DNA of 64,000 nucleotides from Spirometra erinaceieuropaei (taxonomy: Eukaryota; Platyhelminthes; Cestoda; Diphyllobothriidea; Diphyllobothriidae). The stretch's first letter is position 1, and every line of letters begins with the position of its first letter. Where the stretch lies: the NCBI GenBank assembly GCA_902702965.1, contig CACRXP010000564.1, positions 37,013-101,012 on the forward strand. Reading direction: 5' to 3'. This document shows, piece after piece, positions 1-64,000 of the stretch. The notes beneath the pieces were generated by a model. That model was not told the DNA's origin. It made no database searches and was given only the letters and a program-made list of their open reading frames with translations. A program made the translations under genes and the position numbers.

Positions 1-1374
1 TCAGGAGATAAAAACTATGGTTGTGGCAGATGTACGAAAACAGGACCACCAAGCTCACGTAAAGCGTCAAATTGACGATCTCCCCTCACTCTGATTCTGT
101 TATATACATGGAGTAGAGACAGAAGGGAACAGAATGTGTAGGTGGCAAAAAATCACCTACCGTCCAGGTCGGGCAAACAGACGGATAGAAGACAAACAGC
201 TTGGTAGTAGTCAACCAAGGCTATTCCTGCATCGTTGCCCACTGCCAGCCTACAAAAAACAGAAAAGACTGCTTCAGTGGCAAGAGAAGTACAATTTCCT
301 ATTGCAGCGCCGGCCACGGCGACGTTAAATGCCTCCAACGAAATAATGGCTACTCACGATAAAAAGGTAGGCAGTTAATGTTTGTAAAACATATTGGCTG
401 AGGGAAGTTCTGTGGCTAGCTAGACTCACAGACTGTAAGCTGACGTCAGCGCGATTGCGGAAATGGGCGGTGGAGGATTAACGTGTGCAATATTAACTGA
501 GGGCGATGCAGCAGCCAGATCAGAGGAAAACACGTCCGAGGTGTCGGAGAGGGTCAGAGGGACACCCAGACGGCAGATGAAGGACGGTTGGTAGCCAGCG
601 TGCCACTGTCTGACGCCCGCCCGAACTGTGGCAAAGACCTTCAATTCCTACAGGCGAAAAGGAGTCAAAGGGTGAATTAAATCACACCAAATGAAACAAG
701 TTTGATAAGCAGGTTAAACTTTGGTGCCCACCTTACTGCCCGAGGAGAGCGGTGAAGAGGCAGAGGAAAGAGGTCCCGTTAGCGGTTGAGGTATTCGACG
801 GCCGACAGAGCCCGTCGATCCAACCGATCCCTCAACCACTCCACTGCCGCCAACACCGGTACCACCAACATCGCCTCCACTGCTAAACGCTATGTCCTCC
901 TCAACCGTGCTCTGACCGTCCCCATCTTCCTCGTAGGACAGACAGACGTCTAAAACCTAAAATACAAGCACAGAGGCGGTGAGTGCAGACATAAAACGCG
1001 TTACGATGGGTAAAAGGTCCGAGATTCGAAGACTGGGAGGACTTGATTCATGCTCCCGAGCGAGAAGGACGACAGATTGCTCATCAGTCGGTCTACATGT
1101 GACCCTCAATCAGGTTACGGGTCATGCTCAGATCCTGCAAGCTTGCCGATGATATCACATAGACCTCAAATGACCATCCTAGTCTTCGTTGGCTTTATCA
1201 GTGCTTCTTTTTCTATATTACCACTAGTCTCTACACGAGTGCCTGCGAGGGCTCTAGAATGGGCCGGCCCCAAGGCGCAATGGGACAAGCCTGTCCGATA
1301 ACCTGGTCAGTGAACGCACTTACTCCCGATAGGAATCAACAGGACTATGGGCCCAATGGTAGAACGTTAGTCTT
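1..1374. other. No recognised feature
   Basis: Unique-looking sequence of mixed composition. Open frames are short, overlap on both strands and resemble no family I know. I see no RNA gene or repeat shared with the rest of the window. Confidence 0.5.
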
Positions 1375-1379
1375 AATAA

Positions 1380-1490
1380 CGCTTGACGACCAAAGACCAT
1401 GGGTTCGAATTACAGGTTCTGCATACTTCGTATTGAGTAAGGTCGATTGACTACGGTTAATAAGCCAGAAGATGGCCGTTCCACTCATCC
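1380..1490 (+). repeat. HR1 repeat remnant (decayed)
   Basis: The stretch keeps the order of an HR1 repeat: a B-box-like GGGTTCGAATTAC near 1400, then GACTACGGTTAATAAGCC and a diverged copy of the GAAATGGCCATTCC block near 1470-1485. The hammerhead core is broken: CTGANGA has become TTGACTA and an extra base interrupts GAAA. It is an old, inactive relative of the intact copies at 7.5, 25 and 55 kb. Confidence 0.55.
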
Positions 1491-2949
1491 TTATCTTATA
1501 TAATAATAGTGTATTTTAGCGTAATAGGCAATGCCCTTTATAACCGTATTGAAAACGGTGCATAAATATAAATGTCAAATGTACATCTTACTAAAATTTT
1601 GTCAGTAACATATTTGTTCATGGAAAAAAGTTGTCACTGTGCGGGACTGCGAAGGGTGCGGCAGTCGGTCTTTTCAAGTACATATCTTTACTGACGCTCC
1701 TCTTTCTGTAGCACAACCACTAACTGCGGTGCATATGCATGCGACGTACGGGAAAACGGTCGCTATTGAAAGCTTTTTTGTAATAGAAACTACAATGCCC
1801 TTGAAGGAGGCTGGACACTGCTCTGGTAAGCTGATTACCTATGATAGGTCCGCAAAGCAAGGAATTGCTGCCATATGGCGAATGCTACTCACCCACCGAT
1901 AAGGTTTCCTTCCCCTCTTTAGCTTACAGATCAGGTCCGGCGGGGCCACATCCACAGGACTCACCACGACCTTCTACGGCTAATTTGGCAATGATGTTGG
2001 CCGGAGTAAGTAGAGGACGAGTAAGTACACTGGAGTGGCGCTCACCTAGCTGTCTTACCAGAAAGGCTGAGTGCGAGCAGCCCTGTTCCATCGGCAGAAT
2101 CGATTGTTAAGCGTCACATCCCTGTGATTGGGATACTTCTTAATGTCCCTAGTGCCCACGGATATTCCTGATCGACGACGGCGAGCAGGCCAGAAATGGC
2201 CGGTAACGTCTGTAAGTTACAGAGTACCAGTGAAGGCTGTTTAACGGACCAATGCCCGTGGAGTTTCCTAATGCACCACTGTTAGCATCTAGCGCAGTGT
2301 GGATGCTCGTGGTGTACATACAACGGATGTCCGGAGGGACTAATTTATCTGTTGCTAGGGCGTGCGCGCAGAGGTAGCCGATGTTATCAAAGGGTTTACG
2401 AGATGGGTGGGATGGAGGGGCGTGGGGAGAGGGGGAAAGCACAATAACTACGCACGGGGATCTCGAAGGCGGAGTCACTGCGACAGAAAGAGAGCAGGCA
2501 GACGTGTCTAGCGGCGGCCAGCAGGAGGATGCGAGATTCAGCACAGAAGCAGATGTGACGCACAGCCAGATCCGTTTCCGGTAGCTGCGAGGCGTAGGAG
2601 TTTGCGGTGGGCGAGGGACCGCGCGGGCAGGGCAGGGAGGCGGACTGGTGGCGTTCAAAGTAACGACTGGTTCGGACCTTGTAGAGGGCGTTCAGAGTGA
2701 CTGCGGGGGAGGCAAAAGATAGCATTGACTGTCTGAGACTCGGAAAGCTGTGATTTTCTCATTTTTTGACTGAAACAATAACTCAAACTGCTGGAAACAA
2801 CCGCACCAACGAAATGCAACGCAATCAGCACTCACGCGCTATGCTAATGTACTGGCTGCGCAAGTTACCAGCTCCAAAGCTAAAAGACAGTTCAATTTTG
2901 AGATAAAATGCAACACGAATGTGGACTTTCGCCTCACAATAAATGTCGG
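1491..2949. other. No recognised feature
   Basis: The 2380-2700 part is GC- and purine-rich and therefore open in several overlapping frames on both strands (for example 2149-2658 on the minus strand). None resembles a known protein, and simultaneous openness of opposite strands argues for composition rather than coding. Confidence 0.45.
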
Positions 2950-3055
2950 CTTCAGGTGGATGAGGGAGGAGAGGGGATGCAGTAGATGCAGCGCAAGCCT
3001 ACTACCATTGTAAACTAATTCTTGCGCAAGTCACCATCCCTGCGCACACGGTTGA
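2950..3055 (+). repeat. D repeat, partial
   Basis: Contains the D landmarks GTAGATGCAGCGCAAG, TAAACTAATTC and GCGCAAGTCACC followed by CCCTGC, in the order seen at 22.15, 26.36, 34.0 and 53.0 kb. Only the central part of the repeat remains. Confidence 0.6.
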
Positions 3056-3582
3056 ATTGTCAGTCGCCATTGTTTCACTGGCTGGGCTGTGAACCAGATA
3101 CGGGCCTGGATCGTGCAAAAGTAGATCCACGGAACGGTGAAGGATGCTCACATGGCGTGTTACACTGACGCTAGAAACACCAACACTCCATGGTTTTTCT
3201 TGCTAAAAAGAGCACGAGAAATGTGGTTCGACCCCACGCCTTGGGCAGCGACTTTTGCAATTTACCTGTGAACAGAGTATAAAGTCCGGTAGAAGTGTGT
3301 TACATGCTAGGGCTGACGAAAGACAGCACGAAGTTCTTGCCTTTGTCATTGAAAATGCTTGGTCACTTTACTGGTTGCACATTACAGCCGTTGAAGAGAG
3401 CTCGTGTAATGCTAATTTCTGACAGTGTTTTTGTGAGTGGTATGAACTGACTTCTGTAAGATCGCAGTTGGTAGGACGACATTATACTTTTATACTGTCG
3501 ACGTACGTACTTGATATCAGTAGGTGCGCCTACCTTATCTAGCGAACTTGTTATCAGTAGATGTTCCCTTACTGAGTACGGC
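3056..3582. other. No recognised feature
   Basis: Intergenic-type sequence between a D repeat and a telomere-like tract. Nothing recognised. Confidence 0.45.
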
Positions 3583-3862
3583 AGGCGGTAGGTTAAGTTT
3601 TAGGATTAGGGTTTGCGTTTTAGGGTCAGGTTTCAGTGTTAGGGGTAGAGTTTATGTTCACGTTAGGGCTGCGGCTAAGGTTACGGTTAGGTTTTGGCTT
3701 GAGGTTAGGGTTAGGGTTCGGGTCAAGGTTAGGGTTATGGCTAGGTCTGCGGTTAGCGTTGGGTTTTAGGATTTTGGTTACGCTTCGGTGTTGAGGCTTA
3801 GGGTTAGGTTTTACGGGTGCGGTCAGGGTTGGATTTTAGGGTTAAGGGTAGGGTTTAAATTT
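3583..3862 (+). repeat. Degenerate TTAGGG-like tract
   Basis: About 280 bp built from variants of TTAGGG and GGTTAGGGTT (for example GAGGTTAGGGTTAGGGTTCG near 3700), interrupted by many substitutions. TTAGGG is the usual metazoan telomere unit, flatworms included. The degeneration shows this is an old interstitial tract and not a chromosome end. Open frames across it are products of the repeat. Confidence 0.75.
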
Positions 3863-4634
3863 CTGTCATTATTCCACCTACTTTAAACTTCCCAACACTT
3901 TCCTTGTTAACTTTACATTTTCCCAGAAACTCCAGCATTACTCTACCAGCGTTTCTATTTACCCCGCTCATATAACCCCCTTTCCCAGCATTCTCGTACG
4001 ACAGGGACCTGGCTGTCCACCTCCCCCTTCCTGGCTACCACCTGCGATCTTACCCTGACTTCGTACTAAACAAAGATTTTCAAGTAACGTTTATAAAGGG
4101 TAGACCTGACTAATGTGGTCCCCTAGACAGGATATGGGAATAGGCACATCCCGCACAAGTAATAAAAGTGGACCCGCGCACAATTCCGGGAAGGGAGAAA
4201 TATTCGCGGTTATAATTCGTTTTTGTTGGATTTTATAGACTCCGATTGTTTTGACGTCTACAGTGGACGGGGAGACAACGACCGACATTCCCGTAAGCAC
4301 ATGGATTCGACTGGTAACAAAGCGGTCTGCTTTACGACCCCTGGACAAGGGGGAAAAATAGGACCAATGCGAAAAACAGTGTTAAAATAGCCCTGAGAAC
4401 TTAAGAGTTGTTGCTTGGGCGACGGCATCGTGGGTGGCTTCATCTAGTTGTTATGACTAAAACTTGTTTGCCTATTTTATTTAGGCATGTTTTTTTGCGG
4501 ACTGCTCGGTAACAGATCGTACAAGGCTTTATGCATTAAGCGGAACGTTATTCTCGTATTAATATCAGCACCGAAACTAACCTATTCTCTATGCCTTACG
4601 CTTAACCAACTTATAAAGCGAAGGTTAATGCTGG
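3863..4634. other. No recognised feature
   Basis: No coding, RNA or repeat signal that I can match elsewhere in the window. Confidence 0.45.
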
Positions 4635-4935
4635 TCTAACCTAAATATGAATTATTCCAAATCTGCCAAAATATCTATGAATTACGTGAGCCTAGTAGTC
4701 ATCTGGTGGATTCTAGGTGAATTACTTAGGAAATCCTACTTGGGCAGTCAACTTACTGTATCAGATTTGGTGGATTCCAGACGTTGTAGTAGGTTGGGCG
4801 GGTAACTTGACCCAAATGTGATTAAACTCGCGTCATCCAGCGGGGCCTCGTAGCTCAGGTGATTAGAGCGTTGGCTGTACTAAGGCCTTCCCCTTAATGC
4901 GTGGGTTCGAATCCCACCGAGTTTTTCACAGTTGG
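4635..4935 (+). repeat. SINE-A: tRNA-containing repeat
   Basis: A body beginning with TCTGCCAAAATATCTATGAA is followed at 4845-4921 by a tRNA-like module. The module has an A box (TAGCTCAGGTGATTAGAG), a B box (GGGTTCGAATCCC), a GCCTC/GAGGC-type acceptor match in the copy at 63.6 kb, and an expanded variable region as in class II tRNAs. Body plus tRNA recur at 30.4-30.8 kb and, inverted, at 63.6-63.9 kb. A tRNA module at the 3' side is unusual for a SINE, so the repeat may really be a circularly permuted or tandem unit. The tRNA isotype is not clear. A telomere-like tract follows directly. Confidence 0.75.
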
Positions 4936-4954
4936 GTCAATATGAACTAAATAT

Positions 4955-5050
4955 TCGTGGTTATGGCTAGGGCTAGCGCTAGGTTTAAGGTTAGGTTTAG
5001 GGTTAAATTTTAGGACTAGCGATGGGTTTAAGATCAGGGTTAGACCCTGA
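4955..5050 (+). repeat. Degenerate TTAGGG-like tract
   Basis: Runs of GGTTAGGGTTA-like variants directly after SINE-A, the same type of tract as at 3583-3862 but shorter. Confidence 0.65.
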
Positions 5051-5385
5051 ATGCCAGGTCTAGGGGTTACAGGCATCCCTGTTTCCCTTTTTTCATCAGT
5101 GCGACCGTTGCTTGTTCGTTGGGGAATAAAATGCGCCAGCTCGAACCATCGCATGACAGTGGCCGCCAGGTGCGTATTTCCGTTGCTGCGTTTCATGCCT
5201 GCAGGCAGATATACCCTTGTGTTTACTGATGGTCTGCTTAGAGCGAGATGGCCATGAGAGTCCCGCGGAAGGCTGGCGACCGTCGGTCCGGTCAGAGTAC
5301 AGCATCCCAACCCCACTTGGAGTCCTGACTGAGGTCAACAGTGGTCAGATGGACTTCGGCCTTACCCTAAAGTATACTACTAGCT
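5051..5385. other. No recognised feature
   Basis: The sequence is open on the minus strand only because a frame runs on into the telomere-like tract and SINE-A. Nothing recognised. Confidence 0.45.
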
Positions 5386-5760
5386 GCCTGTCAACAGTTA
5401 TTTAAATATTGCGCGGTTATCCGCTGTGGCTGATAGACTTAGGCCCAAATATTCATGCATAAAAACTTTGGTCTGAGCCTATTGACCTTAAATGCACTGA
5501 TCTACTTCATGTTCACAGTCGATTTCGAGGGAAATTAAGAAAGGTAACAATTCCTAAATTGGGGGTATTTACCAGAAAGCAGACAGGGAATGCTGGGGGA
5601 CCTACCGACGAGCCGAACTCTTCGTAGTTGTGTCATGCAGCGGCAGAATATCGGCGAAACAGGAGTGTATGAATTTTTGACTGTTACCTGTGCTGTTAGC
5701 ATTGAATCACCTTACTCTCGAGTAGTCCCCTCAGTTACTGCCCTAATCTGAAAATGACGC
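5386..5760 (+). repeat. S345 repeat, single decayed copy
   Basis: Matches the 345-bp tandem repeat at 47.6-48.2 kb over its whole length: CAAATATTCAT near 5450, then GGGAATGCTGGGGGACC near 5590, GACGAGCCGAAC, ATCGGCGAAACA and TACCTGTGCTGTTAG. It is a solitary copy rather than an array and has diverged more than the two copies at 48 kb. Confidence 0.65.
5601..5673 (+). ncRNA. Hammerhead-like motif in S345 (decayed)
   Basis: Core CCGACGA (U4 changed to C), stem II GCCGA/TCGGC intact, GAAA intact. The stem I strands CCTA and TGAA hardly pair. Same layout as the better copy at 48100-48172, so it is read as a decayed ribozyme. Confidence 0.4.
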
Positions 5761-5879
5761 CTTTGGCGGAACAAAACGTCCGTGAAGCTGTCTTGAAGTA
5801 AATTGATAATAGAGGGGGGATAATACGGAGAATGCGAGTAGATTGACACGGTAGTGGTTGAGGCTTATTCCGTCTCCAC

Positions 5880-5990
5880 AGGGAGCACAGGCGTGCGAGG
5901 AGGATGAGAGTGTCGCAGATGCTGCGCAAGTCACCGTCCCTGTGCCTTCGTGGAACACGGTGTACGCCGCCACCGTCCGCAATAGTCAAG
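5880..5990 (+). repeat. D repeat, short remnant
   Basis: Keeps GCAGATGCTGCGCAAGTCACC, CGTCCCTG and a GGAACACGGTG block. The segment between the two GCGCAAG motifs of the full repeat has been lost. Confidence 0.5.
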
Positions 5991-6296
5991 TAATCGCATA
6001 GGGAACTGAAAATCGCCAGAGAATCGATCCAAGGTGGAGACAATAATGAACACCTTCAGCTTAAGCCAGAGACGTGGACTTTGTTATAAAAGAAGAGAGC
6101 GAACATGTACATTACCACGCGGAGTGCTCCGTGTTGAGCTCAGGAGAGTGGCCTCCACTTATATAGCTTCTTTCAGTTACGGGCAACACACAACAAGCAT
6201 TGACGTCTCAGCTAAGAGATATCCCAGCCTCCCGCAATCTGTCAGTGCTTACAAACACTCGCAACGTATTACTGCACACCTGAAAGCTAGAACCTA

Positions 6297-7289
6297 CAGT
6301 AGGTGTGATAACTCATGAAATGTTAACCAAAATTTCGAAATGCCTTCTCGTTTCGAAAAGATAAATTAAGTAGTGTTGTAAAACTAACCATGATGCAGTA
6401 TAAATCCATAATGATTCAGTTGCCTCAGGCTGACAACTTTCGAAAGAACTTATTTTCGGCTACATGCAAGATCTATATTCTGCAAAAAATGACTACTTAG
6501 GCAGTATGTAATTTTCTCATTGATTTTCGATGCCCTTGAAAATTCAATTATACTTCATGGAAAACATGCATAAAAATATTCATTCTTTTACTTATTCGGT
6601 AAAAATCACGTCTTCTTCCAATTTCATACTCAAAAGAAGAGTATAATTCGGTTTTAAAAAACTTTTCTAATTCCCATATTAATTTTGAACCCGACCTGCT
6701 GTTACACTTGCATTCAGGGTTTCAAAACTACAAGCTGTATATTTTCCGTGTACGGAAAACCATGCATTTCTCTACAGTGTTAAGAGGAGACCATACGAGG
6801 TTCATAAAATTAAGCAGTGGATTTGAGCAATATTGTTAACTTTACAAGCCACATTCGTAAATGCAGGTACATGACGTTTCATGAACGCCCATTTAACGGT
6901 ATTAAAAAATCTCACAGTAAGAAACTTTTTAAAACAGAATTATACTCTTTTTTGTGTATGAAATTGGAAGAAGACGTGATTTTCTACCGGATAAGTGAAA
7001 GAATGAATATTTTTATGCATGTTTTCCATGAAATATAATTGAATTTTCAAGGGCATCGAAAATCAATGAGAAAATTGCATGCTAATTAGGTAGTCATTTT
7101 TCGCAGAGTATAGATCTTGCATGCAGCCGAAAATAAGTTTTTTCGAAAGCCGACACCCTGTGGTAACTGGATCATTATAGATTTATGCTGCATCATGATT
7201 AGTTTTACAACATTACCTAATTTATCTTTTCGAAACGAGAAGGCATTTCGAAATTTTGGTTGACATTTGATGAGTTAACACATCCACTG
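6297..7289. mobile_element. MITE-T: complete foldback element, 993 bp
   Basis: The element starts CAGTAGGTGTG and ends CATCCACTG, flanked on both sides by TA (6295-6296 and 7290-7291). Terminal CAGT plus a TA target duplication is typical of the Tc1/mariner superfamily. The left 390 bp and right 390 bp are inverted copies of each other along almost their whole length, for example TTTCGAAATGCCTTCTCGTT near 6340 against its complement near 7240. Only about 200 central bp are not part of the arms. No transposase is encoded, so it is non-autonomous. The 73-codon frame at 6817-7038 is a product of AT-rich sequence. Six related copies lie in this window. Confidence 0.85.
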
Positions 7290-7340
7290 TATGTCGGGAA
7301 TACAGTATAACACCTTTGCCATATATACATATATATATAA

Positions 7341-7557
7341 CGGTAGAGGGGGGCGCTCAACAATCGTTCTTACGGAACTCACTCGTTCCGTTGTGCCTAA
7401 CGGGCTCTATCTCTCGAGCCCAACCAGCAGCCACAGAGCGGCGCATGACATAGGCAGTATGTTATTACTGACAAAGACAAGGGAGACTGGAATGGCCATT
7501 TCTGGCTAATTAACTGTCGTCAGCCAGTCATACCCAGACCCGAGGTGTGGAACAACC
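7341..7557 (-). mobile_element. HR1 repeat, minus-strand partial copy
   Basis: Read on the minus strand it contains the hammerhead block (7485-7529), then CTCCCTTGTCTTTGTCAGT, then the GCGCCGCT/CTGCTGGTTGGGCTCGAGA/GGAACGAGTGAG 3' part. The tRNA-like head is missing beyond its last bases near 7557. It abuts a plus-strand HR1 copy at 7561, making an inverted pair. A TA-rich microsatellite lies on its other side. Confidence 0.8.
7485..7529 (-). ncRNA. Hammerhead ribozyme motif, HR1 type
   Basis: On the minus strand the 45 nt read: stem I GACTGG, core CTGACGA, stem II hairpin, GAAA, palindromic stem III ATGGCCAT, cleavage-site T, stem I CCAGTC. Here stem II is weakened (CAGTTAATTAGCCA). The conserved hammerhead core CUGANGA...GAAA and a perfect 6-bp stem I are present. 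Activity is not shown. Confidence 0.65.
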
Positions 7558-7639
7558 GGGGCGAGTGAGTTCCGTAAGAATGATTAGCGATCATCCCCTC
7601 TACCGTCGTATATTCCCGATCGAAAATCGACAGGGCAAC

Positions 7640-7703
7640 GGGCTCGTGGCCCGGTGGGTAGAGACGTGGACTTCTATCAAAAAGGTCGCGAGTTCGAGCC
7701 TCG
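7640..7703 (+). promoter_or_regulatory. tRNA-like internal RNA polymerase III promoter of HR1
   Basis: A-box-like TGGCCCGGTGGGTAGAG (TGGCTCAGTGGTTAGAG in the 40.3-kb copy) and B-box-like GTCGCGAGTTCGAGCC at tRNA spacing. It cannot fold as a functional tRNA: the anticodon arm is disrupted and the 3' acceptor strand is absent. It is best read as a tRNA-derived promoter. Confidence 0.65.
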
Positions 7704-7730
7704 GGTGTGCCACACTTCGGGCTTGGGCAT

Positions 7731-7775
7731 GGCTGGCTGACGACGGCTAATAAGCCAGAAATGGTCATTCCAGTC
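7731..7775 (+). ncRNA. Hammerhead ribozyme motif, HR1 type
   Basis: Stem I GGCTGG (7731-7736), core CTGACGA (7737-7743), stem II C-GGCT-AATA-AGCC-A (7744-7757), GAAA (7758-7761), stem III ATGGTCAT overlapping the last A, cleavage-site T at 7769, stem I CCAGTC (7770-7775). Stem I pairs with one G-U. The first stem II pair (10.1/11.1) is C with A instead of the usual G-C, which would lower activity. Stem III has no loop, so a dimer would be needed, as reported for hammerheads of PLEs and retrozymes. Confidence 0.7.
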
Positions 7776-7920
7776 TCCCTTGTCTTTGCCGGTTATATCA
7801 TTCTGCCTATATATCATGCGCCGCTGTGAGGCTGCTGGTTGGGCTCGAGAGAGAGTCCATAAGGCACAACGGAACGAGTGAGTTCCGTATGAACGATCGG
7901 TGAGCGCCCCATAACATTAT

Positions 7921-8034
7921 ATATATATATAACTCGGTCCATGAATTCGCCCCATCTTCTTCTTCGTCTTCTTCGGGGGATGATGACCGGGATATATATA
8001 TATATATATATATCTATATATATATATATATTAC
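7921..8034. repeat. (TA)n tracts flanking HR1 and PLE1
   Basis: Two TA microsatellites (7917-7932 and 7991-8031) surround a short spacer containing CTTCTTCTTCGTCTTCTTC. Similar TA tracts border nearly every HR1 or PLE1 block. Confidence 0.8.
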
Positions 8035-8060
8035 ATGAGCAGCTCGCTAAGAGTGCAACA

Positions 8061-8117
8061 GGCCAGACGCAGACAGCTGTTTCACGGTCGTTACCGATCA
8101 TCAGTACGTCATAGGCC
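8061..8117 (-). ncRNA. Hammerhead ribozyme motif, PLE1 pseudo-LTR type
   Basis: On the minus strand: outer helix GGCC, then GACGTA, core CTGATGA, stem II T-CGGT-AACG-ACCG-T, GAAA, palindromic stem III ACAGCTGT, cleavage-site C, TGCGTC, outer GGCC. GACGTA pairs with TGCGTC over 6 bp (one G-U), and the outer GGCC strands also pair, giving a long stem I. The first pair of stem II is U with U. Position and order fit a type I hammerhead with a minimal stem III. Confidence 0.7.
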
Positions 8118-8137
8118 TTATGAAGTGAGGTATATAA

Positions 8138-8227
8138 GCATGTTAAGTGGGCGTTTGACCCTCACTGTTGTGGGATCGAGTGACATCCTAACCACAACAG
8201 TGAGGGTCAAACGCCCACTCAACATGC
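8138..8227. repeat. 36-bp inverted repeat with 18-nt loop
   Basis: Arms 8138-8173 and 8192-8227 are complementary with one mismatch. A looser version of the same inverted repeat occurs in the PLE1 copy at 23.6-23.73 kb (GTGTGACCCTCA against TGAGGATCACAC), so the foldback is a property of the PLE1 end and not a local accident. Confidence 0.85.
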
Positions 8228-8335
8228 ATATATATATATATATAGATATTGAAAATAAGTAGAATTATTTGTGAAGAATCTTACCTATTTTCATTTAAAT
8301 TTCTTGGGATGCCTGTTTTCCGGCACATATGTATA

Positions 8336-9155
8336 TATCAACAGGGGCAAAATTTAAAATGACATCACGCACGCACACAGCCAGTCTCACCAAGCTCGCC
8401 CTCCCGGCACTCCGGTCGGTCCGCCTTATCATCCTAGCACGCAGAACCCCGGCGCCGTTATGGCAGACGAGGCGCGTTATCGTTGAGGCACGCGATCGGA
8501 CCTCATTTGGACAGGCGCTCCCCCAGTTAGCAGGTAAAAGGCTTAGATTAGGCTCTGCGTGAGTCGGCCATTTTGAGCAAATAAGTATCGCCGCAGAAGC
8601 CGCCCTTCACCCTCTCCCCCTCCTCTACACACCCGCTGAGATGCTGTGTGTGCAACGCGCGGGCGCGCTGGGCATTGGAGAGAGAGATGAGAGCCTTCTT
8701 CTCACACATCGCCCCCCCCCCCTCCTCACTCCTCTAGTATGCCTAGAGAGACCTCCGACTTTTCTGATCCACCCCCCCCTTCCTGTCCACTCAACCGGAA
8801 AGCTCGCGCTCAACAGCCATCGTCAGTCTTAATATCCACACATTAATTCGTGCCCTTTATCCGCGTCTAACTGCGAGAATTTTATTAAATGGCTCACGAA
8901 ATTAACATATGTCGCGAGCATAAACCAACACTGAAGCCTATTAGACTACTGGAAAAATTCGGGCAACGTCGCATGTTAGTCTAGGCAACAGACGCTGATA
9001 GGAAATGTACGCGAGTTGCTCGACTACAACTTCTGCGGCCTGGGTTTGAGTATGAATCCGAGAGTTAAGAATAAATTACTGCCCAGCGGCCGACTGTACC
9101 TACTTGTACTTCACACGTTCGCACGCACTGACCCGTTTCATCGCATGTGATAGAA
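8336..9155. other. No recognised feature
   Basis: Contains C-rich runs near 8710 and 8770. Frames are short and overlap on both strands. Nothing recognised. Confidence 0.45.
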
Positions 9156-9815
9156 TGATATTCGTTCCCTTACTCATTTGGAACCAACTTACGTTTTATT
9201 TAAACCGTATGCTTGAAGGAAGGGTAAAATTCGGTTTTAAAAAGGTCTCCAATTCCCAAATAATTCGAAACCCGACGTGCCATTGCACTGGCATTCAGGG
9301 TTTCCAAACTACAAGCTGTGCGAGTTCTGCACACGGAAAATCAAACATTCCTATACACTGTTAAGAAAACGACACATTACGTTCATAAAATTCAGCAGTG
9401 GAGTTGAGTCATATTACAAACTTTACAAGAAACATTAAATGAGACACGATGTTTTACAAACGAGTATTTCACGGTCTGAAGAAATCTCACAGTAGGAAAC
9501 TATTTTAAAACCGAACTATACGCCTCCTTCAAGCATACGGTTTAAAGAAAACGCAATTTTCTTCCAAACGAGTGAAAGAACGAACATTATTATGCATGCT
9601 TTTGCGAAATATATCAGTATAGTCATTTGTTTACAGAAGGTAGTCTATGCGGGCGGCCAGAAGGAAGTTCGTCCAAAAACTGGCATCCCGAGATACCTGA
9701 AATATCTTGGGATTATGGTGCTCGGGAATTAATATTACAACCCTACTAAAGTACACTTTGCGAGTCGAAAATGCATTTCAGAATTTCAGTTAACATTTCA
9801 TGAGTATGCACATCT
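9156..9815. mobile_element. MITE-T, left arm truncated
   Basis: Matches the MITE-T centre (CATTCAGGGTTTCCAAACTA) and right arm (CATTTCAGAATTTCAGTTAAC and CATTTCATGAG) through to about 9815. The outer half of the left arm is missing. Divergence from 6297-7289 is high. Confidence 0.7.
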
Positions 9816-10489
9816 AAATAACAACTCACATGTTTGACCTCGCGAACGTTTTTACACGCACACGTACTTTCCCTCAGGGGTCAATCATTAAACTCTCTAC
9901 TTGTTGACAAACGCCACCATTCTCTTTTGTCTTGCAAATTGTACTAGCAGAGGTCCGTGCCCTTGGTTCAGAGTACCAAGTTTGGTCAGCGCGTTAAGTT
10001 GAAAACTGAGAGAATACCAGGCAGCTGGGCTGGACTTGGGAAGTCGTCACCCCTCATTCCCCCCCCCCCCCCATAGCCATTACTAACCAAAGTCGCCTAG
10101 GATGGAGCCCCCGGTTTTGCCAATCAGACTTTGGCATATGGCTGGCTGATGACGGTAGAAACGTTTGGGAAGGAAAACTCCAGTTGCTGCAGGCCAACCG
10201 ATGTGTCTAAAGATAGAAGAACCCTCAGGGAAGGTCCTCGGGTTTTATGAATAGGCGATCGCGGGTCGTACGCAGTGGCGATACCCTCTGGCGTGACTGG
10301 AAGCCTATCAGACAGTCAGTTCACTTATAAAAAAAAGCCCCAGGCCATTGGGATTTTAGAATGTGGTTTCGGCCGTGCTAATCGGACACCGACTGCCGAA
10401 GAGAAAACTCAGCTCTTTTTAAAGGTGACGCTGCGAATGAACTCCGAGGAAGTCATCTTGGTCAAACTGTCTCACCAGCCTTTGTAGCA
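9816..10489. other. Mostly unrecognised; small repeat traces
   Basis: Holds a poly-C run (10061-10072), a fragment GGCTGGCTGATGACGGTAGAAAC near 10142-10164 that looks like an internally deleted HR1 hammerhead, and near 10215-10310 a segment weakly similar to 16500-16610 (AATAGGCGATCGCGG against AATAGGCAGTCGCGG). Confidence 0.4.
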
Positions 10490-10885
10490 CCAAGGGTTTG
10501 AATACTATTCTTAACAGACCCTATTTTACGCGGAGAAGGTAAGAATAGGTTTCCAACTCAGACCACACCAACGTGCATCTACTCTTTTGCTTGCTCCTGT
10601 GGTGCAGGTTATACTGGTAGCATCACTCTATGCCTATCTAAGTGAATACGGGGACACTTCTCGGCATGGCTGGGAAAAGGTGAAACGAGGAGCATAAACA
10701 GCGCCATTCTCGCGGACGTTGTTGATCCTGGGCATCGTGTGGTCCCCAACGAAGCTTTTGGTGCGCTTTATAATGTTCCCTCTAGCTACCCTTAGCTACT
10801 GGAACGGCGTCTGTTAGCAACAGTAGAAGCGGTCGCCATCAGGTTACAAAAACCGATCCTGTGCGCGCAGAAGAACCACATCTAG
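10490..10885 (+). pseudogene. PLE3 endonuclease C-terminus, broken by stop codons
   Basis: Translation of about 10570-10880 gives a Cys-rich CSCGAGYTG motif matching the YIG part of a GIY-YIG nuclease, then GHFSAWLGKGETRS, AILADVVDPGHRV, NEAFGALYNVPSSYP and LLATVEAVAIRLQKP. The same string of motifs, less decayed, lies on the minus strand at 54.4-54.9 kb. In-frame stops after LCLSK and after SSYP make this a pseudogene. Only the region after the reverse transcriptase is present. The element's 3' part with a hammerhead motif follows. Confidence 0.75.
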
Positions 10886-11150
10886 GCTCTGCGCATAAAA
10901 GTGGTCAAAAGTCCACTAACTACCTGCAGGTCTCCGCGCCCTTCCGCTCTCGCCCCGCCCCTGGCACTGACTGTTATTACCCCCAGCCTTCACTCCCATA
11001 TCCCCACATCCCGCTTTCGTTTTAATACGAACTTTAATCAATCGCTATAATCAGTGACAGGATTTTACTTTTACCCCTTTCCGGTACAAATGTACTGGCC
11101 CGACGAGAATTTGTCGAAAACAAACGTGTTCTCGCCAGCTAGGGGCGAAC
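10886..11150 (+). mobile_element. PLE3 3' region
   Basis: Pyrimidine-rich sequence after the endonuclease (CTGGCACTGACTG, CCCCTTCC-like runs, AT-rich stretch) leading to a hammerhead-like block at 11095-11138. The same order occurs at 54.95-55.19 kb. Confidence 0.6.
11095..11138 (+). ncRNA. Hammerhead-like motif, PLE3 type
   Basis: Stem I CTGGC (11095-11099) pairs perfectly with GCCAG (11134-11138). Core is CCGACGA (U4 changed to C), stem II GA-ATTTG-TC with the usual G-C closing pair, then GAA, a 14-nt stem III region whose pairing has decayed here, T, C. The copy at 55140-55179 keeps the consensus U4 and a 4-bp stem III. This copy is probably inactive. Confidence 0.5.
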
Positions 11151-14100
11151 AGAGACGATCACATTGGAAACCAGAGTACAATCCTCCCCACTGATGCCGT
11201 ACACTCAACCATGACTGGATCAAGCCATTTGGCGAAAGGAGACCAATGATCCTCCAGCTCCGGTTGGATTTGTGGAGGGACGGTGGCGCTGAGAGGAGCA
11301 ATTTCCTGGCCAATCAGAAAATCAGCAAATCAGCTGGCGTCAATTAGGCGGCGGCACGCGCTGGACCTATCAAAAGGCTCGACTCTTTTGCCAGTCCCTA
11401 TTAAGGTCTCCCCTTTGAGGAGAGGCCCCTCCTCCTCAGTGCGGCAGGCCGTTCTCCACACCTACTTCGAGAAGACCGCCCCAGAAATCGCCGTCCTCTG
11501 CTTTACTCGTGGCCATGTGCTGAACCCTTCGCACTGGCAGTACTTCTACCTTGACTTCATCACAAACAGGTCTGCAAGTTCTACAGTGATGGCTGTGGAT
11601 TCACCAGCACATAAAATTCGCTCAGAACACTTCAGAGAAGAAAGGAAAACTGAAAGTCGGCAGAAGTTGGGGTCCTTTAATAATAGCCTAGGGAAAGAAA
11701 GAGCTCTCGGAGACATGGTTAGGAATACGCGGGAGCTTTAAAGGACCGAGATAATTGTCTGTCGGACAAAAATGCAAGACATAATTATAGCCCGCTGGCT
11801 CGTTAGGACGGTGGATTACGAGTACACTGACCTCATCGCTCGAACGAAAGCTACCAAGGCCAGTTTGGACGGAACTAACAGGGCCGGACGATTGTGTGCG
11901 GCCTGAAAGTACGCTCAGTAGATATTGACCGGATGAATATCTATGGGCAAGAAAGGCCCACATACCGAAGTGCTCTAAATACACCCACACCTCGCCCCCT
12001 TCCCCAAGATTTTGTTTCGGGATTCAACAGAAAAAAATAAAAAGGAACAGAAAATAAAACACCGGGAAGTACTTCCGACTATAAATAAAAGAAGTGCCGG
12101 AACAATACCGGATGCGCTGGTCGTTCAGGCATTCATTTATAGTTCAGCAGGGGAACTGTTCTAGTCTAGCGTCGAGCAGATTGTGCAACGAAAGGCTAAT
12201 TCACACGATGCATAAGCTCGTATCGGCGGCTGGATTAGTGCGTGGACGCCTGCCAGTGGCTGGCTGGTGCGTGGGTGTGGCCACAGCCGCTTGGACCCGT
12301 TCTTGTTTAAAGGCGACGGAAATGATTGATGAGGTCCGCGCTCAAATCGTAATTTAACTGTCGCGAGGTAAATAATGGTTCTGTTGAGTGTGACTCAAGC
12401 CGAAAATTGCCCGATACTATTTTGGTCTGCGATTGGTGGAAATGGCTGGGGAGAAGAACAGAATTAAAACGCGTACCAAAGCCCTCCTCTGGCTCTAATA
12501 ACTTCGTCCTACTTTCAAAGTGTCATCAAAGTTAACTGGGCCCCTGCTAAGCCGGATCCACAAGCAAAGAAGGACAAATGGTCGGAAGAAAGAGCCAGAA
12601 GAGGGGAGGGCCTCGATGGCTGATAAAGGCTGACCAGCTCGTCTACGCGTGCCACGCACGACCTGCCCCCCTCTCACACATAACAGACTATATGTGCAGG
12701 GGTGGCGGCTCAGATTTCACACAGACGAGAATGCCACAATGGGCAAATATAGAAACGGTCATTTCGGTGTAATTGTCGACTCTATACAGTGGCGAATTAC
12801 CCCAGTAGTTTGTGGTCTTGCCAGCCACGACTGGGCATATGTCATGATGGATTCAAGCATATCAGATTCACTTCTTTAAGGAATGAGCTGATGTGCGGTT
12901 AGGATGGATCCTCCCCCCTGGTATTAGTCACACTCACTGTTGCCGTTCTTGTAGGCTAGCGGTTTTTTAAAGCCAAACCTACTGGGAATGAGATCTGACG
13001 CAGTGGTTGGCAAGGCTAAACAGCCGTCTAGGGCCCTACGCCTGCCACACACACTCGCTACGCCAAGAGCGACAAACGTTGTCGTATGTGTGCTACAAGA
13101 CTGATGTTGATAACTGCCCGTGTGTGCGCGTGTTAGGAACTAGGGGGCGTTTGTGCGTGTGCGTGTAGGGCGAAGTATCGTGAGAGAGTCTGGGATGTAC
13201 CGAGGATTTTGTGGATGCACATATGGCCAAAGACGTTAGGACAGCGAAGAGGGGTGAGGCGTGAACGACGGGTGTATTTTAGGCCTCCAGTCACAGTACG
13301 ATAAATCTACAAACGATCGACTAGGCCGATGCGCCATTCGCAGGCGCGATCTCAAAACTGAAAGATTGGAGTTGAGTCCATATTATTGATTAAGGAGACT
13401 GCAGTGTTTCCTGACATTGTACTCTCCACGTACGTCAGCAGGACGGAGGACCTGAAGCTGAATGGGGTGGAAGTGAGTACACAACCCTGCGCCAACCCGG
13501 ACGTCATCGCGAACGCCCCCAGGTGTCTTGCCATCTGCGCGAATAGGGCCGGACATCCAAACGGCAGCCGGATTTGTCAGAGTCCACCGTCTCAGCACAA
13601 TTCCATGGGACGGTGCTCTGTGTAACGATGGCTACTGGTTCGTACACAAAACCATGCTCTCCAAGGTCGGATCGACAAGGGGGAATGGCGTCTCCGTTGT
13701 TGCCGTCCCATTTTCCCTTAGTCAAGGCGTACCCCTCTCTACGCCCAATTAGAGCTCTCCGTTGTCACTATACAGTGTCCTGAAGATGCCACTTTTGAGT
13801 GAATTAGGCGGCGGAGTAGTTGTAGGACAGAGAAGTGAATCTGCTTTTCTGTGAGTGGTTGGGAGGGGGGGGGATAAGGGTGACGACAGTGATAGGGTGT
13901 ATGACCCCCAACTAACGTGATCTAGCCTGAGGACCGTATCATGCGTTGAATGGTGGTAGAGGGATTTTGCGAGTGGGGCAACACATAGGACGGCAGGCAA
14001 GAAGACACAGAGAATAGATGAATTTCCGCTGAAAGTCTCATCGTTGCTGTCATTTGGCAAAGAAAGTGGGCGCGATAATTGAGAAATAAACAAAAAGTAA

Positions 14101-14232
14101 TTTTTAAAAAATAACGGACTCTGGATATAGTACCACTGGTAATTTTACATTTAGTAAGGAAGGGATGGAAATTAGAAATAATGGGAGCAGTGAAAAACAA
14201 ATGATGTTTACAGCCTCACTGAATTTAAGGGT
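11151..14232. other. No recognised gene; one unassigned 152-codon frame
   Basis: A frame on the plus strand (11283-11741) opens with GTG, not ATG, and resembles nothing I know. Near 12640-12760 and 13020-13060 are phrases such as CTACGCGTGCCACGCAC that recur at 60.15-60.4 kb, indicating a diffuse dispersed repeat. Between 13350 and 14100 several overlapping frames are open on both strands without a family signature. Confidence 0.4.
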
Positions 14233-14493
14233 ATATTTTTGGGGTTACCATCTACTTAGGGGTCCCACAACCTATCTTTACCAGGCGGCGTAATCAGTAA
14301 CTCTGGCTGACCAGGGTAAACCGAGCGTCCTAAAGATGAAAATGATGTGGATTAACTAAACCCGTGCTAACTCTCGTGGTACTTTCCATCTTTTCTTTGC
14401 AGTCGGTAAACAGGCCTATTTTTGGAGTTACCACCTACTTGGGGCTTCTACACTCTATCGCTACCGGGGCGTAATCAGTAACTCTGGCTGACC
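14233..14493 (+). repeat. Direct duplication of an 80-bp segment
   Basis: 14233-14312 and 14417-14493 both run from TATTTTTGG.GTTACCA to GGCGTAATCAGTAACTCTGG and CTGACC. The start-to-start distance is 184 bp. They differ at a modest number of positions, so this is an intermediate-age duplication. Confidence 0.8.
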
Positions 14494-14504
14494 TACAGTT
14501 CCCT

Positions 14505-14930
14505 GGAGGATATGGTACGTAATCCCCTTGGGGAAACCGTAGTTAGCTACAAACCTAACGCCAATCATGCCCCTGCCTTCAATGAGAAATCACTAATTCG
14601 TAGGCATTTAAGGAAAACGCAGACGCAACCGCAACCTCAAACCAAGCCCTAAAATCCTAACCATGCCTCAGCCTTAAATTCAAACCATAGCCTAAGCATG
14701 GAAACCCTATTCCCAAGAATAGCCCCAACTAACGTCAATTCTGACCATTGCCAAAACTCTAGCTTTGGCCCAAAATGGGCAGATATGGTGTTAATAACGA
14801 TATAAGAGGTCAAAATCATCTTCCTGTTTAGTCCGTTTCGTGACCTACTGCCAGATGAACCGTAATGAAGCACACCTAACTAAGTAAGATAAAAAGATAG
14901 GCTTTTGACCAATCATCCAGAAAGGGGTTA
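14505..14930 (-). repeat. F repeat
   Basis: The reverse complement matches 34430-34800 in order: AAAAGCCT, TTATCTTACTTAGT, TGTGCTTCAT, AGTAGGTCACGAAA, GATTTTGACCTC, TTTTGGGC, a degenerate telomere-like stretch, then AATGCCTA and TTTGTAGCTAACTA. The telomere-like stretch is internal to the repeat. Confidence 0.75.
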
Positions 14931-16929
14931 AATGCTCCACCCTTACCCATTTATACGCTATGTGGGGGTTTATACGAGATTAGCCTGGCACAAGCGAAAA
15001 CTTACACAGAGAAGGCGCAGGACGGCGACTTTATTATGTATTAGATTATAGTGCGGCGGACTTGCGTAGCACATTGCCACACTCGTTCCTTCCCTCTTCT
15101 CCTTGCTCGAGTGGCGAGACCTGAGGTAGTCTCGGGAGTAAATACGCGGATCTATGAGGCTCAGTGGCTTCCCAGATGTCGTGCAGTAGAATTTCCTTAC
15201 TAAGTGCAACTTCTGAGAGCACAGCGTTTCAGCAATTATCACTTCTTAAGTTTTCTGGTTACAGCGGTTACAGTCTAGGGTATACATCTCTCTCTTACTT
15301 GAAATGAGTCCTAGGTTATCAGCGCAGAATGATACTCAAGGAGTGGGGCATTCAGACCACTCCATTGCACGAAAGGACGCCTCTAGAACAAAACAGAAAA
15401 GATAACTGTAGCTCGGTCGTTCCAGCTCAAGTAAAGTAAATGTCGTCACCTTTGGAAAACCAGCTGAGATTCCTCTGCCGACACATGATACTTTCCGTGT
15501 TGGCTCTTCACGCTCTTTTTCGACTCGTCAACCATCTTTGGGGAGACGGCCCACCCGTTCTCTTCTCTGCGACAAAACAGGCTACCAGTCTACACTAGTA
15601 GGCGTTTGACCAATTACCCAGGGGGGTTGCGTACCCTACCCTTACCCCTGTGAAGGACCACTGCTGACGGCTACATACTGGTCTCCCTAACCCCCCCATT
15701 CCTTGGAAGATATTTCTTTTGCGAACGACAAAATCCAAACAACATCATCCCTGGGCTGTTATGCTGCCTGGTCTAGGCTCAGTTGATGCGTCCTGAATGA
15801 TAAGAACTGAGTGAATAATGAGCTCGTGAGGGCAGAACAGGGGGAGAAGGCTAGAGAACACGTCCAGTAATAGCAGGGCAGACAGACAGTTGAGGAAACC
15901 GGATTTTAATGGGGGGCAGGAAGCAGAGTCGCAGCCCACCACGATGCGACAGAGACTTACGCCGCCGCCAGGCCAGCAGCTGGCATAAGCGCCTTACGAT
16001 TGGCTGCCAGTCCGTTCAATGCGCTTCCGCCTAGCCAGCATCTTGTAACCAACCGAGAGATGAGTCGTTGAGCTACCATGTTGTACGCTTGCGCAGGCTT
16101 GATTATCGCCAGACCCGCTGCGCTGATGAAATCGTACGTTCTACTGCCCCCGAAAGCTCCCCTTCGTCGATCGACTATGGGTCGCAATTAGCATCAAGTA
16201 GGTCATTCTCGTCTATACTTTCTGGGTCGTGCCGACGTGACGTTTACGCGGAATTCCCCAATCATTTGGCGTGAATGAATAGCATTCACAGTTCAGTAAA
16301 CGGGCCCAGTATGGACCTACAATTGCCCGAATTCTCCTTGCATACCCTTATGACAAACAATTGAGTGGAACGAAAGGTTTTGCTACTCGTTCTGGCAAGA
16401 GGAGTAACCGTGAAAGAGAGGCTAAAACGGGAAGACGGGTTGCCCGTTAGCCTAGCTGCTGGCTACCCGGCGCGTCCACAGGTGGCGGATAGTGGGACGA
16501 CCTTCAGTGAAGGTTAGCTGCGAAATAAGCAGACCCAGGTCTGACGAATAGGCAGTCGCGGACCAGCATCGACATTGCTACCAGGGTGCGGTGGGCTGAA
16601 GTCTGGCACGCTGAAAGCCTTATAAAATGCCGCAAAGCCCAATGACGGCATTGTGACATGGCAACCGTAAACCGCCATTAAATAAGTTTACTTGCCACCG
16701 CTGCCTTGAGGTTAGGTTTTTAAGCCAAAGCGCTAGAGGAGACAACCTCGAACAAACAATCCGAGCGGCTGTTGGGGACCCGCCCGTATTCGAAATTCCC
16801 AAGAAACCTCAAACCTCAACCTCATGCTAAAATAGTGAAATCGAAGAAAAAGACTTCCGTTCAACACATGGGCATTGCCTGCAGCATGAAATCAAAGCAC
16901 AAATAAACAGACATGCCATTAAAGGACCC
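14931..16929. other. No recognised gene; repeat traces
   Basis: 15600-15690 resembles the start of the F repeat (GTTTGACCAATTACCCAG, CCTACCCTTACCC). 16420-16610 is GC-rich (CGTCCACAGGTGGCGGATAG) and weakly similar to about 10215-10310. No frame here resembles a known protein. Confidence 0.4.
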
Positions 16930-17215
16930 GCGCTCTGCAATCCGTTGTCATGAAAACATTGAGTAGAACCCCACAGTGACATTTCGGCCGTCGGATTCGA
17001 CGATGTCCACCGTGTACTCCACAACAGGGTGGGAGCAGGGACGGTGACTTGCGCGTGAATTAGCCTATAGTGATAGTAGGCTTGAGAAGCACCTGCCACG
17101 CTCTCCCCTCCCCTCACCCACCTGGATCCGGTGCCACGATCGGAGGCGAAGGAAGGCGCAGATGTCTGGTGCGATGGGAACCCGAACCTAGGCGTACCAG
17201 CACACCCCCCCGTCC
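16930..17215 (-). repeat. D repeat, nearly full
   Basis: The reverse complement reads CATCTGCGCCTTCCTTCGCC, TGGCACCGGATCCAGGTGGG, CTATCACTATAGGCTAATTC, GCGCAAGTCACCGTCCCTGC, GGTGGACATCGTCGAATCCG, collinear with 22.02-22.27 kb. No coding capacity is evident. Confidence 0.75.
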
Positions 17216-18134
17216 CCAACGTACACTGACCACGGCGATAAAGGTCGAAAGACGGAAGCAACAAGCGAATTCCGTCGCTGAATTTAAAGACGAGCAGAGA
17301 GACAACCAAACAAAATCAGACGTTAGTCGTTTAAGCCGACTCCACCGGATAGAAGCACGACCTCTTCCGTCCCCTCGTCTTCTTGTTGAATTTAAAATAA
17401 TTCTGGGGTGCACCAAGTTAATCAAAAGGGAGAGTCGGGATACATGCAACTCCATTTCGAAATAGCCTATTTGCAGACCTACTCGTACAAGGAAGTAAGC
17501 GACTGGCTTGAGACGACGAAATTAGATCGCGGTGCGGACCAAAGATTTCGAAGTAAACAAACTTCCGCACTTTCTAACATGATCTGATACGCGAGTTTTG
17601 ACTGGCTGGGACCCTATCTCAAGAAGAAAACTGTGTTGTAGTAATAAAGTCCCAGATGAAAAACCTCAAGGAAAAAGATAAATCCCGAGGACCACCGGGC
17701 ACGATGAGACGCGAATGTTATGAGGGAGCTGGGAAGGCGACTTACTTTGCTGTTTGACTCACAATTTTCTGGCCTACAGTTACCCAACAAACGAAACGAC
17801 TCATCCACTCCACCTCCAGGGTTATGATTTTGCCCTAGCAGAGTAAGTAGTCGCGCTGGGAATACGTGTGCGAACACTGCTCTTGATGACAGTATTAGTG
17901 ATCCAAGTGGTCGAGTAAGTATTACGCCAATCACCGACACCGATGATCAAATCGCAGCCAATAGCCATTCGGACGCTGACAATCAGGTCTTTATTTTACC
18001 AGGTTGGGATATTTACGATGAAAGTGTCATAAAGTCACGAACCCTCTGTGCGTTCACCACGTACATTTGCCGATATCCTTTGTCATAAGTGTGTCAATGA
18101 GTCCGAAATGTTCAGCGAGTAAGCTTCATGATCA
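17216..18134. other. No recognised feature
   Basis: Frames on both strands overlap the D repeat edge and carry no family signature. Confidence 0.45.
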
Positions 18135-18260
18135 AAGGACCAGTCGCCGCCGCCACCGCCACCTCCCTTTCTTCTTCTTCTTCTTCTTCTTCTTCTTCTT
18201 CTTCTTCTTCTGCCTCCTCCTCCTCCTCCTCCTCCTCCTCCTCCTCCTCCTCCTCTTCTT
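18135..18260. repeat. Compound trinucleotide microsatellite
   Basis: CCGCCGCCACC, then (CTT)n, a single TGC, and (CTC)n followed by CTTCTTCC. The long frames across it are poly-Glu, poly-Gly/Arg or poly-Phe artefacts. Confidence 0.95.
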
Positions 18261-18299
18261 CCCAACGTGAAGTTATTTTTTGGAACTCCTCCCAGAAAG

Positions 18300-18740
18300 T
18301 TTGAGAAGTGGCGAAATAAAAAGCATAAACGACTCCGTTCTTGTACACATAACTAAATTCGGCCATCGTGTAGACCCCAAATAGGCTTCCTTATGATTTA
18401 CGAAGTCCCACCTACCTACCCTAAGCCACTGGGTCAGCGTTTTCTGGCAACACCAGAGTCAACTGCCATTAGATTACTCATAAAATAACCCGGTACAGGC
18501 TTTCCACCTACCGTGGCCAATGGTCGGTTAACCGCATGCAGCACTTCGCGCCGCCCCAGCCGTTCCCTTAGCCAACACTGCTTCCCAACTCCTTGTTTAT
18601 TATCCCTTCTCCCACCCCACTTGTATAAAAAGACGAAGTGTAGTCGACTTCATTCATATGTCACGTGTTTCACATGTGCTCCGTTGCCATGCAACTTTAC
18701 TGTCCCGATGACAATTTAGCGAACGCATGCTTATGCCCGC
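18300..18740 (+). pseudogene. PLE3 remnant, strongly decayed
   Basis: Around 18370-18480 the translation gives FLMIYEVPPTYPKPLGQR and FLATPESTAIRLL, matching the C-terminal part of the PLE3 endonuclease (VPSSYPKLLGQRLLATAEAA at 54.5 kb). At 18690-18735 follows GTCCCGATGACAATTTAGCG with GCATGC and CCGCC, a diverged version of the PLE3 hammerhead-like block. Confidence 0.55.
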
Positions 18741-19597
18741 CTACTGGTCTTCTGAACGGTTCTGAGACATTATTTATTTCTCCAACAGGTCTCACTTGGT
18801 CTGCTCAACAACAAGAAATAATCACATTCTAGATCTGATCTTCTTTACCGATGTCATTTCCTCTTTTCTAAATGACAACACAAAGCTTCCTTTTAGGTGA
18901 CATTGACGTGGTCGATTCGTTAAATGCCCCCTTTGCGAAACATCTTACTACTGAGTTCGAACCAATTTCCCTCTTTCGTCCGCGTTCAGATAGCGTTTTG
19001 AATACCGCTGATATTTTATCCCTTTGGAAAGTAAAACCCACGATAGTCCCCTCATTAAATATTTTTGCCCTTCTCGCTATTCCTCAACTATGTGCGCGGT
19101 CAATGGTAAATAAGTCCAACCTTTGAAGAATTGTTGAAGACCCTGCACTAGATTATTAGCTTTCGGATAGAAACGACCACAAGGTCAGAGCTGGATGGGG
19201 ACAAAATGCGCAGGATAAACCTTCTTACGCCTGCAGTTGCATTTCTATCTGTGCCTAAACTGGATGCAGTCTGCCTGTACACATAGCAGACGCTCGCTGG
19301 TTCACTGTCGCCTTACGGCTGCGTGTCTGCCGAAAAAGAGCCCCCTGGTGATGTCAGATGCCCTCAGACCAACATGCATTATTCTTTGTTTAAGGAAGAA
19401 AACCCTCTTTAGCCTGAAAAAATCGGTTGGTCTTGCGAGTAGTAAGGGGTGGAATGCTGATTATTTGTACGATGGCAAGCGTGCCCGCCGGACGACATGC
19501 TACACAAAACGGCAGCTCGGCGGTTGGATGTCGTCGTTTCGTTTCTGGGTACTTCCCCCCCCCTGTCTGCTCTAACAGCCAGACCGTCTGGGTGTTA
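18741..19597. other. No recognised feature
   Basis: No family signature. A frame at 19237-19575 is open but matches nothing known. Confidence 0.4.
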
Positions 19598-20317
19598 GAC
19601 CGGCTTCCGAATGAACTTCCTTCCGGCTGCATGCAAAAACTATATTATTCAAAAATGACCACTTAAGTAGCATGAATTTTTCTGTTTAATTTTCGGTGTC
19701 CCTAAATGTCCAATAATATTTTATGCAAAACATGCATAAAAATATTCATTATTTCGCTCATTCGGTAGAAAATTACATCTTTCAATTTTATACTCAAAGG
19801 AGAGATACAGTTCGGTTTTAAAAAGTTTCTAATTATGAGACTTTTCATACCATGAAATGGCCGCTCATAAAACGTCGTGTCTCTGCATTTACCAATGCGG
19901 ATTGTAAAGTTAACAATATGGATGAAATCCAACATTACATTTTATGAACCCCACATGGTCTCCTATTAATACCGTAGAGAAATATGTGGTTTTCCGTACG
20001 CGGAAAATACATGGCTTGTAGTTTGGAAACCATGAATGCGAGCGTGACGGCAGAGCAGGTTCAAAAGGATTCGAGAATTGGAAAAGTTTCTTAAAACCGA
20101 AAAATAACTTTCCTTCGAGTATAAAATTGGAAGATGACGTAATTTTCTATCGAATGAGCGGAAAAATGAAACTTTTGGGCATGTTTTCCATAAAACATAA
20201 CTGGACATTTAGGGGCATCGAAAATCAAAGTGAAACATTCATGCTACTTAAGTAGTCATTGTTTCAGATAATAGTTTATGCAGACGACCGGAAGAGAGTT
20301 CGTTCAAAAGCCGGCAA
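19598..20317. mobile_element. MITE-T lacking both outer ends
   Basis: From CTTCCGAATGAACTTCC on the left to GAGTTCGTTCAAAAGCCGG on the right it is a foldback collinear with 6435-7150 of the complete copy. Both outer ~140 bp are absent, so the arms end at equivalent points. The centre includes GGTTTTCCGTACGCGGAAAA, itself palindromic. Confidence 0.75.
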
Positions 20318-20813
20318 CGACGGCTCAACGGTCTGTTGCTGTTATGAAGCACAAAATGCTTCTTTCAGCGTCGTTGGTGGTCGGATCTCATTTCGCAGCC
20401 GTACCTGAAGTAGACAAGCCCCAGCACAACCCCTAACCCCCAAACTTAACCCCTAACCCTGACCTCTAGCCCCTGACCCACTCCCCCTAACAGGTGGGGC
20501 TACGAAGTAGGATCTACAAGACCATCCACAATGCGTGGGCCATTGTCCGTCGCTGGCGAAGAAATATGGTTAAAGCTCGGCTCATCAAATGGCGGTTGGG
20601 ATGGTGGGCGGAGCAGCGAACTGGTCTCCCGAAGGTCCCTGAATCGAAAGATGGACACCTAAATACGAACCCACGATCCTGCCGCATGACGCCAGATGAA
20701 GCCTTATCGCGCAAAAAGTATTAAAAATTGGTGTCTAAGATGTACTTCGCAGTGGTGACGCCGTTTCCGTATAAATGTAATGGTCCGACGAACATTTTTC
20801 GAATGCAAACTTA
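20318..20813. other. Mixed repeat traces
   Basis: 20430-20495 is a C-rich telomere-like tract (CCCCTAACCCCCAAACTTAA). 20775-20812 resembles the PLE3 hammerhead-like block (GGTCCGACGAACATTTTTCG) and is cut off by the MITE-T that starts at 20814. The rest is unrecognised. Confidence 0.45.
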
Positions 20814-21753
20814 CAGTGAGTGAAATGAAATGTTGGCTGAAATTCTGATATGCGTTTTCGATTGAAAATGATTAATGGTAGGGGGCGTTCACCGATCATT
20901 CTTACGGAACTCACTCATTCCGTTGCGCCTTATGGACTCTCTCTCGAGCCCAACCAGCGGTCGCACAGCGGCGCATGATATAGGCAGAATGATATTACCG
21001 ACAAGAACAAGGGAGACTTTGTCTTTGTCGGTAATATCATTCTAAAAAGGATTACTTAGACGCAGCTGTAATACTGATTATCTTGCTGCACAATCCTATA
21101 GTATTTCGGACTCGGCAGGGTGTCAGCTTTATATTTTATATCCGAGAAAGGAGTATAATAAGGTTTTAAAAAGTTTTCCAATTGTCGAATAATTTGGAGC
21201 CTGATCAGTCGTCACATTAGCGCTTAATACGTTCTGTCTACAATGTGCATGCGCTCCGCGTAAAGAAAATCACATATTCTTCTATGCCGTTAGAAAGATA
21301 TCTTACATATAGTCTAAAACATTTTGCAATGGAAGCGGACTATGTTGCACACTTCATGAGAATCAGTGGTAAAACTACAGGTGCGATGCTATATAAATGG
21401 ACATCGCGCGGTCTTAGAAAATCTCATAATAAAGATAACGTGATTCTCTATCAAACGACTGAAAGAAAGCATATTTTGTTTGCAGTTTCTATAAAATACA
21501 TTTGAATTTGCAAGGTAATTGATAATCAATGGGAAATATGCATGCTAGTTACGTAGTCATTTTTTTATCGAGCACGGTTTGTACAGGAGTTTGAAAAGCA
21601 GGGTATTCAAAAGCTGACATCCTGCCTAGTCCGAAATATTATCAGATTATACCGCAAGATAATTAGTATTACAACAGCGTCTAAGTAATCCTTCCCAATC
21701 GAAAACGAATTGCAGAATTTCAGCCAGCATTTCATGAGAACGGTCACCCAGTG
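20814..21753. mobile_element. MITE-T, diverged, with nested HR1
   Basis: Begins TA-CAGTGAGTG and ends CACCCAGTG-TG. The arms match each other: ATTACTTAGACGCAGCTGTA near 21050 against the complement near 21690. Its left arm is interrupted at 20875-21043 by an HR1 copy. Removing the insert restores arm pairing. Confidence 0.75.
20875..21043 (-). mobile_element. HR1 copy inserted in MITE-T, snap-back end
   Basis: The minus-strand 3' part of HR1 runs to GGGAGACT at 21018, then continues with the complement TTGTCTTTGTCGGTAATATC (21019-21043). The turn lies two bases from the predicted hammerhead cleavage site (GGGAGACTGG/AATGG on this strand). The insert is bordered by near-identical 11-mers GAAAATGATTA (20864-20874) and AAAAAGGATTA (21044-21054), a likely target duplication with two mismatches. 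Confidence 0.75.
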
Positions 21754-21974
21754 TGCATAAGCAGTCTTCTGAATACTGCCACGAGAACCTTCGTAAATTG
21801 AAAGAAAGAGCACCTGCAATTGAATTTTTGTTACAACCGGAAAACGGCGAAAAAATGACGAATTATTGTAGCACAGACTGTGTAGTGGCGCATTCTTTCC
21901 CCCGTACCAGCCCATAGGACGCGAACTCGTGACTCACGGGCGAGAGAACGTTTGAAACTGCGCTCAAAGAGCGT

Positions 21975-22290
21975 GCCCCAAAACGGGCCAGGCGGTGGAT
22001 GCGCTGGACCAACACGGGGCCCAGATGTGCTGAGTGGAGAGCCAAGGTGCAGGCCCGACCACGGCGCCCACCTGCGCCCTCCTACGCCTCCGGTTTTCAT
22101 GACCCTGTCTTGGCACCGGATCCAGGCGGAGCAGAAAGAGTGAGAGTGCGATAGATGCAGCGCAAGTTCACTATCACTATAAACTAATTCGCGTACAAGT
22201 CACCGTCCCTGCCCTCACCTTGCTGTAGAGCACACTGTGGACATCGTCAGCAATGACGGTCGAACTACCCCTCAAAGAGCAAGGAGCCGG
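21975..22290 (+). repeat. D repeat, near full length
   Basis: In order: GATGCGCTGGACCAACACGG, TGGAGAGCCAAGGTG, CACCTGCGCCCTCC, TGTCTTGGCACCGGATCCAG, GATAGATGCAGCGCAAG, TCACTATAAACTAATTCGCG, AAGTCACCGTCCCTGC, GTGGACATCGTC. It serves as reference for the other D copies. No open frame survives between copies, so it is taken as non-coding. Confidence 0.8.
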
Positions 22291-22309
22291 GTGTAAAACC
22301 TTAGGTCTT

Positions 22310-22400
22310 TCGTGCCTGTGGCTGATCAATGGCTGATCAACAACGACAAAGAAGCCAAAATGGTAATTCCAGCGTCGTCTTTGTCTTCGTGCATATCAGC
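22310..22400 (+). repeat. HR1 remnant
   Basis: GTGGCTGATC, AAGCCAAAATGGTAATTCCA and GTCTTTGTCTTCGTGCATATC follow the order of HR1. The hammerhead core is destroyed. Confidence 0.4.
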
Positions 22401-22570
22401 AATTGACGACTGATAGTTCGACGCTACATGAGTACCCGCCTGAGTTCTGGAGCAAAAGGAAACAGCCTGTATCACATCCTTTGATCAGGGTAGGTCGGCG
22501 AATTCACGTCAATGAGGTTTTATATTAACATATATATTAACATATATTAACATATATATTATATATATGG

Positions 22571-22888
22571 GAAGAAAAGGCGATTTTGGGAACCATAGTT
22601 TTACTGTCCTGACGTTTCAAAAGTATACAAGCTTCCATCGTCGGAGGTGAGTGTGGTATCGCGCCTCACAGTATTTATAGGTGGGTACCAGTCATGTAAA
22701 AACGGGTTTTCTTACATATGAAGTCAGGGCGGCAGGGAGGAAGGGGCGGGGGGAGTCCTAAAGCGTCTTTTCGCCGGATGAGGGGGTGGTGGATCAGCGA
22801 TACCACACTCACCTCCGACGATGGAAGCTTGTATGCTTTTGAAACGTCAGGACAGTAAAACTATGGTTCCCGAGATCGCCTTTTCTTC
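22571..22888. repeat. Foldback repeat with 92-bp arms
   Basis: Arms 22571-22662 and 22797-22888 are inverted copies with few mismatches; the 134-bp spacer is unrelated. The arm includes CCGACGATGGAAGCTTGTAT and TTTTGAAACGTCAGGACAG, a motif type common at the ends of Penelope-like and other retroelements. TA-rich microsatellites (22520-22569 and 22924-22965) flank the whole. Confidence 0.85.
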
Positions 22889-22965
22889 TCAATTATGTCC
22901 CGGGACGCGCATCTTCGCTTCTATTAGCAATATTATATATATATATATATAGTATATATATTAAC

Positions 22966-23560
22966 ATATGAGTACGCGAACAGCGCTCTGAAGCAAGCTC
23001 CGAATAAGCGACCACCCAGCCCGCAGACTGCTGAGGCGCTGATGAGTTTCGACTCCCATGGCCCTACCGACCATTCCGATGGAGGAAAACCTACGCGATA
23101 TGAATGCGGAGGTTTGTCTTTCTGATGAGGATCATGGCTGGCTGAAGAATGAAATGAATAGCCAGTAAACAGCAGCTGTCTGAGCGTACCTGCGTCTTTT
23201 TCGGCATCTCATTACTTACACGTACTGCGCCAAAGGTTGGAGGTGCATGCGGGGTGGACATCAAGGAATGGGGGCAAAGAAGATGGTCGCTGATAAAAAC
23301 TCACCTCCGGAAGCGTCCCAAAATCGCACAGATCCATCCGCATGTCTAGAGGGGAGGTAGATAAGGTAAACAAAGGTGAAAATTTGAAGAAGTGTGATTC
23401 ACACACAAACACATATATAGCTTCATGTCTTTTGGAATTTATGTGTCATAAAGTGTAGAGAAAAAGCTGTGGGACCCGCTGCAGAGACAAACCCACAACA
23501 GCGGAAACATCGACATTGGCTAGTACCTATGTTGAGAGTATGGTATAAATTCCTGTCATA
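22966..23560. other. No recognised feature
   Basis: Near 23120-23165 GGCTGGCTGAAG and AATAGCCAG recall HR1, but the core is missing. Otherwise nothing recognised. Confidence 0.4.
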
Positions 23561-23764
23561 TACATATGTACACAAATATATGCACGCTATGTAACTGTGT
23601 GACCCTCATTTTTGTGGTAAGGGTTTTGCTCAATTCCATTCTGCCCTTGCGCCAGCTTGCTACTGGCAACAATGGGTTTTTTTTCTGTAGGATCGGGCAA
23701 GATCCTAACCACAATAGTGAGGATCACACGTTTGCCTGGCATGCCTATATATCTCACTTCATAA

Positions 23765-23822
23765 GGCCAATGATATATTGATGGTCGGCAACAACCGAAA
23801 AACAGCTGTCTGCGCCTAGCCT
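23765..23822 (+). ncRNA. Hammerhead-like motif, PLE1 type (decayed)
   Basis: GGCC, then TTGATGG in place of CTGATGA, stem II CGG/CCG, GAAAA, intact palindrome ACAGCTGT, C, TGCGCC. The core carries two changes and stem I no longer pairs, so it should be inactive. It fixes the position of the motif relative to the endonuclease. Confidence 0.5.
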
Positions 23823-23912
23823 GTGGCAATCCTAATAAGCTTCTTACCTATTATATATATATATTGGAAGGTAGGCATCCCAAGAAATATAAGTTGAAGG
23901 CAGAGCCGTTCT

Positions 23913-24440
23913 TTGGGAAAAGGTACTTTATTGCCTGAATTTTCGACGCCAAATACATGGCGAACCCTCCCTTACATCAAAAACGTGTCTGAACTCGTGG
24001 AAAGGCACCTAAAGAGACACCAGATTCGGGTGGCACACAGACCGACGACTACACTACGTACTCAGATAGTACATCCTAAGGATAGGGTCGACTATTTGGA
24101 TAGAAAGGAAGTCGTCTACAAGATCCCATGTGAGGCCTGTGATGCAGTTTATTGTGGTCAAACAGGAAAATCCGCCTCTACACGCATTCACGAACACCAA
24201 CTTGCAGTAAAGAGGCGAGACCACCTGTCTCAAGTAGCCATGCATAGCTTGGACACCGGGCATACGTTTGCTTGGGACAGAACACGGATTGTCGGTGCGT
24301 GCCCCTTCAAGAAAGGCCGAGAGTTCCTTGAGGCCATGCACTCGGATGAATCGTGCATCAACCGTCACATCGAGTTGGACGCCGCGTACAAAAGTCTCAA
24401 GGAGAAATGGAAGAGACGAGAGCCAATCGGGACGGAATGA
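23913..24440 (+). pseudogene. PLE1 GIY-YIG endonuclease C-terminal fragment
   Basis: An intact 175-codon frame with the layout of the Penelope endonuclease: linker TLRTQIVHPKDRVDYL (residues 48-62), VYKIPC (68-73) as the GIY strand, paired Cys 73 and 76, YCGQTG (80-85) as the YIG strand, TRIHEH with Arg91 and Glu94, His111 and His117 of HSLDTGH, GREFLEA (135-141) and INRHIEL with Asn150. Such a domain nicks target DNA to prime reverse transcription. The frame opens with TTG and has no ATG before the domain; the reverse transcriptase is missing, so it is a fragment rather than a complete gene. No frameshift or stop breaks the domain, so it is relatively young. Confidence 0.85.
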
Positions 24441-24603
24441 CGCAAATAGCGGCCGCTCACGGGCGCAAACGCGAACGATTATCGATTTTTTCATGTGCAC
24501 TGCCAGATGTTAACTGTTTTTGGCACATTTACTTTCAGTCTGCGTCTGACGACGACCTGGGGAACCGGCGTCGAAAATTCACGCAATATATATATATATA
24601 TAT

Positions 24604-24660
24604 ATGCAGAATGATATTACCGACAAAGACAAGGGAGACTGGAATGGCCATTTCTGGCCC
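24604..24660 (-). mobile_element. HR1 fragment between two (TA)n tracts
   Basis: Minus-strand segment from the stem I/stem III half of the hammerhead (GACTGGAATGGCCATTTCTG on the plus strand) through CTTGTCTTTGTCGGTAATAT. TA tracts at 24583-24604 and 24666-24684 bound it exactly. Confidence 0.75.
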
Positions 24661-24866
24661 CCTAACATATATATATATATATAATATGACAGTTGGGCGT
24701 TCACCGATCAGGTTACAGAACATGCTCGTTCTGTTGTGCCTTGGGGCTCATACTTAAACCCTCGCAGGCAGTCACACAGCGGCTAGTGATATATGTTGAG
24801 CGTTAAACTCCATGACCAAAGATCCCGGGTTCGAATCTCAAATGATCCACACTTGGGGTTCGGTAT

Positions 24867-24911
24867 GACTGGCTGATGACGGCTAATAAGCCAGAAATGG
24901 CCATTCCGGTC
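24867..24911 (+). ncRNA. Hammerhead ribozyme motif, HR1 type
   Basis: Stem I GACTGG/CCGGTC (one U-G), core CTGATGA at 24873-24879, stem II C-GGCT-AATA-AGCC-A, GAAA, palindrome ATGGCCAT, cleavage-site T at 24905. The core matches the classical CUGAUGA exactly. The C/A mismatch opens stem II. Confidence 0.75.
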
Positions 24912-25073
24912 TCCCTTGACTTTGTCGGTATCACCTTATCAACATATATATATGTAATAATAGGGGGCGCTCACCGATCGTTCTCACGGAACTCACTGTC
25001 TCTCGAGTCCAACCAGCAGCCGCACAGCGGCGCATGATATAGGCAGAATGGCATTACCGACAAACACAAGGGA

Positions 25074-25118
25074 GACTGGAATGGCCATTTCTGGCTTATT
25101 AACCGTCATCAGCCAGTC
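25074..25118 (-). ncRNA. Hammerhead ribozyme motif, HR1 type (best copy)
   Basis: On the minus strand: GACTGG, CTGATGA, C-GGTT-AATA-AGCC-A, GAAA, ATGGCCAT, T, CCAGTC. All six stem I pairs are Watson-Crick and the core is classical CUGAUGA. The C/A mismatch at the base of stem II is the only departure. Confidence 0.75.
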
Positions 25119-25145
25119 ATCCCCAACTCCGAAGTGTGGAACAAG

Positions 25146-25678
25146 GTGTATGATACAAAAGATAAACCCGTGAAGACCAATGAGCATTCCGAATGACTCG
25201 TAAATGTTCCTTTAAGCCAAAATAAACACTTTTTGGCCCAACTGCCTGAAGAACCGCTGAGAAGCCAATACCATTCCTTTACTACGAGCAGGCTTGCGAT
25301 CTGGAACAGACTGTTTTAGTGCGTCGATAGCTTGTCCAAAAAAAGGCGATTTAATTTCCATTCTGATCAAGAAGGAGTAGGCGACAGGAAAAAAGGGATT
25401 TGTCTTTGCAGAAAACAACACTCGCCAAGGGGCAATTCCTCTTCCAAATAAACATCCTAACCGCACGCGACAGGCAATCACTCAAATTGGCAGCACCACG
25501 GAAAGACAGTTGTCAAAAGGAAACGCTGTCGGAGCGAGAAATTTTTAGAAAACGTCAAAATGAGGCTGCATATGCAGTTAATCCAAAGAACGCAGTAACT
25601 TGGCAACCGCACCCAACGACAACAAGTCGCTGCTGAACACCAGCCGCGAACATTTTCGGCCCTTAGTAACTGCTGTTT
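25146..25678. other. No recognised feature
   Basis: A 90-codon minus-strand frame (25212-25481) matches nothing known. No repeat shared with the rest of the window. Confidence 0.4.
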
Positions 25679-26120
25679 TTGTTCGTATTTACGACTGCTT
25701 CAAAGCTGCCTTTAGGTCTCCTTGCCTCGCGTTTCAGGGTCGCGGAAATTAAAGACCAATTAAACTCGGAAGTGCAGTCTGGGGTAGGGAATTTCATCCC
25801 ATGTCTAAACTATCTTTGTAAATACGCGGGTCAGACTAGATGCATGCCCGAATCGCGTATACATGAACATAAGCTGGCTTTGGGGGGAGGCGGCGAAGTA
25901 TTGCAAGAGGTTGCCTACACATCCGAAACGGTCATGAGTCCAAGTAAGCAGCCGCTCAGGCAATGCCGTCCATGCCGTAAACAAGAAACGTCGAGATTCG
26001 ACCTAAGCCTGGGTCTCTGTTGGGAAGTCAGTTATTTGATGTGTAGATCTGACGCCGACATACAGAACCCTATGAAGTCATCATTAGACGTGCATCGTTG
26101 ATTGGCTGGTGCCCATATAG
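25679..26120 (+). pseudogene. PLE2 endonuclease remnant
   Basis: Within an open stretch the translation gives FIPCLNYLCKYAGQTRC and ESRIHEHKLALGGG, matching the second strand of the GIY-YIG fold (CxxCKYxGQT) and its ESRIHEHKLA helix, then VLQEVAYTSET. After this the reading leaves the family, indicating frameshift or deletion. Downstream CTGTTCTGTTGCTGTTATTA matches sequence after the PLE2 fragment at 42.85 kb. The first codon is not ATG. Confidence 0.65.
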
Positions 26121-26159
26121 CTATTGCCTGTTCTGTTGCTGTTATTATCTCTGACATGC

Positions 26160-26480
26160 CCTTCAACAGGGACGACGTGGTAGATGCGTTGGGCCAAAGT
26201 GGCATGTGTTATTCGAGCTGTGCATCCGTTAAAAGCGCCCAAACATGGGGGTGTGTTGGCACGCTTGGGCGCAGGCTTATTTCGCGCCGGCCATCTGCGC
26301 CCTTTCCAGCCTCCACCTTGTCGCCGGGCCCAGGTGGGTAAGGGAGGGAGGAAAGAGTACAAAAAACGCTGTGAAAGTCTATCGCTATAAACAAATTTAC
26401 GCGTAAGTCAGTTTCCCTATGTTCTCTGCTGTGGGGAACACGTTGGACATCGTCAGGAACGACGGTCAAACTGTTAACTA
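26160..26480 (+). repeat. D repeat, near full length
   Basis: TAGATGCGTTGGGCC, TTGGGCGCAGGC, CCATCTGCGCCCTTTCCAGC, CTATAAACAAATTTACGCG and CACGTTGGACATCGTCAGGA follow the D order at 21975-22290. Confidence 0.65.
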
Positions 26481-28979
26481 TTTCTAACGACCTCGAAATC
26501 TCAGAACAATAAATAAATTGTCTCGGTGGTGCTCGACTAGTCTTATTCTCCTTGTATGATGGAATTCAGCGCCTTCTTAAGAGGACACCCAGCGTTGCTA
26601 ACATCTCCAGAGTACACATAAAATCACCCGGAAATCGGGGAAGGCGTTAGCAGGACTCCTTACTTTCCTAATATGCAGGAGTTTGTGAAATCATGCCGGT
26701 AGAGATATTAAATGACAGTCTGAGGAACGACGGCTGCTACTTTACTCAATGGTAGGTAACATCGTGAGACTACCGCGAAGTGACTGTGAAGCAGTTTTAG
26801 ACTGATGGAAATCACAACACACATGGCTCGAATGTGTGATGCTACGCGGAAATTACCTTAACCGCTTAGATTACCCGCAGAATGAAACCGGCCATTCCGG
26901 ACGGTACTATAGGCTGTCAGTCATCGAACACGATCCACTTCATAAAAATCCATTTGCTCGCCCAACAAAGGAGGAAAATTTTCTCAGACTTGGAGTCCTG
27001 AATGCGAAGTGTGCTAAAGTGTCTACGAATGAGGCCTCAGCCAGTCTACTTTTTTACACTGTCGGCCGTTTCGTCGGCACCGATGAGGCAGTCCTCGGTG
27101 TGGCAATACTTCACATACTTAAAGTGCATTATATCAAGTTATCTGTTAAGCAGTCAAAACATGTACTTTAAGATTCTCCTCTAGATATATAGAACATTCG
27201 TAGGAAGGGATTGCAACAGTCGAGCCGAATTGTTGTTTTCTTTGATCAGGGCAAAGTTCCGAATCTTAATATTTGCAGTTTCCATGGATAGGTGACACAA
27301 CACATGAAAGTTTATGTCTGGAGCCTGAATGAGAGTAACTGGACTGTCGTTATTTTTACTTATTAAAGTTCATTTGAGGGAGTGAATTTGTATTTTCTGG
27401 AGGAGCATATAATCCGAAGGTATTTTGACAAAGAGAAGCTTGATAACTTTGGTAGTAATTGGCGTTTCTTTATCTTAAGACGATTTCGTACGTTTCCAAG
27501 CGTCGCATGTCAGGGCCGCATGTTTACTCACATTCAGCTGTGAAGGGGCACACGCATACAGTACGTGACCTATCCCATAAATCTGATGACGAAAACTAAT
27601 GTGAGATGTTTTAGACGTCTTAGACATTGCGCATTTTGCTTCTTCAATGAAATTACCTTTTCCTGTGTAGGAACTTTGACCATGTAATTTTGTCAGATAA
27701 AGTGTTCATAAATTTGAGCGAAAGTGGACGTTGTGATATATTTGAACAATTTCCTATGCCAGTACCTGTCCTAGACTGCGGTTGCACATCTGAACGTGTT
27801 TTTCTTCGAGAGGAGGGTAATTTACTCTAGAGGATGTTACTGAGCAGAGCTTGCCGCACTTGAAAATTGATTTTTTGTCGGACGCCAACCGTGTAAATCA
27901 GTTTGCTAACACACTGGTTAATTTTGAGAGAACTAGACGTTTTGTCGATTTTTAAAACTCGGATTAGCAGATCTGTGCGATGTGGTGCCCGAAAGTACAG
28001 TAAGAACGCACAGAGGCAATCCTTAGTTTAAATAGACCGAAATTGTTCGGACGTTTGGAAAATTCTACTTGATGTCACAGAAAGGGCTACCAGCAAATCG
28101 GCATTTTTAGCTTTGAACATGTAAAACATTAACTTTCGTGCGATCTAGCTTCTGCACGTACGTAATTTAGAAATGGAGCGAGGAAGACATTAACAGTTCC
28201 AGACAAATTATCAATATTTATATGACCACTCCGAAGCACATGCATAATCGTAAAATAAAGCCCAAAAGTGAGCCAAAATAGCAAAAAACGGACGAAATAC
28301 AAAAAGCAAGGCATGCTCTTCAGTTTTCGGCAAAAAATATCAGTATTTAAGCAACGTGAAAGACAAGACAAAGGGTGTCAACTTTTTTTCCTTCACCGTG
28401 CAAAAATGTTAAGTACAGAGACATTCGTCAACGGGGTGCAATATTAAAGCACTCCTTTGAAGGCAAATCATTACGGAGAGTTTGCTAATTGATTAAACTC
28501 ATATTTGTTGCTAAGATGATGAGGTTTCCTACTTAAATGAGTTTTCAAATGCGACCCAAGCGATCTTTTACACGAAGAAGAACACCTATATACTCAGTTC
28601 CTCGGAATCAATCTCAAAAAGCACCTTATTTTTAAGGTTTCGGCAACACCAAATATAAAATCTGCCTTTATGGGCGATCGATTGGAAACGATGAAAATTA
28701 TGAAGCATTCAGCGGTATCTCGAGGCCGATCTGATACTTACCGTAACTCAGAAAAACCGAAAAAGCAAATTAATTTTACGGAAGAAACTTTCTCGTTATA
28801 TACACAAGATGGCATGCTTACGAGTACACTTGTTAATTTTATCAAAATTTTTTAGTCACTGACACACCTGGCAATATGTGTCCTTATGAAAAGGTTCCTT
28901 CCTACAACGTCCTTCTCAGCGAAATCAGTCAAAATCCTGCTTACCTGATTGAACCACATCTCAATCAATTCAAAGGTGT
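26481..28979. other. AT-rich stretch without recognised features
   Basis: A 111-codon frame (26836-27171) matches no family I recognise. From 27200 on the sequence is AT-rich with many stops in all frames. The last part may belong to the H repeat, whose left border I cannot fix. Confidence 0.4.
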
Positions 28980-30290
28980 AAAGAATAACACGAATCCTCG
29001 GGGAACGATTTTGGAATCTATACTCGGAATGGGAACTGTTGGCGAACCGCCATACGAGCCATCACACTAATTCTTAAGGAATATTTAAATGTGGCCTAAA
29101 CTAAAAGATTATTTGTAGTTGTTTTTCTATCTATCATGCCACATTTACTCAGTGTTTTGCATGGACGGGTATCCTGTACATCAACAATGGAAGTTTAAAC
29201 ATGGCAAACATTTTTTAACGTTTTCGGTATTTTCCGCTTTTCTAAAAGTCTAAATATTCCCAAAAAACGCAACACTATCATCACCATTTCTGTTCTGTCC
29301 TTAATTGCCTCAAAGTTGATTTTTATTAAGCGGAAAGTCGGGTTTTACGCTTGCAAAGATTACGTAAGGAAACAAAATGTGGATTAAGCTCTAAAAGATT
29401 CTGCTTTACAAACTGGTTATTTTATATGGTATAAAGTACAGTAACAAAGCTGTCTAGTGATAGTTTTCTTTCCCACAGTGAGAACATAAAAGCGTGACAC
29501 GTCATCCCTGTTCTCTACTCCGTCGTGTGGCGAAGATAACGGAACGGGTTTTTTACCTTTTGTCAATTGTGGACAGTTGGGGAAATTACCAACCAAAGGA
29601 CTGCCGCCTCTGCTGTTAACAAACAGACTCGATATTGGTAGGGTTTTCCTAGAGGTGGGGACTTACTAATGGCAAAACTATGCCTAGGAATAAGCAGACG
29701 AACGACCGAAAGGGTTCTTTAGTAGGCAGAACGGTGATTTTATTCGTTAAGCACTAAAACAGCCATCAATACGTGCTCGTCAGGACAATTCACAGGGAAC
29801 ATTTGTTAATCTTCCCCCAGAGCATGATAAGCGAAAAGGAGGAAGCAATTCGGTCTAGGCGGTCATCCATGGGAGGAAACTCCCATGGGAACACAGGCCG
29901 CCGACTACGACTTTCAAGAGATGCCGACGTCTGATTGTTCGGATGGTCATCAAATTCGGTGGACGGCCATGTTAACAGCCGTTTACTGACATCGATATGG
30001 CTGTCTTAAGTTAAATCGCTATTCACCGATGCTACATGCAAGCCATGATTTAAGAAGATAACGTCCCTGTTTACCGCCTAAAAAGGAGGAAGGGGTCTAA
30101 GAATGCCAAGGATCATAATCGAATTTTTAATGCAACACCCAGCCTCACCGCCTGCGACCTCCGAACGATGGTTCTGCCTGTCAACAGTTTTTACGCGAGT
30201 ACACAGGGTGAGAAAAGGGTTTCAATGCAAGACAAACTAGATTTTGTGTTGGGTAAGTGCATACACCAATTCACTCCGCCATGGACACCT
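28980..30290 (+). repeat. H repeat, long dispersed copy
   Basis: 29250-30170 matches 49238-50170 almost end to end, for example AAGCGGAAAGTCGGGTTTTA, GTGAGAACATAAAAGCG, CTGTTCTCTACTCCGTCG, ACGGTGATTTTATTCGTTAA, GCTCGTCAGGACAATTCACA. 28980-29250 resembles 46540-46720. Total length exceeds 1.2 kb. No coding frame is conserved between copies, so the nature of the element is unknown. Confidence 0.75.
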
Positions 30291-30410
30291 TGGCTGTTTC
30301 TATGTTTGACAGAAATCGTAGTGTATTACATGCGAATGGCCATTCAACCAAGTACTGATGTCTATAATTTGTTATTATTTTTTTGAACTGCGAAAACCCC
30401 GACAGGCTTG

Positions 30411-30800
30411 GTGAGATTTGGACCCAAAACAGTAAGACAAAGGCTGAGTACAGCTTGAGTTCGAATACCACCGAGCTCGCCGAGTTTATCACAACTGGGT
30501 CAGATGTGTTGTTCAGATCTGCCAAAACACCTGTGAATTAAATGAGTCTGGTTGTCATCTGAAGGATTCTAGACTAATTGCTTAGGAAATCCTGCTTAAA
30601 CGCTCAGTCATTCATATCAAAATCGGCAGATTTTGTACGCAGCAGTAGTTCGGACGGGTAACTTGACCCAGGTGCGACCAAACTAAAAGTTCTTGGTCGG
30701 AGTCGCCTAGCTCAGTTAGGCAGAGTGTCGTCTGTACTTAAGGCCTGCTTTTACTGTCTTGAGTTGGAATCCCAACGACGGCGCCGCCGAGGTGTTCATA
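30411..30800 (+). repeat. SINE-A with two tRNA-like modules
   Basis: A partial tRNA module (TTCGAATACCACCGAG near 30460) comes first, then the SINE-A body (TCTGCCAAAACACCTGTGAA), then a second module at 30701-30780 (CGCCTAGCTCAGTTAGGCAG ... GAGTTGGAATCCC). tRNA, body, tRNA is what a head-to-tail dimer or permuted tandem unit would leave. Both modules are damaged. Confidence 0.7.
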
Positions 30801-31277
30801 ATTTGCTCAGAGGAATTATTCGAATTTGTCACAACCGGTTATAAATTATTTGCTGTATCAGTCCTTCTCTAGCTAATGCAACCTGTTATGTTTTTAGCCA
30901 TAATTATTGGACTTGCAATGCATCCTTTTTCTGAATATTCAGTTTACACACTTCTCACTTAGTAAGTGATGATTTGCTGAAAAGCCATGCGATCTCTTTA
31001 ATTCCATGAAATATCATGTGTTACACCACCGGCTGTAAGTCTGTGGTTGTTCGGCTTCCACTTTTTAAGGACTAAGAGGAAAACAACTTCAACGGCTTCA
31101 CAGGAAAGCAAAAGGAACTAAGCGCTTGAGGATATATACGGAGAAGTGCCAAAAAAATAGATGGATGTCGGAAGGTAGATTGGCCGGGTGAGTCGACTTT
31201 TTCCATGCAGACAATTCACAGTCAAATTTAAATTATTTATCGGAATAGAAGTATGTTGAAGAGGAACAACTTGAGGT
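30801..31277. other. No recognised feature
   Basis: AT-rich flank between SINE-A and the Merlin element. Nothing recognised. Confidence 0.45.
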
Positions 31278-31285
31278 GAAAAGTA

Positions 31286-32035
31286 GGTAACGGTCGGGGG
31301 ATGGCACCCAAAAAAATTCCGCCTAACCAAATCAGCCTGTCTTACGGGACAGGTTTTATTAGGGGTTTTATGAGTGGTGGCTGGTGGGGATGTACAAACT
31401 AGCCGACAGAAAGCCTTATTTGAACAGGTGAATGATCGAATTTGGCCCGCTCTCCGTTCCGTTGTTACAAAATGGGTCGCCAAAGGCAGTATAGTGGTAA
31501 CGGACGAGTGGAAGGCGTATAATCGTCTTCCTTCAGAAGGTTATCTACATTTCTCTGTTAACCACACAAAGAACTTCAAGAACCCTATCACCGGACGGCA
31601 CACCAATGCCATTAAGACATACTGGAGTAGACTGAAAAGGAAACGCCACGAGGGAGGCCCTGTATGTGGTCGAGCTGTGTGGCCTCACATAGACGACGTA
31701 CAGTATCCTCTTTGGTTTGGCCTCAATGCCATGTCTTTGACAGATGCCTGGGAACTGTTCCTGTCCCATGCTGTGCAGACTTGTTCTATTTAAAAGTGCT
31801 TTTGTTTTGTAATACACTGCCATAATGCGAATGTATGCCGTATATTCAGGTGTACGTGTGCAACGATGGGGAAGGTTGGGCAACTGCGACCGTCGTCCAT
31901 GTTAGGCCGTCGGGGAATGTCCAAGTAGTGCGTGAAAGTAGGCCCCCAGCCGCTGATATAGCCTGAAGGTGTTTATTTCTAAGCGTATTATTTCTAGGTA
32001 ACGGATTTTTTGGGTGCCATGTCACGATTGTTGCC
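31286..32035 (+). mobile_element. Merlin-superfamily DNA element, 750 bp
   Basis: Terminal inverted repeats: left GGTAACGGTCGGGGGATGGC (31286 on), right complement GGCAACAATCGTGACATGGC (32035 back), both followed by ACCCAAAAAA. The flanks are a perfect 8-bp duplication, GAAAAGTA, at 31278-31285 and 32036-32043. Merlin elements make 8-9 bp duplications. The ends match those of the element at 60668-61629. A transposase remnant lies inside. The length is well below that of an autonomous Merlin, and the N-terminal coding half is missing. Confidence 0.9.
31374..31793 (+). pseudogene. Merlin transposase, C-terminal half
   Basis: IS1016/ISXO2-like DDE domain: AGGDVQTSR (residues 3-11), ALFEQVNDR (14-22), then VVTDEWKAYNRL with the second catalytic Asp at about 43, SVNHTKNFKNPITGRHTNAI and YWSRLKRK. 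Where family members have an acidic residue (HTxxIE...W) this copy reads HTNAIK, so the third catalytic residue looks lost. The frame opens with GTG right after a TGA that stands where a Trp is expected, and the N-terminal part with the first Asp is absent. It ends well before the right terminal repeat. It would cut and rejoin DNA if complete; as it stands it should be inactive. Confidence 0.85.
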
Positions 32036-32043
32036 GAAAAGTA

Positions 32044-33739
32044 TTGTCATTTTTAACTTCTACAACAGACTTTCGAACATAACTTAAAAGAAGCCAAAAA
32101 CACAGAATGTGTGGCGGTTTATACAAACAGACAGGATTTAATTTACGTGGAGTCAACGAACGAAGTAAATAGAGGGCTCATCATGAGTAATTGCGCTTGC
32201 ATGCGGAGTGGAAATGACGAGCGGGGTTTAAGAACCCCAGTGTCACCAATTGAGTCTTAGCCTTTATGACGCGTTCGACACCCGTGGGGAGGGGGGGGGA
32301 GAGATCACAATTTGATTGAACCCCGATCATGCGAGCGCGGAGGCCAGTATTGAGGCGGCAGGCGCAGATGTAAGTTCAAAGCATCAGCATGCGGTCTCAC
32401 CACTTCCAGGGGTTTTAATTCGAATTTTATTCATCCTACACGTTTGGGGAGGAACTAGAGATTACAGCCGATTCAAAGCGGACTCAACGTTACATTCTTC
32501 ATTTAAAGAATTTTCGCTGTTTCTTAAAACAGCACGATGGGAAAATGGTTGTGGTCTGAAAATTTTCCAACTGACTGAATTCGTCGGTCTATTTGCTGGA
32601 CACGAAGGACCTCGTCAGCTCGACAAACAATACATGCGGAGGTTCTGACAGCCAAAGTAGGAATCACAAAAGGGAAAACAACCTCATAGGAATTCCCCTC
32701 TGCCCAAAGACGGAATGATAGGCATTTTCGTGTTGTTTAAAGGACCACTCACACTGACCGTAAACCACAGCCGAGACGCAACCCCGTTTTTCGCAACTGA
32801 TAGCCGAGCGGGTCCGCTTTCTCACATTTTTAGATTCCTACCCTGTTCAAAACACACACACACGAGTTTGATACGACGCATTGCTGGAAAGCTTTGTTTA
32901 TGCAATGTGGTGCTTTTTACCGAGGTATGCGGTGAAACAGATTCTAATCTCGTGTCCCAGCGCAACACAANNNNNNNNNNNNNNNNNNNNNNNNNNNNNN
33001 NNNNNNNNNNNNNNNNNNNNNNNNNNNNNNNNNNNNNNNNNNNNNNNNNNNNNNNNNNNNNNNNNNNNNNNNNNNNNNNNNNNNNNNNTTCAGTCGCAAA
33101 CGGAAGTGACAGGCCAACGTCGGAATGTCCTCCGGGCAACATTGACACCGTTGAAGGGTTTGCCACCCAAAGTCAACCTACACCAAACAGGTGCACTTGA
33201 CATCAAGCTAGGAGATGTCAACCTTAAGTACACCACCCCATCTAGATGCACGGCAAGTTTAGGTAGACGTGGACTACTTCTGAGGCATACACGTCTCACG
33301 TAAAGAGGCACGGTCCTGGTATGTGTGTGTTTACAAGATTCAAAAAAGCAACTGAAAAATGATGTGATTTCAATATTAAAATTCAAACTTTTAACATAAT
33401 GACCTCGATTACCAACTGCAGGTATAATTAATTAACGAATGAGCTTTCAACTCACTACCTGACACTTTTATGGCGGTTAGAAAGTTAACCCTACAGTACA
33501 GTATTCCGACTTTCGTTTATTTAGTTCGATAGCTGTACCTGCTGGAGAGATATTGCAACTACACAACCCAGCATGGATAACAGCGCGTCTGTACACAGGC
33601 TGCGCCCAATTTTCTAAAGCGCCAGTGTGAATATGCGTCACCTAGTTTCTATCCTCAGAGCCACACGGTTTGGGACCGTCTGATATGCCACGATTCGACA
33701 AACCATGGCTCTCGCAACCCGGTGTGCAATGGCCACTCT
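32044..33739. other. No recognised gene; contains assembly gap
   Basis: 32290-32300 is a poly-G run. Frames that cross the gap are artefacts of N. Sequence after the gap (33089-33300) is open on both strands without a recognisable family. Confidence 0.4.
32971..33088. other. Assembly gap (118 N)
   Basis: Run of undetermined bases. True length unknown. Confidence 1.
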
Positions 33740-34115
33740 CCAGCACCGGAGTGGTAGAGGCGATTGAGTTCACGCTGGGTATACAGGCCGTGCGCATAGC
33801 TGTTCAGTCATCCGCGTCGTTTCTGTCGTTGGTCAAAGTCCTGGTCAAGTACTTGTTCTGGACCAGGGGGGGTGGGGAGAGGAGAGTCAAGGTGCTGGCT
33901 CAGGCGCGCCATCTACCTCCTACCTCCCCGTCTCCGGTCTCCTTGACTCCGTCTTGGCACCGAGCCGAGGTGGGGATAGTGAAGTAGGTGCTGTGCAAGT
34001 CTACTCTCACTATGAACTTATTCGCGCGCCAGTCACCGTGCCTGTTTCGCCTTGCTGTGGAGCACACGGTAAACATCGTCAGATGCGATGGCCCACTAAC
34101 TTCCCGGTGCCAAAA
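33740..34115 (+). repeat. D repeat, near full length
   Basis: TTCTGGACCAGGGGGGG, GTCAAGGTGCTGGC, GCCATCTACCTCC, TGACTCCGTCTTGGCACCGA, GTGCTGTGCAAGTCTACTC, TTGCTGTGGAGCACACGGTA, AACATCGTC follow the D order. The upstream edge matches the 52.8-kb copy. Confidence 0.7.
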
Positions 34116-34429
34116 ACAATCCATTATTGACAAGTAGCCCATAGGTCACGACACGCTTGAAATTCTTTTGTAAAGAGACCCTGAATGCTGTAACTCTAAT
34201 CACAACTTGTCGCCTTTCATATTGAATTTCTTATTCAACAAGGGCCCTCAGAGATGAGCACGGGAATATACATAGCCCGTATTACGGGTGGCCCTGCCCT
34301 AGATTCCAGTCATGGGGAAGGGGAGAGGTAGGGGTAGGAGGGTTAGGGATAGGTACCTCCTCCCTCCCGGGATTTAGCGAGCGGGCACGAGAAGCTTGTC
34401 AGGAGGGTAAGGATAGGGTATGTAACCCC

Positions 34430-34800
34430 CCTGGATGATTGGCCAAAAGCCTGACTTCTTATCTTACTTAGTCAGATGTGCTTCATAATGGTTTTCATGG
34501 CAGTAAGTCGCGAAAGGGATTATGCGGGAAGAGGATTTTGACCTCCGACGACGTTATTGACATTTGAGTTGCTCGTTTTGGGCTGAAAGTTAGGGTTTTG
34601 AAACGATCAGAATTGGGGCTAGTTGAGCTATTTTTGGGACTAAGGATGCCAAGCTTAGGATATGGTTTGGATTTTGGGTTGAGGCTTGGGTTAAGGTTGA
34701 GTCTAAGTTTTCCTCAAATGCCTATGGGCCGGAAATTTCCCATTTCAGGCACGGCTATGGTTGACGTCAGATTTGTAGTTAACTATAGTCTCCCCTACCC
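34430..34800 (+). repeat. F repeat
   Basis: Collinear with the minus-strand copy at 14505-14930. The internal GTTAGGG/GGGTTAAGG-like stretch (34575-34710) is a degenerate telomere-like tract inside the repeat. Confidence 0.75.
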
Positions 34801-35629
34801 TTGCCGCTTAGAGATTTATGAAGGGAGATCGTAGCCGCCCGTTTAGAAATACTTGTGAATGTAGTGAATGTTAACGGTTATCTTCTTTTCAAGCGGTCCT
34901 GTGAAGCCTGCCAGGCAGTGTTCCGACCAGCAGGGAGCTAGACATTATGAGAACGGACTTTTCCCCACGATGGCGTGCAAACGAACGAGAGCGCTACAGA
35001 AGAGGCCGTGTTGTAGCCGCTGTTGCGCAGACAGCTTTGGTTTAGTCTGGACCGTTCAGGGGATTGCTTATCGCCGCAGATATAGGTGGTGCGTTAGAGC
35101 CGGTCCAATATGAAGATCATCTAAGCGTGCCGCGACATGGCTCGTTCCTGCCTACTGACTAAATCGGTCTTTACACGCAGTCTCGTTATGTAGACAAGAA
35201 TTCGCCGGTTAATCTCCTTTGATCTGGCCCTCTGATCAGAGCGGTCACTGGGAATTGAGGTCGCTGTGCGAAACACAGCTTCATGGAACCAAAAAAGAGT
35301 GAGAGCAGCGTGCCCGGTAGAAACTGAATTCGGCAGCTATCGCATGCAGCGAGGACCGTGGGACGATTTTATACTCCCAACATGTATATCTGAACACCCT
35401 GTGTACCCCAATGCCTTCGGCAAGGTGTTTTAAATGTTTTTTCGGTTTAGTCTTGTTTTATCGACTGAAGACGTCTCAGAGGGACTATCATCTGCGTCAC
35501 CACCACGTAATGAATAAGACAATCAGACGGACCGGTATTGTTATATGACCGGCAGCTTCATCCCCCAAAAACTGCAGGCATAAAAAACAGCTGTTCTTCA
35601 TCACTGATGGACAACGGTAGGACGCAGGA
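34801..35629. other. No recognised feature
   Basis: No family signature on either strand. Confidence 0.45.
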
Positions 35630-35970
35630 CACCACGTAGCTGGCAACTCCAAAGTATACCTGTAAACATCACTTATTATTCACCGTTCCCAATGGTCGAA
35701 ACTTCCTTGCCTTCCTGACTAAATGTTAACTTGCCAGCGGGGCTCTATTTAAAGTCCCTTATTTTTTGAAAATTGCTCTTTTTTTTCCAGATGACAGTGT
35801 ACGATTAGACTTTCGGCAAAAATTTATTTATTTTCTGTGTCTTCTTGCGCTCTCTCCTCCGTGTTGTCCTCCCCCCCCGTAAAGCCCCCTCTACTACCAT
35901 TCATCGTATGACGCGTTCCACAGGATACCTCAAGTTGGGTGGGATCCTACACCCTACAGTTGCCGACTGA
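35630..35970 (+). repeat. H repeat, fragment
   Basis: TAGCTGGCAACTCC, AAACATCACTTAT, TCCTGACTAAATG, CCTTATTTTTTGAAAATTGC, GATGACAGTGTACGATTA, TCCACAGG match 50235-50560 in order. Confidence 0.65.
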
Positions 35971-37444
35971 TGTTTAGGAAGGACAGGGCAGCCTCCCGCA
36001 CAGTCTATCTGCGTTGATAAATCAGACGGCATTTACAACCCGCATGTCCCTTGGACAGTCCTTTAAGCAGTCGACATTTCGGTGAGTACCTGTCAATCTA
36101 TCCGAAGATGAAGTGGAAGAAGGAGCAGCGACCGCGCGATGGTTTAAGAGGACAGAAGAGATTTCCTGCCTTGCCTTCTGTGTAATCTGGTGTGATTGAC
36201 ATCCCATTTGCCAGTACTGAGACCAACTGTAGCAAGCAAAATTTAGAAAGGCAATTTTTCTACTCTCTGTACTGCACTTCTCGGTGTTAACCAACCCAAA
36301 CACACCTCAGCAGCCAGGCTTTGCCAAACACTGATCCGCCAGCTCGGTCATCTATAGAATGCATGCAAGCGGCAGTGGTTTTACAATCTGGTGAATGTCG
36401 CACTCGATGATCTGGGCTCGAGACCGTGACCTAGCTAGCGGCCATCGAGGTGGAGCCCTCTTCGAATGTCAGACCGCCAGGAGATCATCCCTCCATTAAA
36501 CTGTCCCACCCAGTCTTTGTACAACGAGTTCTTACAGAGCGTTCTGGTTGGACTTGGCGAGAGGGTCGAGAGAGAAACATTTTCCCGCACAACAGCTAGA
36601 AAACCCACTCCGGCGTTCGAGATTGAAGGGAAAGAGGGAGGGCGGAAATCTACCAGACCCCAACCAGCCTCCTCCTATTTCGCCTACTCCCACTTTCTAC
36701 AATTACCCTCCGCCCTCTAATTTTTTTTATTTTCTACAGGCTTACTTGCTAGGTGAAATTAGATTGGCAAATACATCACCTACAGACAAGTGTTTGCAGA
36801 CCAATGCCTCCAAGTTACCCCTTTTGGGAAATGTTTTTCCGACTTGACGCATCCTCCATCATTGGCGGTTTGCGTACTTACAGCAGTCATTATTCGTAAA
36901 TTTTCAATTTACTTCTGGGAAATAACATTCTGAGTGTGAACAAAACCCTCTCCAGCCCCCTCGGCAGGCAGAATGTACCGCACTCCCCTTCTCTAGGGCT
37001 CTTTCCCTGTTTACGGGCAGACACCCAAAGCCAGGGGGAGAGGGGCGGGGGGGGACGGTGTGAGCAGGAAAGTAATTTGCGTCCTTTCCTCTTGACTGGC
37101 CATGGTTATCCAGGTGCGAAGACAGCGGGCAGGCGGGTTAAAGGGATGACAGGAGTTCCAGAAATACAGGGCCTGCCCAATGACATGGCAGAATAGAGGT
37201 TAGCTACGTGAAGGAGGCAGACGTGCCTTTGGAGAATAAGCCGCGCCATACGGAGGATGGAGGTCTTGCACACCGACGGAGCTGTGACAGGACGTGCTGC
37301 TGCCGCTGGCCTGCGGACCGGAATTCCAACAGAAGTTCTCGGATCCCATGTAAACTTTTCAGCAGGGTTCACCTCGGTTGGTCTCTCAAAGACAATCTTT
37401 CGCTAGAGGTCTCCGCCAAACACTTTGCGGACTCATGATAGTTC
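35971..37444. other. No recognised feature
   Basis: Several overlapping frames on both strands (36022-36303, 36466-36847, 36936-37372), none with a recognisable domain. A poly-T run sits at 36720-36727. Confidence 0.4.
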
Positions 37445-37690
37445 GACCGCCGCGTCCGACGATGTCTACCGTGTGCTTCACAGCAAGGTGATGAGCAGGC
37501 ACGGCGACTTGCGCGTGAATTAGTTAATACTGAGAGTAGACTTGCGCAGCATCTACCACACTCTCTCCTTTCCCTCCCACCTGGACGTAGTTTCAAGACA
37601 GAGTCGAGAAGACTGAGGGCGGAAGGACGCAGGTGGATGGCGCCGGTAAACCCGTGCCTTGGCGCTCTACGCTACTTCTCTTGGTCCGAC
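37445..37690 (-). repeat. D repeat, partial
   Basis: The reverse complement gives GGTAGATGCTGCGCAAGTCT, TATTAACTAATTCACGCGC, AAGTCGCCGTGCCTGC, CACACGGTAGACATCGTCGG. Confidence 0.7.
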
Positions 37691-38099
37691 GACACAAAAG
37701 ACGCGGATGGCTGAGCAGCCATGGACACGACCTGTATGCCCCGCGGGAGCGCAAGCGCATCTATTGTCAGAGAATTAGGCGTCGAGGAACTGCCAGTGCA
37801 CTCCATGGTTTGCTTATCATGACAAAACAGAGGATCAGATGCAGAGTTACACGACATCTGCGGTGTGCGCTCCATCCGAGTTGACGCTCAGGGCGCTGTC
37901 AATTTCGATCAGTGGTAACGATAGTGTCAGGGTGGTACTACTCGTTATCTTACAGACAAAAGTGACATCGGGAGGGGGAAGGCGGTGAGGCACTACACCA
38001 ACTAGCGCACTGGGGGCGAGAGGTCCTAGTGCACGCCAGTCGTAACGCGGAGCTCTAGGCACTAGGCTCGATGGGGCACGAACTAAGCGAGTGTCGGGC

Positions 38100-38950
38100 G
38101 CGGAAATAAGGACCGCCGCACTACAGGTGATATCGCGCTAAATTCCAGGAGGGTACCTATTACCGTGCTTCAATTTTAACACTGACCCCCACTATTTTAA
38201 CCATAACACCAACGCTAACCCTCTAGACGCTGTTAATAGAAGCGAAAATGTGAGTTCTAGGAAGTTGTCGTGAAGGAGGAGACACGGTCAATGGAACAAG
38301 AGCTTTATTAACCCCAAATTTCGGGTTCTTACTCGAATTCATCATCAGAGACAGAGACAGATTATTCTGGACACGGATGACTGAGCACGCAACAGCAGAG
38401 AGGAGGAACGACGCCAGTTCCTAAGTCACCTCATTCGACGGGACCCGACCACACATTTACGTGTGACAACGCAGAAATTCTCGCTAGAGGCGACAACCAA
38501 TTGGGTCGCGAACTGCTTGAGTCAGAGTTTCCCGGTCTTCAATCAATCAACAAGCGCAACGACATACTTGCTCCATATTCGGCACTGAGACTTTGATTAC
38601 GCGAAGTGCTTAGCCATGAGGAGAACGTGCGGATGAGCCCAATTTCTCAGGACCCTCAGGGATGACGTAGTCCGGCAGTCAGTAACTCGATTGCATACGA
38701 TGGGCGTGAGAGCCGATAATCTGTACCGGCACACAGGCGCATAGCAATTATATACTCCATTACCTGGTCAGTCGAACGCTGCCAACTGTGATAGACGTGT
38801 AGCGGCCTAGCAACTGCACCCTATAAATACTGCAACACATGGGCAATTTACTATCCTTAGCTGACTCTGTCTCTGATGGTGGATTCGAGCGAGAATCAGA
38901 AACGTCCGGCTAATGAGGCTCTTTTTCTAGCGATCGTGTCTCCTTCTTGG
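38100..38950. repeat. I repeat, inverted arms around a 500-bp core
   Basis: Left 38275-38360 and right 38865-38945 are diverged inverted copies (GTCTCTGATG.TG.ATTCGAG, GAGACACG). 38115-38150 matches 62375-62410 (CTACAGGTGRYATCG, CTAAATTCCAGGAGG). The right arm matches 62590-62650. The GATGATGG/GTGG...GAAAC arm motif is of a kind seen near the ends of Penelope-like and related retroelements. Confidence 0.6.
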
Positions 38951-38959
38951 CCTCCGCAA

Positions 38960-39782
38960 GACCATTGGTGAACGGTTTCCCACTCCGATTTGGCAATCGG
39001 GCGTCTGTCTGTGAGGAAGTCGGCTTACTACTTGTAACCGTTTATAAGTGGGGTTTAGCAGGCGAGCGTTCTGTTTTTGATATATGAGGACGATTGCCTT
39101 GATTGGCTGACTCACGTGGAAGTAATGTTCGCCGAGGATGCGCTGAAATTGCACAGTTATCTGGATTGATTGCAATAGTGGTGTACTGAGTGACTCCTTA
39201 ACTTCAATTTCAACAAATGCAAAGTCACCCGACTACGTTTAAGTTACCGAGAGATTATGCGATTTAAATATCAATATTTCATCGAAAGTCACCAACTCGA
39301 AGGAGCTGGTGTGCATGACGCCCACTCAAACCTTCGTTTCACTGCGCCAAGAAATTAAAGAGGGTTATGGGTATCCTCAGAGCAATCGGGACATTTTCAT
39401 CTGATTTTGGTGAAGAGAATTTTGAGCGATTGTTTGGAAAATTTATTCGGTCGGCATCAGAATATTGTGTTCAGGCCTGGCACCCTTGACTGAAACACAA
39501 CTACTCTTTTGGGATACATTCAAGGAAGGGTGACCAAACTTAAGAGACGACTCGAAAGGATCGAACTTTTTACAGGTGATAACTTGAAGTGGTAGCTAAC
39601 GTCTTCTCACACGGGGTGATTGGAGAATGGGACAAGCTTCCTAATTTGGCTGTTCTGGTGAAAAGGGTTCGGACATTTAAAGGAAGACTTGATGGGATGT
39701 TACTTGATGGCCATCCATTTACTCGTTCACCACACATTTATGTAAAGACGTACTTTTTTTCAGAATATTGCTGTAAATAAAG
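38960..39782 (+). pseudogene. CR1/Jockey-like LINE reverse transcriptase, 3' remnant
   Basis: Across three frames the stretch reads as the end of a non-LTR reverse transcriptase: SVLFLIYEDD near 39075, MFAEDALKLHSYLD near 39127 (the FADD box with Asp changed to Glu), LLNFNFNKCKVTRLR near 39200, then EENFERLFGKFIRSASEYCV and QAWHP near 39410-39480, and VIGEWDKLPNLA ... TFKGRLDGMLL near 39615-39700. Frameshifts and stops (for example after HSYLD) separate the blocks. The polymerase N-terminus and endonuclease are missing, as expected for a 5'-truncated insertion. It abuts the HR1 cluster at 39.82 kb. Confidence 0.75.
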
Positions 39783-39825
39783 TTTTCAAAAGCTCTGCCT
39801 ATATCCCCTATATATACATATATAA

Positions 39826-40110
39826 TGGTAGAGGGGGACGCTCATCGATCGTTTGTAGGGAACTCACTCGTCCTATTGTGCCTTACGGGCTCTCTCTCGA
39901 GTTCAACCAGCAGTCGCACAGCGGCGATTGATATAGGCAAAATGGTATTGCCAAAAAAGACAAGGAAGACTGGAATGGCCATTTCTGGCTTATTAGCCGT
40001 CGTCAGCCAGTCATACCCGACTCATAAGTGTGAAACACCCGAGGCTCAAACTCGCGACCTGTTAGTTAGAAGTCCACGCCTCTAAACGCTAAGCCACAGG
40101 CCCGTTGTCC
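39826..40110 (-). mobile_element. HR1 copy, minus strand, near complete
   Basis: On the minus strand: tRNA-like head (starts at GGACAACGGG near 40110; A box and B box at 40040-40100), hammerhead at 39968-40012, CTTGTCTTTTTTGGCAATAC, GCCGCTGTGCGACTGC, end segment at 39826-39870. It abuts a plus-strand HR1 at the tRNA end. A short TA tract lies beyond 39825. Confidence 0.8.
39968..40012 (-). ncRNA. Hammerhead ribozyme motif, HR1 type
   Basis: Minus strand: GACTGG, CTGACGA, C-GGCT-AATA-AGCC-A, GAAA, ATGGCCAT, T, CCAGTC. All stem I pairs and the stem II helix are intact apart from the C/A opposition at the base of stem II. Confidence 0.75.
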
Positions 40111-40446
40111 TTATCGGTAATACTATTCTGTCTATATCATGCGCCGCTGTGCGTCTGCTGGTTGAACTCGAGAAGGAATGCCCTAAGGCACAACAGAACG
40201 AGTGAGACCCGTAGAAACGATCGGTGGGCGCTCCTTTACCATTATTACTCTCGATCGCAACCGACAGGACAACGGGCTCGTGGCTCAGTGGTTAGAGGCG
40301 TTGCACTTCTAACTAACAGGTCGCGAGTTCGAGCCCCAGATGTTCCACATTTCGGGATTGGGTATGACTTGCTTACGACGGCTAACAAGTCAGAAATGGT
40401 CATTCTTGTTTCCCTTGTCTTTGTCGGTAATACCATTCTGTCTAAA
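40111..40446 (+). mobile_element. HR1 copy, permuted head-to-tail
   Basis: Starts inside a unit (CGGTAATACTATTCTGTCTA), runs through the 3' part and end segment, then CGATCG spacer, tRNA-like head (40270-40335: TGGCTCAGTGGTTAGAGGC and GGTCGCGAGTTCGAGCCCC), a decayed hammerhead (40367-40411) and back to CGGTAATACCATTCTGTCTA. The repeated phrase sets a period of 310 bp. Confidence 0.8.
40367..40411 (+). ncRNA. Hammerhead motif, HR1 type (decayed)
   Basis: CTTACGA replaces CTGACGA, so G5 of the core is lost. Stem I GACTTG/CTTGTT is weak. GAAA and ATGGTCAT remain. Expected to be inactive. Confidence 0.5.
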
Positions 40447-40750
40447 TAAATATATACTAAATTAATAAGGAGGGTCCATATTCCAATGCCATAAGGCTTC
40501 TTATCATAGAATGCATCGGGAATCATTTTCTTACCCACACGCAGGCAAGGGCCTGCGTAAAGATAGGTGTTTCGTCTACACATCTCATGAAAATGGATCG
40601 CATGCACGACAACAAGCAAACGGCTGCGCTGGGCATTACTTCCAACTTCTGTCAGTTTATCTGGTATTTTAAAGAAGGGGCGGAAGATGAGAACCCACCC
40701 AGTGATTATGAGCTCCTGATAGGAACAGAGATTAGAGCCCCACTCGCCAC

Positions 40751-41010
40751 CATTGATTGGCCACTTTCGGGAGCTGAAGGCGTCAGAAGCAGTCGGGGTG
40801 GGCTGATCCTGGGGGCCTCGGGATCCCATAGCGGCGGAGGAACCTGCCGCGGGTGTCGCCGAAGCTGCTGCGGCCGCAGCCCGTTTTCCATGACTGCCAA
40901 CAGAGTAGAAGGCCGGCACCAAGTCCACTGGACAGTCAACCACGTAATAGCAGGCCGTCACCGGTGAGATCGCAAGGTCCATCGGGTAGGGGTTCTCGAA
41001 GCTTGGATAC
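40751..41010 (-). CDS. Candidate host-gene exon, Ala-rich protein segment
   Basis: On the minus strand a GC-rich open segment follows CACTGACTAG (acceptor-like AG at 41011-41012). It encodes YPSFENPYPMDLAISPVTAC, YYVVDCPVDLVPAFYSVG, then an Ala/Ser/Pro-rich low-complexity linker (KRAAAAAASATPAAGSS) and DAFSSRKWPINGG. The hydrophobic pattern and third-position GC look like coding sequence. The donor is uncertain; GG/GTGGCG at 40750 is weak. The open frame continues further but then reads into antisense HR1, which cannot be exon. I cannot name the protein. Other exons may lie outside the window or at 59-60 kb on the same strand. Confidence 0.4.
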
Positions 41011-41142
41011 CTAGTCAGTGAGTGGGACGAGGGACGCAAAAAAAGAAGCTTGGTGAGAAGATTAAATTATCATGCACGTGGTTTATAACACAACGGAGGT
41101 CCTGATTTCTCAGATAGCGCCTACGTCCCCGCGTTTCCGCCC

Positions 41143-41176
41143 CTTCCTCCTCCTCCTCCTCCTCCTCCTCCTCCTT
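41143..41176. repeat. (CTC)n microsatellite
   Basis: About ten CCT units, uninterrupted. Confidence 0.9.
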
Positions 41177-41574
41177 CAAACCATAAACGTTTTGAATTTA
41201 AAGGCTGCGTCTGCAACTCCTAAGTCTGGGGTAGGATAGAAATAAAGTCTGATTTGCAACAACGGTAAAGGCGGGGGGAGTCGAAAATAAAGGTAGGATC
41301 GGAAAACGCCAGCGCAGAATGAATTTGGAAAACCGATGTTAATGAAGGCTGAGACTCGTGCGAATTTAGCACCTGATATAATTTCGGCAACACTGGTCTA
41401 AATTCTTCGTTGCCTTTCGCGTACTTCGACAGTCGACAAAGTAACTACGTTTAGCCGTTGCCCGGACGTTTACACTTAATCCTAGTTATCTTCCTAAACG
41501 GTAGAGAATCATGGAGGTTCAAACTGATGATAACACTGAAGCCAAGATTCACTCAGTGACAGTTTCGTGGCACA
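41177..41574. other. No recognised feature
   Basis: Nothing recognised. The outer end of the following MITE-T may extend into this part but is too diverged to place. Confidence 0.4.
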
Positions 41575-42349
41575 AATTTCCATTGACTTTTGATGTCTTT
41601 ATAAATTCAAATTGATTTTATACAGAACTTATGCAAAGTGTGCTTGCTCTTACTCATTTATTAAAAAACTAAATATTCTCTAAATTTATTCTCGAGAAAG
41701 AGAAACTTCAGATTTTAAAAGTTTTTGGTTATGAAATTTTTAAGACCGTGCAGTGTACATTCAGACAGCATCTCCCCTGTCCTTTTATTAATGATCCCCA
41801 TAAGGTATGCAACACATTCTGCGCGCATTGCACAATTTTGTGAACTATACATAGTGCCTACTTAAGGGCATACAGGGATATACGATATTTTCCACGCGAA
41901 AAGTATACACTTTTTTAGAATGAAGCCACTAAACGCTAATGCAACAGCTGGTCCGACTCAAACTAAGTCGTGAATTGGGGAACTTTTTTAAAACCTGAAC
42001 ATAGCCTTCCTCTGACTACAAAGTGTGAAGATAGCGTAATTTGCTACCTAATGAGTTCAAGAAAACATATTTTTGCGGATTTTTTCCTCAAAATATATTT
42101 GGACTTATAAGGGCCTCGGAAGTAAGTGTGATAAAAACATACTACTTAAGTAGTCATTTTTTATCCATTTCGTTCTTTACAGGAAGCTAAATAGAAGTGC
42201 AATCAAAAGACAACATTCTGGTGAGTTCGAAACATCAAAGGACTAGGTCGCATGGTAATCAGTGTTACAATTTCACCCAAGTAATCTTTTCTAGTCGAAG
42301 ACGCATTGCAGAATTTCAGTTAACAGTCCACGAGATCGATTACTCAATG
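41575..42349. mobile_element. MITE-T, diverged
   Basis: Left part (GACTTTTGATGTCTTTATAA), centre and right arm (ACTACTTAAGTAGTCATTTT, GCATTGCAGAATTTCAGTTA) match other MITE-T copies. The right end ACTCAATG is followed by TA at 42350-42351. The left terminus is not identifiable. Confidence 0.65.
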
Positions 42350-42584
42350 TAAGTGCCCACTGGACAGAAATATATTTAACATCCGGAATATGAGATAACC
42401 GTGGGCAGACTTGTGTAGCCGTTAGGCAATTAGGCAGAACATAGACGGCAGCCATTGTAATTAGACAAAGGGGCTAAATCTGTCTTTGTTGGTAATCCCA
42501 TCCTGCATATACGGTAACATGAGTTATTCCGTGAAATCTTAAGCGAAATTCTGATCTGTTTCCGATTGGAAAGGACTAGCTAGG

Positions 42585-42900
42585 TTGGGTTGTAAAACTG
42601 GTAATTTTGCAACACGATCCCGACAAGTGCCCGCCCACACCTACGAAATGGGTTACGAGTTTAACTTCGCAGCCACCAAAATAGTCGCCCACGCCGGAAA
42701 CAAAACAGGCCGAGAATTGATTGAAGCCTGGGCCTCGGATGAGAACTCTGTCAATCGATTTATCGATCTGGCGCCGGCGTACAGAGCCCTGCGTAGTCAC
42801 ATACAGTCTTCCGCCGTCGGTCGATGATTGGCCTATATGCCCTATAATTGTCGCTTGTTCTGTTGCTGCCACTACCTCTGACGATGGACTCCTGTACTCC
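42585..42900 (+). pseudogene. PLE2 endonuclease C-terminal fragment
   Basis: The frame 42585-42827 contains HTYEMGYEFNFAATKIVAHA, NKTGRELIEAWASDE and NSVNRFIDLAPAYRALRSH. This is the end of a Penelope-type GIY-YIG nuclease: a His-x(5)-His-like HTYEMGYEF, the RELIEAW helix and an N-x-x-N-R motif with the catalytic-type Asn. It aligns with HSLDTGHTFAW...INRHIEL of PLE1 but is a different family. The upstream half of the domain is absent. After the stop, TTGTTCTGTTGCTGCCACTA matches the sequence after the PLE2 remnant at 26.12 kb. Confidence 0.8.
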
Positions 42901-43000
42901 TGTTCAAGCTACTTAAAATTGTCTGTCACAAGTGGCCCTGCGTTCATTTTCTTTGTCTTCGCCTGAGAAGTAAGGACTGCTCTTATAAGAGGTTTGCTGG

Positions 43001-43625
43001 TCAAAAACTCACACAAGATTCCTCAGCAAGGGAATATGAAGTGGAAAGTGGGGGGAGGGGGCGGAGAAAGTCCACACGTCAGATATAAAATCCACAATGC
43101 CAGAACATCAAGAACCCATTGTGGAATAAAGACAGTTTTGAAAATAATTTTGTGAATATCTAGTCAATCAGACAGTCTGCGCGATAAGTGTCCCCCTCCT
43201 AAAATCCGCTTACATGGGAAGGAGGAGACAGAGAGAGAGAGAGAGGAAAGATGGTTTTCTCCGGGAGGGGGGGGAGTGCCCACGCATTGGTGTGATAAGC
43301 AAATGATAAACTGACTTCAAAAACTCACACAAGATTCCTCCGCAAGGGAATATGAAGTGGAAAGTGGGGGGAGGGGGCGGAGAAAGTCCACACGTCAGTT
43401 AAAAAACCAGAACATCAAGAACCCATTGTGGAATAAAGTCAGTTTTGAACATAATTTTGTGAATAAGTAGTCACTCAGACGGTCTGCGCGATAAGTGTCC
43501 CCCTCCTAAAATCCGCTTCCATGGGAAGGAGGAGACAGAGAGAGAGAGGAAAGATGGTTTTCTCTGGGAGGGGGGGGGGAGAGTGGTCACGCATTAGAGT
43601 GATAAGCAAATGATAAACTGACTTC
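43001..43625 (+). repeat. Recent tandem duplication, about 310 bp x 2
   Basis: 43001-43316 and 43317-43625 both run from TCAAAAACTCACACAAGATT to GCAAATGATAAACTGACTTC. They differ by small indels in GA and G runs and a deletion near TAAAATCCACAATG. High identity marks a young event. No frame is conserved. Confidence 0.95.
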
Positions 43626-44649
43626 TTGGGGAACCGTACTACACCACAACTAGGCTTTTAGGGGTGTGATCCCTAGGGGTTTTGGTTGGTCACATAATCC
43701 GCCTCTCAAGCAGACGCAGTTGACCACTATTTTCTTGCTGAATGCATGTCCTGACAGAGTGTACCGTGCTCTCAGCACGGCTCCTATCGGACCATCATCA
43801 GGTGAAGGCCCTCGGATCAGCATTCAGAAATGAACGCAAACAAAATGCGGGCAGGCGCACTGCTAGGGGTTGGTCAAAATGGAACAACGGACTGCTTCTT
43901 ATAGGCTTCGACCAATGCGAGGTCAGTTTAGCAAGCATTTTTTGCAAAACACACACATGCAAAAACGTGGCTTCTAGAAACATGGCCTACATGCGCCGTA
44001 ACAGGCAAAACATAAACCGAAATACTGTTCAACGTCATACATGCTAGCAATGGCTAGTTTTTTAAAATAGAAAACGACTCAATATACCTACGTATCGATA
44101 GTTAATGGATACAGAAAAAATAAGCAAGCACATATATGTATATATTTATGAGATTGATTTAAACTGGCTTTTTGAAGGGTGTTCAAATATAAGCCAGTGT
44201 CACGCGTGTACAGGTTAGTAGAATGTTACTTGCTACAGAAACACCAGCCGACTTATCTAATCGGTTCGAGAAGAAATCAAAAAAGTTTGGGCAATGTTCC
44301 AAGGGTTTTGGAACACACTGGTAAAAAAGAGGCGATGAAATTTTGTTAAAGTCATTTTCAATGACGGCGATGACAACGACGAAGTCGTCGTCCGTATAAA
44401 TTAGCCTCATTTGCGCAAAATCTAAACTTAGACAAAAATAATCTCGCATCTACCATAGCATAAGAAATTCTTACGAACGATAAGGGTTTAGCATTGAGGA
44501 GGAGCACTTTACAAACCCCAGACGACCATTATCACTTGTCAACACTATCACACGATGAAAGGAAAATAATAAAGACCAAAAAGCCAAGAGCATCGCCATT
44601 CGCTCTGGAAACAAATGAACTTCAAGTATTTGAAGCATTTTGTCCCCGG
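43626..44649. other. No recognised feature
   Basis: A 101-codon frame at 43742-44047 and AT-rich DNA after 44050. No family recognised. Confidence 0.4.
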
Positions 44650-44977
44650 TACGAAGTTGAAGTAGGCAAGAGCGGCAGAATTTATTGGTGGCAAAAAATT
44701 TCACGACTGCTCTTCAGCTGCATCCTGTCGCTTCATAAGAGAGATAACGAGTGAGAACATACAACAGATTTGAATTCGTACAGAAAATCGATTAGCCAGC
44801 TTTGACCAAAACCCTGACCTTGCTGTTTCTGCATTGATTTTCTGTACGAATTCAAATCTGTTGTATGTTCTCACTCGTTATCTCTCTTATGAAGCAACAG
44901 GATGCAGCTGAAGAGCAGTCGCGAAATTTTTTGGTACCAATAAATCCTGCCGTTCTTGCTTACTTCAACTTCAAGTA
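44650..44977. repeat. Long inverted repeat, arms about 140 bp, 46-bp loop
   Basis: 44650-44789 and 44836-44977 are inverted copies with only a few mismatches, e.g. GAACATACAACAGATTTGAA against its complement. As RNA or cruciform DNA it would form a long hairpin. The loop (44790-44835) is unrelated. The arm sequence is not seen elsewhere in the window. Confidence 0.9.
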
Positions 44978-45084
44978 TAACTTTGGACAAGCCAGAATAC
45001 TATGGAAGGATGCTATTGATATCAGAAGATAGATCATCACGGACACTGCCATTATCATTATTTAACTTCAAATTATAGATGGAG

Positions 45085-45262
45085 AGCGTGAATGACATCT
45101 TTGTTGTCGTCAAAAAGGATGAAAAGCTATTTGATGTTTGTGGATGTGAACTTTACAGTTTGGCCACAATAAACAGCATCGCATGCTTCGCATGGTATCT
45201 TGTAGACGACTACTGTCTTCTACAGATAGCCAACCCTATCCCTAGAGTGTACATGCCGACGG
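45085..45262 (-). pseudogene. PLE1 endonuclease fragment
   Basis: Minus-strand translation gives HSRDRVGYL, stop, KTVVVYKIPCEACDAVYCGQ, nearly identical to VVYKIPCEACDAVYCGQ of the frame at 23913-24440. The stop and loss of the following helix make it a relic. Confidence 0.75.
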
Positions 45263-46009
45263 CGTAAGGTAGTCGCTGGTCTATACATCTCTTGTATTTT
45301 GGTGTTTTCTCAAGTGTCTTTCAACGATTACCGACACATCTTTGATGTGTGGGAGAATTCGCCAAGTATTTGCTTTGGCGTCTGCTTGGTATTATTTAAT
45401 TCCTTCTCTTTTGACTCTTGTTTCCTCATGCCTCTACATACAATTTTGGACAAACCAGAATACTATGGAAGGATGCTGTCGATATCAGAAGATAGATCAG
45501 CACGGAACCTGCCAAAACACGGATATCATCTATTTGCTGTGTGTCCAAGTGCCTTGCAGGGAGGAATCATCTGTCAGGCGATATTGTCAAGTCCCTGCGA
45601 CAAACTGAGTCCATGGGCTGCCTAGGGTTCACAAAATTGAAATCCCACAGTGGTACTTCCACAAGCTCCATCCGTTGACAAAGGATTGTGAAACTGAGAA
45701 CGAGAATTCTATAGAGTTTCCGGAGGAAATACGAGTACTCACAATTTAAACAGATGAGACAACGGCATCCTTTGATGTCGTATTTCGATTCACGTCTTGG
45801 TCACTAGCTTCGACGAAGCCGTGCACAGGAGGACTCTTCCAGACTTGCGACATGGATGCTCCTGCTTCTGACTAGAGACTAACTTCTCATTCTCACAGGA
45901 ATACTACTAACAGCTGAAGGTAACTCAACTCTGACCTCCATGCTTGAATAACGATGTAAAAATTAGAGGCTACGACTCTATCATTATTCAACTTCAAAGT
46001 ATGAATGCA

Positions 46010-46195
46010 GAGCGTAAATGGCATCTTCATTGTCGTCAAAAAGGATGAAAAGCTATTTGATGTTTGTTGACGCGAACTTTCAAGTTTGGCCACAATAAAC
46101 AGCATCGCATGCTTCCTATGGTATCTTGTAGACGACTCCCGTCTTCTACAGATAGCCAACCCCATCCCTAGAGTGTACATGCCGACGGCGTAAGG
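46010..46195 (-). pseudogene. PLE1 endonuclease fragment, duplicate
   Basis: Second copy of the 45085-45262 fragment in the direct repeat, with the same segment around KTRESSTRYH/AMLFIVA in shifted frame. Small indels differ between the two. Confidence 0.65.
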
Positions 46196-46539
46196 CAGTC
46201 GATGGTCTATACATCTCTTGTATTTTGGTGTTTTCTCAAGTGTCTTTCAACGACTTCTGACACATCTTTGATGTATGGAGAATTCGCCAAGTATTTGTTT
46301 TGGGTGCCTGCTTGGAACTGCTTAGTTCTATTTCGTTGCTTTCTTCGCCTGAAAGGTGTGCTCTTACACGGCAGTGCAAGCTATTGGAAGCGTTCCGTTT
46401 GTTAGAGATTCGGCGGTTGGTCTCATAGTGAATGACTTGCGTATCATTTTATGCAATAAACATTTATGCGCAGTGCTCCGTCAGTCTTTCGTTGCGCGAG
46501 AACATCCAAAAATGGCAGTTTACTGTCGACTGTAAAAAT

Positions 46540-46720
46540 AGAAAATATACGGCCAATTCTCGTGAAACGATGTTGAAATCTATACTCAAATTGTAGGCCG
46601 TTGGCTAACTGTCATAGTTGATACTACTCGACTTTTTCTGTACAGTGGAAACTCAAGTTTACTCAGATGCAACGATTTTTGGCGTTTTTGGAATTTTCCG
46701 ACTTTCTAAAAAAGTTGTTA
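46540..46720 (+). repeat. H repeat, 5' fragment
   Basis: TTGAAATCTATACTCA, TTTACTCAGATGCAACG and GGAATTTTCCGACTTTCTAA match 29010-29250. Confidence 0.5.
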
Positions 46721-46795
46721 TTGCAAGACAACGTAGTATTAATTTTGAAGACTGTGCATATTATATAGACTGCTCGTCAAGGTACTGGCACGTCA

Positions 46796-46840
46796 GGTGC
46801 AGACGGCCGTTTCACGGCCATTGTCGATCGTCAGTACGCC
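46796..46840 (-). ncRNA. Hammerhead ribozyme motif, PLE1 type
   Basis: Minus strand: GGCGTA, core CTGACGA, stem II T-CGAC-AATG-GCCG-T, GAAA, palindrome ACGGCCGT, cleavage-site C, TGCACC. Stem I pairs 5 of 6. The palindrome differs from ACAGCTGT of the 8-kb copy by a symmetric pair of changes that preserves self-complementarity. Outer sequences GGCAC and GTGCC pair again further out. It lies upstream (minus strand) of the PLE1 endonuclease pieces, as at 23.8 kb. Confidence 0.65.
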
Positions 46841-46924
46841 ACAGGTCTGTCGTGTGCCTTATGACCAAGAAGCGGCTGTCCGCGTCTGACGTGTTAGCAC
46901 CTTGGTGAGCATTCTACGTAGTAT

Positions 46925-47400
46925 TGGTCCACCAACCTCACGACACGTAAACTTACATTTTTCAATATGATATCGGTTAGCATCAAGTACCTAGGTGGGT
47001 TTTAATACTAGTCATCATACAGCGCAATCCTATGGTATTGCAGTCACGCTAGAATGCTGCCATTTAAGTGCACGTATTCTCGGCTGTCTGTAAAAACTAT
47101 GTTCGTTACAAATGGCTACCTACGTAGCATAGTCCTCCGTCGATTTTGTGTGTCCTATAAAGCTCGACAAGTTTTATAAAGAGCATGCATAACCATGTCT
47201 TTTCTTGTATTCCATTTGTAGTAAAATGGGTCTTCTTCTTCTTCTTCTCATTCTTAAAATTTTCTAGTTAAATTAACGGAATCATTCGCATCGCAAAGTT
47301 TGCACTTATGGGACTTCTTGAGACCATGCAATGCCCATTCAATTAGAATTATAAATGCCTATTTACCAATGATCCTTAGGCATATACAGAGACCTCTACC
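46925..47400. mobile_element. MITE-T, partial and diverged
   Basis: CATCATACAGCGCAATCCTA, GGCTACCTACGTAGCATAGT and GAGCATGCATAACCATGTC follow the left arm of MITE-T. The right arm is missing. Confidence 0.55.
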
Positions 47401-47439
47401 AGGTACAAGGATGGTTTGTTGACGAAAAACAGTTGGATT

Positions 47440-47605
47440 GTCGCGCCCGACAGTGTCCACCATGCGCTCCACAGCAAAGTGAAGCAGGCAGGGCAACTAG
47501 CGCGTGAAATAGTTAATAGCAGTAGTAGACTTGCACAGAATATACCTCACTCCCTTCCCACCACCTGAATGCGGTGTCAAGACAGACTAAGGAAGACCCG
47601 GGGTG
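47440..47605 (-). repeat. D repeat, partial
   Basis: The reverse complement contains GTGTCTTGACACCG-like ends, TTGCTGTGGAGCGCATGGTG and GACACTGTCGGGCGCGACA. It abuts the S345 array. Confidence 0.65.
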
Positions 47606-47756
47606 AGGAAGAGTGCAAACATTTTCGAACCGTGCCTGAAAAGGTCTGTTTTGAAAGAGTTACTCCAAGTTCACGCATTAATTTCCTCGGAAATTAAACA
47701 AGGCAAGTTGAAACTGGAGTTAATATATCAGAAAACACACGGGGAATGCTGGGGGA

Positions 47757-47829
47757 CCCACTGACGAGCCGAACCCCTCTCAGCTGCATCAGGCAGCGGC
47801 ATAAGATCGGCAAAACACGCGCTTTTGGG
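47757..47829 (+). ncRNA. Hammerhead-like motif, S345 type
   Basis: Stem I CCCA/TGGG, core CTGACGA, stem II GCCGA/TCGGC (five Watson-Crick pairs), then AAAA where GAAA is expected, CACGCGCT, T, T. The lost G12 should kill this copy. All spacings equal those of the second unit. Confidence 0.55.
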
Positions 47830-48099
47830 CTTTTAACTAATACCTGTGTTGTTAGTACGGTAAATCATTGTACAGCTCTATACTACTGCTGCCTGTTGGC
47901 GGTTTGTGAATATTAAGCGGTTATTTCGCAGTAGCTGATGGATTTCAGCTCAAATATTCATAGCAAATTTCGGACCGTGCTGAGAAGGTCTGTTTCGAAA
48001 GAGTTATCCCAAGTTCGCGCATTACTTTCCTCGGAAATTAAACAAGGCAAGTTAAAACTGGAGTCCATATACCAGAAAACACAGGGGATAGCTTGGGGA

Positions 48100-48172
48100 C
48101 CTACTGACGAGCTGAACCCCTCGCAGTTGTGTCAGGCAACGACATAAGATCGGCGAAACACGCGTATCTGGG
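48100..48172 (+). ncRNA. Hammerhead ribozyme motif, S345 type
   Basis: Stem I CCTA (48100-48103) with TGGG (48169-48172), core CTGACGA (48104-48110), stem II GCTGA/TCGGC closed by the canonical G-C pair with a 35-nt loop, GAAA (48155-48158), near-palindromic ACACGCGTAT as stem III, cleavage-site C at 48168. Unlike the HR1 and PLE1 motifs, the base of stem II is canonical. The short stem I and the large loop II are its weak points. Confidence 0.6.
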
Positions 48173-48223
48173 CTTTTAACTAATACCTGCGTTGTTAGTG
48201 CGGTAAATCATTGTACAATCCCA

Positions 48224-49237
48224 GTGTGTGTGTCGAAAACTGGGTCTGCCAGCACACCAGACACGTTGAGATGTGCTATGGTGCACATCTCCGATAACAC
48301 ATGCCAGACTCCGATATGGCTTCCGTGTTGGTCCAGCGCATTTACTACGTGGGGGCACTGTTGATAGCCACAAACAAAAGTGGACTGCCTTGGTAAGGGG
48401 AAGCGCATTGCCAATTTTTCTGTTGCAGTGTCACGTCGTTATCGCCCTTGTTACCCTAAGTAAGGCCTACTTGTTTATGGGTTTCTTCCTAGACGTTTGA
48501 TTCGACCAAGTGGCAATGGTTCATGTTCATCTGTTGATGGTAAAGTAGATAGGAGGAGATTTAACTGTTAGGGCTGACTGCATCAGTAAAGTCGACTTTT
48601 GAGCAAAGCGACAGTGGTGCTCCCATAACCCATTAGCTATGTTTTCTTGGCATAATAGACGAGCCTTATTCTCAGTCAAATAGCTGGTTCGGGTTTCTAG
48701 TTATTTGTGCGAATAAAATTCTCTGCAGTATAAAATAGAACAAATCCGTCTGTTTTTTTCATATTACAATCAGATAGGAGCTTACTGAAATCCGAAAAAA
48801 AAATTTTAATGTTTGTTGACGACGGTCTCGTGAGGGGGCCGTGACATATGGTAGCTGTCAGCGGCACGATTAACTCTCAGAGGACGGCAGACGGTCGCGG
48901 CGCTTCAAACAGGTGCCTCTTGGTGTACAAACATCCCCAGACCAGATGGCTCTTGCCGACGAGTGAGCAGCATGTGAGGGAAGAGAATAAACAGGATAAC
49001 CGGATGGCAACGTCAAAAGACGCAAGTTCCCATGGTCACACACGCCTACTTGCCGACGACGACGACAACGGCGACGGTACGCATACGTGCGGCGTCCGTG
49101 TGTGTGTGTGCAGTCAGCCGTATTTAGCTTCTCCACGAACGTTCTTAAAATTCAACCTACTGAAATTTAGTTTGAAAAGATTCCTGCTAAAGTAGGAGGC
49201 GCAATCGACTGCATTTTTTGCCTCCAGAAAATGTTCC
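48224..49237. other. No recognised feature
   Basis: 48280-48345 has a phrase (GTGTTGGTCCAGCGCATTTA) resembling the D repeat start in reverse. The 115-codon frame at 48848-49195 is open on both strands and matches nothing known. Confidence 0.4.
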
Positions 49238-51240
49238 TCTTACCAGCAAGTATTAACATTTCCAAACAACGTAACATCATCTCTAACATTTCTTTTCTGC
49301 CTTTAGTTGTCTCAAAACTGTTTTCGATTAAGCGGAAAATCGGGTTTTACGGTTGCAATGATTACGTAAGGAAACAAGATGTGGATTCAGGTCTAAACAA
49401 TTCTGCTTTACAAACTAGTTATATTATATGGTATAAAGTGCAGTGACAAAGCTGTCTGGTGATAGTTTTCTTTCCCACAGTGAGAACATAAAAGCGCGAC
49501 ACGTCATCCCTGTTCTCTACTCCGTCGTGTGGCGAAGATGTCGGAACGGTTTTTTGTCTTTTGTCGATTTTGAACAGTTGGGGCAATTACCAACCGACGG
49601 ACTGCCGCCTCTGTCCTTAGCAGACACGCTCAATATTGGTAAGGTTAGTCCGTAAGGGGAGGGGGAATTATTAACGGCATAACTGTGGCTAGGGATAAGC
49701 AGACGAGCGACCGAAAGGGTTCTTTAGTAGGTAGAACGGTGATTTTATTCGTTAAGTACTAAAACAGGCATCCATATGTGCTCGTCAGGACAATTCACAG
49801 GAAACATTTGTTAATCTTCCCCTAGAGCATGATAAGGGAAAATGAGGGGGCAATTCGGTCTAGGTGGTCACACATGGGAGGAATCTCCCATAGGAACACA
49901 AGGCGCCGACTGAGGCTTTTAAGAGATGCCGACATCTGATTGTTCGGATGGTCATCAAATTCGGCGGGTGGTCATGTTAACAGCCGTTTACTGGCATCTA
50001 GAAGGTTGGCTTAATTCAAATCGCCATCCACCGATGCTAAATGCAAGCCATGATTTAAGACGATAATGTCCCTGTTTACCGCTTAAAAGGGGGCAGGATT
50101 CGAAGAATGCCAAGGATCATACCCTGATTTTTAATACAAAACCCAGCCTCTCTGCCTGTTACCTCTGAACAGTGTTTATTCCTGTCGAAATTCGAGTTAA
50201 TCGAAGGGGCACCGATAGAGTGTAAGACCTTCAAGTAGTTGGCAACTCCCCTAAAAATCAGTGTGACTGCAAACATCACTTATCCTTCACTTATCATTTG
50301 AAATTCCCTGTCCTTCCTGACTACATTTAAACTTAACAAGGACGCTTTATTTGAAGTCCATTATTTTTTGAAAACTGCTTTTCGTGTATTTTTGGATTAG
50401 TGCGCCCACTTTCTTTGCCAAATGACAGCGTACAATAAAATTTTTAGTAAAAATTTATCCGTTGTCTGTGTCTTCATCCTGTGCGTTGCCCCAACCGCAA
50501 AACCCACTCTACCACTATTCAACGTCTGACACGGTCCACAGGCTGACTTAAGTTAGTTGTGGGTCCTACATTCTATCGTTGCCATCAAAAGATGAAAGCA
50601 AGTGTTTATGGAGTACCCGCGACAGGTCATACGTGTTCTCTACTCCGTCACGTGGCAGGGATGTTGACGCAGGTTTTATTTGCTTTTTGGTCAAGTTCGA
50701 ACAGTTAGGGCAATTACCAAACGAAGTACTATCGCCTCTGTTGTTAGCAAGCACGTGGGGGGACTTACGAATGGCAGAACTATGCCTAGCACTAGGACGG
50801 TGATTTTATTCGTTAAACACTAAAAGGGGAATTAATATGTGTTCGTCAGGACAATTCTCAGAAAACACTTGTCAACGTTCCCCTTGAGCGTAATGGGAAA
50901 AAATGAGGAAGCAAGTAGGCCTAAGTAGTCATAGATGGGAGTGAACTCCCATGGGAACACGGCGTGCCGACTGCGACTTTCAAGAGATGCCGACGACTGA
51001 TTGTTAGGATGACCATCAAATTCGATTAGCGGCCAATCAAAAGGCCTAAGATGAATATTATTATAGGCAGGGAGTTTGCTGGCATCATGAACACTGTCTT
51101 AAGTTACGTCCCCATTCCGTGATGTCCAATGGAAGTCATAATTTAACAGGACAACGCACCTGTTCCTCGTTGAAAATAGCACGAATCTAGTAGTGTGTAA
51201 GACCAAAATCGAACTTTTGAGAAAACAGTCCGCATCCTCT
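49238..51240 (+). repeat. H repeat, tandem pair with about 1.1-kb period
   Basis: 49238-50590 is a full-type H copy. From about 50590 the H sequence starts again: CTGTTCTCTACTCCGTCGTG at 49513 against GTGTTCTCTACTCCGTCACG at 50634, and likewise ACGGTGATTTTATTCGTTAA and ATGGGAG.GAA(C)TCCCAT. The start-to-start distance is about 1.12 kb. The second unit stops near 51240. Coding frames are not conserved. Confidence 0.8.
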
Positions 51241-51414
51241 AAAACACTATCATTCCGGCCAGCAGTGAGAATTCTATTTCCATCGATAATTTTTGCATAT
51301 GTCGAAAGCAATCGCGACTATGCAAAAAAATCTTTAAAATCAAACTGAAGAACCACAATGACCAAATCATTATAGAAGTCTTAGCCGTTTCTTTATGCAA
51401 CACATATAAATATA

Positions 51415-52438
51415 CAGTAGGTGGGCAAACTCATGAAATGCCAACCGAAATTCCGAAATGCGTCTTCGTTTCGAAAAGATTAATTAAGTAGGATTGTAAA
51501 ATTAATCATCATGCAGCATAATTCTATAATAATTCAGCCGGTTTTCGGACGAACTTCTTTTTGGCTATAGTCCGTAAGGATGACTACTTACTTAGCATGC
51601 ATTTTTCTTACTGAACTTCGATGCCCTTGAATATTCAATGATACTCCATGGAAAACGTGCGTGTAAATATTCATTCTTTTGATCATTCGGTAGAAAATTA
51701 CGTCTTCTTCCAATTTTATACTCGAAGGAAGGGTATAGTTCGGTTTTTAAAACTTTTCTAATTCCCGAATAATTGTATACTTGAAGGAAGGGTATAATAC
51801 GGTTTTCAAAAACTTCCTCGATTGCCGAATAATGTTGAACCCTGACCTACCGTTACATCTAAATTCAGGGTTTCAAAATCATAAGCCCTATATTTCCCGC
51901 GTACAGAAAATCATACATTTTTCTACGGTACTAAGAGAAGACCACATGGGATTCATAAAATGTAGCAGTGGTTTTGAGTCATAGTGTTGACTTTACAAGC
52001 CACATTGGTAAATGCAGAAACACGACGTTTCATGAACGGCCATTTTACGGTATTGAAAAATCTCAAAATTAGGAACTTTTCAAAACCGAATTATACCTTT
52101 CTGCTTAGCATAAAATTCTGAGAGGACGTCATTTTCTACTTAATGAGCAAAAAATAAATTTTTATATACGTTTTCAATGAAGTATAATTGATTATATAAG
52201 GGCATCGAAAATCAATGAGAAAAATACATGCTACTTACGTAATCACTATTTTCAAAGTGTGGTTTTTGCATTCGGCCGGAAAGATGTTTATACAAAAGCT
52301 GGCATCCTGTGGTAACTGAATTATTATAGAATTAACCTACATGGTGAGCACTTTTAGGACCCTACTTTATTACTCTTTTCGAAACGAAAACGCATTTCAG
52401 AATTTCGGTTGACATTTCACGAGTAAGCCTACCTACTG
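51415..52438. mobile_element. MITE-T: complete foldback element, 1024 bp
   Basis: Starts CAGTAGGTGGG, ends CCTACTG, with TA at 51413-51414 and 52439-52440. Arms are inverted along most of their length (CATGAAATGCCAACCGAAAT against its complement near 52410). Within the left arm a 57-bp segment (ATACT.GAAGGAAGGGTATA ...) is duplicated in tandem at 51719-51832, explaining the extra length relative to 6297-7289. Confidence 0.85.
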
Positions 52439-52744
52439 TACTTAATCCGAATAGGACAGTAAACGCATTACTGATTTTCGCACATGTTGTTCTATTTCAT
52501 CATTTTCTCACTTTTATGCATCGTCCTATGCGGTCTAAACTAAATAAACTGAAATTTACCTGCTATCTCATAGTCTGGTTTTCGGTAAAAAACTGTTTCT
52601 ACGTTAGTAATCACTACTCTGTAAGTCAAAGTCCGCATTCTTTTGGAAGATGGTCGTATCTGTAATGCTATAGCAAGTTCGGGGACGTGGGTTTGACGGG
52701 TTTTACGGAACACGGATGGGAGGTCACCGATCGCATTACGGGTT

Positions 52745-53110
52745 AGTTCCATTATGCCTTGCTGTGGGGCAGACACGGTGGATATCGTAGTCTATGACGA
52801 TCGACCTGTTGTGTGTGTGTGTGTTCCTGGTCGTTTGTTGTGTGGACCAGGGGTTGCGGAGTGGAGCGCCAAGGTGAGAATCCGTCCAAACCATCCACCT
52901 GGGGCCTCCCTCGTCTCCGGTCTTCTTGACTCTGTCTTGACACCGGGCTCAGCAGGGGAGGAGGAGGAAAGAGTGTTGTAGATGCAGCGCAAGTCTATTG
53001 GCACTATAAACCCCTGCGCGAGTCACCGTCCCTGCTCCCATCGCTGCTGCAGCTGTGGGGCGCACGGTGGACATCGTCGAAATCGACTGTCGGACTGTCG
53101 TGTATGTGTA
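52745..53110 (+). repeat. D repeat, head-to-tail by about 290 bp
   Basis: GCTGTGGGGC.GACACGGTGG occurs at 52761 and again near 53053, with a complete D body (GGACCAGGGG, CTTGACTCTGTCTTGACACC, GATGCAGCGCAAGTCTATTG, GAGTCACCGTCCCTGC) between. More than one unit is present in the same orientation. Confidence 0.7.
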
Positions 53111-54127
53111 GATCGAGTCTTTCGTATGATAGAAAAGCGGTCACTAGTCGGCAAGAATTTACAGGAACCGGAATCGACGGTTGGACGCGAGCCTGCCAAT
53201 TGAGCGACGGGTGGATCAGAACAGTCAAAGGCTTACTTGGGCATGCAAGTGTGGTGTGAGGATACGACTCTCCAGCCTCTAAACCGCAAGGGTGCCTAAT
53301 AAGAGAAGGCAGCTGTGGCGACATTTTGGCCAGCTCACGCCAGATTAACCTGCTAATCTGAACGCAATAACTAAAGGAGGCCGGGAACGGAGAGAGATCC
53401 TGTCGAAAATTTACACACTAAGGGGGCGCGCCGATGAGCTTGAAGAAGGCTATTCAGTGAACCCATCGGACACTCATGACCGATTGGGGAGGGGGGGGAC
53501 AGGAGAGGGTGGGTTTAATGTCGCTGTCGAGGTGTATGAGGCTATTTAAAATATCGTCAAGACAAAGTAGAGTCGGACGTGCGGAAAAAAGGAGAGGGAG
53601 AAACAGGGAGAGCAGACGCCGATGCCGCGGAAGGGGAGAGGAGCTCGGACACTTGAGTGAATGAGCGATTCTAGATGACTGAGCAGGCTATATTGCGCAC
53701 TTTGGATCGGAGTCCCGGCAAGGGGGACGGGGTGTCTGTAAGTCAGTGCGCGATGAGTGTGCAGGTACCACTTACTGGTAAGCGGTTCAATGAAGACTGG
53801 CTGCGAAGCAGATAAGCCCCTTTGGCATAAAGAATAGTCATTATTTGTCATTCAGGTCGGATGCCGAAGTGACAAATCACTTAATTCAGTAGAGGACCCA
53901 AGCAACTAAGCTTACTGCCCAGTGGGATCGCACCAACTGCCATCTGGCGTAGTCTTGGATGGAGAGGTGGGCGGAAATTTGGAATCTACCAGGCCAGCCA
54001 GAGCCACTGAAGTCTTATGAATCCAACGGTGCTTTTGCTAACTGAGCCCTTTTCGGCTATTTCTGACTTACTGACTTTCCTCGGGGTAATCTGCACCACT
54101 GGTAGGGTAGGGTACGGTCGATATTAT
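53111..54127. other. No recognised feature
   Basis: Purine-rich (53560-53650) and G-rich runs. Frames overlap on both strands. Nothing recognised. Confidence 0.45.
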
Positions 54128-54252
54128 TTTGGTGGGGGTGGCTCACCGATCGCGTTACGAAATTCATTTGTTCCGTTGTGCCCTGGGGTTCCCTCTCTCT
54201 CTCTCTCTCTCGAGCCCAACCAGCAACCGCACAACTGCGCGTAACATAGGCA
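54128..54252 (-). mobile_element. HR1 fragment (3' part)
   Basis: GGGTGGCTCACCGATCGCG, GTTCCGTTGTGCCC, (CT)n, CGAGCCCAACCAGCAACCGC follow the HR1 3' part in reverse. The (CT)n has expanded. It abuts PLE3. Confidence 0.7.
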
Positions 54253-54945
54253 GATGTTCAGTTTCAGTTTATTTGAAGTAAACATAAGAAATGAATTAAA
54301 ATATACGGACAGGTAGATAATTAAGCTGAAGCTCGGGTTTGGGGAGGGGAGGGTGAGAGTGAAACACAAACCGTTACAGTCAGCGCCAGGTCCGGCGAAG
54401 GTAATTACATGCGGGTGGCTGGCTTGGTGGTTATGAGCCATGGCGACTGTGGAACCTGCATGAAGTTCTTCTGTGCGCATAGGACCGGTCCGCGTAGCCT
54501 GATTGCAGCCGCCTCTGCCGTAGCCAACAAGCGCTGCCCAAGTAGTTTTGGATAGCTTGATGGGACCTTGGAAATCACTCTGAAGGCCTCTCTGGCGTCT
54601 ACAAGGTGGTCTGTGTCTACCATGTGCGCGAGGATCGAGCTGTTGATGTTCTATGTTTGACCCTTTCCTAACCACGCTGGAAGATGTTCTTTTATTCTTT
54701 TAAACAAACGCCGGCTCATGCGACCCATGTATTCTGCCCCACAGGAGCAGGTGGAGGGGTTAAGACACACAGAGGTGGTCTGAGCTGGTAGTTTGTCCTT
54801 GCCCTCTCCGTATAGGATGGGACTGGTGGAGAACAGCACACGGGTGTCAGCTGCTGGAAAGGTCTGTGATACAGCTTGAGTTAGGCGTCTTCTTAAGAGC
54901 TCACTTGATGCATCCCTTAAAATGGGTCCTATGCGCACAACAGAA
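54253..54945 (-). pseudogene. PLE3 endonuclease, frameshifted
   Basis: On the minus strand, 54938-54651 gives RRRLTQAVSQTFPAADTRVL, GKDKLPAQTTSVCLNPSTCS, CGAEYMGRMSRRLFKRIKEH, LPAWLGKGQT: the linker and first half of a GIY-YIG nuclease (EYMGR as YIG strand). After a frameshift near 54640, VDTDHLVDAREAFRVISKVP, SSYPKLLGQRLLATAEAAAI and RLRGPVLCAQKNF follow, the second half. The GxY of the first strand is not evident and no reverse transcriptase precedes it. 54253-54400 is the 3' untranslated part. Confidence 0.8.
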
Positions 54946-55190
54946 CTTCATACAGGTCCCACAATTGCCATGGGTCGAAGCCATCAAGCCAGCCACCCGG
55001 ATGTAATTACCGTCGCCGAGACCCACCTTGTCCCTGGCGCTGACTGGAATTTTGGTGTTTCCCTCCTCCCTTCCCCTCACCCCCCTTTTACTTAACCGTA
55101 TCTTTTAATGCGTTTTTTCAATGGCAATATAAATGCACAGGCCTGAAGAGAATTTGTCGAAAGCAGACGCATGCTCGCCAAATTGCCTTT
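54946..55190 (+). mobile_element. PLE3 3' region, inverted against the previous copy
   Basis: Starts in the codons for the last endonuclease residues (CAGAACTTCATACAGGTCCC) and continues AAGCCAGCCACCCGGATGTA, CTGGCGCTGACTGG, a pyrimidine-rich run and a hammerhead-type block at 55140-55179. It is joined head-on to the minus-strand PLE3 at 54945. Confidence 0.7.
55140..55179 (+). ncRNA. Hammerhead ribozyme motif, PLE3 type
   Basis: Stem I GGC (55140-55142) with GCC (55177-55179), core CTGAAGA (55143-55149), stem II GA-ATTTG-TC with canonical G-C closure, GAA, stem III AGCA-GACGCA-TGCT (55162-55175), cleavage-site C at 55176. Every conserved element is in place and, unlike HR1 and PLE1, stem III has a loop. 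Stem I (3 bp) and stem II (2 bp) are very short. The copy at 11.1 kb has a 5-bp stem I. Confidence 0.55.
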
Positions 55191-55342
55191 TGAATTTCAC
55201 AATGGGAATTTTCGCGACTCGAAAACATGGGTGTTGGACCTTTGGACTCCCTGTTTGTTACAAGGAAGCGAATTATATCAAAAATTTGAAAATGGAAACA
55301 TTAAACAGCCCAAAAAGTTTTTTTCAGATTGGCCGAAGGCTT

Positions 55343-55440
55343 ACACACCTCGGGATTGGGTATGGCTGGCTGACGACGGCTTATAAGTCAGAAATGGCCA
55401 TTCCAGCCTGCCTTTCCTTTGTAGCTAATACTTGTCTGCG
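55343..55440 (+). mobile_element. HR1 fragment with intact hammerhead
   Basis: CACACCTCGGGATTGGGTAT, hammerhead, CTGCCTTTCCTTTGTAGCTA. The tRNA-like head and 3' part are absent. Confidence 0.7.
55364..55408 (+). ncRNA. Hammerhead ribozyme motif, HR1 type, covarying stem I
   Basis: Stem I GGCTGG/CCAGCC: six Watson-Crick pairs with A-U of the other copies replaced by G-C. Core CTGACGA, stem II C-GGCT-TATA-AGTC-A, GAAA, ATGGCCAT, T. Confidence 0.75.
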
Positions 55441-57209
55441 AACATGGCTTCGTTAGCGGTACCTGCCACGGCCTTTTCGACCTTTCGGCTGGAGTTAACT
55501 AATGATAGTGAAATCAGGACCCTTTCTCAGGCACGTCATAGCCTAACAATTAAGTGAACATTCAAATGCCGCAACCTCTCACTAAGTTGCAACAGAAATG
55601 AAAGTGTACGTCAGGGCATGATCGCCGATTGATTGTTACATTTCGGCATCACGATGAAGGGCAAAGTAGCGGTGTTTTAGGAGTCTATCGAGTGGACATA
55701 CTCCTTTACTCTCAAAAGAGACACGCAAGCTGTGCTTTCGTGAGTTGATCAACCCGCTCGTAGTAAAGTCCGAAATCTCGAATAATAGCATGCATGAGGC
55801 GTCGATACTGACGGCCCGAAAAGACGAATTTCCAGCATGTTCAAAAAAGTGAACTGTCTTCGGGCAGACTATGCTGATAAAGAAAAAGAGGTTGAACTAA
55901 GCCGTTTAACATATGGACGACGGGAGGCGTGAATATTCAGAATATCAAAGAGGCAACGCAAATAGCCCCCTCTCCTTATCGGTAAGATCACCATCCTCTA
56001 ACCTGATCAGTAGCGTGAATACCTGCGATTGAGAAGGACGGCCGAGCGATCACGGAAAGGAGTTTATTCGCGTGACGATTCGGATTCAGTCTCGAAGTTA
56101 TCATCCGAGACAATGTTAGCAAGGGATTGGGCCCTAGCAAAAGGCGACGTCTGTCAACTCAGATGGTCGTATTCAGTAGCCGGGGCTCTAGCGAGTGGGA
56201 TTCACATCGCTCCTCCAAGTAATCGGCTTAAAAGCAACACTGTCAGGCCTGAGGCAGATGCGCGAAAAGCACTCTTTCTTTCCATGGGGTGATTAAGCCT
56301 CCTACTTGAAAGCTGCGCGGAGCAGAAATGAGAGCATTGCCTGTGTGACCCCAGGGTGGTCAATGTCGCCAAAGTGTCCTTTCGTTTTCCCAGGAGGTGA
56401 TTTTCTGCCTTGATGTCTTGAGCGACTGCTTACAGTCCCGCCCCCCCCCGCACAATCAACAACCCACCCCCACGCGATGTAGCGAGCAGAAGGGGACATA
56501 TTAGAAGCGCATTCAGAGTCAGGAGCACGTAAAACATCTAGAGATGGGGTAGAAATCTGCTGCAGTGGACTTTCGGTTCAGTGAAGATATAACAAGAGGA
56601 GGAAAGCAAGTGTTTTTTCTAAGAGCGAAGACATACCCAGGAGTAAGAAGGTCGAGCACAACGAGATCCTTCTGCAGCAGAACGGCGACTGCGTAGGGGT
56701 CGCAGGATTCTGGAGCGGGTTGCGGAGAGAGGGGGAGAAAAAAACCGGAGTTATAAATAATGCGTTAGTAGGGCAGTGTGGAAACCTAGAAGGCAAGAAT
56801 TTGTCAAACAGACACGACATACTACCACTGGAGTCGTAATCGGAATGCTTAACAGTCTGTCCAGCTTGTCTCACAGGATAAGGACAGTGGGAAGGGAAAA
56901 CGGATTTGCGACAAGACAGCAATGTGCGGACGTTAGAAGAGAGAGGGGGTGAAGTGGGACGGATAGGAGGTCACAGGGGATCCGTGGGGCGCTCATCTCA
57001 AGTTCGAGTGCACCCCAAATGAGTTGCTGTGGTGCACGTCCGCTAATCGGAATATGCCCCTTATCAGCAACAGTGCATCAGCTAAACTGTACTCGCTAGT
57101 TCGACCGGAAACTGTGTAGATTTTGACTAAAATGTCGAGTACGTCACGATAGCAAGCAATATAATACATAGCTTTACTTTCACACCCCATTCTAAATCGA
57201 AATACCTTC
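55441..57209. other. No recognised feature
   Basis: Includes a TATCGGTAAGATCACCATCC phrase near 55980, possibly an HR1 scrap, and a C run at 56443-56455. Several overlapping frames without recognisable domains. Confidence 0.4.
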
Positions 57210-57366
57210 GACGCGGGCGAATAATAATAATAATCATCATCATCATCACAACCACCACCACCACCACCACCACCAGCATCATCATCATCATCGTCGTCGT
57301 CATCATCCTCATCATCCTCATCATCATCATCACCGCCGCCGCCGCCACCACCACCACCGCCACCAG
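57210..57366. repeat. Compound trinucleotide microsatellite
   Basis: (AAT)n, (CAT)n, (CAC)n, (CAT)n, (CGT)n, (CAT/CCT)n, (CCG)n, (CCA)n in series. The frame across it on the minus strand (poly-Met, poly-Val) is an artefact. Confidence 0.95.
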
Positions 57367-57541
57367 GGTTAGCTTACTTCGCAAGAAACTGGTGGAGACT
57401 GCGAAAACTGACTGACACAGACAAATTGCGAGGGCAGAACATGGAATCTTGGTCACAGAGGGCACCAGCACTTAAATTCCGGCCCTGTTAACTGATGACT
57501 GTTCCGGTTTCAGATCACCCTTTTTAAAACGGCCATTTCAC

Positions 57542-57547
<6 letters not shown>

Positions 57548-57582
<35 letters not shown>
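57548..57582. repeat. (CA)n microsatellite
   Basis: About 17 uninterrupted CA units. Confidence 0.95.
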
Positions 57583-57584
<2 letters not shown>

Positions 57585-57590
57585 TATACA

Positions 57591-59232
57591 CAAATCTCTC
57601 CAATGCCGCCAGTTCGACGTGTGCATAGCAGTCCAACCAATAAGACCTAGCAAAAGCGATCCAACCTAAGAATTCCCCAGGGACAACCGAACAGAGGCAA
57701 CGCCCCTACTCCTACTGTTCACAAATGGAACAACCGGCCTAAACTTTGTCCGGACACTAAAGTCGCACAAAAGGAGGGAAGAAGGACCAGCGGTTGCTGC
57801 GTGTGCCTGGGGATATTACCCAATTTCGGTTTCGTTACACTAACAATTTCGGCGTTTTCACCGAACGATCGAAGTTTCAAGGGGTCCAGAATGGTTGTCG
57901 AGCGTGGACACTGTTCGTGACAAGATTAGGCAACAAAAGTACACAGAGGAGGCAGCTAGGAAAAAATTGATAGCCCGTGGGCAATTGGTACATTGCATAA
58001 ACCACCTATTGGCTTCCTATTGCAGTACTTCATAGAGGGTGTTGCAGGCTGGATCACAAGAAGCCAGCATATAAAATTAATCCAATCATTTTTAAATTTT
58101 TGTATGGAGTTTTTTTTCACCCCTTACTTACCATTGTTCTCAATGGACTACTAATTCAGAAACTATGAATTGCATTTTGTAAAGACTCCGCCTACCTCGT
58201 CTTAAATTCGCATGTAAATTTATTTTTACTTGCTTTGATGGAACCCCGACGGATCTTTAATAAAAAATTATCACTATCATATAACACGTAATGGCGGCGT
58301 GAACAGGAGAATGTGACACCATAGTTAGGTGGCGGATCGAACGCCCCCTACTAATCTCTTGACTGATCCCTCAAAATACTCCTTTGCCAGTTATCAGGAT
58401 AGGCTGCCTTTTTGAGTTGGCTTTGTTCTAGCCTATTTACCGGTCAATAAATTACTCCCTGCCAGATAAAAGGACAAAATTCTCAAAACACTAAGATGCA
58501 TTTGATTCTCGCTACCCCAAGCAAAATGGGAAAAAAAGGAGGGCAAAGGATTTAAGGCACATAAGAACTCGGCCCAGAATTTATAACTGAAAACTCGAAC
58601 GCGATACAGTTACTAATGGCCTTGACAACCTGGACCTCTGCAATCGTAGCAGAAGAAGTAGACGGTTACCAGAGTGGATGCATTTGTTGTGGTGAGCCAG
58701 CCATGCCAGAGGCGATGACTTCACAGCAGGACAATCGCAAAAGCCTGACTGTTAAACGACCACTTGATCAACCTCGCATTGGACAATCCCTGGCCTGTGC
58801 AGCTTTGCGCTATCACCCGACGCTTCAACCACCACTGCAGGCGATTAAGGTTACATGTGAGCGCCTAACTCAGAGTCGACATAAGCAAGCGGCACCACAT
58901 GCGGTCTGCAAGGTGGACTCACCAACCGCCAAGGAGTGGGAACTAACTTGGTTACTGAAAACGTTAGACCATAAGTACGAATCTCCCTGGAAATCTTTTT
59001 GAATCGGATGCCGTCTTGTCTGATCCTATTTGATGACAAGGTAGTAAGCAAAAGCGCAAATGAATTAGCCTCAGTTCCATGTGCGAACAGGAAAATTTGC
59101 ATTCAAGCAAACATCTGTCGTGAGTATGGCCAGCCTTCAGTGGGAAATATGAAGACTAGCCTCTCAACCCCCAGATTATAGGAGACAAAGCTACGGAATT
59201 GGCCATTGATCGCCTTCTTTACGTGTGCCCAA
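57591..59232. other. No recognised gene; possible LINE 3' tail
   Basis: 58020-58285 ends in CTTTAATAAAAAATTATCAC and TATCATATAAC, a tail style common in CR1-like LINEs, but no coding trace precedes it. A 128-codon ATG frame at 58616-59002 (with CICCGEP near its start) matches nothing I recognise and has no supporting context. Confidence 0.35.
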
Positions 59233-59360
59233 CTACCAGTGACGAATCAAGTATCTGTCTCGCTCCTGCAGTGAGATCGTGGTCGCACCGTGTCCAAACG
59301 GCCCAGATAAGTTGAACGACAGTGAGAGTTGATCTAGGTTTGAAGGAAAATGCAAAGGTT
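59233..59360 (-). CDS. Candidate terminal exon of a host gene
   Basis: Minus strand: acceptor TGTGTGCTGCATAG at 59361-59374, then a segment encoding (E)PLHFPSNLDQLSLSFNLSG and PFGHGATTISLQERDRYL, ending in TAG at 59233-59235. Joined to the exon at 59526-59728 the phase fits exactly (1 + 2 nucleotides make the Glu codon). The 165-bp interval happens to be open too, so an unspliced reading cannot be excluded. Protein not recognised. Confidence 0.4.
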
Positions 59361-59525
59361 CTATGCAGCACACATGAGAGGCGGAATTAGTGGCTCCTAG
59401 CTGTGCGAGAGCTGAGCATGCAATCAAGTCAACGTTAAGGGAAAAATCTGCGAACAGTATGTGCGGCATGAAACTCAGAGGACAGACCAAGGAGATGCGT
59501 GATGACGAGTGTGAACTCCACTCAC

Positions 59526-59728
59526 CACAGAGGTAGGGCGATTTGCAGAGGCCAACAAAGTCGATCCAGTCGTAGTCCATTTGCATGACGGCCAGACGCT
59601 TGCCTCGCATGATTGTGATGCTGGGCGGAGTGCCGGCTGAGTTTGCACCGAAGGCGGCCGAGACGTCTTCAGTGTCATCACAGGGATCAGCCATTCGGCT
59701 GCCTCCGGCAAACACCAGGATTGGATCC
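59526..59728 (-). CDS. Candidate internal exon of a host gene
   Basis: Minus strand: acceptor TGTGTTTTGCTTAG ends at 59729, donor CTGTG/GTGAGT begins at 59525. The 203-nt segment encodes DPILVFAGGSRMADPCDDTE, DVSAAFGANSAGTPPSITIM and RGKRLAVMQMDYDWIDFVG followed by LCKSPYLC. Composition and a good splice-site pair make it the most gene-like piece in the window, unlike the mobile-element relics around it. I cannot assign a family. It is on the same strand as the 40.75-kb candidate. Confidence 0.55.
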
Positions 59729-60065
59729 CTAAGCAAAACACATGCAAGACTCTTGTTGGAATCAACGGTACCTTTGCAGGTAAAGTCTGCGAAGTTCAAG
59801 TCCAAAAAGGTCGGAATGCAAATATGTACGACTGATATACACCAATGGAAGTCGGAAATGTGAATATAAAAGTCAAAGGACGGGTGAGTTGCTCCTGAGG
59901 ACTAGGCGAAACGCAATTAGGAGAGGAGGAGGGGATTGGTTGAAGGCGCTTTATACTTGAAAGTTCGACCTTCGCGATTGACATCCACCACTGTCGCAAA
60001 ACGAGGTGAGTGGGCGAATTTGTTCGTAGTGAGGCAGTCTGACGTTGCCTCGACCTCACTCTTAC

Positions 60066-60144
60066 CTCCCACACCGATTGTGCTTCGATGACAAGATTAA
60101 GTCCGTATGGTCGGAAATTGACGTGGTCGAAGTGACTGACGGAG
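60066..60144 (-). CDS. Possible upstream exon of the same gene
   Basis: Minus strand: acceptor CATGCTACTTAG, then codons for SVSHFDHVNFRPYGLNLVIE and AQSVWE, donor GGGAG/GTAAGA at 60065. The splice sites look real, but the exit phase (0) does not match the entry phase of the 59728 exon, so at least one further exon must lie between, or one of the calls is wrong. Confidence 0.35.
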
Positions 60145-60659
60145 CTAAGTAGCATGCCTGCGCGCGCCACACATACGGCAACTTGCGTGCCAGGCTACAT
60201 TCGGGAGATCTCGGATTTCACATAGATGAGACTGCCATACAGTCCGTATTAATGTGCCATTGCAGTCTGATCCTTAACCATGAGAATGGCTGAGGTATAG
60301 CCGTCTACGCGTGCCACACACCGTCGGGTCGCCACACAACACACCGGGTTTTCACACAAAATAAATTTACAGCTCGGATCTCATCTGCGTGAGTGCCTAG
60401 GGGCCATCTTAAGAGAGGGGCCTCTTGGACCTTCTACACAAACACGCAGGGCTGGGTCTGGGTTGTATCGTTAGTTGGCAACTTACTGATCCACGTTGTT
60501 TCCTGCGTTGTCATAGAATCAATCGCATTAGATTTGTTATAGTGAGGAATACGCTGAAGCGCCGCGTCAAGGTGAACTCACTCCCCCTTCTCCAGACGAC
60601 AGCCCAATCTCCGAGTCTGCCGATTATCTGATTGCGCAGAAGCTCAAGCGGACCTATTA
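60145..60659. other. No recognised gene; diffuse repeat
   Basis: Phrases such as CTACGCGTGCCACACACCG and ATCTCGGATTTCACATAGAT recur near 12.64-12.74 kb. Otherwise nothing recognised. Confidence 0.4.
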
Positions 60660-60667
60660 CTTGTTTT

Positions 60668-61629
60668 GGCAACAATCGGGCGAGGGCACCCAAATGTCCG
60701 TTGCCCAGAAATAATACCTGCTATACCTCTTTGAGTAGGTTATGACCCTACGTATTTGTTTTTTCATCCGACCTCAATTTTATCTGATCTGCACTGCACA
60801 TGTTGCGTCACTTAGACTATCATAGTCTCCAACAGCTGAGATGCGACCGCTGCAGACCGAGCCATGGTTAATCAACCTTGACCTAGGCTTACACGGCTGA
60901 AGAGTGGCAGCAGTGGTGGAGTTGCGGCTAAATCTACCCTTACATACCTTAGAAGAGTTGAGAGACCATCGCTGTAGACCGACCATTGGTTTGCTATCCT
61001 TCACATATGCTTGCTTAGGTCACGAGCGATGACATTCTCCGTTTGCGACTTACTGTAGGCCAGCATAGCTTAGGAAAGTTGGGGCATGACCGCTTTAGAC
61101 CCATGCAATGTTTATTAACCCTGACACTAGCTTCTCCAGCTAAAGAGCGAACGCAGTAGTCGATATGCGGCTCAATCTGTGGTCGCATACGTTCAAACAC
61201 TTGCGATACGATCGCTGTGGACCGGCCCTTTGACTAATCATTATGACCAGTTTTCTTTAGGTGAGGAATGACTGCAGTTGCAGGAATGCGGCCCAATCTA
61301 TGGCACCATACCCTTTGGACAGTTGCGAAACGATCGCTGTAGACCCACCCTACGTTAAACAACCTTAATATAAGCTTCCAGTGCTGACAAGCGACCGCAG
61401 TAGTCCCCGTGCGGATTATTCTATAGTAGCTTACCTACGGACAATAGCAATAGGATCGCCGTTAACCGAGCACTTGCATTATCAATTTTTACCATTACTT
61501 CCAGAGGTCAGAAGCTACCGCAGTCGCCAGTGTGCGGCTCAGTCAATGTCTGCATAGCTTAGGACAGTTGCGATAAGATCGCTGCTTTGACCGGCAGTAT
61601 TTTTTGGGTGCCCTCTCCCGATTGTTACT
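60668..61629. mobile_element. Merlin-derived non-autonomous element, 962 bp
   Basis: Left end GGCAACAATCGGGCGAGGGC then ACCCAAA. Right end, complemented, AGTAACAATCGGGAGAGGGC then ACCCAAAAAA. A perfect 8-bp duplication CTTGTTTT flanks it (60660-60667 and 61630-61637). The ends match the Merlin element at 31286-32035. It encodes no transposase; most of the interior is a 122-bp tandem repeat. Confidence 0.9.
60830..61600 (+). repeat. 122-bp tandem repeat inside the Merlin-derived element
   Basis: About six to seven diverged units. The landmark GCGA..CGATCGCTGTAGACC-like phrase appears near 60845, 60967, 61089, 61211, 61333, 61455 and 61577, i.e. every 122 bp. Each unit also has a GCAGTAGTC..TGTGCGGCTC-like phrase. 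Confidence 0.85.
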
Positions 61630-61854
61630 CTTGTTTTAACAGTTCCACTATGTAGACATGAGGAGTTCCGTTCTGCAGTTGATGTTGGGGTTGGCGTTCA
61701 CTGGCCTATCCAGATTTCAAACCGGGAAATGGACATTTCCGTTTTGCCTCGAAGCTCCTGTTCTAGGGCCCTAGAGGGCAGTCACATAGCGACCTTTGAT
61801 TCTTGTCACTGGGCCACTGTTGTCTGAACGAGCAAGGCCCGATGTCAGCTGACC

Positions 61855-62010
61855 GAATGTGACCTCGTAGCTCGCGTGGGTGCGAGCTTGACCTCTAAAC
61901 GACTCTATAGCTAACAGCCTTTGGTTTGAATCACATGTGTATGCCTGGAACCTAGGTGTGACTGGGGCCTGGAATGGCCATTCCAGTCACCGCTCTCCCA
62001 TGCCGATAAC
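61855..62010 (+). repeat. HR1-like remnant with deleted core
   Basis: A tRNA-like start (CCTCGTAGCTCGCGTGGG, later TTTGGTTTGAATCAC), GTGACTGG, then directly TGGAATGGCCATTCCAGTCA. The catalytic core between the first stem I strand and stem III has been replaced by a palindrome, and CTCCCATGCCGATAACAC follows as in HR1. Confidence 0.5.
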
Positions 62011-62349
62011 ACTTCCCGACTTTGGATATGCGAAGAAAGTTAAAGCTAGTCCAGTTAACAAGGGTGGCGTTGTCGCCATGACAGCTTTGCGGGGAAACAT
62101 AGTAAACTTGATGGAAACCAAGTATTTTCGCACGGGGTGTGTACTCTTCCGAATTTTGATGCAAACGAGCATGAAAAATAAGCAAACGCGATTAAAGGAG
62201 TCGACGGGGTGGAGGAGTTAGAAACTCCCAGCTGCGCGTCTAAACTGCCTGGGCGTAATAATAATAATGATGGCGGGCGTGGCAAAGAGTATCAGTATAC
62301 TCTGCCAGGAAGTTGACATTTTAATGGACAGAAGATTATTCGACTGAAC

Positions 62350-62700
62350 TGTGCCACAACTGCCGAACCCCCACCATACTACAGGTGGCATCGTGCTAAA
62401 TTCCAGGAGGCGTCCATTTCCATGGCCATCAACGACTTTGACGCGGACTGACAAGCCACCATCGCACCAATTACGACCCCACGGTGATGATTGCGGGCGC
62501 TGCTAATTTATAGTACGCGCGTGGTACCACGCCAACTACGTACTACAAATACTGCATCCTTTGTGCCTCTACTACCTTTATCTGCAGCCGTCTCTGACGA
62601 TGGGTTCGAGTGAGAATCCGAAACATCAGGCCAATAAACCCCTTGTTCCAGTGATTGCATCCACTCATTACAAAACGATTTTGACTAAGAAGAGACCCTT
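62350..62700 (+). repeat. I repeat
   Basis: ACTACAGGTGGCATCGTGCT, AATTCCAGGAGG, ACAAATACTGCA, then CTCTGACGATGGGTTCGAG, GAATCCGAAACATCAGGCCA, AATAAACCCCTTGTTCCAG, matching 38.1-38.95 kb in parts. Confidence 0.6.
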
Positions 62701-63286
62701 TTCTTCGAAAGTCAGTGGGTTGGGGACGGGGACTGAGAGTGGCTTACTCGTTTAAAGAAACTGGTGGGAACTGTCAGGAAAGGAAGTCAAAGTAGGATAA
62801 GTCGTGATCTACAGCTGAGGGTTAACATTATCAGGCAGGTTCATGAACATACACACGTGACTCACTCCAGGAAATCTTACATACGAAGTCACAGTTAAAA
62901 AGAAGAAGAAGAAAATGAGAAAACAGGGGACGATAACGAGGAAGTTCAACGTACCCCGACTTCACGGGTAGCCATTGAACTTTCCTAATTGGCTCAAACT
63001 TGCAAGGTGACTTGCCTGGGTCGTCGTCACTGCCTGAAAAGGGGAAACAGCAGGCTTAGAAGGAAAATGACCTTAGTTTGTTCGAAATTCCCCCGAGAGA
63101 AATATGACTAATCAACGGTATCAGCTGATGGAAGGGGTGAGATCAGTAAAAAAAAGAACTTCCAATTGTGATCACGTTCGTTGGTGCAGCAGCCTGCTAC
63201 TTTTGCTGTGAGTAGAACAAGTCATGCAACAAACTCCTAGCAGTAGTTCACATGGAGAACGTTGACTCTAAATCCAGGGTTTCGAG
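62701..63286. other. No recognised feature
   Basis: Contains a short (AAG)n at 62900-62915. Nothing else recognised. Confidence 0.45.
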
Positions 63287-63513
63287 TAACCGGCTGCGAT
63301 TTAAGCCCTGAGACTCAAATTGTGATTCGCTTGGGTTGGGTATTTACCATCCAATCTTTCCGAATGTGATTAAGGAAACGGATAAATGTCCGGAGAGAAA
63401 CAGATAACCGGCTGCGATTTAAGCCCTGAGACTAAAATTGTGATTCGCTTGGGTTGGGTATTTATCATCCAATCTTTCCGAATGTGATTAAGGAAACAGA
63501 TAAATGCCCGGAG
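63287..63513 (+). repeat. Recent tandem duplication, 118-bp unit
   Basis: 63287-63404 and 63405-63513 both read TAACCGGCTGCGATTTAAGC through GATTAAGGAAACRGATAAAT with only a few differences. Confidence 0.95.
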
Positions 63514-63589
63514 GCCGAGACAACGAGGACCGTGACTTGTCTCATCTGCTGCAAACATCCTAATGCAAATGAGAAGAGATTCTTAATGC

Positions 63590-63935
63590 AAGATTAAAGG
63601 AGAATTCACTTTGATCCAATTGTGAAAAACTCCGTGCCTCAGTGGGATTCGAACACACGACAGCAAGGGGGATGGCTTTCGTGTAGCAAACGCTCTAACC
63701 ACCTGAGCTACGAGGCCCCGCCGGACGACGCGAGTTTTATCACACTTGGGTCAAGTTAACAGCTCAGGCTACTGCAACGTCTGCAATCCACTAAATCTGA
63801 TACAGTAAGCTGACTACCCAAGCAGGATTTCCTGAGTAATCCACCAAGAATCCACCAGATGACTACCAGGCTCACGTAATTCATAGATGTTTTGGCAAAT
63901 TCGAATAACTCATTTTGAACCAACTGTGAAGCAGA
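63590..63935 (-). repeat. SINE-A, minus strand
   Basis: tRNA-like module at 63636-63716: on the minus strand GCCTCGTAGCTCAGGTGGTT, B box TGTTCGAATCCC, 3' GAGGC pairing the 5' GCCTC. A long variable region separates the anticodon and T arms. The body (ATCTATGAATTACGTGAGCC on the minus strand) lies at 63.73-63.91 kb. This is the best-preserved tRNA module of the family. Confidence 0.8.
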
Positions 63936-64000
63936 ATCAGAACTAGAATCCGTCAACTGTCGCCTTCACCAAACCCGCAATTAATATCACAGCCATATTT

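Follow-up and report, generated by a model that had tools for sequence, protein, structure and literature searches.

Hammerhead-bearing repeats with a Penelope-like insertion anatomy in the tapeworm Spirometra erinaceieuropaei

Penelope-like elements with hammerheads are reportedly the subject of Cervera and de la Pena (2014) and Lunse et al. (2017). Several described systems stand close to the repeats analysed here. Published Penelope elements are described as having inverted pLTRs, an optional tail on one of them, duplications of 8-10 bp and AT-rich targets (PMC3846280). Their reverse transcription starts at two internal sites, both target strands are cut and extended, and a hammerhead lies near the start sites; in the Anolis element those sites sit in an AC-rich stem-loop not homologous to the target, and insertion is unchanged in hammerhead mutants (PMC11167929). 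In the assemblies of Spirometra and Sparganum, Penelope accounts for about 10% (PMC8166898). Animal retrozymes are described in one review as lacking a motif that would name an autonomous mover, and Penelope-like elements are suspected, as the two co-occur (PMC7761336). Retrozyme-like repeats have been reported in platyhelminths by a study that does not name tapeworms and that also describes the axolotl hammerhead HHR_Amex2, with U.U at its stem II base, as self-cleaving, more efficiently as a dimer (PMC7229834). Schistosomes carry Sm-alpha, a SINE-like repeat with a hammerhead that tRNA-Gln-related copies are said to resemble (PMC2770079), and W-elements, some of whose hammerhead motifs are reported to cleave and whose stem III is extremely short (PMC8490949).

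We analysed a 64,000-nt stretch of the Spirometra erinaceieuropaei genome (the window) and found two families of hammerhead-bearing repeats, HR1 and HR2. Both are probably non-autonomous, retrozyme-like retroelements with predicted hammerheads, moved by Penelope-like machinery, and HR1 adds a tRNA-like head. The first-pass annotation of this DNA had described hammerhead motifs in one tRNA-headed repeat, likening it to Penelope elements, retrozymes and Sm-alpha. These parallels are supported and extend further than it proposed, to a Penelope-style insertion anatomy. That anatomy is the new part. Neither HR2 nor the double-armed insertions of either family appear in the earlier account.

A 45-nt hammerhead block occurs as seven HR1 copies in the window, five with core and stems intact. 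It reads GACTGG / CTGANGA / C-GGCT-AATA-AGCC-A / GAAA / TGGCCA / TT / CCAGTC, which is the spacing of a hammerhead. The five copies listed by the first-pass annotation and its sixth at 55364 are all present where it placed them, and its reading of the spacing was borne out. The stem I that it gave as common to the copies, GACTGG/CCAGTC, needs correction at 24867..24911 and 7731..7775. The former, on the plus strand, belongs to the young subfamily, has stem I GACTGG/CCGGTC and a predicted cleavage after 24905, and recurs letter for letter in 33 of 88 aligned motifs. The latter, also plus, has GGCTGG/CCAGTC. Core and stems are intact at 25074..25118 (minus; descriptor and model R1, both defined below), the top R1 score falls at 39968..40012 (minus), and 55364..55408 (plus) has a compensatory change in stem I, GGCTGG/CCAGCC. 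The copy at 7485..7529 (minus) is present as claimed, with a single broken pair in stem II. The seventh copy, 40366..40410 (plus), is matched by model R1, and its core has decayed to CTTACGA.

These matches lie well above chance. The pattern CTGANGA...GAAA alone occurs 20 times in the window against 3.6 expected. A three-stem descriptor (core, stems I-III and UH site) gave six matches, five HR1 and one HR2, where 40 second-order Markov sequences, each 64 kb long, gave 0.125 on average. A looser descriptor gave eight sites against 0.13 expected from 30 first-order sequences: five HR1, one HR2 and weak sites at 48104 and 8826. The site at 48104 was considered as a third hammerhead candidate and rejected, its stem III being mispaired. 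Model R1 was built on the seven HR1 and three HR2 copies of the window, and its ten strong window matches are its own building set. It added one old, degraded HR1 copy at 1441..1485 (plus, 25.1 bits), and its nine remaining window matches are weaker, at E 0.027 or above. Across the 88 aligned motifs, the core is intact in 67 (CUGANGA...GAAA, A15.1-U16.1, H17 not G).

HR2 has the same hammerhead fold with different letters in all three stems. The copy at 8066..8110 (minus) reads GACGTA / CTGATGA / T-CGGT-AACG-ACCG-T / GAAA / CAGCTG / TC / TGCGTC, with stem I GACGTA/TGCGTC, stem II CGGT-AACG-ACCG, the palindrome ACAGCTGT and U.U at 10.1/11.1. In a second copy, 46796..46840 (minus), all three stems show compensatory changes and two pairs are broken; a third, 23772..23816 (plus; model R1), is decayed. 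Because HR2 has other letters in the same layout, it gives the hammerhead fold its strongest support. In the 10-sequence alignment of HR1 and HR2, 94.3% of cells are paired and both partners have changed in 9 of 14 pairs, for a covariation score of 0.559; structures slid along the same alignment reach at most 39.2% paired, 0-2 doubly changed pairs and a score of 0.103. Larger model-fitted sets, which favour the hammerhead structure by construction, have 93.0% of cells paired in 88 motifs (52 distinct) and 94.6% in the 150 best motifs (64 distinct) among 177 matches. In the 150-motif set, doubly changed cells number 117 against 36.6 in shuffles and the score also stands out, while doubly changed pairs show no excess (9 against a shuffle mean of 8.3). 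Inside HR1 only, covariation is weak, with one pair and equally high values in 135 of 500 shuffles. The covariation between HR1 and HR2 thus supports the fold proposed by the first-pass annotation, and judged by their letters the two families obey the same hammerhead rules, whether by common ancestry or convergence.

The mismatch at the base of stem II, flagged earlier as a caveat, is real: positions 10.1/11.1 of the 88 motifs are C.A in 79, U.U in 4, U.A in 2, C.G in 1, A.A in 1 and a gap in 1. The hammerhead models of Rfam, proposed by the first-pass annotation as a check, were run and gave no hammerhead match in the window, nor in short stretches up to E = 10. Recognition by Rfam is a detection rule and not a defining feature of hammerheads, and a paired 10.1-11.1 is usual, not universal. 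The HR1 triplet, AUU, is a weak hammerhead cleavage triplet.

In HR1 and HR2 alike, stem III is a loop-free palindrome of four pairs, so cutting is expected only when two motifs pair, in two molecules or in tandem units. Computed energies agree with this layout for HR1. As monomers, the HR1 optima are -15.0 and -16.3 kcal/mol against -10.7 and -10.0 with stems I and II (4-6 apart), and the HR2 optimum is -15.5 against -8.1 kcal/mol (about 7 apart). As dimers, the HR1 optima of -40.5 and -44.1 kcal/mol correspond to a double hammerhead with additional pairing next to the core; the bare double-hammerhead form has -37.5 and -36.1 kcal/mol. The HR2 dimer optimum, in which stem II is shifted, is -38.5 kcal/mol against -30.1 for the hammerhead form. 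The modelled energies support the HR1 dimer, as the earlier reading of a dimer-favouring palindrome had it, and say nothing for catalysis.

The young HR1 unit is 309 nt long (reference L003:1468-1776) and that of the old subfamily 312 nt, close to the ~311 bp first given for the repeat. The motif occupies 106-150 of the young unit, with the predicted cut after 144. The HR2 unit is 232 nt, with the motif at 147-191 and the predicted cut after 185. The HR1 unit folds strongly on itself: its minimum free energy of -105 kcal/mol lies below each of 100 shuffles (z -2.9). In the HR1 leader, CCGACAGGACAACGGG (L003 unit 4-19) can pair with CCCTTGTCTTTGTCGG (152-167) just 3' of the hammerhead. The tRNA-like head and the motif lie within this pairing, which occurs in the computed unit fold.

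The tRNA-like head and its putative Pol III promoter, both proposed earlier, drew mixed evidence. HR1 has an A box, TGGCTCAATGG, at unit 24 (24-34) and a B box, GGTTCGAATC, at unit 67. The Rfam tRNA model gave 20 bits on one HR1 head, under its 29-bit cut-off, and no match on two further heads; ARAGORN called no tRNA in 25 loci. The box matches stand and the tRNA models do not back them, so the tRNA-like head is weakly supported. No A or B box was found in the HR2 unit. Both HR1 reference units lack a TTTT run, which could let transcription continue from one tandem unit into the next. The copy with the 24867 motif begins at unit 34, and it therefore keeps the B box without a whole A box. A different tRNA-like repeat lies at 4660-4927 and 63633-63901, with 234-nt arms that are 88% complementary; there ARAGORN called tRNA-Ser and tRNA-Cys, and the Rfam tRNA model scored above its cut-off at 4844.

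HR1 and HR2 insertions are built from arms. Units follow one another head to tail inside an arm, and two arms meet head to head. We searched an assembly of 758.7 Mb in 1932 contigs, in which copies are dispersed over many contigs, at least 44 matches for HR1 and at least 235 for HR2, counted in 40 scored candidates for each family, out of 413 and 1906 candidates, respectively. Of 41 HR1 loci found, 36 were kept; L001 (the window) and L006, L008, L010 and L013 (repeats, or the mirror copy on C808) were omitted. Of 47 HR2 loci, 39 were kept after omission of eight repeats (L044, L047, L051, L057, L058, L059, L064, L067); L050 and L079 resemble duplicates of each other and were both retained. Divergence of the hammerhead relative to the rest of the unit was not used, as the HR1 query covered mainly head and motif. 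Unit junctions are crossed by 31 of 73 mapped HR1 arms and by 45 of 78 HR2 arms, up to six times in the latter. Crossings were chained with slack of up to 12 (HR1) or 14 (HR2) letters, and 28 of 33 and 52 of 55, respectively, are exact to the letter.

Downstream of the hammerhead lie the two AT-rich sites at which arms end: A is about 44-46 nt past the predicted cut and B about 150-173 nt past it. Most head-to-head pairs use one of each. Among 22 HR1 pairs, 19 join A (157-193) to B (282-302), windows that were chosen after inspecting the ends; the rest are one A with A, one A with another end and one with two other ends. The 78 HR2 arms end 40 times at unit 231 and 28 times at 126, and 27 of 34 pairs are exactly 126 with 231, with four near and three not. 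Against independent choice, this use of one end of each kind has p about 4e-4 in HR1 and 2e-4 in HR2. End counts omit arms below 60 nt (HR1) or 50 nt (HR2), pairs were taken from arms spanning at least 55 nt in HR1 and of any length in HR2, and end positions are uncertain by several nt, the flanks being AT runs. By eye, no clear cluster of arm starts was seen at the predicted cut in the mapped HR1 and HR2 arms, and so the arms give no direct sign of cleavage.

Target duplications flank HR1 insertions. We took the 11 of 22 pairs without an (AT)n of at least 4 units, leaving out L024, whose AT-rich flanks share 14 nt, and L034, which has an N run, and compared outer flanks only. The nine testable insertions share 12, 12, 11, 9, 9, 6, 6, 6 and 4 nt, that is, 9-12 nt in five and 4-6 nt in four, and the maximum in 72 cross-locus control pairs is 7 nt. 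In the five, both arms clearly arrived together. For HR2, (AT)n adjoins 30 of 34 insertions; the four outside (AT)n share 9, 4, 5 and 4 nt, with a maximum of 8 in 12 cross pairs, and with just four insertions they carry no weight as a test. Adjacent tail-to-tail pairs number three in HR1 and none in the HR2 loci; the three resemble neighbours inserted into a single AT run.

The window shows this anatomy at several places. The region 24867..25118 given by the first-pass annotation spans parts of two insertions, a young plus arm and an older minus-strand copy, tail to tail. The plus arm of the young HR1 insertion spans 24795..24949 (unit 34-188), has a truncated tRNA-like head with the B box at about 24828, and ends at site A; the minus arm of the same insertion, 24677..24799 (unit 178-300), ends at site B. 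The older copy, 24950..25143 (minus, unit 81-299), also ends at B, and it meets the plus arm of the 24677-24949 pair in an (AT)n run. A further HR1 fragment lies at 24598..24658 (minus, unit 129-189, end at A). The head-to-head insertion at 39818..40448 has a minus arm, 39818-40117, ending at B and a plus arm, 40102-40260, crossing the junction into 40261-40448 and ending at A; this pair and 24677-24949 have one A and one B end each. The old pair at 7349..7924 (minus arm 7349-7558; plus arm 7549-7626 continuing into 7628-7924) has both ends near site B (unit 286 and 299), not one of each. HR2 forms a head-to-head insertion at 8026..8234, with a minus arm at 8026-8173 (unit 84-231) and a plus arm at 8171-8234 (unit 63-126).

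A Penelope-like element lies beside the young HR1 insertion. Its C-terminal reading frame at 23898..24440 (plus) has a GIY-YIG endonuclease fold, with no other family near GIY-YIG in a fold comparison, and its best relatives are in Spirometra, Sparganum and Schistocephalus (11 matches). An inverted copy of the element's 3' end, 23859..23950 (minus), stands head to head with the frame and ends at site B'. Reading by eye, we found a minimal Penelope-type hammerhead at 24541..24585 (plus), about 280 nt upstream of the HR1 motif and absent from the first-pass annotation: TGCGT / CTGACGA / C / GACCTGG-GGAA-CCGG(C)GTC / GAAA / AATT palindrome / C / ACGCA. Neither model R1 nor Rfam detected it. The element (23859-24588) has 26 genome matches at 90% identity or more, and site A' is the end point of 14 and site B' that of 11; this count omits five matches below 84% identity, L089 repeats the window, and 120 is the query end. 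Site A' lies 44-50 nt past the element's own predicted cut. Four of five complete head-to-head pairs have one A' and one B' end, while the window's own pair does not have one end of each kind. Judged by sequence, this GIY-YIG element has a layout like that of HR1 and HR2 insertions in the same genome. A second minimal Penelope-type hammerhead family occurs at 62588-62640 and 38288-38352 and at L044:1427-1460, with CTGACGA-T-GGGTTC-GAGTGA-GAATCC-GAAA; in L044 its stretch is GAAACGTC, with an ACGT palindrome as stem III, and like the 24541 motif it has a nucleotide bulged at 10.1.

A common mechanism would account for these features. Each HR1 or HR2 unit would encode a type I hammerhead that cuts when two motifs pair, and the HR1 head with its A and B boxes would be a probable Pol III promoter. 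A Penelope-like endonuclease, putatively acting in trans, would open an AT-rich target on both strands. Each target 3' end would then prime reverse transcription at one of the two fixed AT-rich sites, A or B, 3' of the hammerhead, and the two cDNAs would join head to head. Whether the putative template is circular or multimeric bears on a refinement of this mechanism, in which multimers are cut to monomers, a host ligase closes them and a Penelope-like reverse transcriptase copies the circle repeatedly to give multi-unit arms. We hold that refinement as a tentative possibility. That an insertion has one end of each kind while its arms still cross unit junctions fits a template on which A and B each occur once, and animal retrozymes are described as expressed as circles (PMC7229834). 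In L072, five HR2 units in a row show no difference (0/232), against a between-locus median of 1.7%. Those units equal the HR2 consensus, however, and 5 of 39 segments taken from other loci do too; identity alone therefore proves little. Two non-consensus letters common to successive units in L068 and L084 likewise recur in other loci. Unlike units share an arm in HR1 loci L004 (13 against 1 changes, p = 0.0018) and L034 (9 against 1, p = 0.02) and in HR2 loci L055 (22 differences), L050 (9), L086 (8) and L062 (6), the last unit of L072 and of L073 differs from the rest, and the published Penelope model requires just multimeric linear RNA (PMC11167929). Because of the unlike units inside some arms, we considered a pure circle template and did not adopt it. 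As a separate observation, the 3'-most unit differs from the alike units before it in L072, L073 and L004, as if copies had been added beside an older one.

Other readings keep the repeats and change the mover or the fold. HR1 might be an ordinary SINE of tRNA origin that a LINE (RTE-BovB or CR1) mobilises, with its inverted arms the result of twin priming, which is known in L1 and also yields such arms, and its hammerhead a vestige. Its tRNA-like head with A and B boxes would suit this, and SINEs, RTE-BovB and CR1 are described as abundant in Spirometra and Sparganum (PMC8166898). Yet HR2 has the same anatomy without the boxes, fixed and differing ends on the two arms are the rule, and the Penelope-like element, the one element covered by the end comparison, has like ends and hammerhead spacing; a LINE-moved SINE is therefore unlikely in our judgement. 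It is somewhat less improbable, though still doubtful, that the fold was inherited from an active ancestor and HR1 no longer cleaves, given its C.A at 10.1/11.1 and AUU triplet, with other hairpins kept instead. The hairpins GCCA-GAAA-TGGC and CTGGCT/AGCCAG do form in HR1. As conserved structures they were rejected, since 3 of 4 and 2 of 6 of their pairs, respectively, fail in the three window HR2 copies, where the hammerhead pairs hold better by the letters; the axolotl hammerhead, as described, cleaves despite its own stem II mismatch (PMC7229834). Satellite-like DNA amplification or an assembly artefact in place of retrotransposition would fit the HR2 tandem arrays, with up to six junctions. 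Dispersal over many contigs, target duplications and constant ends at dozens of loci disfavour it, and we rate it very improbable.

Movement by Penelope-like machinery, the reading we prefer, would give these repeats a wider meaning. Here hammerhead elements that are non-autonomous resemble a Penelope-like element of the same genome in how they are inserted and in the distance from hammerhead to end, which opens the question of what moves them to tests with Anolis PAc, a protein already purified elsewhere. The double-armed anatomy suggests the machinery that moves this kind of mobile RNA, and the neighbour of the hammerhead appears as the region where reverse transcription would start. Chances seem evenly poised that HR1 and HR2 are a missing link between animal retrozymes and Penelope elements, hammerhead-processed and possibly circular RNAs that a Penelope-like reverse transcriptase copies from two fixed sites, one for each DNA end, to give double-armed insertions, with HR1 a composite of SINE, retrozyme and Penelope parasite that acquired a Pol III promoter. 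In the literature searched, which leaves out most subscription papers, we found no hammerhead report for tapeworms, and a 16-nt piece of the motif had no match in the paper text searched. Judged against that literature, it is new that such elements bear a Penelope insertion signature, that a retrozyme-like unit has a tRNA-like head, and that they are described in a tapeworm. The window holds other repeats as well: a tandem duplication of period 307 at 43001-43625, HR1-like in size with no hammerhead match to model R1; an ISXO2-like DDE transposase fragment at 31374-31793 (Pfam DDE_Tnp_IS1595); and an inverted repeat at 44653-44972, whose two 140-nt arms are 94% complementary and 40 nt apart.

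HR1 and HR2 combine traits of several known systems. Like animal non-LTR retrozymes of coral, mussel and axolotl, as described, they have a type I hammerhead in tandem repeats of 150-450 bp, and the HR1 dimer fold parallels the dimer-favoured cleavage of some of these (PMC7229834, PMC7761336). The strongly self-paired unit of HR1 is shared with animal retrozymes, and the stem II base mismatch of both families with the axolotl Amex2 retrozyme (PMC7229834). Retrozymes are described as having no promoter and no motif that names an autonomous partner (PMC7761336), whereas HR1 has A and B boxes and both families bear a Penelope-like insertion signature. Animal retrozymes are described as expressed as circles (PMC7229834); for HR1 and HR2 the genomic signs of a circle are mixed.

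With Penelope-like elements, as published, they share a minimal hammerhead with a tiny stem III, two reverse transcription start sites (putative in HR1 and HR2) near it, a head-to-head inverted arm, a one-arm tail, an AT-rich target, duplications of about 10 nt and partial tandems (PMC3846280, PMC11167929). They differ in a stem III of four pairs, in units (309-312 and 232 nt) too short for a reverse transcriptase, and in a larger A-B distance, which is about 112 nt in HR1 and 127 nt in HR2 where the local Penelope-like element has about 28 nt. Their end sites are AT-rich, unlike the AC-rich stem-loop of the Anolis start sites (PMC11167929). Sm-alpha, Sj-alpha and W-elements are, like HR1, SINE-like hammerhead repeats of flatworms (PMC2770079, PMC8490949); that the Sm-alpha sequence differs is a statement of the first-pass annotation. 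Helenus TRIMs, as described, also place a tRNA-like promoter inside a short non-autonomous retroelement; they have LTRs, PBS and PPT and are thought to depend on LTR retrotransposons (PMC10886601), whereas the ends of HR1 are of the Penelope type.
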